This document shows, in pieces, positions 1-33,965 of a stretch of DNA of 33,965 bases (the first letter of the stretch is position 1; every line of letters begins with the position of its first letter). The stretch is from a virus. The notes beneath the pieces are model-generated. The model saw nothing but the letters and a program-made list of their open reading frames with translations, made no database searches and was not told where the DNA came from. The translations under genes were made by a program, and so were the position numbers. Location: IMG/VR virus record IMGVR_UViG_3300036781_000182, positions 1-33,965 of that record; one strand, given 5' to 3'.

Positions 1-127
1 GTCATAGCGTTTCCTCGTTCTTGAAGTCAGAAAGGCCCCAACGTTGGGGCCTTTGATTTGGGAGCAGCCTGACTTAACGCAGAAGACCAAGCGACACGAG
101 GTATGCTACGAGGTGGGGGAGCGTGTC
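1..127. repeat. Terminal direct repeat, left copy (assembly overlap of a circular genome)
   Basis: These bases are identical to the last 127 bases of the window. A perfect overlap of exactly 127 bases is typical of the k-mer overlap a de Bruijn assembler leaves on a circular or circularly permuted molecule, so I read it as closure and not as biological terminal redundancy. Positions 3-5 are the complement of the start codon of the tail accessory gene annotated in full at the right end. Confidence 0.93.
31..54 (-). terminator. Perfect 24-base palindrome, probable terminator after the small 66-aa gene
   Basis: A GC-rich self-complementary element with 12-base arms begins with AAAGGCCCC. It lies about 20 bases past the stop of the 66-aa gene and just upstream, across the circle junction, of the gp4-like gene start. 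Only three T follow the stem on the minus strand, so termination may be partial and let late transcripts continue. A second copy appears at 33869-33892 because of the terminal overlap. Confidence 0.6.
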
Positions 128-274
128 GCCGTTTGCGGCAGCGGTGCCTTGAACTGCGCCGGTTGCGCCGTAGAAACCAAGCGTGAGCGTTGGGTCATTG
201 GCGATGATGGTGCCAAGCTGGCCACCCGTGTAGACGGCTGGTGCGTTGGCGGTTTCGGTATTAGGTGCGGACAT
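74..274 (-). CDS. Small virion-associated protein candidate, 66 aa
   Basis: I do not recognise a family. The gene sits directly downstream of the coat gene, and AGGAAC precedes its ATG at good spacing, so it is probably translated from the same late region. The protein is rich in Ala, Gly and Thr and has no charged core. Its first 25 residues resemble those of the 125-aa protein at 17498-17875: both start M(S/T)APN, followed by an APAV/TPAV block, two Gly, one Gly and two Ile. That suggests a shared N-terminal module on two small, possibly capsid- or tail-attached proteins. A decoration or fibre-like role is inferred from position only. Confidence 0.7.
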   Translation of the reverse strand: MSAPNTETANAPAVYTGGQLGTIIANDPTLTLGFYGATGAVQGTAAANGDTLPHLVAYLVSLGLLR

Positions 275-305
275 AGTTGTTCCTTTTCAGATGTGGTTCT
301 AGAAA

Positions 306-319
306 GGGGCCGAAGCCCC
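306..319 (-). terminator. Hairpin with UUCG loop after the coat gene
   Basis: On the minus strand the sequence reads GGGGC-TTCG-GCCCC followed by TTTCTAG, five bases after the coat stop codon. A very stable UUCG tetraloop with a short T tract fits an intrinsic terminator or a 3' end stabiliser. With the upstream promoter-like motif it delimits the coat gene as its own unit. Confidence 0.75.
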
Positions 320-324
320 GTTCA

Positions 325-1599
325 TTAGGTTGTCGCGATGCGAACACCAAGTTGGTCGTACAGCGTGTTCCAAGCAACCATGACGTCGAAACGCATGATT
401 TCTTGACCAGTCTGAACGTCGGACATCTGCCAGACACGGATTGGCACGTTGGTGGACGTGTCCTTCGTGCTGAACACGATACCGGTGGAAGGGCGATCCA
501 GTTCCTTTGCAGCCACAACGATAGCGTCGCGGTCAAAGGCCAGGGCGTTCTGAGTCACGGCACCAGAGGCACCCAGCACGTTGATGGTGCTGCCCGAAGC
601 TGGAGCCTGCGAGACGTTTTGGAAGCCACCGTAGGTGATGATAGCCGGAGCAATCGTCAGCGTGGTGTTGCCAGAGCCGTCGTCAACTGACTTGACTTGG
701 ACCGAGAATTGCTGCAGCGTACCGAGCGTTTCCTTGGTCTGTGGGTTGACCATGTAGACACCAGTCGCACCAGAGCCGATGGTGAACACGTCACCAACGT
801 TCAGGGAAGTCGTGGTAGCCGTCCAGCCAGAGGTTGCCAGGGTAGACGTGTTGACGCCGTTTGCTGGGTAGGTGTTGTTCGCAGGAACCGTGGTAGCCAC
901 GACAGGGGAACCGCCGTAGGTGCCGTTGACGTGTGCCTTGACCAGTTGGTTCATGAACACGCGGAAGTTGCTGAAGTCACCTTGCATACCGGTGCTGTAG
1001 TTCTTCGAGATTTCTGGACCTGGGTTGAAGTACGTCAGGTTGGAAGTCGCAAGGACAGCGTTGAAGTCAGGGTCGTTCAGGAGGGTGCGACGATCAGCAC
1101 CAGCCATTGGAGCGTCATTCTTCTGCAGGAGGGCTTGAGCCTTCGTGACAGCTGGGAGAGCTGTACCACCGGAGCCACCAGTCAGCGCGGTACCAGGGGT
1201 ACCAACGGTGTTGAAGAACTTCGTGATGAGGCCTTGACCAACTGATTCGATCTTGGAAGCCAGGGCGCGAGCCGATGGTTCCGCAACCTTCTCAAAGTAG
1301 TCCTCAATCGAGAACGTCATTTCCTGCGAGGTGAGCGCGTAGGAGGTGTTGTAAGGGTCTGTGAACGTCAGCGGGGTGTACGTTTCAACGATTGGTTGCT
1401 GGTTGATGACCGCGCCAACGTTGACCGTTGGACGTGGCGGACGACGGATGTTGAAGTTCTGGCCGATTTGGGCTGACTTCACGCCGAATTCATCGTCAAA
1501 GCTTCGGTTAGATTGCTTGACGAGGTTGCACTCATTGCCGAGCACCATTGCGGCACGACGACCAATCATGCTGATTGTCTGGAGGGTATTTGCTGCCAT
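325..1599 (-). CDS. Major capsid protein, P22 coat (gp5)-like
   Basis: The product is a 424-aa coat protein of the P22 gp5 type. The N-terminal part has the long helix and early beta segment usual in this family, with a basic stretch at about residues 50-55 (NIRRPPRP), a TFTDP(Y/N) segment and a SIEDYFEKV..PS.RALASK block. The middle is Gly/Thr/Ser-rich, as in an inserted domain. I chose the ATG at 1599 because AAAGGAG lies seven bases upstream; an in-frame ATG 42 bases earlier has no ribosome site and adds an unlikely peptide. The gene follows scaffold and portal, as in P22, and is bracketed by its own promoter-like motif and a UUCG terminator, fitting very high late expression. Confidence 0.9.
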   Translation of the reverse strand: MAANTLQTISMIGRRAAMVLGNECNLVKQSNRSFDDEFGVKSAQIGQNFNIRRPPRPTVNVGAVINQQPIVETYTPLTFTDPYNTSYALTSQEMTFSIEDYFEKVAEPSARALASKIESVGQGLITKFFNTVGTPGTALTGGSGGTALPAVTKAQALLQKNDAPMAGADRRTLLNDPDFNAVLATSNLTYFNPGPEISKNYSTGMQGDFSNFRVFMNQLVKAHVNGTYGGSPVVATTVPANNTYPANGVNTSTLATSGWTATTTSLNVGDVFTIGSGATGVYMVNPQTKETLGTLQQFSVQVKSVDDGSGNTTLTIAPAIITYGGFQNVSQAPASGSTINVLGASGAVTQNALAFDRDAIVVAAKELDRPSTGIVFSTKDTSTNVPIRVWQMSDVQTGQEIMRFDVMVAWNTLYDQLGVRIATT

Positions 1600-1795
1600 T
1601 TCATGGCTCCTTTTGTGGGTTGAGACGCGAGCTTGCGTCACTAGAACGATTGACTAGTTGACCGGCAGTCTAAACCGAGGCCTGTTCACAGTACAGGGAC
1701 TGTTTTGGTTGTTGACCGGAACCACCGATGGCCCATTTAAGATATGGGGATCTGGTGAGCGTAAAGCTCGTGTGCTATTTAGCGCAATCCAACGA
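1600..1795. other. Intergenic leader of the coat gene
   Basis: No credible gene is seen. The segment carries the TAAATAGCAC motif near its upstream (right) end and a small inverted repeat (CAGT..ACTG, about 1689-1702), leaving a leader of roughly 170 bases before the coat ribosome site. A long leader ahead of the coat gene may stabilise or tune its mRNA; that is inference. Confidence 0.6.
1771..1784 (-). promoter_or_regulatory. Promoter-like motif CGCTAAATAGCACA before coat gene
   Basis: On the minus strand the sequence reads GCGCTAAATAGCACA, located between the stop of the upstream small gene and the coat gene. The same CGCTAAATA or TAAATAGCAC string recurs before other units of this genome. 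No -35 hexamer lies 15-19 bases upstream, so it resembles a phage-specific or T4-late-like promoter more than a host sigma-70 promoter. Confidence 0.5.
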
Positions 1796-2029
1796 TCAAC
1801 ATGGGCGGATACCAGGTGAGTTGAGGGCTTCCCAAAGTGTGAGCTTGCAGGTCCTACCAAGCTCAAACATCAGGGCGTACTCGGCCACATCTGGTGGTTC
1901 GTGGAGACCCAAGTGGTGCTGCTGGCGCTTAGCACACCAAGCTTCAAACGTCAGATCACGCGCGGCCTTGCCCTGCTGATAGGCCAGGCAGAGCTCCTCC
2001 TTGCGCGTCCAGTTGGTGCCGCCGGTCAT
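1796..2029 (-). CDS. Hypothetical protein, 77 aa, coupled to scaffold
   Basis: I do not recognise a family. The ATG overlaps the scaffold stop codon (TGATG), a classic translational-coupling arrangement; a TTG one codon earlier is possible but less likely. The protein is compact and probably helical, starting MTGGTNWTRKEELCLAYQ and ending PGIRPC, with Trp, Cys and His spread through it and no membrane segment. It lies between scaffold and coat in the head-assembly operon, so a small assembly or virion role is plausible but unproven. Confidence 0.65.
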   Translation of the reverse strand: MTGGTNWTRKEELCLAYQQGKAARDLTFEAWCAKRQQHHLGLHEPPDVAEYALMFELGRTCKLTLWEALNSPGIRPC

Positions 2030-2943
2030 CAACGGCGACCATACTTCTTGCGGAACTCAGCCTCAAAGGCCGCTTGGTTGTCAATCTCCTCAAACTTCCT
2101 GGAGACGGACGCGGTACCTGAGACCTTGACCAATGGAGCAGGTGCGTTGGAGGTGCGTGGGGCCACCTTCACGACCTCAGCGGCTGGAGCAAGGCCAGCT
2201 TCCAACTTACCAAGCTCCAGTGCACGACGAATTGGGGTGAGCGCGTTCAAACGATCCACCTCCTCTGGGTGCTTCATCAGGTGGTACTGCAGCTGGACGC
2301 CGTTCTCCGATTCAGCACAGGCCGACAGGATCTCAGGTGTCCAAGCGGCGCGCAGTCCAGCCTTGACCTCCGCGATGGCGATGTCTCGCTCATCCGCAAA
2401 GTCAGGTGTGGTCTCCATGAACTTGGAGATGCGCTTTGACTCCTGCTCTTGGACCTGATGTTGGACCAGCTGCAGGTTGACTTGGTAGGCCGTCATGTCC
2501 CGCACGTACTTCTCAGTGTCACCGTTGTAGTTGGCGAAGACTGGAGCGTCCGCTGGGAGCTGGACAGCTGGTGCAGGAGCTTGGGCCACGGTTCCAGCGG
2601 CCTTGATGGCGGCCAGCTCAGCGCGAAGTGCAGCCGCATCAGCCTTGGCCGCCTCCATCAGCTGGATGGCCTTCTTGGTGCGCAGCAGCACGGAGTCAGG
2701 CTTGGCCTCTGGTTCCTCAGTGGTGACTTCAGCTTCAACCGCCGCCAGCTCTTCAACCTTCGCCTCAACCGCGGCTGACTCTTCGCTGACGACTTCCTCA
2801 GCCTTGACTTCAGGCTCGAGAACTGGTTCAGGAGCCACGTCATGGCGCTTGGAGAAGGCCTCGATGAACTGCTCTTGGGTCTCAGCAGTTTCCATGGTGA
2901 TGGGAGCGGCGACTTGAGCGGCGGTTTCAGTAGTCATTATCAT
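2029..2943 (-). CDS. Scaffolding protein
   Basis: This 304-aa protein has the composition and position of a head scaffold. An acidic, Glu/Ala/Val-rich low-complexity N-terminal third (about residues 35-80) is followed by a coiled-coil-like helix (about 85-120), a helical middle, and a basic C-terminus ending FRKKYGRR. A basic C-terminal tail binding the coat protein is the hallmark of P22-type scaffolds. It lies between portal and coat, as in that family. AAAGGA precedes the first ATG by six bases; an ATG two codons later is also possible. It should direct procapsid assembly and then leave or be degraded. Confidence 0.85.
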   Translation of the reverse strand: MIMTTETAAQVAAPITMETAETQEQFIEAFSKRHDVAPEPVLEPEVKAEEVVSEESAAVEAKVEELAAVEAEVTTEEPEAKPDSVLLRTKKAIQLMEAAKADAAALRAELAAIKAAGTVAQAPAPAVQLPADAPVFANYNGDTEKYVRDMTAYQVNLQLVQHQVQEQESKRISKFMETTPDFADERDIAIAEVKAGLRAAWTPEILSACAESENGVQLQYHLMKHPEEVDRLNALTPIRRALELGKLEAGLAPAAEVVKVAPRTSNAPAPLVKVSGTASVSRKFEEIDNQAAFEAEFRKKYGRR

Positions 2944-2955
2944 GTTGTCCTTTTG

Positions 2956-5130
2956 TTACTTGGTAGATGTGGTGATGCCACCGTAGGAGAGGTCTCCACC
3001 GAGTTCGGTTTCACCTAGATCCAGATCAGGAAGCTTGACTGCTTCAATGTGGTCGGCAGCGTCAAGCGCATGTCCGTGCATGTTGTCCACAACCGTAGCG
3101 GCTGCAGCAAGAGCGCGAATCTGCATCTGCTTCTCAGCAAGGTCCAGTTTGCGACGTTCAAGGGCCAGCTTCTCTTGGGAGAGTGCGTACTCCAGCTGAG
3201 CTTCTTGGGCTTCAAGCTGCAGACGTTGCTGGTCAATGTTGGTCTGTTGGTCCGACTTGCGCAGCTCAACGGCCTTGTCAAGCTTCAACAGCTTGTTCTC
3301 TTCCTGTGCCACCTGCAGCAGCTGCTCCTGTTGGGCGGAGTGCGCGTTGAGGGCCTGTAGGTTCTTCTGGGCCTGCATAAGCTGCTGCTTCAGCTGCATC
3401 ATCAGCTGTGGGTTGTCCTCACTGTGACCTTCGGAGGCCTGCAGAATCTCAGGTGGGACTGAGGCGCGCAGACGAGCCGCCGCTTCCTCATGGCCTGGGA
3501 AGTCTGAGTTGTGGACGATGATGTCGGCGATCAACGGCCCAGCGTTTGGGTAGGCGGTGATGAGGCGCATCATGCCAGCCACCGACTCCTCACGCTTGGT
3601 GGCGTAGGATGGGCCAGCGACAACCGCAACTCCATAGTCACCATCGTCGTTCAGCTGCACGTTGGAGCCGGGGTGGTTCACCTGCACAACACGAGTGGTG
3701 CCTGAGATCGTGGTGGCCTGAATTGTGCGTGGTGCGTCGTAGAACTCTGGAATCGCGGCCAAGAGAATGCAGCCCGTGTGTTCAACCGCCTGCACAAGGT
3801 TCTCATACCAGTGGGAGTTGGACGTGTGGGCATTCTCAGTGCGCGCTTGAATGGCGATGCCAGAGACCTCGTTGGAGGTGGCGCCAAGTGATGGGTCAAA
3901 GATACCAAAGACCGACTTGATGCCGTCCACCGCCTGGGCGACCAGAGCCAGCGAGGCCTGAATTGGAACCTCGCCAAGATCGCGGTAAGGTGGGTTGGAA
4001 CCTTCATCGGTCTTGTAGAGAAGCAGGCCGATGTTGGACACGTTGGCGTCGCGCCAGTCGTTTTCATAGTCTGCAATCTGCTTGTCCGTGGCGATGTAGG
4101 GGGCGGTGGCCGCCGACATTACCATCTTGCCCGCCAGAGACAGGTTGTAGTTCAACATGATCTGGGAGTCACGTGCACGTTCCACGACACCCTTCAACGT
4201 GCGCTTGCCGTTCAGCCAGTATTCATCACCCTTCACGCAGACGATTGGGATGTACTCACCAGGCCAAGTCGTGTTGGAAAGGACCTCAACCTCGTTCAGC
4301 ACGCACTGACGGATGGTGCACTTCTGGATGGTGCGCTTGGAACGAATGGAAATGGCACCCAGCGCCAACAGGTCCTTGTCGTACTCTTCAGCGTAGCGTA
4401 CCTCCCCAGTCGTGTTGTTCACGAGGCAGTAAAGCGTGGCTGGCTTGTAGTCCTTGAAGTAGTATTCCACCAGAGTAATATTCTCCTCCGTCATCCAAAT
4501 TGGCTGCTGGAACTGCATGGCACCGGTCCACGAGTGTTCACCCATGTCCATGTCAAGCTTGGAGCCACCGTACTTGCGGCGGTACTCAGAGTGGGACAGG
4601 TTGACGGAGACGAAGGCGTACTCCATGTCCTTGGCCGTGGCTGACTTGTGGTTGGGGTCCAGCATGACCGTGTTGGGGTCCGAGATCTCCTCAATCACCA
4701 ACTTCTGGTTGTCCGTCTTGTTGGACTCGTACTCCGAGATGACGCGCCAGTAACCAATGCCGGTGGCGGCGGCATACCAGCCACCGTTGTAGTAGGCGTT
4801 CTTGGCGCCAGAGTCATCTTGAATGTTGCGGATCAGGTCCTCACGAGCATCCGCGCCTTCCTCATCCGCGTCATCACGTGGGGCGATGTGGATGGAGGGC
4901 AGGTTGGTGCGCAGTGGGTTGGTGATCTGGCGGAGGAACAGGTCCGTGCGGTCTTGGGTGATGGCTGGGAAGCCCTGCGATTCAAGGTTCTGGCGGATGG
5001 ACTCCTGCCATTGATCACCCGAGATGAAGCGCAGCATCTCCGTGCTGTCAAGTTGGAACTCGGACCAAGCACCACGGCAGGTGACCCAGCGTTCCTTGGC
5101 TTCCTTGAGAATTTCGTCATCAGTCTTCAT
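2956..5130 (-). CDS. Portal protein, P22 gp1-like
   Basis: The product is a 724-aa protein matching the size and style of P22-type portals, which form the dodecameric DNA gate. The N-terminus has a helical WVTCRGAWSEFQ / RFISGDQW segment typical of this portal class, followed by the FLRQITNPLRTNLPSI region. The last 200 residues are a long Gln/Leu-rich helical stretch consistent with the C-terminal barrel or crown. The ATG overlaps the stop of the GroES-like gene (ATGA), and AAGGACA lies upstream. It sits after terminase and before scaffold, the canonical packaging-head order. Confidence 0.92.
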   Translation of the reverse strand: MKTDDEILKEAKERWVTCRGAWSEFQLDSTEMLRFISGDQWQESIRQNLESQGFPAITQDRTDLFLRQITNPLRTNLPSIHIAPRDDADEEGADAREDLIRNIQDDSGAKNAYYNGGWYAAATGIGYWRVISEYESNKTDNQKLVIEEISDPNTVMLDPNHKSATAKDMEYAFVSVNLSHSEYRRKYGGSKLDMDMGEHSWTGAMQFQQPIWMTEENITLVEYYFKDYKPATLYCLVNNTTGEVRYAEEYDKDLLALGAISIRSKRTIQKCTIRQCVLNEVEVLSNTTWPGEYIPIVCVKGDEYWLNGKRTLKGVVERARDSQIMLNYNLSLAGKMVMSAATAPYIATDKQIADYENDWRDANVSNIGLLLYKTDEGSNPPYRDLGEVPIQASLALVAQAVDGIKSVFGIFDPSLGATSNEVSGIAIQARTENAHTSNSHWYENLVQAVEHTGCILLAAIPEFYDAPRTIQATTISGTTRVVQVNHPGSNVQLNDDGDYGVAVVAGPSYATKREESVAGMMRLITAYPNAGPLIADIIVHNSDFPGHEEAAARLRASVPPEILQASEGHSEDNPQLMMQLKQQLMQAQKNLQALNAHSAQQEQLLQVAQEENKLLKLDKAVELRKSDQQTNIDQQRLQLEAQEAQLEYALSQEKLALERRKLDLAEKQMQIRALAAAATVVDNMHGHALDAADHIEAVKLPDLDLGETELGGDLSYGGITTSTK

Positions 5131-5702
5131 TGGGTGTCCTTAGTGTCTTGGCGCAGGATGGCGATGGGCTCATGCTCACCTGCGTTGTGTAGTTCGATGC
5201 CGTCCAACCCAACACCGTCGATCTTCAGTGTGTAGGCGGTTGAGGCCGGTTGGCGTGCAATCAACACGCGATCTCCAACGTTGACTCCAGTGAGCTTACC
5301 AGCCGCCACACACACGGCCCAACGGGTAGGCTCTTGAGGAGCGGGCATGTAGATGCCTGAAACCGTCTGGTACTCCTTCTCCTCTTCCTCCCAGTAGTAG
5401 AGCCAGGTCTTCTGCGACCCAACTCCAAGGGTGGAGCCACGACGGTAGGCCAAGATGGAGTTGTCGGCGGTGTTGCGCACGGTGATGTTGGTCAAGGGGT
5501 CCTTGAATTCATAGGAGGCTGGGCGAGCGGACATGAGGATCTCATCACCCGCTTCAAGCACTGAGTCTGGGCCAGCGGCGTACACCGTGTTCCATTCAGT
5601 GGTCATCGTCAGCTTGTTGAGGAGGGTGATGGCGCCATGGCGGAACTGCTCAGGCTTGTCCTCATGGGTGTAGAGAACGGTGGTGTTGGGTGCGAGCATC
5701 AT
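5127..5702 (-). CDS. Tandem GroES-like (co-chaperonin-fold) protein
   Basis: The 191-aa protein appears to be two fused GroES-like domains. Residues about 3-90 and 95-187 align with each other: TEW/TRW, then AAG, then GD(E/R)(I/V)L, then (S/A)R(P/QP)AS and a closing IL/AIL strand. The second copy looks most like GroES, with EEEEKEYQTVSGIY where GroES has its mobile loop with a Gly-Ile, then a VGDRVLI strand and a final IAIL. A host GroES is about 97 aa with one domain, so 191 aa fits two. It lies between terminase and portal, whose neighbour coat family needs GroEL/GroES in P22. The start is uncertain: two consecutive ATGs have no clear ribosome site, and a TAAATA motif lies only eight bases upstream. 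Function as a co-chaperonin is inferred; a virion role is also possible. Confidence 0.6.
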   Translation of the reverse strand: MMLAPNTTVLYTHEDKPEQFRHGAITLLNKLTMTTEWNTVYAAGPDSVLEAGDEILMSARPASYEFKDPLTNITVRNTADNSILAYRRGSTLGVGSQKTWLYYWEEEEKEYQTVSGIYMPAPQEPTRWAVCVAAGKLTGVNVGDRVLIARQPASTAYTLKIDGVGLDGIELHNAGEHEPIAILRQDTKDTQ

Positions 5703-5706
5703 AGGT

Positions 5707-5719
5707 TAATATTTAGCGT
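5707..5719 (-). promoter_or_regulatory. Motif CGCTAAATATTAA before the GroES-like gene
   Basis: On the minus strand ACGCTAAATATTAACC lies in the short gap before the GroES-like/portal/scaffold genes. The 13-base core is identical to the one at 10392-10404. It is so close to the ATG that, if it is a promoter, the mRNA would be nearly leaderless. Confidence 0.4.
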
Positions 5720-5737
5720 GATGGTTAGGCGACGTCA

Positions 5738-5974
5738 TCAAGATGTTGAGCCGCGGGTGGAGGTTGTTGACTGCCAGGCCCAGATGCCGAGGTTTGGTGG
5801 GAGTTCAAGCCCAACCAACTTGTTCAGCTCATGGATCTGCACGAGTAGGGTGTGTTCTTGGTCCTTCAGCTGACGTGCCACGTTGGAGATGTCGAGCAGG
5901 TTGAGCTGCACGAGTTGAAGGTCGCGCATCAACGCGGCCAGCTCCACTTGGTTGATGAAGTCGTCAGCTCTCAT
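5738..5974 (-). CDS. Hypothetical coiled-coil protein, 78 aa
   Basis: I do not recognise a family. The ATG overlaps the large terminase stop (ATGA), so it is translationally coupled to it. Residues about 8-55 are a Leu/Gln-rich amphipathic helix suited to a coiled coil, and the tail is Ser/Thr-rich. Small helical proteins at this place in packaging operons sometimes bind the terminase or portal; nothing in the sequence proves that here. Confidence 0.7.
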   Translation of the reverse strand: MRADDFINQVELAALMRDLQLVQLNLLDISNVARQLKDQEHTLLVQIHELNKLVGLELPPNLGIWAWQSTTSTRGSTS

Positions 5975-7554
5975 CGCCGTGTGATCTGAAAACGAGGTGA
6001 GACACCAGCGTTGGCTGGGCGGTTGAACTGGTCAATGGACTTGGCTGTATCCACACCTGAGAGGATGAGGTAACGGAGGCAGTCCATCAAGTGATCAGCA
6101 CCCTTCAAGGCGCCCTTTTCATAGCGGTACTTCTTGTACTCCGCCTTGGTGTTGGGGCAGGTGTTGAAGATGAAGAGCTTACCAGTTGCGAGGTTGTCAA
6201 GCACCTGTTGGATGCCTGGGGCCAGCGAGTTCTTGGAGTCCGCCATTTGCAAGTCATGCTCGTTGCGGTAGATGTCCTTCACCAGCTTGCCATCGGAGGA
6301 GGTTCGTCCACCACCTGACGGGTCACAGACCCCAGGGATCTTGAAACCAGCCTGAACGTTGCGCTGCTTGATGGCGTCAGCGTGGATGACGGTGACCGCC
6401 TTTGACTGGTAGTGCTCCGAGTAGACGAACTTGACTCCATCGTCTGGGTTGATGGCGCACCACAGGACCGCGGTTGGATCCTCCCACCCAAAGTCCATTG
6501 CGAAGCAGCGCTTCCAGTGCTTGGGAATTGGGAAGGGCTCCACGAAGACGGTTTCAGGGTTGACTGGGTAGACGGCACCTGACCCAAGGGCTGGGATACC
6601 CTTGCTCTTCGCGTCTCTCAGCGATTCAGGCATGCCCTGCAGCTGCTCGTTCATGGCCGTGTAGGTGACATGGGGCACGTCGGTCCACTCACAGCGCACC
6701 ACCATCTTTGAGGAGCGCGAGCCATCCGTCGTCTTGATTGGACCTGTGATGAAGTCGGTTGACCCAAGGAAGTTCTCCACCGTCTGGGACATGCCCTCCA
6801 GTGGAGTGAAGGTGAGCATCAGCTTGCCACCGGTGGTGATGAGCCGGGTCTTGCACTCTTCATAGATCTCAACGCTGGGCTCTTCATCCAGCCAGATCAA
6901 GTCGGCTTGGAAGCCGTAGAAGGCTCGCACCCCTGATTCATAGGAGATGAGGTCGATGGTTGAGATTCCACCTGAGGCGTGGCGCACCTGCATGGACGAG
7001 ATCATGGACTCGGCCTTCTGCGTGTCACGAAGGGACTCAAAGACGATGTAGTCCTTTGGAATCAGGCCGGTGCCCAGCTCTCCAACCTCGCCCAGCAGCT
7101 TCTTTTGGATGACCTTGCGCATCCACTTGGTGTCCACACCGGCAATCACGATCCTTGGTGGGGTGTGGAAGCGGAGACCGGCCCACCAGTCGGGGTAGAG
7201 GCCGGTAGCATGGAGGACGCACTCATAGCCCGCGGTGGTCGTCTTTCCAATCTGGTTGGCGGCGATGAGGGCGCGGAAGGTGTAGTCTTGACCAGCTTGG
7301 AAGAAGTACAGGGCCTGTGGGTACAGGTGGCGGCTCCAAGTCTCGGCGTAAGGTTTGGTGGGTTCAAGGAGGACCACATTGCCCTGTTCATCCTCCTCAG
7401 TTGGCCAAGATGAGTTCTGGGTGCCCGTCCACACCACCGGCTGGAAACCGTGGTTGGCGCCATCGGAGCCCTTGTCCGGATAGAAGGAGGTGATGAGGTT
7501 CTCACGCTTGCGGCGCTGGACCTCTTCAAGCAGCTCTTGTAGGTCGTAGTCCAA
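5971..7554 (-). CDS. Terminase large subunit (ATPase and nuclease)
   Basis: This 527-aa packaging motor protein shows the full set of motifs. The Walker A variant AANQIGKTT is at residues 98-106, the Walker B with catalytic Glu LIWLDEEP at 219-226, and the coupling motif LTFTPLEG at 248-255. A C-terminal RNase H-like nuclease has acidic residues at D354 (FAMDFGWEDP), D411 (CDPSG) and D487/D491 (GADHLMDCLRYL). It pumps DNA into the procapsid through the portal and cuts it. It follows the small subunit by two bases. Confidence 0.95.
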   Translation of the reverse strand: MDYDLQELLEEVQRRKRENLITSFYPDKGSDGANHGFQPVVWTGTQNSSWPTEEDEQGNVVLLEPTKPYAETWSRHLYPQALYFFQAGQDYTFRALIAANQIGKTTTAGYECVLHATGLYPDWWAGLRFHTPPRIVIAGVDTKWMRKVIQKKLLGEVGELGTGLIPKDYIVFESLRDTQKAESMISSMQVRHASGGISTIDLISYESGVRAFYGFQADLIWLDEEPSVEIYEECKTRLITTGGKLMLTFTPLEGMSQTVENFLGSTDFITGPIKTTDGSRSSKMVVRCEWTDVPHVTYTAMNEQLQGMPESLRDAKSKGIPALGSGAVYPVNPETVFVEPFPIPKHWKRCFAMDFGWEDPTAVLWCAINPDDGVKFVYSEHYQSKAVTVIHADAIKQRNVQAGFKIPGVCDPSGGGRTSSDGKLVKDIYRNEHDLQMADSKNSLAPGIQQVLDNLATGKLFIFNTCPNTKAEYKKYRYEKGALKGADHLMDCLRYLILSGVDTAKSIDQFNRPANAGVSPRFQITRR

Positions 7555-7556
7555 GT

Positions 7557-8003
7557 TCAGGAACCCACTCTTACAATCATCCCGTTCTTTGTGTCGTGCG
7601 CGGCCAGGTGCTTCTCAAGCTCCTTTTGAAGCTCCTCATCACTGAGCCTACGCAGCTTTTCCTGTTCAGCTGGAGGCACCCAAGGATCACGGTTGAGCTC
7701 TTTATGCAGGATGGCGAGTGCCTTGAGGCTGTTGGTTCGAATCTGTCCACGCTCCTCTTTGTCCTCCACGGCCCAGGGATCCTCTTGAGCCGCGTTGTAC
7801 AGCTCTTGTTGAATACGCTCGGCGTAGTGCGCGCGACCCATGTTGATGAGAACGATGAGCTCTTGGTTGCGGGTCAAGGTGGAGTAGGAGCAGCCAAAGG
7901 CGTCGGCGATCACCTTGTTGGAGAGGTTCAGCCTGGCCAGCTGGATGAGACGTGGCTCCCAGGTGGAGCGCTCATCTTCTCTGAAGAATGCAGTTTCACG
8001 CAT
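7557..8003 (-). CDS. Terminase small subunit
   Basis: The 148-aa product has an N-terminal helix-turn-helix-like segment (about residues 17-50, with LSNKVIADAFGCSYSTLTRN), a central helical oligomerisation region and a charged C-terminal helix (EEELQKELEKHL type), the usual layout of a DNA-recognising small terminase. It is immediately upstream of the large subunit. The ATG overlaps the end of the preceding 51-aa gene by eight bases, and GAAGGTG lies upstream. Confidence 0.85.
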   Translation of the reverse strand: MRETAFFREDERSTWEPRLIQLARLNLSNKVIADAFGCSYSTLTRNQELIVLINMGRAHYAERIQQELYNAAQEDPWAVEDKEERGQIRTNSLKALAILHKELNRDPWVPPAEQEKLRRLSDEELQKELEKHLAAHDTKNGMIVRVGS

Positions 8004-8151
8004 TTGGTGTCACCTTCTTGGTTGTAGGAACGTATTTAATCGACTGAGGATCGCGTAGCCCGTTGCGGTAGGTTGGAAAGAGCATGCCGTCCTTCAAATA
8101 TCGATCATCAAAGGCGTGACGCTTCAACCTCTTGAGCTTAGCCGCGTTCAT
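7996..8151 (-). CDS. Small basic protein, 51 aa
   Basis: A short gene with ATG overlapping the stop of the 70-aa gene (ATGA) and ending eight bases inside the small terminase gene. The protein is basic (MNAAKLKRLKRHAFDDRYLK at the start) and has a Tyr/Pro-containing middle. I know no family. Tight packing between two genes of the same operon is the main evidence that it is real. Confidence 0.6.
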   Translation of the reverse strand: MNAAKLKRLKRHAFDDRYLKDGMLFPTYRNGLRDPQSIKYVPTTKKVTPNA

Positions 8152-8360
8152 GGTGCGCTGAAGAACTTCTCTTGATCGTAGAAGTGCTTAAGTTGGCTGT
8201 GGAGAAAGTCGAGCTGCAGCTGCAGGACGTACTTTTCAGACGGTTTAATGGAGGCGTCAATCAGCCGGTGTGTTTCATCCAGGCGGTTCAACAGCGATTG
8301 GACGTTGGTGGTGTAGCGAGAAGGTTCAACGACCTTCAGCACGGGTGGTTTCTTGATCAT
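8148..8360 (-). CDS. Hypothetical helical protein, 70 aa
   Basis: I do not recognise a family. AAGGTAAC precedes the ATG, giving a good ribosome site. The sequence is helical, with heptad-like Leu/Gln positions (LLNRLDETHRLI, then QLQLDFLHSQLKHF), suggesting a small coiled coil. It sits between a GIY-YIG gene and the terminase genes, in a chain of overlapping small genes. Confidence 0.65.
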   Translation of the reverse strand: MIKKPPVLKVVEPSRYTTNVQSLLNRLDETHRLIDASIKPSEKYVLQLQLDFLHSQLKHFYDQEKFFSAP

Positions 8361-8366
8361 GTTACC

Positions 8367-9449
8367 TTAAAGAGTGGAGGCTTGTTGGTTGAGAGCGCGC
8401 TTTTGATCCAGACGTGCTCGTTTGGCGGCACGTTCAGCTTTCCTGAGGACCCGCTTGACACGGTGTGCCTCCGACTTTGCCTTGATGGCAGCCAGCTTGT
8501 CCTTGATTACCTGGTTGGTCACGTAGTGGCCGATCTTACCCTCAACGTTGAGGAGTGGACCATGGCGGCGCTTGGCTTCATACATGGTGAGCCCGTCTCT
8601 GGTGTACCTGACTCCGTCTACCCAATAGGGGCGCTTGCCCTTGGTGACGTAGGTATGTAGCCGTGCGGTGGAGGAGATGACCTCCAGTTGGTTGATGGAG
8701 CCGCCGGTTTCATCCAACCAGTGTTGAAAGGTCTGGTAGGTGTTCCCATCAACGTTGGCCTGTGGTGGGCGATGATGCTGGTTGGTGCTGGTGCGCACGT
8801 CATGTTCAGTGGGTGGATCGTTGTGAAGCCAGTACCGAACCGTGTTGACGGGCAGGTTGAGCTTGAGGGCGGTTTCTTCTAGAAAGGAGCGGAGAGTCTG
8901 CTTGCCAGAGGCGGCCCTGAGATCACGAATGGCCTGTCGGTGCTCCGCTGCAAAGGCGTGCTTAGCGGCTCCGCGGGTGGTTGGAGGGCGGAACTCGCCC
9001 TTTGAGTTCCGCACCAGCCCGTTGACGATGAGGCTGACGTGCCCCTGACAGATGCCGTAGATCTTGGCCAACTCCAGCTGGTTGAGCTCCTCCGAGAAGT
9101 AGGCCTCACGCATGGTGGCCACCTGTGCGTTGGTGAGCCGAGGCTGACTGGAGCCGGGGTTGCTTGGAACGACACCCAGCAGGTTGTAGCAGTTGGGGTC
9201 GTTCTTGGCGAGCTGGTCCGAGAGCCGGTTGGCCTCCAGCTGGGTGAGGTCCGTTCTAAGGACGATGAAGTCCCAGTTGGGGTAGGCGGTGTGGTCCGCC
9301 TGCATCTTCGAGTTGTAGTGGGTCCCCAGGCTTAGCTCAGACAGGTGGGTGTAGCGCCGTTCATTCGGCTGCATGGTGCGACCATAGTAGTGGCGACCAG
9401 TGTCAATGTTCAACAAGCTGTAGACGGTGAAGGATGAACCAGGGATCAT
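8367..9449 (-). CDS. GIY-YIG homing-endonuclease-like protein, 360 aa
   Basis: Residues 8-90 form a GIY-YIG nuclease domain: VYS at 9-11, YYG at 21-23, an Arg/Tyr/His patch (NERRYTHL) and an EANRL helix. Residues about 104-150 look like the helix-turn-helix repeat common in phage homing nucleases (LTNAQVATMREAY..LAKIYGI..GHVSLIVNGL). A second possible helix-turn-helix follows near 185-210, and the tail is Lys/Arg/Ala-rich. It interrupts the run of small genes upstream of terminase, as mobile nuclease genes often do. Its ATG overlaps the stop of the 48-aa gene. Confidence 0.85.
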   Translation of the reverse strand: MIPGSSFTVYSLLNIDTGRHYYGRTMQPNERRYTHLSELSLGTHYNSKMQADHTAYPNWDFIVLRTDLTQLEANRLSDQLAKNDPNCYNLLGVVPSNPGSSQPRLTNAQVATMREAYFSEELNQLELAKIYGICQGHVSLIVNGLVRNSKGEFRPPTTRGAAKHAFAAEHRQAIRDLRAASGKQTLRSFLEETALKLNLPVNTVRYWLHNDPPTEHDVRTSTNQHHRPPQANVDGNTYQTFQHWLDETGGSINQLEVISSTARLHTYVTKGKRPYWVDGVRYTRDGLTMYEAKRRHGPLLNVEGKIGHYVTNQVIKDKLAAIKAKSEAHRVKRVLRKAERAAKRARLDQKRALNQQASTL

Positions 9450-9592
9450 AGAATCGAGACGTAGTGCACGGTGATGATGAAGTCTAGCTGGACTTGATTG
9501 TCTACCTCTTCATCTTCCAAGCTGGCCAGCAGCTCAGCCGCGTACGCGGCCCATTCCTGATCTGGGATGAAGTCTTCAGTTGAGAGGATCAT
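9446..9592 (-). CDS. Small acidic protein, 48 aa
   Basis: A short gene coupled on both sides by ATGA overlaps. The acidic protein begins MILSTEDFIPDQEW and has an amphipathic Ala/Leu/Glu helix. Its first six residues and the DNA around the start are nearly the same as those of the next gene upstream, so a local duplication of the initiation region is likely. No known function. Confidence 0.6.
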   Translation of the reverse strand: MILSTEDFIPDQEWAAYAAELLASLEDEEVDNQVQLDFIITVHYVSIL

Positions 9593-9804
9593 GGTGAAAT
9601 GTTCACTGCATCAAGGCGTTGGCCGTTCAGCTTGTGTCGCAGGGCTTCAAGCTCCAAGTGGGTGAGCGGTGCTGGATCGTAGAGCGCCGTCATGTTGACG
9701 TCTACCAGCTCGGTGTAGATGTAACCCTGTTCATCAATGTAACCAATCAAGGTCCATTCAGTTGGGTTGTAGCCAATAAGCTCTGGTTCAGTTGAAAGGA
9801 TCAT
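9589..9804 (-). CDS. Hypothetical protein, 71 aa
   Basis: I do not recognise a family. AAGGAACACC precedes the ATG, and the stop overlaps the start of the 48-aa gene. The acidic protein has a beta-rich first half (EWTLIGYIDEQGYIYTEL) and a helical end. It shares the MILSTE start with its downstream neighbour. Confidence 0.65.
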   Translation of the reverse strand: MILSTEPELIGYNPTEWTLIGYIDEQGYIYTELVDVNMTALYDPAPLTHLELEALRHKLNGQRLDAVNISP

Positions 9805-9816
9805 GGTGTTCCTTGG

Positions 9817-10356
9817 TTAGGCACGGAAGAGGGAGTTGAAGGCGTAGCCACGTTCCTTCCAGACTTCCTTATTCAGATGCCAATGTTGGGTGATGGCCTT
9901 GTCATTGTAGATAACACAGGGGCCTTCAATTATTGCGTGAATGTTCGGCCCAAGTACCCCGCTGCGCGGGGTGTCGTTGCGATCAGAGGCATGGGTGTAG
10001 TAGATAGTGCGGCCACGAACCTTGGAGATGGTGCAGAAGACATAAGGCGCGAAGATAGCACGCAGCGGATCTGTCTTTTCAAAGCGGCCAGTTGGCGCGA
10101 GTTCAGTCAGATCACCTGTATCTAGAAATTTCCAGAAGGCAGCGGTACGCAACTGCTCAGCCGATCCTTGCTCAGTTGAGTTTCGTTTGAAGGCAGTTTG
10201 GAGCTTCTCAAGTTCCTCAAAGGTGTCAACCGCTGAGCCGTCAAGGCGCAGGTACTTTGCCGACTCAACCTTTCCTTGGTCAAGCAGCATCTTGAGCTCC
10301 TCAAGTGCGCGTTCAATGGCGTCAACGGCCATGGTGATGGTGAGTTTGTCGGTCAT
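9817..10356 (-). CDS. Hypothetical protein, 179 aa
   Basis: I do not recognise a family. Residues 1-70 are predicted helical and charged, with an amphipathic EELKMLLDQG segment, and residues about 90-170 look like a compact mixed domain with a ISKVRGRTIYYTH strand pair and several His/Trp. No membrane segment or signal is present. A TAAATA-type motif lies 36 bases upstream, so this gene may begin its own transcription unit. Confidence 0.75.
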   Translation of the reverse strand: MTDKLTITMAVDAIERALEELKMLLDQGKVESAKYLRLDGSAVDTFEELEKLQTAFKRNSTEQGSAEQLRTAAFWKFLDTGDLTELAPTGRFEKTDPLRAIFAPYVFCTISKVRGRTIYYTHASDRNDTPRSGVLGPNIHAIIEGPCVIYNDKAITQHWHLNKEVWKERGYAFNSLFRA

Positions 10357-10391
10357 GTCATTCTTTCAGTCATACTAGCAAAGCGCTAGCT

Positions 10392-10404
10392 TAATATTTA
10401 GCGT
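10392..10404 (-). promoter_or_regulatory. Motif CGCTAAATATTAA before the 179-aa gene
   Basis: On the minus strand AAACGCTAAATATTAAGC overlaps the stop codon of the GIY-YIG gene just upstream and precedes the 179-aa gene. It shares a 13-base core with the element at 5707-5719. A nearby GCTAGC (10385-10390) could extend an operator. Promoter function is inferred from recurrence. Confidence 0.45.
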
Positions 10405-10751
10405 TTCTTGCTGGGCTTGGCCCTGCGAGACTTGAGCAGGCGGGCGTGGGCTGAACCATGCTGCATCTTGCGACCACCCACCGTGTCGTTCAGGCAGTAT
10501 GGGTTGGACAACTCTTGAAGTGGACAGAGCACTGCCTCATGGGCGTAGGCCTCCGCCTCAGTGGGGAAGGTGGCGGTGACCGTGGTGGTCCAGCGCTCCT
10601 TCTGGAAGCCGTAGTGCAGGAAGGTGCAGTTTAGGCGGACACCGGAGCCCATGTACCCCGCGGCGACACGCGCTGTGGTTGACTTGCCAATGTAATAAAA
10701 GCCGCTTGGGTGGCGGGTAATGTAGGTGCAATGCACTTTCGGATCCAGCAA
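10398..10751 (-). CDS. GIY-YIG nuclease-like protein, 117 aa, TTG start
   Basis: A minimal GIY-YIG domain fills the protein: TYI at 9-11, YYIGKST at 19-25, an Arg/Gly/Tyr/Met GSG patch and an AYAHEAVL helix carrying the catalytic Glu, followed by a basic tail. I chose the TTG start because a perfect AAGGAG lies five bases before it; the first in-frame alternatives are GTG codons with no such site. The first 121 bases are shared, in another frame, with the end of the upstream GIY-YIG gene, an unusually long overlap. Confidence 0.75.
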   Translation of the reverse strand: MLDPKVHCTYITRHPSGFYYIGKSTTARVAAGYMGSGVRLNCTFLHYGFQKERWTTTVTATFPTEAEAYAHEAVLCPLQELSNPYCLNDTVGGRKMQHGSAHARLLKSRRAKPSKKR

Positions 10752-11278
10752 TCGAACTCCTTATGCGGCAGGCTGTGTTTGGCCGCGGTTGCTGGTATAT
10801 CTAGCAACCCGGTTCTCTTGACCGGGTCCTGTAGGGCCAGAGAGAAGGTGGCGGCCTGCTCAGTGCGTCGTTTCTGGATGGAGGCGCGCATGCTCTCCTT
10901 CCAGCTGGCCGTCTTTGGCACACCGGTGTTGACCCGCTTGAACTTGGCGGCCATGGCCAACCGGGCTTCAGGTCCTGGGTTGCGCAGCCCACGTCCTCCA
11001 GCGGCCAAGTTGAGCAATGGCCCAGTCTTCAGGTCTGCACGTCCAACAAGCTCGATCAGCTGGTCCTCCAGCTCATAGGCCAGCTCCTCCGTCTCCACGT
11101 CGATCAACTTGATCAGTGGCTCAAGACCGCGCCGCTTCAACCAGGCCAGACGTCTGGTCAAGGGGTGGTTGTCGGTGCGAACAAGGTGACAGCGGGCACG
11201 ATCTCCATGACCCTTGCCAACGTAGATGGGCTCAGAGTTGGTTGGGTCCACGTAGACATAGACGTAGTAGCGGTTCAT
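10631..11278 (-). CDS. GIY-YIG nuclease-like protein, 215 aa
   Basis: Residues 3-95 form a GIY-YIG domain: YVYVYVDP at 5-12, PIYVGKG at 17-23, RARCHL following, and an ELAYELEDQLIELVG helix with the conserved Glu. Residues about 100-150 are basic and resemble a NUMOD-type DNA-binding tail (ASWKESMRASIQKRR). The last 40 residues are encoded over the next GIY-YIG gene in a different frame and may not be conserved. The ATG overlaps the stop of the 82-aa gene. It is the second of three GIY-YIG genes in 2.9 kb. Confidence 0.8.
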   Translation of the reverse strand: MNRYYVYVYVDPTNSEPIYVGKGHGDRARCHLVRTDNHPLTRRLAWLKRRGLEPLIKLIDVETEELAYELEDQLIELVGRADLKTGPLLNLAAGGRGLRNPGPEARLAMAAKFKRVNTGVPKTASWKESMRASIQKRRTEQAATFSLALQDPVKRTGLLDIPATAAKHSLPHKEFDCWIRKCIAPTLPATQAAFITLASQPQRVSPRGTWAPVSA

Positions 11279-11523
11279 TGAAGCTTTCGCCAGGCCATCA
11301 TGGCTGCCAGTCGGTCAAGGAGCAGGTTCACCTCTTCCTTCAGCTCGAGGTCCTCCATGCCAAGTTCAATGAAGGAGAGCAGCTCATGGCACGCGTAGAG
11401 GAGCTCCTCACCACTTTCCTCATCAAGCTCCAGCTCGGGCTCATTGGTGGGGGCCTCATGGACAAGCTGTCCGCCGTCACTCAACGCAGTTAGGAGCAGG
11501 TCAATCTCATCTGAAGTGGGCAT
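11275..11523 (-). CDS. Acidic protein, 82 aa
   Basis: I do not recognise a family. The protein is strongly acidic (NEPELELDEESGEELL in the centre) and largely helical, the kind of composition seen in DNA-mimic or inhibitor proteins, though that is only a guess. AAGGAGG precedes the ATG at ideal spacing, and an ATAAATAGCAC element lies about 20 bases upstream, so it is the first gene of the minus-strand arm. Confidence 0.7.
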   Translation of the reverse strand: MPTSDEIDLLLTALSDGGQLVHEAPTNEPELELDEESGEELLYACHELLSFIELGMEDLELKEEVNLLLDRLAAMMAWRKLQ

Positions 11524-11540
11524 GTTGGCCTCCTTGTGTC

Positions 11541-11554
11541 TGTGCTATTTATGG
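11541..11554 (-). promoter_or_regulatory. Promoter-like motif CCATAAATAGCACA of the minus arm
   Basis: On the minus strand GCGCCCATAAATAGCACAG precedes a strong ribosome site and the first minus-arm gene. The 12-base core CATAAATAGCAC is identical to the one before the 227-aa fibre gene at 22121-22132. No -35 hexamer is present. Confidence 0.55.
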
Positions 11555-11750
11555 GCGCAGCTGGCGCCGGCGTGAGCTGGCAGCTTAGGCTCTCTGGTTT
11601 GGCCCGGGAAGGTGAAAAACGGAACCTCCAGTGGCGATATTCGCCTACTTGGTGGTGCTTTCAGTGGGCCGGAGGTGCAGAATGAGGCTGAGGACACACC
11701 GGCCAGTGAAGTTGAGGTGACCTACACCGGAGGAGCTGGGAGGCACCGGT

Positions 11751-11807
11751 CTTCACCGCAGGCCAGATCATCAAAGTTGGCACCGCTCTCTCTATGTTGA
11801 CACCTCG
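11751..11807 (+). repeat. 57-base direct repeat, left copy
   Basis: 53 of 57 bases match positions 13074-13130, including 29 consecutive identical bases. The repeat ends with TTGACAC, a perfect -35-like hexamer at 11797-11802. A TATGAA 15 bases further could serve as a weak -10. The matching copy encodes the last residues of the polymerase-like protein. Confidence 0.85.
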
Positions 11808-11887
11808 GATTGATGGATATGAAGCTGTCCCGTATAGCAGGTCATCGAATTTGAATGAGAAGTTAGAATTCAATGTACATAGAGACG

Positions 11888-12009
11888 TTACGGTACTTTG
11901 TGGAGGGCGACGGTTGGCGCCTCATCCGTGCAACGCGGAACCTTAGTTGGGTCCTCCACAAAGTACCGTAAACCGGTTAGCCAACCGCCGGTAGCTCCAA
12001 CCAACTAAG
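11888..12009 (+). promoter_or_regulatory. Interlocked inverted repeats (A-B-C-A'-B'-C') before the polymerase gene
   Basis: Three perfectly complementary pairs are arranged in crossing order. A is 11888-11906 with A' 11953-11971 (19 bp, extendable by two). B is 11911-11918 with B' 11980-11987 (CGGTTGGC, 8 bp). C is 11942-11950 with C' 12001-12009 (CTTAGTTGG, 9 bp). Because B and C lie in the loop of A while B' and C' lie beyond A', the pairs form pseudoknots or mutually exclusive folds. A competing local hairpin CGGTT-AGCC-AACCG uses B'. The element ends eight bases before the polymerase ATG, which lacks a normal ribosome site, so control of that gene's translation, a structured RNA or a replication origin are all possible. 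Confidence 0.7.
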
Positions 12010-12016
12010 ACGCATC

Positions 12017-13123
12017 ATGACTCTTCTTCTACGTACTAAACCGGTGCAGGTGTCAAAAACCTTGCTGACTGGGCTCAACTGGCTTCTTACACTAAATCCA
12101 GCGCGGGCCTACAAGTTTCACAGTGCGAGCCTACGTCAGCTTATCTCTAGAGATACAACTCCAGCGGGCAACTTGCTTCACCAATGCTTGAGCAAAACTG
12201 GCACCTACATCAAGGGAAAGCAAACCTTGACCTACCAGGTCAAAACGGATGAGCTCTACGCGCTGGTTGAACGTTATCAGCCAACTGTGCTGCCGACGGT
12301 ACTGACCACTACCTTCTCCAAGATCCAGTTCATGGCCTTTCGAGCCAACAACCCATTTGAGCGGCCAGCTCCAGCACGTGACACCTACAAGCGAGTTGAG
12401 CACCGGGTCTACAGTGACGTGACCTACCTAACTAAAGAGGTGCGCAGCGCGTTGATCAAGCAAGGGTACGACTACGACATCACGGCGTCCATCGCCACGT
12501 TGCTGTATCAGCGCTACTTGAAGGAAGGTGGTGCGGTGCTTCCAACCTTCGCGCGTCTGGTTGAAGATCGCACCACCTTCCGTGCTGAGCTGGCGACCTT
12601 CTCGGGTCTTCCAGTGGAGGCGGTGAAGGAGATCGTCACCTCCATCATCAACGGGGCACAGGTCACACAGCATTGGACCAACTCGATCTGGCAGCACTGG
12701 TTGAAAAATGCTGGTCTCGTCGTCTTTGAGGACTTTCAGGCCCATCCGCTCATTTCTGGTCTCGTCGCCGAGTCAAAGGTGCTTTATGAGCTCATCTGCC
12801 CACTAGAGGATCGAGTTCGCACCCGACGTAAATGGGGAGATGGAGAACAAGTCCGGGCTAACAGCAGGGGTTGGCACCAGTTTCGCCTGTACGCTAAGTT
12901 GGAAGATGAGGTGATGGCGGCGGCCAGCTCCTTCCTCTCCATCCCCACTTGGTACGTGCACGACGGCTTCCTCACACAGGTGGAGCTCTCATCTGTTGAC
13001 CTGATGGCACTGCTCACTCACATTCAGCAGGTGACAGGCTACAAGGTAGATTTTGAGGTCTCGGTGTTGAGCGCTTCACCACAGGTCAGATCATCAGAGT
13101 TGGCACCGCTCTCTCTATGTTGA
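12017..13123 (+). CDS. Minimal palm-domain polymerase candidate (family A / single-subunit RNA polymerase-like)
   Basis: The 368-aa protein shows an ordered set of polymerase-like motifs. Motif A candidate: YDYDITASIATLLYQ at 151-165, with Asp152/Asp154. Motif B candidate: VKEIVTSIINGAQV at 203-216, with Lys204 and a terminal NG. A helix with HQFRLYAKLEDEVM at 287-300 resembles the Glu helix before motif C. Motif C candidate: YVHDGFL at 313-319, the His-Asp pair of family A DNA polymerases and T7-like RNA polymerases. Known members are usually 600-900 aa, so this would be close to a bare palm and fingers. It is the first gene of the plus-strand block, its 3' end is part of a 57-base repeat, and its leader is highly structured. 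The ATG has no clear ribosome site. DNA- versus RNA-polymerase activity cannot be told from sequence; a diverged non-polymerase palm is also possible. Confidence 0.55.
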   Translation: MTLLLRTKPVQVSKTLLTGLNWLLTLNPARAYKFHSASLRQLISRDTTPAGNLLHQCLSKTGTYIKGKQTLTYQVKTDELYALVERYQPTVLPTVLTTTFSKIQFMAFRANNPFERPAPARDTYKRVEHRVYSDVTYLTKEVRSALIKQGYDYDITASIATLLYQRYLKEGGAVLPTFARLVEDRTTFRAELATFSGLPVEAVKEIVTSIINGAQVTQHWTNSIWQHWLKNAGLVVFEDFQAHPLISGLVAESKVLYELICPLEDRVRTRRKWGDGEQVRANSRGWHQFRLYAKLEDEVMAAASSFLSIPTWYVHDGFLTQVELSSVDLMALLTHIQQVTGYKVDFEVSVLSASPQVRSSELAPLSLC

Positions 13124-13130
13124 CACTTCG
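13074..13130 (+). repeat. 57-base direct repeat, right copy
   Basis: This copy spans the last codons and the stop of the polymerase-like gene and ends with TTGACA at 13120-13125. A weak -10 (TGTATG, 17 bases on) precedes the next gene. Of the three differences from the left copy that fall in codons, two change the amino acid, so conservation is more likely for a DNA or RNA signal than for protein. Confidence 0.85.
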
Positions 13131-13169
13131 TGAACCTGAACTTGTATGTCAGGTGCGAGCGCAGTTTGA

Positions 13170-13640
13170 ATGGACGATAATGTCACCATGACTGAACGTA
13201 ACCTACTTGCTGAGCTTGACGAGCTTATGGTGCTCCAAAACGACGTCAAGGAGCAGATCAAGCGCGTTAAGAAGCTAATTGAGGTGAAGCGAAAACGAGA
13301 CTTGAAGCCGACACGAACCGAGCTTGAGGTGCTGTTCAACGTGAAGTGGCAAGATCGGCCACCAGCTCCAGCCTCAAAGCCAGCTGCACCGCGGTCTCCC
13401 TCCGTGTACGCTCATTTGATAAACGACACCTCAACTCCATACGGAACACATGGGTGTTGGGACTATCCAAACGCCGAATGGAGCACCTTACCTACTGTGG
13501 AAGATGTTCCTGAACTGTGCCGACAAAAACTCCTCCGCACTCCAAAGTCTGCACTCTGGCACAGCGAAGAGGACACCTTGACCTGGCTTATCAACAAGGG
13601 CTACATTGACGCCCCATTACCAATGAAGGAACAAGCATGA
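13170..13640 (+). CDS. Hypothetical protein with N-terminal coiled coil, 156 aa
   Basis: I do not recognise a family. Residues about 8-50 are a Leu/Glu/Lys-rich coiled coil (LLAELDELMVLQNDVKEQIKR), followed by a Pro/Ala/Lys-rich linker (about 60-75) and a C-terminal part with CWDYPN, several Trp and a LTWLINKGYI end. Neither the ATG at 13170 nor the in-frame ATG at 13188 has a strong ribosome site. It is the second gene of the plus-strand block and overlaps the next gene by ATGA. A DNA-binding or regulatory role is a guess from its basic coiled coil. Confidence 0.75.
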   Translation: MDDNVTMTERNLLAELDELMVLQNDVKEQIKRVKKLIEVKRKRDLKPTRTELEVLFNVKWQDRPPAPASKPAAPRSPSVYAHLINDTSTPYGTHGCWDYPNAEWSTLPTVEDVPELCRQKLLRTPKSALWHSEEDTLTWLINKGYIDAPLPMKEQA

Positions 13641-13819
13641 ATACGGAAAAACAGATAAGCGACTTTCTTGACACACGTCAATGGAAGTGTGGTGAACGTG
13701 AGCAATTTGAGCGACTTGCACTTGATAGGAACATGACTCTCGCTGAGGTGATGGAAATGTTCACACCACGACCAGAATTGAACGACCTCTTCGTACAGCT
13801 GCATAAAAGTCTACCATGA
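13637..13819 (+). CDS. Hypothetical protein, 60 aa
   Basis: I do not recognise a family. AAGGA lies six bases before the ATG, which overlaps the preceding stop (ATGA), and its own stop overlaps the next start the same way. The protein is small, charged and probably helical, containing REQFERLALDRNMTLAEVME, a segment that could be a helix-turn-helix-like pair. Confidence 0.7.
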   Translation: MNTEKQISDFLDTRQWKCGEREQFERLALDRNMTLAEVMEMFTPRPELNDLFVQLHKSLP

Positions 13820-14214
13820 GCACAATGGACTACTCCTTCGTGAGTGCGCTGAACCGCGCCTGCTTCATGAGCGAGCTGCACATTGACCGCAACTGCACCG
13901 ACCTAGCCAAGCTTGAGGCTGAGTTGGCACGACATGTGAAGGAAGATGCAGAAGAGAGTAAGAGATGCGAGCACAAGGACTTTGGTGGACCAACCGGCAA
14001 GCTACGGAAGCGTCTCACCATCAGAGTTGCAGCGGTGAAGGCTGGAGCCAAGCAGCTCGATCTGCTCAACAACCAAGGGGTGCTGGTCAACAACTGGTTG
14101 CTCGTTGGTGTGATGAAGCAGAAGTGGTCCTACAAGAACAACTGGTTCATCTACTATGACCTGAATGAACTCATGAAGAAACACGTCACGGACAAACTGC
14201 GTAAGGCGGTGTAA
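13816..14214 (+). CDS. Hypothetical basic protein, 132 aa
   Basis: I do not recognise a family. It is coupled to the previous gene by ATGA. The first half is helical and acidic (AKLEAELARHVKEDAEESK) with two Cys and a CEHKDFGGP segment, and the second half is basic with RKRLTIRVAAVKAG and aromatic residues near the C-terminus (WSYKNNWFIYYDL). It closes the first plus-strand gene group: its stop codon touches a perfect palindrome and a terminated hairpin region follows. Confidence 0.7.
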   Translation: MSTMDYSFVSALNRACFMSELHIDRNCTDLAKLEAELARHVKEDAEESKRCEHKDFGGPTGKLRKRLTIRVAAVKAGAKQLDLLNNQGVLVNNWLLVGVMKQKWSYKNNWFIYYDLNELMKKHVTDKLRKAV

Positions 14215-14350
14215 CAGTTGTAACAACTGTGTACGCTGCGCGCCACCTAACTAAGATGGTCCCTGTCGGTGATTTTGCCGACGTTAGGTTTGTGATTGTG
14301 TTAGGTACTACTACTCCCCTTGGCCCTAGGCGCAATCCTAGGGCCTCTTT
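14214..14350 (+). ncRNA. Hairpin-rich non-coding segment ending in a terminator
   Basis: Between two genes lie a perfect palindrome ACAGTTG-TAA-CAACTGT (14214-14230), a composite hairpin with ACCTAAC (14245-14251) paired to GTTAGGT (14283-14289) enclosing GTCGG/CCGAC (14265-14269/14278-14282), a spare second GTTAGGT at 14300-14306 that could compete, and a terminator. This could be a 3' untranslated region or a small RNA; no known family is recognised. Confidence 0.45.
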
Positions 14351-14352
14351 TT
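14322..14352 (+). terminator. Intrinsic terminator
   Basis: GGCCCTAGG (14322-14330) pairs perfectly with CCTAGGGCC (14337-14345) across a six-base loop and is followed by TCTTTTTT. The GGGCCTCTTTTT end is shared with the terminator at 15965-15995. Confidence 0.9.
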
Positions 14353-14373
14353 TGATCTCTTGAAAGGCATGAA

Positions 14374-14769
14374 ATGAAGCACCTTGCACTCGTCCTGCTC
14401 TTGGTCTCCTCCAGCGCCTTCGCGCAGACCAAGAGCCAAGTCGACCTCTGTGGAGAAGTCGCGAAGCAGGCGGCGAATCTCCAGAAGCTGCGAGGTGTGA
14501 TGGCTCGCATTGAGATGGTCTACACCGCGTCCTCCTTCTTCAAGGCGAGAGAGGAACACTACCCGGTAGTGCGTGCCAACAATCCGTCCATCTCACCTGA
14601 AGACCTGGAGAAGATGATCGTCATCATGCGCAAGATGGACACCTTCGTGGCCGGTAAGGTCTTCGCCTTTCCCTCAAGTTCACCCATGATCTCAGTTGGC
14701 GATTGGGCGCAGTCGCGCTGCCTTGAGCTCACACCCGATCAACTGCTTGAGCAGCTTGGAGCCCGCTAA
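14374..14769 (+). CDS. Secreted or periplasmic small protein with signal peptide, 131 aa
   Basis: The N-terminus is a clear type I signal peptide: MKHLALVLLLVSSSAFA, with predicted cleavage after AFA at about residue 17. The mature part is helical, with two Cys (in DLCGEV and SRCLEL) that could form a disulphide in the periplasm. I do not recognise a family. GAAAGGC precedes the ATG. An early-expressed periplasmic phage protein may act on host envelope or superinfection, but no motif shows this. Its stop codon overlaps a CGCTAAATA motif. Confidence 0.75.
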   Translation: MKHLALVLLLVSSSAFAQTKSQVDLCGEVAKQAANLQKLRGVMARIEMVYTASSFFKAREEHYPVVRANNPSISPEDLEKMIVIMRKMDTFVAGKVFAFPSSSPMISVGDWAQSRCLELTPDQLLEQLGAR

Positions 14770-14774
14770 ATAAG
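14764..14774 (+). promoter_or_regulatory. CGCTAAATA motif before a non-coding RNA candidate
   Basis: CCGCTAAATAAGG overlaps the stop codon of the signal-peptide protein gene and directly precedes the structured segment that follows. It shares the nine-base CGCTAAATA with the elements before the coat, GroES-like and 179-aa genes. Confidence 0.4.
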
Positions 14775-14983
14775 GTGAGCCTAACCAGTGAAGGTGTGAA
14801 GCTCCTTCCCTATTTGGGGAAGTAAAAGTCAGGCAACTGACGACATGAGTAAGGTAGAACCTTCACCGTAACTTGCCCTCCGGTGCTACTACCAGGTTAC
14901 AGTCAGCCCACCATAGCTGATGCATTATTTCGTTGAGCGGCCTAACGGCCAAGAAGGGGAGCATCACTGCTCCCCTTCTTTTT
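14775..14983 (+). ncRNA. Structured non-coding RNA candidate, about 210 nt
   Basis: No gene is present, but helices line up in order. An outer GTGAAGGT/ACCTTCAC pair (14788-14795/14859-14866) encloses CTTCCC/GGGAAG (14805-14810/14817-14822) and GTCAG-GCAA-CTGAC (14828-14841) with a GNRA tetraloop. Then come GTAAC/GTTAC (14868-14872/14896-14900), TCAGC/GCTGA (14903-14907/14916-14920) and GGCC-TAAC-GGCC (14939-14950), and finally the terminator. A multi-branched fold with a GNRA loop and its own terminator suggests a functional RNA. It matches no family I recognise, including tRNA, tmRNA, hammerhead or common riboswitches. Confidence 0.55.
14951..14983 (+). terminator. Strong intrinsic terminator
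   Basis: A perfect 13-bp stem AAGAAGGGGAGCA (14951-14963) pairs with 14968-14980 across the loop TCAC and runs into a T tract. This ends the structured segment upstream. Confidence 0.95.
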
Positions 14984-15016
14984 GCTCATTTCAGGTGGTG
15001 TAGGCACTTCACCTTC

Positions 15017-15028
15017 GTAAAATAGCAC
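15017..15028 (+). promoter_or_regulatory. Motif GTAAAATAGCAC before the 61-aa gene
   Basis: TTCGTAAAATAGCACC lies 20 bases before the ATG and ribosome site of the next gene. It differs by one base from the ATAAATAGCAC form seen before other units. Confidence 0.4.
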
Positions 15029-15047
15029 CTTAGCAAGTGGAGGTCGT

Positions 15048-15233
15048 ATGACCGTTGGTGAACTCAAGGCCCTGTTGGCCGCCTTCAAGGATGATGATGT
15101 GGTATCGAGTGTGTATCAAGACGCAGCGCTTGGACAACTTCAAGATCTGTCCTACTCAGGCACGGTGCTCCTTGATGAGGATGACGCCTACTACGGTCTC
15201 CGTGTCTATCTCACGACGCCTAAAGCTACATAG
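15048..15233 (+). CDS. Hypothetical protein, 61 aa
   Basis: A GTGGAGG ribosome site precedes the ATG. The small acidic protein starts MTVGELKALLAAFKDDDVV, a pattern common in small phage proteins of unknown role (a first helix MTVGEL..LL followed by D-rich turn and beta strands). It ends LRVYLTTPKAT. No function can be assigned. Confidence 0.75.
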   Translation: MTVGELKALLAAFKDDDVVSSVYQDAALGQLQDLSYSGTVLLDEDDAYYGLRVYLTTPKAT

Positions 15234-15255
15234 AGCTGAACAACATGGAACGCAC

Positions 15256-15570
15256 ATGAAGAACGATCAACGATACTATGTCCGCCTCATTGAAGCCAGG
15301 CTGACGGACCTTGGAGAAGGCAAGCTGAACGCGGAGGTCATCAACGGTCTCGATTACTGGTCCTGGCTCAGCGCGGATGAGCTCTACATTGAGATGCAAC
15401 GGCTGATGGGTGCCATCCTTGAGAACTCCATCGCTGAGTATGAGGAACAGCTGCGGAAGGGCGTCAACCGGTTCATGATCGCGACTGAAGATGACAATCC
15501 TGAGGCCTTCATCATCCTTGGCATTGAGACCCCACCGCTGAATTCCCTGGCCTCCGTGTATCCTAACTGA
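15256..15570 (+). CDS. Hypothetical protein, 104 aa
   Basis: I do not recognise a family. A longer in-frame reading exists upstream, but it lies over the 61-aa gene, so I chose the ATG at 15256, which has GGAA just before it. The acidic, helical protein begins MKNDQRYYVRLIEARLTDLG and contains DYWSWLSADELYIEMQRLM. It is the last gene before the next promoter-like motif. Confidence 0.7.
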   Translation: MKNDQRYYVRLIEARLTDLGEGKLNAEVINGLDYWSWLSADELYIEMQRLMGAILENSIAEYEEQLRKGVNRFMIATEDDNPEAFIILGIETPPLNSLASVYPN

Positions 15571-15581
15571 CTCGCTCAAAT

Positions 15582-15595
15582 GCGATAAATAGCAC
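15582..15595 (+). promoter_or_regulatory. Promoter-like motif GCGATAAATAGCAC before the KTSC gene
   Basis: CGATAAATAGCACATC lies in a 70-base gap before the KTSC gene. The ATAAATAGCAC core is the same as in the minus-strand elements at 11541-11554 and 22121-22132. No -35 box is seen. Confidence 0.55.
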
Positions 15596-15640
15596 ATCAG
15601 TGACTGGGATGGCCAGTCAAGTTGACTAAGGAGTCAAATC

Positions 15641-15850
15641 ATGGAAGAAGTCCAAATTGCCGATAGTTCATGGGTTAATAGCGCGTCCTACGACGAAGCT
15701 AGCCAGGAGCTCCACACCAACCTGTCCGGAGTGGACTACACCTACTATGGTGTGCCGCCTGACGTGGTCAAGGGTCTGGCCAGTGCAGGTTCAGCCGGTG
15801 GGTACATGAACGGCGCCATCAAGGGCGTCTACTCGTACCAACGTAGGTAA
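15641..15850 (+). CDS. KTSC-domain protein
   Basis: The 69-aa protein matches the small KTSC fold: a Ser-rich start (SSWVNSASYDEASQELHTNL), a YTYYGVPPDVVKGLASA core and a GGYMNGAIKGVYSYQRR end, the last part close to the family's K-YxN-IKG-YxY pattern. KTSC domains occur alone or fused to lysyl-tRNA synthetase and other proteins and are thought to bind nucleic acid; their phage role is unknown. An ideal AAGGAG lies eight bases before the ATG. It has its own promoter-like motif, and a hairpin-rich segment follows at once. Confidence 0.85.
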   Translation: MEEVQIADSSWVNSASYDEASQELHTNLSGVDYTYYGVPPDVVKGLASAGSAGGYMNGAIKGVYSYQRR

Positions 15851-15995
15851 GCATCTCGGGAGAGGTGCAAACACCCTCTCGTTCTGAGAGGGAAATTTGA
15901 TGAGTGAAAAACCTCATCCGCTCGCCAGGGCAGTCAAAAGCCTGGCTTGAGCTGTTGTATTTGTGGCCCTGGGGTGATAACCAGGGCCTCTTTTT
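15851..15995 (+). ncRNA. Second structured non-coding segment, about 145 nt
   Basis: Five consecutive hairpins fill the space. GCATCTC-GGGA-GAGGTGC (15851-15868) has a GNRA-type GGGA loop. CCCTCTC-GTTCT-GAGAGGG is at 15874-15892, GATGAG/CTCATC at 15899-15918, and GCCAGG/CCTGGC at 15924-15946, with flanking CTC/GAG. The terminator follows. It begins right at the KTSC stop codon, so it is either a highly structured 3' untranslated region or a processed small RNA. No known family is recognised. Confidence 0.5.
15965..15995 (+). terminator. Intrinsic terminator
   Basis: GGCCCTGG (15965-15972) pairs with CCAGGGCC (15981-15988) across an eight-base loop and is followed by TCTTTTT. Confidence 0.9.
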
Positions 15996-16045
15996 CATTC
16001 AGGTGTAACAAAGGTAACGGTCCTACACGCGTACGCGCACGGGCG

Positions 16046-16051
16046 TATAAT
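16046..16051 (+). promoter_or_regulatory. TATAAT -10 box of a host-type promoter
   Basis: A perfect TATAAT lies 26 bases before the ATG of the 55-aa gene, with no clear -35 (CTACAC at the right spacing). It differs from the TAAATA elements elsewhere and suggests expression by the host polymerase. Confidence 0.5.
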
Positions 16052-16076
16052 GCACCTACACCACCTGGAGCCGAAC

Positions 16077-16244
16077 ATGATCACCAACACCAACCTGCAA
16101 GCCGCGTTCAACCAGACCCCAGTTGACCTGGCGGCCTACTACAACAGCATCAAGCACATTGGTCTGGCTCCCATCTTGCCGGTTCAAACCCGTGAAGAAG
16201 CGAGTGCTGAGTACATGGCGCGGTACTTCGACGATCAGCGCTAA
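16077..16244 (+). CDS. Hypothetical protein, 55 aa
   Basis: I do not recognise a family. I chose the ATG at 16077, with CTGGAG seven bases before it, over an ATG nine codons upstream that would overlap the -10 region. The protein is a short helical polypeptide with Asn/Thr/Gln-rich start and a charged end (EEASAEYMARYFDDQR). It is the last plus-strand gene before the convergent terminator. Confidence 0.65.
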   Translation: MITNTNLQAAFNQTPVDLAAYYNSIKHIGLAPILPVQTREEASAEYMARYFDDQR

Positions 16245-16268
16245 GTTCACCTTCCCCTCCAGACCAGA

Positions 16269-16291
16269 AAGCCCCTTCATTGGGGCTTCTT
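16269..16291. terminator. Bidirectional terminator between converging arms
   Basis: AAGCCCC (16269-16275) pairs with GGGGCTT (16282-16288). T-rich sequence follows on both strands (TTCTTTG on plus, TTTCTGG on minus). It lies between the last plus-strand gene and the 3' end of the minus-strand lysis cassette. Confidence 0.75.
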
Positions 16292-16350
16292 TGTCTTCGC
16301 CTTCACACAGCACCCGCTCGTAGAGGCATTAGCTGGCAGATAGTGCAGGT

Positions 16351-16599
16351 TCACCTACATGCGGCCAACGCCGCGCTCAACTCCAGCTCATAGGCGATCA
16401 TCAGCTCACGATCTGCAAGCAGCGCCTGAACAGCGCTAAAGACGGTGGTGTACGGTGGTGCATAGGTGGTGACCGGTTGCACCGGCGCAGCCACCTTGCA
16501 TGGTACCATAACTGGCACCTTCACTTCAACCGGCGTCACCGTAGCCACTGAGGCGCAGGCCGTCAGGAGCAGAACTGGAAGGATCATAAGCAGCTTCAT
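16351..16599 (-). CDS. Outer-membrane spanin (Rz1-like lipoprotein)
   Basis: The 82-aa product begins with a lipoprotein signal whose lipobox is LTAC, with the modified Cys at residue 15. The mature part is Pro/Val-rich (VEVKVPVMVPCKV, then PVQPVTTYAPPY), as usual for o-spanins, and ends in a helical stretch. It should sit in the outer membrane and pair with the inner-membrane spanin encoded just upstream, to fuse the two membranes at lysis. Its ATG overlaps the i-spanin stop (ATGA). Confidence 0.8.
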   Translation of the reverse strand: MKLLMILPVLLLTACASVATVTPVEVKVPVMVPCKVAAPVQPVTTYAPPYTTVFSAVQALLADRELMIAYELELSAALAACR

Positions 16600-16976
16600 T
16601 TGTGAACTCCATTGATCAGGTCCAAAGTTGCGGTGCAGTCCGACGACTTGTCCGTAATTGGGACCGAAGGTTGAGTCAGGTAGATCACCTTGGCCGCTTG
16701 CAGGTGTGGTGCAGCTGCTGAAGCGGCGCTTGAGACCAGGGCCGCGCCCAACTTCTCACGTTGGTCTGAATCAGTCTTGAGACGGTCCACCGCGGCGTTC
16801 TGCAGCTTAATCTCAACTTCAAGTGAGGTGATTTGCGCTTGGGCCTGGGTCAAGGCGGTTTCAGCTTCCGCCAACTGCATCTTCACCCGATGATCTCCCC
16901 ACAGGTGCCATGCAATGAAGGCGGCCACAACCGCCGCTGCGCCCAGCTTCAAGTAGAGGGAGGGCAGGTCAAACAT
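16596..16976 (-). CDS. Inner-membrane spanin (Rz-like)
   Basis: The 126-aa protein has a short cytoplasmic start, one transmembrane helix (about residues 10-27, KLGAAAVVAAFIAWHLWG), then a long periplasmic coiled coil (about 32-70, AEAETALTQAQAQITSLEVEI) and an Ala-rich end. This is the i-spanin layout. It directly precedes the o-spanin gene. Together they mark a Gram-negative host. It overlaps the preceding gene by eight bases. Confidence 0.85.
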   Translation of the reverse strand: MFDLPSLYLKLGAAAVVAAFIAWHLWGDHRVKMQLAEAETALTQAQAQITSLEVEIKLQNAAVDRLKTDSDQREKLGAALVSSAASAAAPHLQAAKVIYLTQPSVPITDKSSDCTATLDLINGVHK

Positions 16977-17229
16977 CAGCCGCTCCAGCGAAGTCAGGCA
17001 GCGCCTTCAACTGGGCGTAGATGGTGGCCAAGGAGAAGGGTGCGGAACAGGCAAGTGAAAATACAGCCTGCTTGACAGTCGGAGCCAAGGCCTGTCGTGC
17101 ATCCACGTTGGCGAACCAAACCACTGAGGCGAGGACCTCGTGGTGGGTGAAGGTGACGGAGTCAATCCGGACATAGGCCTCAGGGAGGTCAAAACCGGCT
17201 GGGAGGGAGATTGCTTGTTGGAGGGCCAT
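16969..17229 (-). CDS. Hypothetical lysis-cassette neighbour, 86 aa
   Basis: I do not recognise a family. The protein is largely beta and hydrophobic (SVTFTHHEVLASVVWFANVDARQAL) with an Ala/Leu/Ser-rich second half ending PDFAGAADV, and no obvious transmembrane helix or signal. No clear ribosome site precedes the ATG. It lies between the membrane protein and the i-spanin. Its size and place would also fit a small structural protein. Confidence 0.65.
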   Translation of the reverse strand: MALQQAISLPAGFDLPEAYVRIDSVTFTHHEVLASVVWFANVDARQALAPTVKQAVFSLACSAPFSLATIYAQLKALPDFAGAADV

Positions 17230-17234
17230 GGTGA

Positions 17235-17501
17235 TTAAGGTTTAGGTTGATCTGGAAGTCCGACTTTAGCACGGATGATGTCCAGCCACTTGTTGAAGGT
17301 GGCTACCCCCATGCCGTAGACGGCGTGTGTCGTGAAGCAGGCCCAGTACCACATGTTGACGGCGTCACCGGTCACCCAGGTAAGCTTGATCATGGCCACG
17401 GAGAGCACGATGAAGACCCCAAGGTTGATGAGGCGACTGGAGCTTGGCCCGTGGTCACAGAGCAAGCGGTCAACGTAGGCTTGGGTGCGCTTGAACATCA
17501 T
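17235..17501 (-). CDS. Two-helix membrane protein, holin-like candidate, 88 aa
   Basis: Two transmembrane helices are seen: LINLGVFIVLSVAMIKLTWV (about residues 24-43) and MWYWACFTTHAVYGMGVATF (about 50-69). Short charged ends flank them. I chose the ATG at 17501, which overlaps the stop of the 125-aa gene; an ATG one codon later is equally good. Two-helix small membrane proteins in this position are often holins or antiholins. The better holin candidate is at 17872-18141, so this one may be its partner. Confidence 0.7.
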   Translation of the reverse strand: MMFKRTQAYVDRLLCDHGPSSSRLINLGVFIVLSVAMIKLTWVTGDAVNMWYWACFTTHAVYGMGVATFNKWLDIIRAKVGLPDQPKP

Positions 17502-17875
17502 GAGTTCTTGACGACAAGCCAAGCCACGGTGGAGGCATCACCGGAGGTGGTGGCGATGTCAAAGGTGCCGGCACCTGAAGAGCCGGCACAGAATGGGAAG
17601 TCCGCGGCATCGTTGGACTGCACGGTTAGAAAGACCTGGCACTCACTGTAGTTGGTGAACAGAGAGGAGGTCACCGAGGCGACTCCATCGTCCATGGTCA
17701 CCACACCTGATTGGAATGCTGGACCAGAGGAGGTCACGCTTCCAAGGACAATAAGATCACCGTCAATCACCGCAGCTGGGTTGCCAAGCGTGTTGTTGCT
17801 GTCGATGATGGCGCCTGAATCACCACCTGAGAGGACGGCTGGTGTGGCGGAGACTTGGGAATTTGGGGCGGTCAT
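17498..17875 (-). CDS. Small beta-rich structural protein candidate, 125 aa
   Basis: I do not recognise a family. The Ser/Thr/Gly/Asn-rich, low-charge sequence with many short strands (TSSGPAFQSGVVTMDDGVASVTSS) resembles fibre or decoration proteins. The first 25 residues are related to those of the 66-aa protein after the coat gene (M(S/T)APN, AV, GG, II pattern). It lies in the lysis cassette but may be a virion protein. The ATG overlaps the upstream holin-like stop. Confidence 0.6.
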   Translation of the reverse strand: MTAPNSQVSATPAVLSGGDSGAIIDSNNTLGNPAAVIDGDLIVLGSVTSSGPAFQSGVVTMDDGVASVTSSLFTNYSECQVFLTVQSNDAADFPFCAGSSGAGTFDIATTSGDASTVAWLVVKNS

Positions 17876-18141
17876 TTAAGATCCTTTCTTGGGCCAATGC
17901 GGCGATCAACTTCAACGGGAATATCTTGGAGGCGACGATCTGCGCCCCTACGGTCTTGTTCAGCTTTGCGGCGCTGTTCAGCGCGATCTAGTTGGTCCAT
18001 CGTGAACTGATAGACGATCCAGATGATGGAGAATACGGCCGCCATGGGCGGCAAGATCTGCACCCATGCGGCGGTGGCCACTCCTACTGCGACAACGTCC
18101 ACAACATGAGAGGCGACCTTGATGAGGTGGTAGTTGCTCAC
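17872..18141 (-). CDS. Holin candidate, GTG start
   Basis: The 89-aa protein has two transmembrane helices (about residues 13-31, VVDVVAVGVATAAWVQILP, and 33-50, MAAVFSIIWIVYQF) and a strongly charged, Arg/Asp-rich tail (QRRKAEQDRRGADRRL). That is a common layout for small class II holins, which make the pores that trigger lysis. The start is a GTG that overlaps the stop of the 45-aa gene (GTGA). The spanins lie just downstream. Confidence 0.75.
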   Translation of the reverse strand: MSNYHLIKVASHVVDVVAVGVATAAWVQILPPMAAVFSIIWIVYQFTMDQLDRAEQRRKAEQDRRGADRRLQDIPVEVDRRIGPRKDLK

Positions 18142-18275
18142 TTACCACCTCTGTGCTTGAAGTATTCAACCTGGCGAAGACGCTTTTCCGCCTTCTCCTT
18201 CGTGGTGGGCTTAGAGAGCCTCTTGCCCGTCTTTTCTGAGACTACTTCGTAGCCTTTTGGAGTCTTCTTGATCAT
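18138..18275 (-). CDS. Small basic protein, 45 aa
   Basis: A short Lys/Arg-rich protein starting MIKKTPKGYEVVSEKTGKRL with a STK/RLSKPTTKEKAEKRLRQVEYF body and a GGK end. Short proteins with this GYxVxSxxTGKRLSKPxxxKxxAxKRL pattern are widespread in phages, with unknown function. The gene fits exactly between the fibre gene, with a two-base gap, and the holin candidate, with a GTGA overlap. Confidence 0.75.
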   Translation of the reverse strand: MIKKTPKGYEVVSEKTGKRLSKPTTKEKAEKRLRQVEYFKHRGGK

Positions 18276-18277
18276 GA

Positions 18278-20959
18278 TTAGCCTGATACCTTCGTCATAT
18301 TGATATTGGCCACCCAACGGATGGTCTTGGAAGCTTCACCGGTCACGGAAATGTTTGGACGGCCGTTGGTGGTGTCAGCGGTAACGCCAACTGCCCAAAG
18401 TGCAGCACCAGTGTCCTGTGCAATCAGGGTGGCAACTGGCGAACCAAGCAACGCGGTAGCTGCGGCGTTGGCGCCACGCTTGATGGCGAACTTCAAGTTC
18501 CAAGCGGAGGTGTCGCCAGTTGTGTTTTGACGCGCCACGATGTCGCAGTCAAAGATGTAGGCTGAATTATTCAGCAGAACAATCTTGGATGTTGGTGCCG
18601 TTGCAATGTTGCCATTGCCCATCTCAGTGGCAGTAGCGTTCGTAGTGGTCATCCACAAACCAGCTGGACCAATTGATGCATCACCAATCGTGGAAAAAGT
18701 AGGACCCGTAAATGTAGTCTGCGAACTAAAGTCAGTAGTTGCATTACAGCCAATGACCGTGGAATAGTCCTTCGAATTGGTGGAATTAGATCCAATCGCA
18801 ACACCTCGAAGTCCAGAGCTTGTGGTCGCCATGATGGAGATGGATCCAGTATTCGATGAAGTGGCACTAGATCCAATCGCGACTGCTCCATTGCCGGTTG
18901 CAGAGGTGCTAGATCCAATCGCGACTGCATTACCCAATGTACCAAGTGTTGCGCTGGCACCAATTGCAATACCACTTGCTGAACTGCTACCAACGGCGGC
19001 GTTACCAATTACGATAGCGCTTGTTCCTGTAGAAGTTGGCGTAGTGGCAGTAGCAAGACCAGTGCGTAGAATGCCGCCAAGTGGGCTGAACACGAAGCTG
19101 TTGCCAATCGTGCCACCGTTTGTAACAAGTTGCCAGGTAGATCCGCCATTCACCGTACCAAACTGGATCGGAATGATGGCGCCGTTGGCCACCTCAGCAC
19201 CGGTCGTATTAAAGTCAGTAGCTCGAGTTGGAGAGCCAGAGGCGTTGACGGTGTAGATGCCATTTTCAGAAGCAGTCGTCTGGTTCTTGATGAGAACGCG
19301 GTCGTTGGTGGCCAGGGTCACGCCATCAACCGCGGAGCCGTTGGCATAGGCGGTTGAAAGCGTGCCGTTAGCGGTGGTTGCTACACGAACGGCTTCCTTG
19401 TAGGTGTTGGATGAAGATCCACCCACTGTTGTCCATGTTGGTGGAGCGCCAGTGCCCGCTGAAGTGATCACTTGACCCAACGTTCCAGGCGCGCCATTGA
19501 TGTTCCACGCGCCAGTTGAGTCAATCTCAAATGACTGCGTACCGTTGTTTGCATAAAACTGAATTTGAGTGCCACTGATTGTGGTTGCTCCACCGCCAGT
19601 GATTACTCCATTTTCACCAATGTTGATAGTTGCGCTGCCACCAGTGTACTTCCCAAGATTAAAGGCTCCTGGGATAGACGTGCCTACTGAGAGTGCACCG
19701 GAAGCGTATGTGAACTGCGCTGTGGCTCCAAAAGATCCAGAATTGTTGTACTGAATTTGGGTATTAGAACCAGATGGTGTTGCGCTGCCACCAGGTGGGA
19801 CGGCCCATGTTCCGTCGGCGCGCAGGAAGTTGGTAGTGCCACCGCCTGAAGCTGGGGTTGAACCTGCAACAGAGCTAGTAAAACCTGTGATAGAAATCGC
19901 GGGGGTGCTACCACCAGATGACACAATTGGAGCCGTTCCAGTAACTGAAGTCACCGTACCTCCACCTGCTGGAGTGGCCCATACTCCATCTCCGCGCCAG
20001 AAAGTGCTGCTGGTGGCTGAGGTGCCAGAGTTCAGATGAGAGACACCAAGATTACCAGTCACCTCAGAAGAAAGGTTGACCGAGTGAGAGCCCGTGATGG
20101 CGCCAGTCCCATTGCCGAATAGAATACCCGTCAGCGTCGTGGCACCAGTACCACCATTTGCAACAGGCAGCGCGGTTCCACTTAGCGTCATGGCCAATGT
20201 ACCAGAGGTAGTGATAGGCGACCCTGATACTGACAAGAATGATGGCACTGACATTGCCACAGAGGTCACTGTTCCACCTCCACCTGCTGGAGTGGCCCAA
20301 GTAGGTTGCGCGCCAACACCGCCAGAAGTCAACACTTGGCCCAATGTGCCAGCTGAGGAGTTAAGGTACCATGTGCCATCACTATCAAGCTTAAAGTCGC
20401 TGGCGTTGGTGATAATGTCAAGATAGCCGGTGGTGATGGCCGTAATTCCATTGTCATCACCGGTCATCACATTGACGTTGCCAAGCTTCAACGCACCAGT
20501 TCCACCTGAATGCGCCGCAATGGCAATACCACCATCAGTGGAAACACCGATGCTCATAAGCTGAGTACTGGAATCATAGACAAGTTCAGCATCAGCGCCG
20601 AAAGAGCCACTGTCATTGTACTGAAGTTGAGTGTCAGAGCCTGCCGGTGCACCACCAACAGCGGCCCATGTTCCGTCTGCACGCAGGAAGTTGGTGGTGC
20701 CACCGCCTGAGGCGGGCACCGCACCATCATCCGAACTTGTAAAGTTGCTGATGGAGATGTCTGGGGTTGTTCCACCAGAGGATGCAATTGGAGCAGTTCC
20801 AGTGACCGCGGTCACCGTACCACCCCCACCCGTCACATAGGTGATGGTGCCAGTGTCATCCTTGATGTACAGCTGGGAGGAGTCGGTACCGATCTCAGTC
20901 TTACCGGAGGGAGGGGTTGGGGCAGCTGAAGCGCTACCGTCAAGAAAAATCAGTGGCAT
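18278..20959 (-). CDS. Long tail-fibre-like protein with internal duplication, 893 aa
   Basis: A Gly/Thr/Ser-rich fibre-like protein. Residues 45-222 and 333-510 are a near-copy of each other (GTVTxVTGTAPI, FLRADGTWA, QLQYNDSGSFGA and GTLGQVxTS..W landmarks), giving two units of about 178 aa. Residues 522-627 carry a fibre module with DRVLIKNQTTASENGIYTV. Residues about 645-740 form a YadA-head-like roll of repeated AIGxxA motifs. The C-terminus (about 830-893) is a small compact domain. AAGGAC precedes the ATG. It is the last of a run of fibre genes and likely the longest adhesin; receptor type unknown. Confidence 0.8.
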   Translation of the reverse strand: MPLIFLDGSASAAPTPPSGKTEIGTDSSQLYIKDDTGTITYVTGGGGTVTAVTGTAPIASSGGTTPDISISNFTSSDDGAVPASGGGTTNFLRADGTWAAVGGAPAGSDTQLQYNDSGSFGADAELVYDSSTQLMSIGVSTDGGIAIAAHSGGTGALKLGNVNVMTGDDNGITAITTGYLDIITNASDFKLDSDGTWYLNSSAGTLGQVLTSGGVGAQPTWATPAGGGGTVTSVAMSVPSFLSVSGSPITTSGTLAMTLSGTALPVANGGTGATTLTGILFGNGTGAITGSHSVNLSSEVTGNLGVSHLNSGTSATSSTFWRGDGVWATPAGGGTVTSVTGTAPIVSSGGSTPAISITGFTSSVAGSTPASGGGTTNFLRADGTWAVPPGGSATPSGSNTQIQYNNSGSFGATAQFTYASGALSVGTSIPGAFNLGKYTGGSATINIGENGVITGGGATTISGTQIQFYANNGTQSFEIDSTGAWNINGAPGTLGQVITSAGTGAPPTWTTVGGSSSNTYKEAVRVATTANGTLSTAYANGSAVDGVTLATNDRVLIKNQTTASENGIYTVNASGSPTRATDFNTTGAEVANGAIIPIQFGTVNGGSTWQLVTNGGTIGNSFVFSPLGGILRTGLATATTPTSTGTSAIVIGNAAVGSSSASGIAIGASATLGTLGNAVAIGSSTSATGNGAVAIGSSATSSNTGSISIMATTSSGLRGVAIGSNSTNSKDYSTVIGCNATTDFSSQTTFTGPTFSTIGDASIGPAGLWMTTTNATATEMGNGNIATAPTSKIVLLNNSAYIFDCDIVARQNTTGDTSAWNLKFAIKRGANAAATALLGSPVATLIAQDTGAALWAVGVTADTTNGRPNISVTGEASKTIRWVANINMTKVSG

Positions 20960-20967
20960 GTGCGTCC

Positions 20968-21300
20968 TTAGTCAACTTCTACGAGTAGGCCATCAATCAC
21001 GATAGCGCCATCAACGTCAATTGGAATGGTGAACAACGCTTGCTTGTAGATGTTCACCGTGTAGGTGTCACCTGGAGCAACGTAGTAGGGAACCGTGTAG
21101 TCAACGGAGGCGCCAACCGCGATCCAGCTGAGGTTGCCTGAGCCGTCGGTGCTGAGGACGTACCCCGTGCTACCGTTGCTGTCAGGAAACTTGAGCAGAC
21201 GAGGTGCGGTGAGCGCGCTAAAGTCTAGCAGCCCAGAGTTCACCAAGCCGATGCTGAACGCATCTTCCGTGGTGCCCGCTTGTTTTGGACGATATGCCAT
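20968..21300 (-). CDS. Fibre-associated structural protein, 110 aa
   Basis: I do not recognise a named family. The sequence has the same style as the neighbouring fibre proteins: a GYVLSTDGSGNLSW segment at about 47-60 like the GQILSTDGAGNTSW segment of the 227-aa protein next to it, then a beta-rich tail with VDYTVPYYVAPGDTYTVN. It has its own upstream TAAATA element. A role as short fibre or adaptor is likely. Confidence 0.7.
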   Translation of the reverse strand: MAYRPKQAGTTEDAFSIGLVNSGLLDFSALTAPRLLKFPDSNGSTGYVLSTDGSGNLSWIAVGASVDYTVPYYVAPGDTYTVNIYKQALFTIPIDVDGAIVIDGLLVEVD

Positions 21301-21361
21301 TGATGCAGTTCCTTAGAACAGAGGGGTCACCTGGCTTGGCAACCCCTCAGCATTGAGATCA

Positions 21362-21373
21362 TGTATTTAGGGT
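21362..21373 (-). promoter_or_regulatory. TAAATA motif before the 110-aa fibre gene
   Basis: On the minus strand TCACCCTAAATACATG lies in the 105-base gap after the 227-aa gene. It shares the CTAAATA core with other elements but lacks the following GCAC. Confidence 0.4.
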
Positions 21374-21405
21374 GACCGCCTGCAGCCGCCACCCTCATCC
21401 AGCAA

Positions 21406-22089
21406 TTAAGCCGGGACTGCGTACGTGACCAGCACGCGAGCTGCACCAGCCGTAGCACCACCAGCGGCGTAGGTGATGATCAGTGCTTCAGGGGAAGCAT
21501 CAGCATCAAGCTGGTTAGGCACGTCATAGCGATCAGCTGTGGCCAGGTCAACGTCAGTTGCACCAAGGTACTTGGAGGCCGTGCCTGAGATACCAACTGA
21601 GACTGAAGGGGTGCCGTCAAAGATGGTGTCCACAATCAGCGTCACCTTGTCGATGACCGCGTTGGCGGGCAGCGTGAACATGGCAACTGGTGAGGTGGAG
21701 CCAAAGGCGAAGGACGTGGTGTCAACCGTCCAGCAGGAAGCTGTTGAACCTGCAGATACCCAAGAGGTGTTACCGGCACCGTCCGTAGACAGGATCTGGC
21801 CAGTGGAACCCGGAGTAGTAGGTAGCGTCAGGGTCCAGTTTGCAGACATGCCGGAGACTGGACGCGCAATGGAGATACTCCAGTCTGCACCTGAACCTGC
21901 AGCATCCGAGTTGATGGTCAGACCAACGTCGTCTGAGGCCAAGAACTCACTGCCGGTGACTGAAGCGTCCGCGCTGTCTGCGCGGTTACGAACAACCAGG
22001 TCACCTGCGTTGTTCTTGAGCATGACCCCGGTCAAGCCGAGGATGAATTGACCCGTTTGGGTACCGATTGTCTTGATCCAAGTGGACAT
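21406..22089 (-). CDS. Tail-fibre-like protein, 227 aa
   Basis: A beta-rich fibre protein. The start (MSTWIKTIGTQTGQFILGLTG) is followed by a shaft with VMLKNNAGDLVVRNRADS and a GQILSTDGAGNTSW segment. The last 100 residues (FGSTSPVAMFTLPANAVIDKV onwards) resemble the C-terminal domain of the 371-aa protein upstream, pointing to a shared globular domain. TAAGGAATTCC precedes the ATG, and an ATAAATAGCAC element lies 35 bases upstream. Confidence 0.75.
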   Translation of the reverse strand: MSTWIKTIGTQTGQFILGLTGVMLKNNAGDLVVRNRADSADASVTGSEFLASDDVGLTINSDAAGSGADWSISIARPVSGMSANWTLTLPTTPGSTGQILSTDGAGNTSWVSAGSTASCWTVDTTSFAFGSTSPVAMFTLPANAVIDKVTLIVDTIFDGTPSVSVGISGTASKYLGATDVDLATADRYDVPNQLDADASPEALIITYAAGGATAGAARVLVTYAVPA

Positions 22090-22120
22090 GGAATTCCTTA
22101 TGCGCGGCGCGCGTTGATGG

Positions 22121-22134
22121 TGCTATTTATGGGT
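22121..22134 (-). promoter_or_regulatory. Promoter-like motif CCCATAAATAGCAC before the 227-aa fibre gene
   Basis: On the minus strand AACCCATAAATAGCACC lies directly after the stop of the 371-aa gene. The core CATAAATAGCAC is identical to that before the 82-aa gene at 11541-11554. No -35 box. Confidence 0.55.
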
Positions 22135-23250
22135 TTAGGGCGTGAAGAAGATGGTGACCGCCCCATTCCCAGCCAACGAGCTGCCAGCTACGATGGTCAG
22201 GTAGATTGGGGTGTCAACCAGGTACTTCAGTCCTGGCTCAGTTGTGTAGACGCCGACGGTTGCTGGGTCGTTGTCCGTTGTATCAAGCAGCTCACCTGGA
22301 GAAGCTGTGCTACCGATTGAAAGGGTGGCGTCTGACGCCAAGCCCGTGAAGATGGTGAGTTGGACCGCGTTGATCAGCTTTCCAGCTGGAACCAGCACGA
22401 TGAACTCAGGGGTGGCGTCACCGTAGGCGAAGTTCATGTCCACTCGACCTGAGTTGGTCCAGACTGGCGACGTCATGTCACCGGTTGAAACCAACACCTG
22501 ACCAATCTGGCCGGTGTCAACCAGGTCTCCAACGGCCAGTGGTGCGTCAAACTGGACCGCACCAACGCCCTGCGGCAGCAGCTGAATGTTGATGTCGTCG
22601 GCTGGGCCAACGGCCTGCATGATGGAGATAGGGTCCGTGGTCTCAGGCACAAAGTCGGCGTAGAGGTACAGCGCGGCGTTGTCACCAAACAGGCCCGCGT
22701 TCGCGTGCATCTGGCCAGACGCGCTGTTGTAGGTCAGGATGGAGTCACCTGTAAGGATACCATCTTGGTTGTACTGAATGGAGCCAGTGAAACCAGCCGC
22801 ACCACCTGTCACCGGAATCAGGTCAATGTGCGTGACGCGGCCCTTGCTGTCCACAGTGATGACTGGAACCTCACTGGTGGAGCCGTAGGTGCCAGCTGTT
22901 CCAATTGGCGCCAGCGTCATGACGTTGTCACCTGGCTCGTTGGACACGTCACCGGTGAAGGCACCCTGCATGTAGATCCAAGCGGTGCCCAGCCCCAGGT
23001 AGATCTTGTTGGTGTCCGTGGCGAAGTAGATGGCTCCATTGGACGCTACACCACGTTGGAAGTCGAGTCCAATGTAGATGGTGATGGTGTCAAAGTCGGT
23101 GGTGCCGTTGATGACGTAGGAGGAGCCTGGAGGCGGCAGGTTGTTCTGGAAGTTCTGAAACCAGAACGCCCATGGCTGCGTCATCTTCTGAGTCCGAGGA
23201 TCGAAGATGTCGTAGCCAAGTGGAATCTGAGAGTTGCCAGAATTCGCCAA
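22135..23250 (-). CDS. Tail-fibre-like protein, 371 aa, TTG start
   Basis: Residues 1-60 contain an aromatic PWAFWFQNFQNNLPPPGSS segment common near the start of marine and freshwater phage fibre proteins. Residues about 60-200 form a shaft with IYFATDTNKIYLGLGTAW and SIQYNQDGILTGDS. The last 100 residues are a beta-sandwich-like domain shared with the 227-aa protein. The start is TTG, with AAGGTG seven bases before it and the upstream stop directly ahead; no ATG is suitably placed. Confidence 0.75.
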   Translation of the reverse strand: MANSGNSQIPLGYDIFDPRTQKMTQPWAFWFQNFQNNLPPPGSSYVINGTTDFDTITIYIGLDFQRGVASNGAIYFATDTNKIYLGLGTAWIYMQGAFTGDVSNEPGDNVMTLAPIGTAGTYGSTSEVPVITVDSKGRVTHIDLIPVTGGAAGFTGSIQYNQDGILTGDSILTYNSASGQMHANAGLFGDNAALYLYADFVPETTDPISIMQAVGPADDINIQLLPQGVGAVQFDAPLAVGDLVDTGQIGQVLVSTGDMTSPVWTNSGRVDMNFAYGDATPEFIVLVPAGKLINAVQLTIFTGLASDATLSIGSTASPGELLDTTDNDPATVGVYTTEPGLKYLVDTPIYLTIVAGSSLAGNGAVTIFFTP

Positions 23251-23252
23251 GA

Positions 23253-23540
23253 TTATTCACCTTGTCCAATGTTGTCGAACTGCACCAGTGGGTTACCGTC
23301 TGCATCCGTAAGCACCAAGTTGTACAGTGAACCCCCATCCAGCCAAATTGCGGTGCCGGCACGGCCGTTGGCGTTCAAGATGATTGGGTTGGGGTTCTCA
23401 ACGCTGCGGTCACGATCGGCGTAGGTGGTCGTGGGCTCAGTGCTACCAGCGTAGTACTGCCAGATCTGGCCACCAGCCAGCGGGAATCCAGATTGATCCG
23501 AGTAACTTGCTTCATTGAAAACTGGAGAGATGATAGACAT
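23253..23540 (-). CDS. Short tail-fibre head-domain protein, 95 aa
   Basis: The whole protein is a copy of the N-terminal module of the 340-aa fibre upstream: SPVFNEASYSDQSGFPLAGG, then IWQYYAGSTEPTTTY, NPIILNANGRA.TAIWL and VLTDADGNPLVQFDNI. This module is typical of tail-fibre attachment or collar-like domains of short-tailed phages. Here it ends right after the module, so it may be a stand-alone adaptor that connects the 371-aa fibre encoded next. Confidence 0.8.
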   Translation of the reverse strand: MSIISPVFNEASYSDQSGFPLAGGQIWQYYAGSTEPTTTYADRDRSVENPNPIILNANGRAGTAIWLDGGSLYNLVLTDADGNPLVQFDNIGQGE

Positions 23541-23542
23541 AG

Positions 23543-24565
23543 TTAATATCCAATTGCGGACCAGTAGTTGTTACCTGGTCCACCGGTTGAGTGATAGCAC
23601 GCGGCACGGCACACAAACATGCCCGTCTTCGTCAGTGCACGAATTTGTCCAAGGTTGTCCGCGGTGCGGACATCATCTCCATCGTAGTTGCAGGTTGCAA
23701 AGCCGGCGAAGATGGCAGTTGTAAACGGAATAGGGAAAGTTACGTGAATCTCCGTGTCTTGCGTGATGACCCCAGTTTGACCCCATTGGAAGATGAGACC
23801 AGATGGAAGCATAAAGTAGCCGTTGTTGGCCAAGAGCGCGGAGCCTCCACCTCCAGCAACTGCGGCATGCACGAAGGCCGTGGTGGCCAAGGTGGTAGAG
23901 TTGTCGGTGGTGGTTGCGGTAGGTGCAGTTGGCACACCAGTGAAGGCGGGTGAGGCCAGTGGCGCGTAACCCACGTCATTTGGGAACGTAGAGACTGGCC
24001 AGGTATCTGGTGTGAAGAGCGTGTTGGTTGCACCCGCGTTGTTGGTACCCCAGACGTCAGCTGGCACGGTGCCCGCTTCAGTGGTGGAGAACGTCATGAT
24101 GCCACCAGAATCGGTGCCACCGTCCCTCAGGTGCTGAGCATTGTTCGCGTTGTTGGCGGTAGCTGCGATACCCACCGCCACAGTTGAAGCCGTGTAAGCC
24201 GCGCTGGTGATGCCGTCGTTGGTGCCGTAGATGTAGGTTGGGGTGCCGGAAGTTGGGTCAAAGGAGAGCCCAGACGAGGTCACGTTGTCGTATTGAACCA
24301 ACGGGTTGCCAAGTGCGTCCGTCAGCACCAGGTGGTAGGACAGGTTCTCTGACAGCCAGATGCCAGTCTGCATACGACCAGAGGCGTCAAGGACTAGCGG
24401 GTTGCTATTTTCAACATCGCCTGAGCTATCCGTGTAGGTGATCTGTTGAACGGAATCTGATCCGGCCTGATACTGCCAGATCTGGCCACCAGCCAGCGGA
24501 AATCCGGATTGGTCTGCGTAGGAGGCCTCGTTAAAAACGGGGCTAAGATTGACTGCTTCACTCAT
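23543..24565 (-). CDS. Tail fibre with attachment module and gp53-like tip, 340 aa
   Basis: Residues 1-95 are the attachment module (SPVFNEASYADQSGFPLAGG onward). Residues about 96-245 are a shaft with repeated TAxT/ATTAFV patterns (TDNSTTLATTAFVHAAV is a common fibre landmark). Residues about 250-340 match the gp53-like fibre tip: FMLPSGLIFQWGQTG, then FPIPFTTAIFAG and YWSAIGY at the end. AAGGTAAC precedes the ATG. It is the first gene of the fibre block and probably a receptor-binding fibre. Confidence 0.85.
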   Translation of the reverse strand: MSEAVNLSPVFNEASYADQSGFPLAGGQIWQYQAGSDSVQQITYTDSSGDVENSNPLVLDASGRMQTGIWLSENLSYHLVLTDALGNPLVQYDNVTSSGLSFDPTSGTPTYIYGTNDGITSAAYTASTVAVGIAATANNANNAQHLRDGGTDSGGIMTFSTTEAGTVPADVWGTNNAGATNTLFTPDTWPVSTFPNDVGYAPLASPAFTGVPTAPTATTTDNSTTLATTAFVHAAVAGGGGSALLANNGYFMLPSGLIFQWGQTGVITQDTEIHVTFPIPFTTAIFAGFATCNYDGDDVRTADNLGQIRALTKTGMFVCRAACYHSTGGPGNNYWSAIGY

Positions 24566-24625
24566 TTGTTACCTTATCTGTGACCACCGTTACACCGGTA
24601 GTATGTACGTCCTGTCGGATAGATG

Positions 24626-24631
24626 TATAAT
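24626..24631 (+). promoter_or_regulatory. TATAAT -10 box before the orphan membrane gene
   Basis: A perfect TATAAT lies 24 bases before the ATG on the plus strand, inside the otherwise minus-strand late arm. A -35 is not obvious. It suggests that this gene is expressed by host polymerase independently of the late genes. Confidence 0.55.
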
Positions 24632-24654
24632 TGACTCAACAACGGAGAAACACC

Positions 24655-24996
24655 ATGCACCTTCTTGTAGCCGCTCTTCTCTTCATGTTCTTTATGCACA
24701 AGTGGCCAAAGAGAACAATCTTGACCATCTACTACCTTTTCCTAACTTGGGTGTTCCTCGGTTGGTTCGTAACTGGCGCTCATAAGGAAGAGTTCTACTT
24801 CGTGGCAATAGCCGCTATCCCCATGATCGTTGGTCTTGTCATTGTTCCATTCTGGCGCTTTTGCGGTGCTGAAATAATGCGCCGTGAGCCACCAGTCGCT
24901 AAGAAACCACGTTCACGTGTTATCACGGTCATTGGGATCACGTTGATTGTCCTGCTGATCTCTCCATTGTTCCTTGCTCCACTTCTTGGCTGGTGA
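24655..24996 (+). CDS. Orphan membrane protein (moron candidate), 113 aa
   Basis: I do not recognise a family. The protein is very hydrophobic with three to four transmembrane helices (about residues 3-14, 22-40, 48-67 and 88-110) and a basic loop RREPPVAKKPRSR. I chose the ATG at 24655, with CGGAGA before it, not one eight codons earlier that sits within the -10 region. It lies alone on the plus strand, convergent to the ejection genes, with its own TATAAT promoter. Such cargo genes often change the host envelope or block superinfection; that is inference. Confidence 0.7.
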   Translation: MHLLVAALLFMFFMHKWPKRTILTIYYLFLTWVFLGWFVTGAHKEEFYFVAIAAIPMIVGLVIVPFWRFCGAEIMRREPPVAKKPRSRVITVIGITLIVLLISPLFLAPLLGW

Positions 24997-26394
24997 TCAT
25001 TTGTCAGGTGTGAACTGACTTTCGTCAAGCTGTGATACAGGCGGCCTTGCTTTCAGTGAGGCCGCATATTGGTATCCGAGTGCCACCTTCTTGTCTGGAT
25101 CAGGCTCAGCGTCAAAAGCAGCCAGGTACTGATCGTAGGTCATAGGATTAACCACCCTTGAGGTCGTCTCAACTGCGCCTGGGATTGTTGCTCCTGCGGC
25201 TGCCTGGCTGGTTGAAGATACAGCTTCAAATGGCACCTTAGCAGCTACATTTTGAGCTGCTGTTTTGCTGTAATCCGCCACAGCATCGCGAATTCGCGCT
25301 GGCGCGGCTGCAAGACTGCCAAGTCCCTTAGAAGCCAATACAGTGCCTTGCACGATCTCCGGCAGAGTAGTTTGTCCGACTGCGCTTACAACTTGGCCGC
25401 TCTTTCCAGCAAGTTCAGCTGGAAGACCACGTACAGGGTTGCGAGCAAATTCTTGAAGTTCATCTGCTGTCATGGTAGCGGTGCGCTTTGCCATGCTAGA
25501 AGCACCAGCTGCACTAGTGCTTAGCATCTTGGCTGTCGAAGTTGCGCCGTTGGCCGCCGCTTCCGCAGCTTGTTCACCAAATTGCGTGGCAAGATTCTCA
25601 TAACGCTGCTTCATTGCAGAGCGGATCCAAGCCTGTTGCGCCGCTGGAAGAACTTTTCCTGCTGCGCCAAGCACACCACCAATGGTGCCACCAATTGCAG
25701 CATCTTCAGTTGCAGTACCATAGGTGCGTGGGTCAGTTGGATCAAGTTTTTGATTCAAGCCGTTCATGGCACCGATTGCAGCACCAGTTCCAGCCATGGC
25801 CGCCAAAGAAGTACCACCAGTGCCAAGCGCAAGGGCTCCACCACCAACGAGCTGTCCACCGTTCCAGAGCCAAGGATGCTGTTCAGCAAGCTGAGCGTTC
25901 TTCATGCGGACCTTGGCCAAGTTCGCTGAAAAGTCATTCTGTGGACCACCGTTACCAGTCAGGTAGTTTTCAAGTTCATTGTAGCCTGCACCAACATATT
26001 GGTCAAGACCTGCAGTCGCTCCATGGACAAAACCGCGACCTGCAATCGCCGCCTTGTCGAGTACATCAAGGTTCTCCTCTGCCGGTGCGGCCTGAGGCTG
26101 TGTAGCGTCCTCAACAAATTGGCTCTCATCAAATGGAGCCGGTGTGCCTGCGGCTGCAACAGGCGGCACCTGCACACCATGACGTGCAAGCTCACGCGAC
26201 AGCGCGGCATAGTCACCAAGTAGGCGACCACGCTTGATGGGATCCGTTTCACCAGACAGCTGAGCTTGCAGCTTGCTGAACTCGTCATTGAGAATCGAGA
26301 GTTGGCCGGAGTTGTTGGGCGCCAGACCGGTCACCCTCGACTTAGTCGCAGGTTCAGGGTCTGGAATGAACAATGATTCGTCGAGATCGGCCAT
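24997..26394 (-). CDS. Internal virion / DNA ejection protein candidate, 465 aa
   Basis: The protein has an acidic N-terminal region, a central Gly/Ala-rich hydrophobic stretch (about residues 180-215, GGQLVGGGALALGTGGTSLAAM and on) that could insert in a membrane, and helical Ala-rich parts. The motif DES(L/Q)F occurs three times: at 5-9, 89-93 and 457-461. Large Ala/Gly/Gln-rich proteins in this place of P22-like genomes are ejected with the DNA. It overlaps the stop of the preceding gene (TAATG). No peptidase or lytic domain is recognised. Confidence 0.7.
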   Translation of the reverse strand: MADLDESLFIPDPEPATKSRVTGLAPNNSGQLSILNDEFSKLQAQLSGETDPIKRGRLLGDYAALSRELARHGVQVPPVAAAGTPAPFDESQFVEDATQPQAAPAEENLDVLDKAAIAGRGFVHGATAGLDQYVGAGYNELENYLTGNGGPQNDFSANLAKVRMKNAQLAEQHPWLWNGGQLVGGGALALGTGGTSLAAMAGTGAAIGAMNGLNQKLDPTDPRTYGTATEDAAIGGTIGGVLGAAGKVLPAAQQAWIRSAMKQRYENLATQFGEQAAEAAANGATSTAKMLSTSAAGASSMAKRTATMTADELQEFARNPVRGLPAELAGKSGQVVSAVGQTTLPEIVQGTVLASKGLGSLAAAPARIRDAVADYSKTAAQNVAAKVPFEAVSSTSQAAAGATIPGAVETTSRVVNPMTYDQYLAAFDAEPDPDKKVALGYQYAASLKARPPVSQLDESQFTPDK

Positions 26395-27785
26395 TATTGA
26401 GCTCGCGTGTACTTGCCAGAGGCAATGAACTGGTCAGCTTGGGCTGCTGGAACTGCACCAACCTTGCCATCCGACAGGCGCTTAATCTTCACCATAGCAC
26501 CTTGTGGAGCTGGAGCCGCTGGAGCACCAACTGGCGCAACAGGAGCACCTGCTGGCGCACCACCTGGAATGGAGCGTGCTGGAGCACCTGGAACCGAAGT
26601 GGTACCAGCAATCGCAGCTGAACCAGCTTGGGAGGCCTGCACGTTGACCAGGTCGGCGTTCAGCTTTGCGACAACCTGAGCAGGTGTCAGCTTAGCTGGG
26701 TCAATTGGGTCATTTGGATTCAAGTTGTTGTGAACTTGAACGGCGGTTGTCAAGGCGGCCAGCTTTGGATTAGCTGAGAGGTACTTGTTCCAACCACCAG
26801 AGATAAGCGCACCTGGAGTGGTGGCAATATCCTGTGGAAGAGTGGCCGCGGCATCAACTGCATTCTGCAGCTGCTTACCAACAACACCCTTGCTCACTGC
26901 ATCGCCAAGAGCGGAGATGCGAGTTGCGCCTGGGACAATGCCTGAAGCTGCTTCAATGCCAAGTGCTTGATCGTAGCCAGGCAGCTGGTGGGCCTTGAAC
27001 ACAGTCATACCGGTTGGCCATGGAAGACCAGCGTCACCTGCAATTCGACCTGCGGTCGTGTTGATGGTGGAGTTAGGGTCGTTCTCAGGCGCCTTTGGAT
27101 CAGGGTTGTAGGCCGCTGAAGCAAATTGGAACTGTTGATTCTTGATGTCCATCGCCTGACGCACTTGATCGGCTGGAGTCAGCGTGCCTTGAGCCATCGC
27201 CTTGACCTGCTGTGGCGTGGTGTAGACCATGTGGAAGCGTGGGTCATCACCAATCGAACCACGCATGTCAGAGAAGGCCGGGTTGTCAACGTTCACGGCC
27301 TTATTCAAGAAAGCCACACCAGCACCAGGCTCATAGTCATCAAGCGCGGCCGCAGTTGCAGCTGCAGACTTGAAGGTGTGGTCCTTGAAGGACTGCGCGG
27401 CGTCCGCCGTGTCAACGGCATCGTGTGCGGCCAAGGTGGACTGCTTGAAGTACTGAATGGCGTCGTCACCGTACCCTGCACCAGCCAACTGAGCTGGAAT
27501 GGCGGTGGTGTTCACGGTCTGTGAGCCGTCAGCGTTGACCTTGGTGTTGGCCTTGAAGATGTTAGCGATGTCCTGCTGCTTCTTCGCGGCAAACTGCGCT
27601 TGCTGTGCAGCCGCTACCACACGTGGGTTATCAGCCAAGGTGTTCGCGGTGTTCGCCTTGGTGTTTTCAATGGAGGCCTGCGCTTGTTGTTGCTGGAGGC
27701 CAAGCATCGCGAGCCCAGCGTACTTGCTGAGGTCGGGAGCCTGTGGGACATTTGCCCTGAGGGAGATCGTTGGATCCAAAGCCAT
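26394..27785 (-). CDS. Internal virion / DNA ejection protein candidate, 463 aa
   Basis: An Ala/Gln/Asn-rich, mostly helical protein. The N-terminal part has a long Gln/Ala helix (LAMLGLQQQQAQASIENTKA, then VVAAAQQAQFAAKKQQDI) and the C-terminus an Ala/Pro/Gly-rich linker (about 400-435) followed by a short VKIKRLSDGKVGAVPAAQAD segment that looks like a small SH3-like or phage-tail strand pair. AAGGATAG precedes the ATG. It is the second of three adjacent ejection-type genes. Confidence 0.7.
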   Translation of the reverse strand: MALDPTISLRANVPQAPDLSKYAGLAMLGLQQQQAQASIENTKANTANTLADNPRVVAAAQQAQFAAKKQQDIANIFKANTKVNADGSQTVNTTAIPAQLAGAGYGDDAIQYFKQSTLAAHDAVDTADAAQSFKDHTFKSAAATAAALDDYEPGAGVAFLNKAVNVDNPAFSDMRGSIGDDPRFHMVYTTPQQVKAMAQGTLTPADQVRQAMDIKNQQFQFASAAYNPDPKAPENDPNSTINTTAGRIAGDAGLPWPTGMTVFKAHQLPGYDQALGIEAASGIVPGATRISALGDAVSKGVVGKQLQNAVDAAATLPQDIATTPGALISGGWNKYLSANPKLAALTTAVQVHNNLNPNDPIDPAKLTPAQVVAKLNADLVNVQASQAGSAAIAGTTSVPGAPARSIPGGAPAGAPVAPVGAPAAPAPQGAMVKIKRLSDGKVGAVPAAQADQFIASGKYTRAQ

Positions 27786-27794
27786 GTTCTATCC

Positions 27795-28880
27795 TTAAGT
27801 TGGGCCGTAGCCTTCACCGTACGCCACACTTGGGTCCGATGAGCCGTAGTACAGCTCGTTGGTTCCAGTAGACGCTGGGGTGGAAGGCTTAAACTGATTC
27901 ATGTACTGGTACTGGGCCGCGGTGTTTCCAAGACCAGAGAGCGCACCAGAGTAGGCGTTGGCGGAACCAACTTGACCAGCTGCGGAAGCTGCGGCTCCAG
28001 AGGTGGTATAGTTGTTGGCCGCGGAGGTGCCAGCTGTCAGGTTGTTGCTGATCTGCGAGGCCGTGGACAGGCCGTTGGCCGCTTGACCAGCTTGCGTTGC
28101 TTGACCGATACCAGCTAGGTTCTGCAGACCTGACACGATGAATTGGTTGTTCGCCATGTTGCGGTTGTAGGCGTTCTGGTACTCTTGAGATGCAGCACCC
28201 TGCGAGTAGTTGACGATGTCCTTCAAATTCTGGCCAGATCCGGTCAAGCCCCGGGCTGCGGCGGAAGCCGCCAGCGCCTGGTTGCCTTGGTCAAGGCGCC
28301 ACTGATAGGACGGGTCAATAGACAGGTCAGTTGCCGTAAACGGCTTGGTGAACTGTCCAGCACCTACCGCACCAGCCGCCGTGGACATCTGCTGATCAGA
28401 GGCCCCGTAGTTGGTCTGGTCAATCATGCCAGAAAGACCACCGGTGCCAGTTGTTCCTGTTCCAGTGCCACCAGCCGTTGGTGTTCCAATCGAACCAGGA
28501 ACCACGCCATATTGACCAGTGGCTGGGTTGTAGCCGTTGTTGGTCGAGATGGCTGGAGTTGTAGTCGCACCACCTTGAATGGTGCGCTTGGTACCGTCAG
28601 TAGAGGTGGTAGGGTAACCACCAGCGCCGTACAGTCCAAAGCCGTTCTGAAGCGCGGCCAGCGCACTACCACCAGCCTGAAGGTATGGAGAGGCGTTCTG
28701 CTGCGTTTTGTTGTAGATGTCAGCGGAGAGTTGGTTGCCCTCCTTCGTAGCTTCCAGCTGGTTGGCTGAAGCCTGCGTTGCTGCATCTGCTTGGGTGTTG
28801 GCCGCGCTCTTAGCCGCGTTGCCTGAGATTACCGCGCCACCAATAGCGCCTACGGCTGCTGCCGCAATACCCCAAGGCAT
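27795..28880 (-). CDS. DNA ejection protein (P22 gp7-like) candidate, 361 aa
   Basis: The start MPWGIAAAAVGAIGGAVISG is a hydrophobic, Ala/Gly-rich segment followed by a helical Ala/Gln region and an SPYLQAGGSALAAL segment, a typical pattern of ejection proteins annotated near P22 gp7. The middle is Gly/Thr/Asn-rich. The ATG overlaps the stop of a 15-codon leader reading frame (TGATG) that has the better ribosome site, so translation is probably coupled. It is the first of the three ejection-type genes. Confidence 0.75.
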   Translation of the reverse strand: MPWGIAAAAVGAIGGAVISGNAAKSAANTQADAATQASANQLEATKEGNQLSADIYNKTQQNASPYLQAGGSALAALQNGFGLYGAGGYPTTSTDGTKRTIQGGATTTPAISTNNGYNPATGQYGVVPGSIGTPTAGGTGTGTTGTGGLSGMIDQTNYGASDQQMSTAAGAVGAGQFTKPFTATDLSIDPSYQWRLDQGNQALAASAAARGLTGSGQNLKDIVNYSQGAASQEYQNAYNRNMANNQFIVSGLQNLAGIGQATQAGQAANGLSTASQISNNLTAGTSAANNYTTSGAAASAAGQVGSANAYSGALSGLGNTAAQYQYMNQFKPSTPASTGTNELYYGSSDPSVAYGEGYGPT

Positions 28881-28927
28881 CAGCTTACTGAAGAGATCAT
28901 CTTCAGTCCTCGTAGTTGGTTGTTCAT
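28880..28927 (-). CDS. 15-codon leader peptide coupled to the ejection gene
   Basis: AAAGGA lies six bases before an ATG that opens MNNQLRGLKMISSVS and stops in a TGATG overlap with the ejection protein start, which has no ribosome site of its own. I read it as a translational-coupling leader. The mRNA would start about 30 bases upstream if the TAAATA motif is the promoter. Confidence 0.5.
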   Translation of the reverse strand: MNNQLRGLKMISSVS

Positions 28928-28952
28928 TTCAGTTCCTTTGATAGAATCGATT

Positions 28953-28964
28953 CCATATTTATGG
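28953..28964 (-). promoter_or_regulatory. Motif CCATAAATATGG before the ejection genes
   Basis: On the minus strand CCACCATAAATATGGAATCG lies 30 bases before the leader peptide. CCATA-AA-TATGG is also a near-perfect palindrome, so it may be an operator as well. The promoter-like CATAAATA core is shared with other elements. Confidence 0.45.
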
Positions 28965-28972
28965 TGGAACCT

Positions 28973-29368
28973 ATGGAAGATGCACTCAAGAAGTATTTAT
29001 CCCACAAATCGCGTGTAGAGCAAGCAGAATTGCATGGTAAGACAGATCGTGCAGGCAATGTGGTCAAATTCCTATTGAGTTTTGACCAATGGATGTTGAT
29101 CTGGGAAGAATCTGGTCACTGGGACCAGCGTGGTAGACGAAAGGGCCAATTCGTCATGTCGAGAAAAGACGATCTTGGCAACTATGAGCCAGGCAATGTG
29201 TTTATCCAAACTGGGCAGCAAAATGCGCAAGACGCCAAGTTTTGGAGCAACGCAACTACTGGCATGAAATGGTTCTATGACCCGGTGTCACTGAAACAGC
29301 GCCGTGCCTTTGTTGCTCCCGAAGGGTTTGTGCCTGGCCGAGAGCCTCGTCACATCGGAAGCAGATGA
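28973..29368 (+). CDS. HNH / intron-endonuclease-like protein, 131 aa
   Basis: The central segment LSFDQWMLIWEESGHWDQRG, then FVMSRKDDLGNYEPGNVFIQ and an Asn-rich helix, is a widespread phage module usually annotated as HNH- or homing-endonuclease-like. The end GMKWFYDP..., EGFVPGR resembles the terminal part of NUMOD3-type proteins. No complete HNH catalytic triad is visible, so nuclease activity is uncertain. It is on the plus strand against the late arm and overlaps the 3' end of the hydroxylase gene. I chose ATG 28973, as GGTGGAAC precedes it; 28961 is an alternative. Confidence 0.65.
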   Translation: MEDALKKYLSHKSRVEQAELHGKTDRAGNVVKFLLSFDQWMLIWEESGHWDQRGRRKGQFVMSRKDDLGNYEPGNVFIQTGQQNAQDAKFWSNATTGMKWFYDPVSLKQRRAFVAPEGFVPGREPRHIGSR

Positions 29369-29906
29369 TCAGCGTCATGCGGTCATGTTCAGTCTGATTT
29401 GTGACCCAGTGTTCGTGCCAGTTGTCAAAGTACCACACATCGCCAGGAGCTGGCTCAACTGAAAGTTCTTCAACACAGAAAAATTGTCCAGGGGCTGAGG
29501 TGATGGACACCGCAACCTTCTCAAAGTGATCAGCGTGCCAGGAGCCTTTACCACCGTCCACATGTGGATGACAGGTGGCACCGGGTGGTTGGCGCGTGAT
29601 CAGCACTCCACCAAGCTCCTTGGCCTTCAGGTGGCTCATGACCTCATCTACCAGGTCCTTCACTGGAAGAACCTTTGCAAGATCAAGCCATCGACTGATA
29701 TGTACGCCATCCGTCACTGAATCTTGGCCGGCATAGCGCACCCAGATGTCACTCAGCTCATGGTGAGGAGAATCAGGGTGAGCAGTACGTGCGGTGTTCA
29801 TGTCCCACAGATGCGGGTACCTCTCCAGTATGTCATGCAGCTTGGAAGTGTCCACCTTGAAGGGCAACAGCTCAAGCTTTTTCAATGAATTCTTCGTCGA
29901 TGTCAT
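29256..29906 (-). CDS. 2-oxoglutarate/Fe(II) hydroxylase-like protein (aspartyl/asparaginyl hydroxylase type)
   Basis: The product has a double-stranded beta-helix hydroxylase signature. HxD is in HPHVDGG (His115, Asp117 from this start), the second His is in NWHEHWVTN (His166), and the Arg binding 2-oxoglutarate follows in HDRMTLIICFR (Arg176). The place of the motifs fits the aspartyl/asparaginyl beta-hydroxylase group. The start is uncertain: ATG 29930 is also possible, and both overlap the cupin gene, without a clear ribosome site. The last about 35 residues run antisense to the HNH-like gene and lie beyond the conserved domain. Its substrate (virion or host protein) is unknown. Confidence 0.7.
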   Translation of the reverse strand: MTSTKNSLKKLELLPFKVDTSKLHDILERYPHLWDMNTARTAHPDSPHHELSDIWVRYAGQDSVTDGVHISRWLDLAKVLPVKDLVDEVMSHLKAKELGGVLITRQPPGATCHPHVDGGKGSWHADHFEKVAVSITSAPGQFFCVEELSVEPAPGDVWYFDNWHEHWVTNQTEHDRMTLIICFRCDEALGQAQTLREQQRHGAVSVTPGHRTISCQ

Positions 29907-30282
29907 CAGCGTCAGTCTTGTCAGTTTCATGGATGCAGTGCCATTCACAAGGTGTTAGTGGAGTGACGGAGTGCACCTTACGTGCCTTGATCGTCAGCTC
30001 AACTGGGCCGGTATACTCAATGCTCACCCCATCCACCTCAACCAGAGCTCGACCTGAGATCAACTTGCTCTGGTGATCGAAGGTGTGGCGATGTTGATCA
30101 AAACGGATGCCAGGTGGGAGCATGCACTTCTTGATGTAGTACCCACCTTCAAACACGTGCTCCACCGTCATGTGCTTTAGTGGATCAGGGTCAATTGAAG
30201 CTGGTTGCACTGCGCGTTCCTTGTTTATCTGATCCAACCAGGCCATTACGGCTGGTCCACCTGCTAAAAACGCCCATGGCAT
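29872..30282 (-). CDS. Cupin-domain protein, 136 aa
   Basis: A single cupin barrel. The first motif is LPPGIRFDQHRHTFDHQSKL with His64, His66 and His70 near Gln/Asp, then GRALVEVDGV. The second motif includes KARKVHSVTPLTP with His104. Two His plus an acidic residue form the usual metal site. GGAGG precedes the ATG, which overlaps the stop of the PKD gene (TAATG). It is paired with the hydroxylase gene downstream, and the pair may modify a virion part or work in host metabolism; the sequence does not say. Confidence 0.75.
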   Translation of the reverse strand: MPWAFLAGGPAVMAWLDQINKERAVQPASIDPDPLKHMTVEHVFEGGYYIKKCMLPPGIRFDQHRHTFDHQSKLISGRALVEVDGVSIEYTGPVELTIKARKVHSVTPLTPCEWHCIHETDKTDADDIDEEFIEKA

Positions 30283-31334
30283 TATGAAGTTCCTCCGGTC
30301 CAGTCAAGATAGCCAGAGAGCATCACAACGCGCACTGGCTCGGAGATGACCACCTTGAACACCGCATCTCGTGCAGAGCCAAGTTGGTTGAACCTCACTC
30401 GATTCTTGTATTTACCGGTTCTGCCGAGGCTCGCATAGTGAGGCAGTCCAAAGGTCTGTCCACCATCACGGGAGATGTACAGCACCACACGTGGATCTTC
30501 ACCAAGTGAGGTAGGCTTATTCACGTTCACCGTCTCGCAGCAGTGCTTCAAGGTGTAGCTTGTGTACTGTAGGCCACCAAATCCAGTGGACCCTAGCACG
30601 AAGGTGGCTGGGGTGCCGGTAGCGTAACCACCACTGGTGGTTGCCTGCAGACTTCCATTGAAGAAGTACTGCAGCGTCTGTGTGGCGGCGGTGTAGCTGA
30701 GGCCTAGAATCACACCGTTTTGCCAAGATGACAGAGAACCAGGGTCATGTTCGTTGTCATCCAGATCTCGCCAGCTGCCATCCGAGGCAAAGTAAGGCGA
30801 GCTTGGATTGCCTACACCACCATAGGGTGAGGCTGGGTTGAAGTTGATGGCATCATCTTGGCGGAAGTAGCCAATGGAGAAGACGGAGCCCACGGCGCCG
30901 AGGTCGTTCACATTAACCTCAACGCACCAATCTGCCGCACTGAAGACGTTACCAATCACGCAGCTCTGCCCGCCAAAACCAACTGAATCTGGTGTAAGCA
31001 GCATGGTGCCGTTCACGATGAAGTCTGAGCTGATGTCACCGCCTAGACCGTTTGGTGATGGATCTCCATCTGGCCCGTAGTTCTGGTACACCATCTGTGA
31101 TTTATCCGTCGTCACCGTCATGCAGACACCTGGAGTGCCAGTTTCAAGCGTGACCGTGTAGGCGCCTGGGGTCAGGTACTGGTGTGATGGGCTCTGTTCA
31201 GTGCTGTAGGAGGTGCCGTCACCGAAGTTCCAACGCCACGCTAGTGGGTTGTTCGTTGAGGTGTCAGTAAAATCCACACTCCCACCTGTGAAGATGTTGA
31301 AGTAGTCAGCGGTAAAAGATGGTTGTCCACTCAT
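30282..31334 (-). CDS. PKD domain, lectin-like domain and gp10-type C-terminus, 350 aa
   Basis: Three parts are seen. Residues about 8-75 form a PKD domain (VDFTDTSTNNPLAWRWNFGDG, then SPSHQYLTPGAYTVTL). Residues about 80-270 are a beta-rich, concanavalin/SPRY-like region (WCVEVNVNDLGAVGSVFSIGYF, then GVILGLSY, LQYFFNGSLQ). Residues about 280-340 (RVVLYISRDGGQTFGLPHYA, GKYKNRVRFNQLGSARDAVF, EPVRVVMLSG) resemble the C-terminal end of P22 gp10-like stabilisation proteins. It overlaps the gp10-like gene just upstream. A virion carbohydrate-binding protein is likely. Confidence 0.7.
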   Translation of the reverse strand: MSGQPSFTADYFNIFTGGSVDFTDTSTNNPLAWRWNFGDGTSYSTEQSPSHQYLTPGAYTVTLETGTPGVCMTVTTDKSQMVYQNYGPDGDPSPNGLGGDISSDFIVNGTMLLTPDSVGFGGQSCVIGNVFSAADWCVEVNVNDLGAVGSVFSIGYFRQDDAINFNPASPYGGVGNPSSPYFASDGSWRDLDDNEHDPGSLSSWQNGVILGLSYTAATQTLQYFFNGSLQATTSGGYATGTPATFVLGSTGFGGLQYTSYTLKHCCETVNVNKPTSLGEDPRVVLYISRDGGQTFGLPHYASLGRTGKYKNRVRFNQLGSARDAVFKVVISEPVRVVMLSGYLDWTGGTS

Positions 31335-33085
31335 GTGCAGAGCCTTTCAGTTCCTTGGAGACGGCGGGCAGTAGAGATGTGTCCATCTCCAGTGAAGAGC
31401 CAACGATCTCCATACTGTAGTTCGTTACCAACGCGAATTTCAATCGTGAAGGTATGTTCACCGGTATCATCATCCCAGACACCCTCAAATGAAGTCACCC
31501 AAACTTTGTCCAACATTTGCATTGGAATGGCGAAGTAAAATGCGTATTGGGCTTCAGATTCACCACCAATGCCCGTCAGGTAGGTGTTCACTGGAACTGG
31601 TGGCATTTGATAGGTGGTGGAGAAGAGTGCATTACCTACACCAAGCACCCACACGTTGACCACGTGGTCAAAGTCAGCGTCAGTCAAGAGTGTGTAGCTG
31701 TCTTGAGGATCACCATCTGGAAAGGCGTACCAAAGTTCACCTTGTGGCATCGCAATGTCAATGGGTGTGAACTTATCAATGTAGCCTGCGGCACCGCGTG
31801 GATCTACGCGAAGCATGCCATATTGTGTGTACTGTGAACCACGGCTTGGTTGGACGGTGGACGGCAGACCAACGCCCATCTGGAAGTCAAGTTCCAGCAC
31901 GTTGTAGAAGTTGCGGTTCAAGTTGTTGGACAGGTGTGGGAACTGACGGGTGCGGTACACCACGTTGCCGTTCTCAGTCCATACATTCAAGTTGTAGCGG
32001 TAGATGTTGCCGTTGACGTAGTCTCCAACCATGATCTGCTCGTTCAGCACCGCGGTGTTCTCCGCAATGGAGCGCGTCTCAAAGCCGTTCACGTTGGAAG
32101 AACGCTTGTGCCAAGAGTTGGAGGTCAAGTCATAGACCCACGTGTAGTTCAAGCCAGGCACGTTCAGGCACCAGAAGAAGTGACCTTCCTGTTGATAGGT
32201 AAAGGCGGTGGCCAGACCGGCGTTGTTGGTCTCTTGGATGGTGCGCTCCACGGCGAAGGTGGAGATGCGCCCTGGCAGGGAGTTGTTCAGACCAAACACC
32301 ATGGCGCCACCTTGCGCGTTCGTTCCCAGCCAGATCAAAGACTCATTCACCTGGCAGACTGAGTAGGCGGAGGAGCAACCTTGCTGTGAGAAGCGACCAT
32401 CTTGGCGCTCAAACGGGGTGGAGGCGGAGTTGCCAGCGTCCCACCAAATTTCAGTGGAGTGTGCACCAAGTTGGTACAGCTGACGCTGTGAGCTGACGGA
32501 GGCCACCAAGATGTCAGGAGAGCCCTGCACCAAAGTTTGGTTGAGGGATGGCCATGTGACGGCGTTGATGTCGGAGAGAAAGAAGGCCTGAGTTCCAACC
32601 TGCGTGCCGATGAAGTATCCGTCTTGATACGAGATCATCTGCGTTGGGAAGAAGTTGTCCGACACAATCTGAGTCAGTGTCATGCTGCCCAGAGTCGTGT
32701 AGTAGCCGTACTGACCATCCACGATCACCAGCTGGATGCCGTTGTCGATCATGCGAACTGAACCAATCGTGGTGTTCAGCACGCCATCCAACAGCACCGG
32801 ATCAGCATCTGGCGCGGTGAGGTAGTACACCTCTTCACCTGAGACGATGTACATGGTGTCCGAGTTGGAGACGGTGTACATGCCGCGATTTGGACCAGCG
32901 CCAACCGTCTGGAGGTACTCAAGACCTGGAGTTGGCATCAGCACCGCTGGCTCGCCGCCCTTGCCCGCACCAAGCTCATCGTTTTCAATGTAGAAGTTGA
33001 TGAGCTCTTGGCAGTCAAAGCGCTCAGAGCGAAGGGTGTAGGCTGGTCCAACTACTCCGGGCCACCTCTGTTTGTTTTCTGCCAT
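31331..33085 (-). CDS. P22 gp10-like packaged-DNA stabilisation / tail hub protein
   Basis: The 584-aa protein starts MAENKQRWPGVVGPAYTLRS and shows the repeated beta-propeller-like strands of gp10-type proteins (ELINFYIENDE, then PTPGLEYLQTVG.GPNRGMYTV, YIVSGEEVYYL and so on). In P22 this hub (472 aa) plugs the portal after packaging. I chose the ATG at 33085, with AAGGAAAACC before it and right after the upstream stop; a 27-codon upstream extension has no such site. The usual C-terminal DGGxTW/GxYxxR block is absent here and appears instead at the end of the next gene. Confidence 0.8.
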   Translation of the reverse strand: MAENKQRWPGVVGPAYTLRSERFDCQELINFYIENDELGAGKGGEPAVLMPTPGLEYLQTVGAGPNRGMYTVSNSDTMYIVSGEEVYYLTAPDADPVLLDGVLNTTIGSVRMIDNGIQLVIVDGQYGYYTTLGSMTLTQIVSDNFFPTQMISYQDGYFIGTQVGTQAFFLSDINAVTWPSLNQTLVQGSPDILVASVSSQRQLYQLGAHSTEIWWDAGNSASTPFERQDGRFSQQGCSSAYSVCQVNESLIWLGTNAQGGAMVFGLNNSLPGRISTFAVERTIQETNNAGLATAFTYQQEGHFFWCLNVPGLNYTWVYDLTSNSWHKRSSNVNGFETRSIAENTAVLNEQIMVGDYVNGNIYRYNLNVWTENGNVVYRTRQFPHLSNNLNRNFYNVLELDFQMGVGLPSTVQPSRGSQYTQYGMLRVDPRGAAGYIDKFTPIDIAMPQGELWYAFPDGDPQDSYTLLTDADFDHVVNVWVLGVGNALFSTTYQMPPVPVNTYLTGIGGESEAQYAFYFAIPMQMLDKVWVTSFEGVWDDDTGEHTFTIEIRVGNELQYGDRWLFTGDGHISTARRLQGTERLCT

Positions 33086-33093
33086 GGTTTTCC

Positions 33094-33843
33094 TTAGATG
33101 CGGGAGCCAGGGAAGAAGCCACCGGTGATGTATGGGCCAGCGGAGTTGTAGAAGCGACGTGGCCACGATGAACCACCATCACCTTGACGGTAACGTGGAA
33201 CGTGGTTCAGACGAATCAACTCAGTGCGTGCTGACTCAGCGACCTGGAGGATGTCTTGAGTCAGCGTCTTGCTGAACAGCGGTGCAATCTCAACCGCCAA
33301 GCCATACAGCATGGCGCGTTCATAGCCTGGTGGGTACACAATCGTGTCATCCAAGCAGTCGAAGTTGTCAAGTGGATCACGCAGCCAAAGTACGATCTGT
33401 CCCTGCGTTCCATTTGGAACTGGCCAGATGGTGATGTTGCGCAGTGGATCGTTCCGGTCATCATACAGCTGGAAGCCGAAGGTGGATGGGGTGTTCTTGA
33501 CTGGAATGGAAGCGTACTGCGCGTCCGTCATCAAGCCCATCTGAATGTCAATCTCCTGTTGAGAGCCGGCGTTCAGGCGCACGTAGGCCTGCTCAATCGC
33601 CATGGGGCGCTCAACATCCCAGTCACCACCTGGGCCTAGGGTGTAGGTTGCTTTTCCACCTTCCACTGGGAACACACGGTCCTCAATGTGGTAGATCATG
33701 CCGCGGTAGTTGGACCATGAGTCCAGCATGCGGCGGAAGGCCGCCAGAACGCGCTCCAACACCTTATCGTCGACTGACTCTTCAGGGTCGGCGTAGTTCA
33801 ACAGAACCAGCGCGGTCTCGCAAATTTCACGTACGGTTGTCAT
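33094..33843 (-). CDS. P22 gp4-like tail accessory / head-completion protein
   Basis: A 249-aa protein starting MTTVREICETALVLLNYADP, a typical gp4-like N-terminus, with RVLAAFRRMLDSWSNYRGMIYH, then a TYTLGPGGDWDVERPMAIEQAYVR block and an ending with WPRRFYNSAGPYITGGFFPGS. In P22 gp4 binds the portal ring and starts the tail; it also has muramidase activity, but I see no clear catalytic motif here. GAGGAAACGCT precedes the ATG. The start codon lies inside the terminal repeat, so the complete gene is here. Confidence 0.88.
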   Translation of the reverse strand: MTTVREICETALVLLNYADPEESVDDKVLERVLAAFRRMLDSWSNYRGMIYHIEDRVFPVEGGKATYTLGPGGDWDVERPMAIEQAYVRLNAGSQQEIDIQMGLMTDAQYASIPVKNTPSTFGFQLYDDRNDPLRNITIWPVPNGTQGQIVLWLRDPLDNFDCLDDTIVYPPGYERAMLYGLAVEIAPLFSKTLTQDILQVAESARTELIRLNHVPRYRQGDGGSSWPRRFYNSAGPYITGGFFPGSRI

Positions 33844-33965
33844 AGCGTTTCCTCGTTCTTGAAGTCAGAAAGGCCCCAACGTTGGGGCCTTTGATTTGGG
33901 AGCAGCCTGACTTAACGCAGAAGACCAAGCGACACGAGGTATGCTACGAGGTGGGGGAGCGTGTC
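33839..33965. repeat. Terminal direct repeat, right copy
   Basis: Identical over 127 bases to the start of the window. Removing one copy gives a closed unit of 33,838 bp. Confidence 0.93.

Follow-up and report, generated by a model that had tools for sequence, protein, structure and literature searches.

A short, divergent TV-Pol-like protein as the only recognisable polymerase of a 34-kb phage genome

The window, meaning the whole stretch of DNA that was analysed, was the IMG/VR record IMGVR_UViG_3300036781_000182 (33,965 nt). It begins and ends with the same 127 nt, an exact end repeat. The window is a complete circular map of a genome of about 33.8 kb, and missing replication genes are therefore not an effect of truncation. 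The portal, large terminase and major head protein matched PHROGs families, and the closest named phages, based on the portal, were P22-like podophages and their relatives. The locus under study contains the following features.

11751-11807, + strand: first copy of a 57-bp direct repeat, upstream of the polymerase gene
11888-11971, + strand: inverted repeat with perfect 19-bp arms (11888-11906 and 11953-11971), upstream of the polymerase gene
11908-12009, + strand: two inverted repeats interleaved with the 19-bp one (11908-11918/11980-11990 and 11942-11950/12001-12009)
12017-13123, + strand: TV-Pol gene (P0001, 368 aa), called from the ORF, codon usage and profile match
13074-13130, + strand: second copy of the 57-bp direct repeat, 93% identical to the first, sharing 50 nt with the 3' end of the TV-Pol gene

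The codon usage of 12017-13123 fitted that of the phage structural genes in its own frame only (+0.096 bits per codon), and the other five frames ranged from -0.39 to -1.05 bits per codon against the same usage. The 368-aa protein was unmatched in direct searches of Pfam, PHROGs, NCBIfam, PADLOC and PDB sequences, and plain BLAST-type searches of INPHARED, PLSDB and IMG/VR also gave no match. Elsewhere in the window, an Aspartyl/asparaginyl beta-hydroxylase domain was found at 29256-29948 of this small phage (- strand, Pfam E 2.4e-7), marking a 2-oxoglutarate oxygenase, and a KTSC domain protein was encoded in the early operon at 15641-15850 (+ strand, Pfam E 2.2e-12). Two ORFs near the early/late divergence (8367-9449 and 10398-10751, - strand) had weak GIY-YIG matches and are probably homing endonucleases.

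The TV-Pol family was described in 2008 as minimal relatives of family A DNA polymerases, present in mobile elements, virophages and the Microcystis phage Ma-LMM01 (PMC2579912). A DNA pattern for TV-Pol motif A (EIDI-N-QP) retrieved 111 stretches from IMG/VR, from which 75 ORFs were retained that had both motif A and a His-Asp motif C. A profile of these phage TV-Pols alone did not raise the window protein above shuffles, and its weak matches were colinear. This gap was bridged by HDG-type members only. Ma-LMM01 gp030, which adjoins a transposase, agrees with the window protein in its K-x8-G 'INGA' O-helix and its HDG motif C; we took it to be the Ma-LMM01 TV-Pol of Iyer et al. by motifs and position, the text of that paper giving no gene number. 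A tblastn search from gp030 led to a Polaromonas plasmid protein that aligned with residues 138-345 of the window protein, and further HDG-type members were reached next in plasmid pW9NP1 and Vibrio phage GR11A.

A profile of four members (Polaromonas plasmids pH8NP1 and pW9NP1, Ma-LMM01 gp030 and Vibrio phage GR11A), from which the window protein was left out, scored that protein at 44.6 bits (E 4.8e-13). The next best score was 4.8 bits in a decoy set of 500 shuffles and all other ORFs of the window phage and its sister phage, so that the motifs noticed in the initial annotation are beyond chance. A second pattern gave five more IMG/VR TV-Pols (L140-L144) of 325-391 aa. With a nine-sequence profile the window protein reached E 4e-14, and hhalign gave Prob 97.6 and E 3e-12 over 199 columns. 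In the tree, it joined the HDG/YDG members with a support of 1.000 on a long branch, and its identity to TV-Pol relatives was 13-19%. That the 368-aa protein is a TV-Pol, or has a family A-like palm, we regard as nearly certain, and judged by its sequence it is a new, divergent member of this sparsely studied and poorly annotated family. The initial annotation had described it as very small and as a minimal member. The size holds in comparison with family A enzymes and loses its distinction within TV-Pols, given the length of L140-L144, and the protein cannot be called an unprecedented minimal form, since the family has been known since 2008 with other members of 325-440 aa (PMC2579912).

Several observations were made on the family itself. 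Genome contigs and 369 genomes from the class of a beta-proteobacterial MAG were scanned with a Polaromonas TV-Pol and yielded one truncated copy, so no rich host family could be built. At L136:252-1307, a truncated TV-Pol of a freshwater beta-proteobacterial MAG adjoins a Fic-like ORF and has the look of a degraded mobile element. In IMG/VR, at least 75 phage ORFs (L019-L129, approximately 380-445 aa) carry the TV-Pol motifs GR-HTNFT, EIDI-NSQP and TVHDSI; one of them was searched and had no significant Pfam or PHROGs match, and they seem to form a whole phage polymerase family that is unannotated. ORFs beside the short TV-Pols of L140, L142, L143 and L144 resemble PD-(D/E)XK nucleases by eye (e.g., L142:7123-7596 and L143:12301-12801), and a polymerase-nuclease pair is possible. 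The pair of L142 (7123-8771) lies upstream of terminase genes.

Within the 368-aa protein, the motif positions given in the initial annotation were confirmed: D152/D154, V203-A214 (VKEIVTSIINGA), the Glu helix with E296, and Y313-L319 (YVHDGFL). The features of the protein are as follows.

12056-12277, + strand: N-terminal winged helix-turn-helix-like domain, residues 14-87, from the AF2 element order and a TV-Pol profile match
12404-12406, + strand: R130, the beta-hairpin Arg said to be absolutely conserved in TV-Pol/family A, invariant in the 21- and 17-sequence alignments
12470-12490, + strand: motif A, residues 152-158 (DYDITAS), with catalytic candidate D154, which is invariant; predicted strand 150-156
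12614-12658, + strand: motif B or O-helix, residues 200-214, with K204 and G213; helix 200-211, pLDDT ~83-86
12872-12934, + strand: helix 286-306 (AF2) with conserved E296, invariant in the 17-sequence table
12950-12976, + strand: motif C hairpin, residues 312-320 (WYVHDGFLT), with catalytic candidate D316, which is invariant; strands 312-314 and 317-320

R130, D154, K204, G213, E296 and D316 were unchanged across 17 aligned TV-Pols. In a 21-sequence MAFFT alignment the invariant residues were R130, R143, D154, K204, G213 and D316, and E296 was placed differently. In the D-x-D pair, D154 is invariant and D152 is replaced by N or E in other TV-Pols. The fingers RxxxK motif keeps its Lys (K204, together with G213) and has Val200 at the Arg position, this Arg being likewise absent in other HDG-type members. 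Asn212, which is common to gp030 and L142, occupies the O-helix position that holds Tyr/Phe in most relatives; both Asn212 and A157 depart from the common TV-Pol residues in the 17-sequence table. The protein is probably an active DNA-synthesising enzyme, as far as catalysis can be read from these residues.

Structure prediction and a fold search, the check proposed with the initial annotation, recovered a palm. AF2 with the alignment of 21 TV-Pols gave palm and fingers plus an N-terminal winged helix at a pLDDT of 65.4 and a pTM of 0.55; single-sequence AF2 was uninformative (pLDDT 34.8). Local pLDDT was approximately 83-90 over palm/fingers residues 160-210, below 50 at residues 91-107 and 111-130, and below 60 in the poorly modelled hairpin around R130. 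Of the two-helix coiled-coil thumb of TV-Pols, one helix (92-111) was predicted at low confidence, and this region is clearly shorter than that of other TV-Pols. The elements predicted for residues 14-87 were H14-24, E31-35, H36-42, H49-55, E58-60, E70-75 and H77-87, and the name 'winged helix' is a reading of this order. The wing, 'GTYIKGKQTLTY', is common to other TV-Pols; residues 14-87 were also the best, though weak, match to the phage TV-Pol profile and could be included in a multiple alignment with TV-Pols.

In the Foldseek search of the PDB, Klenow was the best match (E 8.5e-4) and the sole one below 1e-3, followed by Taq, Bst, T7 DNA polymerase and Pol theta; all 50 PDB matches listed were family A DNA polymerases. 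The viral library gave 17 matches below 1e-3, with the replication proteins of Zamilon and the Qinghai Lake virophage ranking among the best, and with the polymerase of the Barba phage (Barba31A) lower among the viral matches. TM-scores were modest (at most 0.47 by query length), so that the fold assignment is right in kind and not in detail; the model is of middling confidence, steered by an alignment of 13-19% identity. Profile homology, invariant motifs and predicted fold thus agree with the earlier reading of the protein as a homologue of palm polymerases that is related to family A. Readings as a reverse transcriptase or an archaeo-eukaryotic primase, suggested by the D-x-D and a retron-like leader, were dropped on account of the His-Asp-Gly of motif C and of the profile and fold, which indicate family A.

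Upstream of the gene, the 19-bp inverted repeat is longer than any other perfect local one that a scan of the genome in 209-nt windows gave; the runner-up has 13 bp, and shuffled sequences reached no more than 11. With the two repeats interleaved with it, it forms a cluster of three (11888-12009) that stops 7 nt before the TV-Pol start codon, and the 19-bp repeat is a candidate origin or leader structure. This structure matched no Rfam family, and a comparable inverted repeat was absent upstream of other TV-Pols. A 28-nt core of the 57-bp direct repeat is identical in both copies and occurs exactly twice in the genome, each time before a + strand gene. The promoter scan found no sigma-70 site from the 57-bp repeats, which may act as operators or mark the borders of an inserted cassette. 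Part of the repeat core, TCTCTATGT (11789-11797), is complementary to ACATAGAGA (11877-11885), just before the 19-bp inverted repeat, and this complementarity possibly links the 57-bp repeat and the hairpin.

No helicase, primase or second polymerase was detected in the window phage by Pfam scans of approximately 30 proteins or by a DnaB profile run alongside positive controls, and a search for Walker-A motifs returned the terminase only, plus a chance match in a GIY-YIG protein. These scans bear out the claim that this protein is the only recognisable polymerase and is accompanied by no primase or helicase. The helicase or recombination gene usually associated with TV-Pols was likewise not found near this one by Pfam, the DnaB profile or Walker-A; the association is not defining, and stand-alone forms have been described. 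PolA-SSB (CCPol-MP) primases have an adjacent OB-fold ssDNA-binding partner; the two ORFs downstream of the TV-Pol gene (156 and 132 aa) had no family match, and short unmatched early genes could encode an initiator or ssDNA-binding protein. The sister phage, IMG/VR contig G001 (L014, L015), is complete and circular (33,721 bp, with a 127-nt end repeat), and its identity to the window phage is 60% in the capsid (MCP), 41% in the portal and 41% in the terminase. It has no TV-Pol, no recognisable polymerase and no recognised replication gene. Since a complete sister phage lacks a recognisable polymerase, the lineage is probably copied by the host replisome. The simplest reading of the TV-Pol in the window phage is an added starter or accessory.

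As a starter of DNA copying that works with host helpers, the protein is more likely to be understood than as a lone copier of the phage genome. It combines a winged-helix-like, presumably DNA-binding N-terminus, a very short thumb region and a family A palm and fingers with complete catalytic motifs, and has no exonuclease domains. It would make short DNA starts as a template-dependent polymerase/primase working at an origin or close to one, priming rather than elongation being its presumed task. The inverted repeats clustered directly before its own gene are the candidate origin, and copying of the genome would then pass to the host replisome (helicase, clamp and Pol III), on whose helicase it would depend. 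Priming near an origin is proposed by analogy. TV-Pols were predicted to be primase-polymerases that replace primases beside D5 helicases (PMC2579912), and CCPol, counted as a family member, primes de novo when bound to MP and extends primers only when MP is absent (PMC7581432). On the Polaromonas plasmid pW9NP1, the TV-Pol adjoins a RepA initiator; plasmid pH8NP1 is of the same RepA_C type (PMC6015842). The inverted-repeat cluster as the priming site is a guess, because such repeats were not seen upstream of other TV-Pols. Against a priming role, the neighbourhood of the gene yielded neither an initiator nor a helicase nor an MP-like ssDNA-binding partner, although a helicase or recombination gene accompanies most TV-Pols described so far; priming by the window protein alone is also not given, because CCPol needs MP. 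Taken jointly, the identity as a divergent TV-Pol and the initiation or priming role are slightly favoured.

The sister phage manages without a TV-Pol, so its function may be accessory. The protein could be a repair, translesion or accessory polymerase, or a passenger cassette with the 57-bp repeats as its borders, dispensable for replication as proposed for phage divPolA2. Its absence from the complete sister phage and the direct repeats flanking the gene agree with this, TV-Pol elements elsewhere are mobile and repeat-flanked (PMC2579912), and divPolA2, also a thumb-less phage PolA, has been argued to be a repair enzyme or RNA polymerase (Yutin 2024, PMC11348598). However, the 57-bp copies lie upstream of two + strand genes and might just as well serve as promoters or operators, neither a recombinase nor a transposase was found, and divPolA2 phages have a second, replicative PolB, which the window phage lacks. 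We consider an accessory or passenger role unlikely, though the next most probable after the starter role.

The initial annotation held that the protein could replicate or transcribe the genome. In favour of a sole replicative DNA polymerase copying all 33.8 kb, it is the only recognisable polymerase of a complete genome and has a family A fold; yet no recognisable helicase, clamp or exonuclease accompanies it, no polymerase is recognisable in a sister phage of equal size, and phages without replication genes depend on host machinery (PMC11348598). With no helicase to open the strands and TV-Pols tied to initiation and priming (PMC2579912, PMC7581432), replication or transcription of the genome by this protein alone was not supported, and sole replication is improbable. 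Equally doubtful is a self-sufficient starter, in which the winged helix would bind the inverted-repeat origin, palm and fingers would prime without helicase, ssDNA-binding partner or full thumb, and Asn212 would confer an unusual nucleotide selectivity.

A His-Asp motif C is also found in T7-like RNA polymerases, and such an enzyme might transcribe phage genes from the repeated 28-nt element, whose two exact occurrences both precede + strand genes. However, the 50 PDB fold matches listed were DNA polymerases, there was no Pfam match, T7-like promoter-recognition domains are too large for 368 aa, and neither of just two 28-nt copies precedes the minus-strand late genes, which makes this reading very improbable. 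An inactive palm relic with a regulatory DNA-binding role would suit the winged-helix-like N-terminus, the departures at Asn212 and A157, and the possibly vestigial RRM cores of some PolA-SSB pairs (PMC10061031), but is hardly credible when all six invariant residues are kept at an otherwise 13-19% identity to relatives.

The TV-Pols searched here had no counterpart in Pfam or NCBIfam and almost none in PHROGs, so small phages carrying them look devoid of replication genes. DNA priming has been shown for one family member, with a partner protein only. A short stand-alone TV-Pol in a 34-kb phage without a recognisable helicase would be a simple system for testing the minimal requirements of a family A enzyme to start DNA.

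The window protein was finally compared with known systems. The HDG-type TV-Pols (Ma-LMM01 gp030, pH8NP1, pW9NP1 and GR11A) have R130, D154, K204, G213, E296 and D316-G317 in common with it, likewise lack an exonuclease, and are likewise found in mobile elements and phages. They are 501-617 aa in length, whereas the window protein has 368 aa and a shorter thumb region, and, in contrast to theirs, its gene neighbourhood contains neither a resolvase, transposase or integrase nor a D5 helicase or Rep gene. By description, CCPol of SCCmec (Bebel 2020, PMC7581432) is also an exonuclease-less family A domain with two similarly spaced catalytic Asp (D169/D324 versus D154/D316). However, CCPol is close enough to Pol I for PolA annotation and acts together with MP and the Cch2 helicase (PMC7581432). 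Neither partner is recognisable in the window phage. Again by description, the divPolA2 that barbaviruses and further phages carry (Yutin 2024, PMC11348598) resembles the window protein in having a family A palm without recognisable thumb or exonuclease and an N-terminal domain, but barbaviruses have a separate PolB (PMC11348598), unlike the window phage. Compared with E. coli Pol I Klenow and T7 DNA polymerase, the window protein has no 3'-5' exonuclease domain, a reduced thumb and a sequence undetected by Pfam models, while its model has the palm and fingers fold in common with both.
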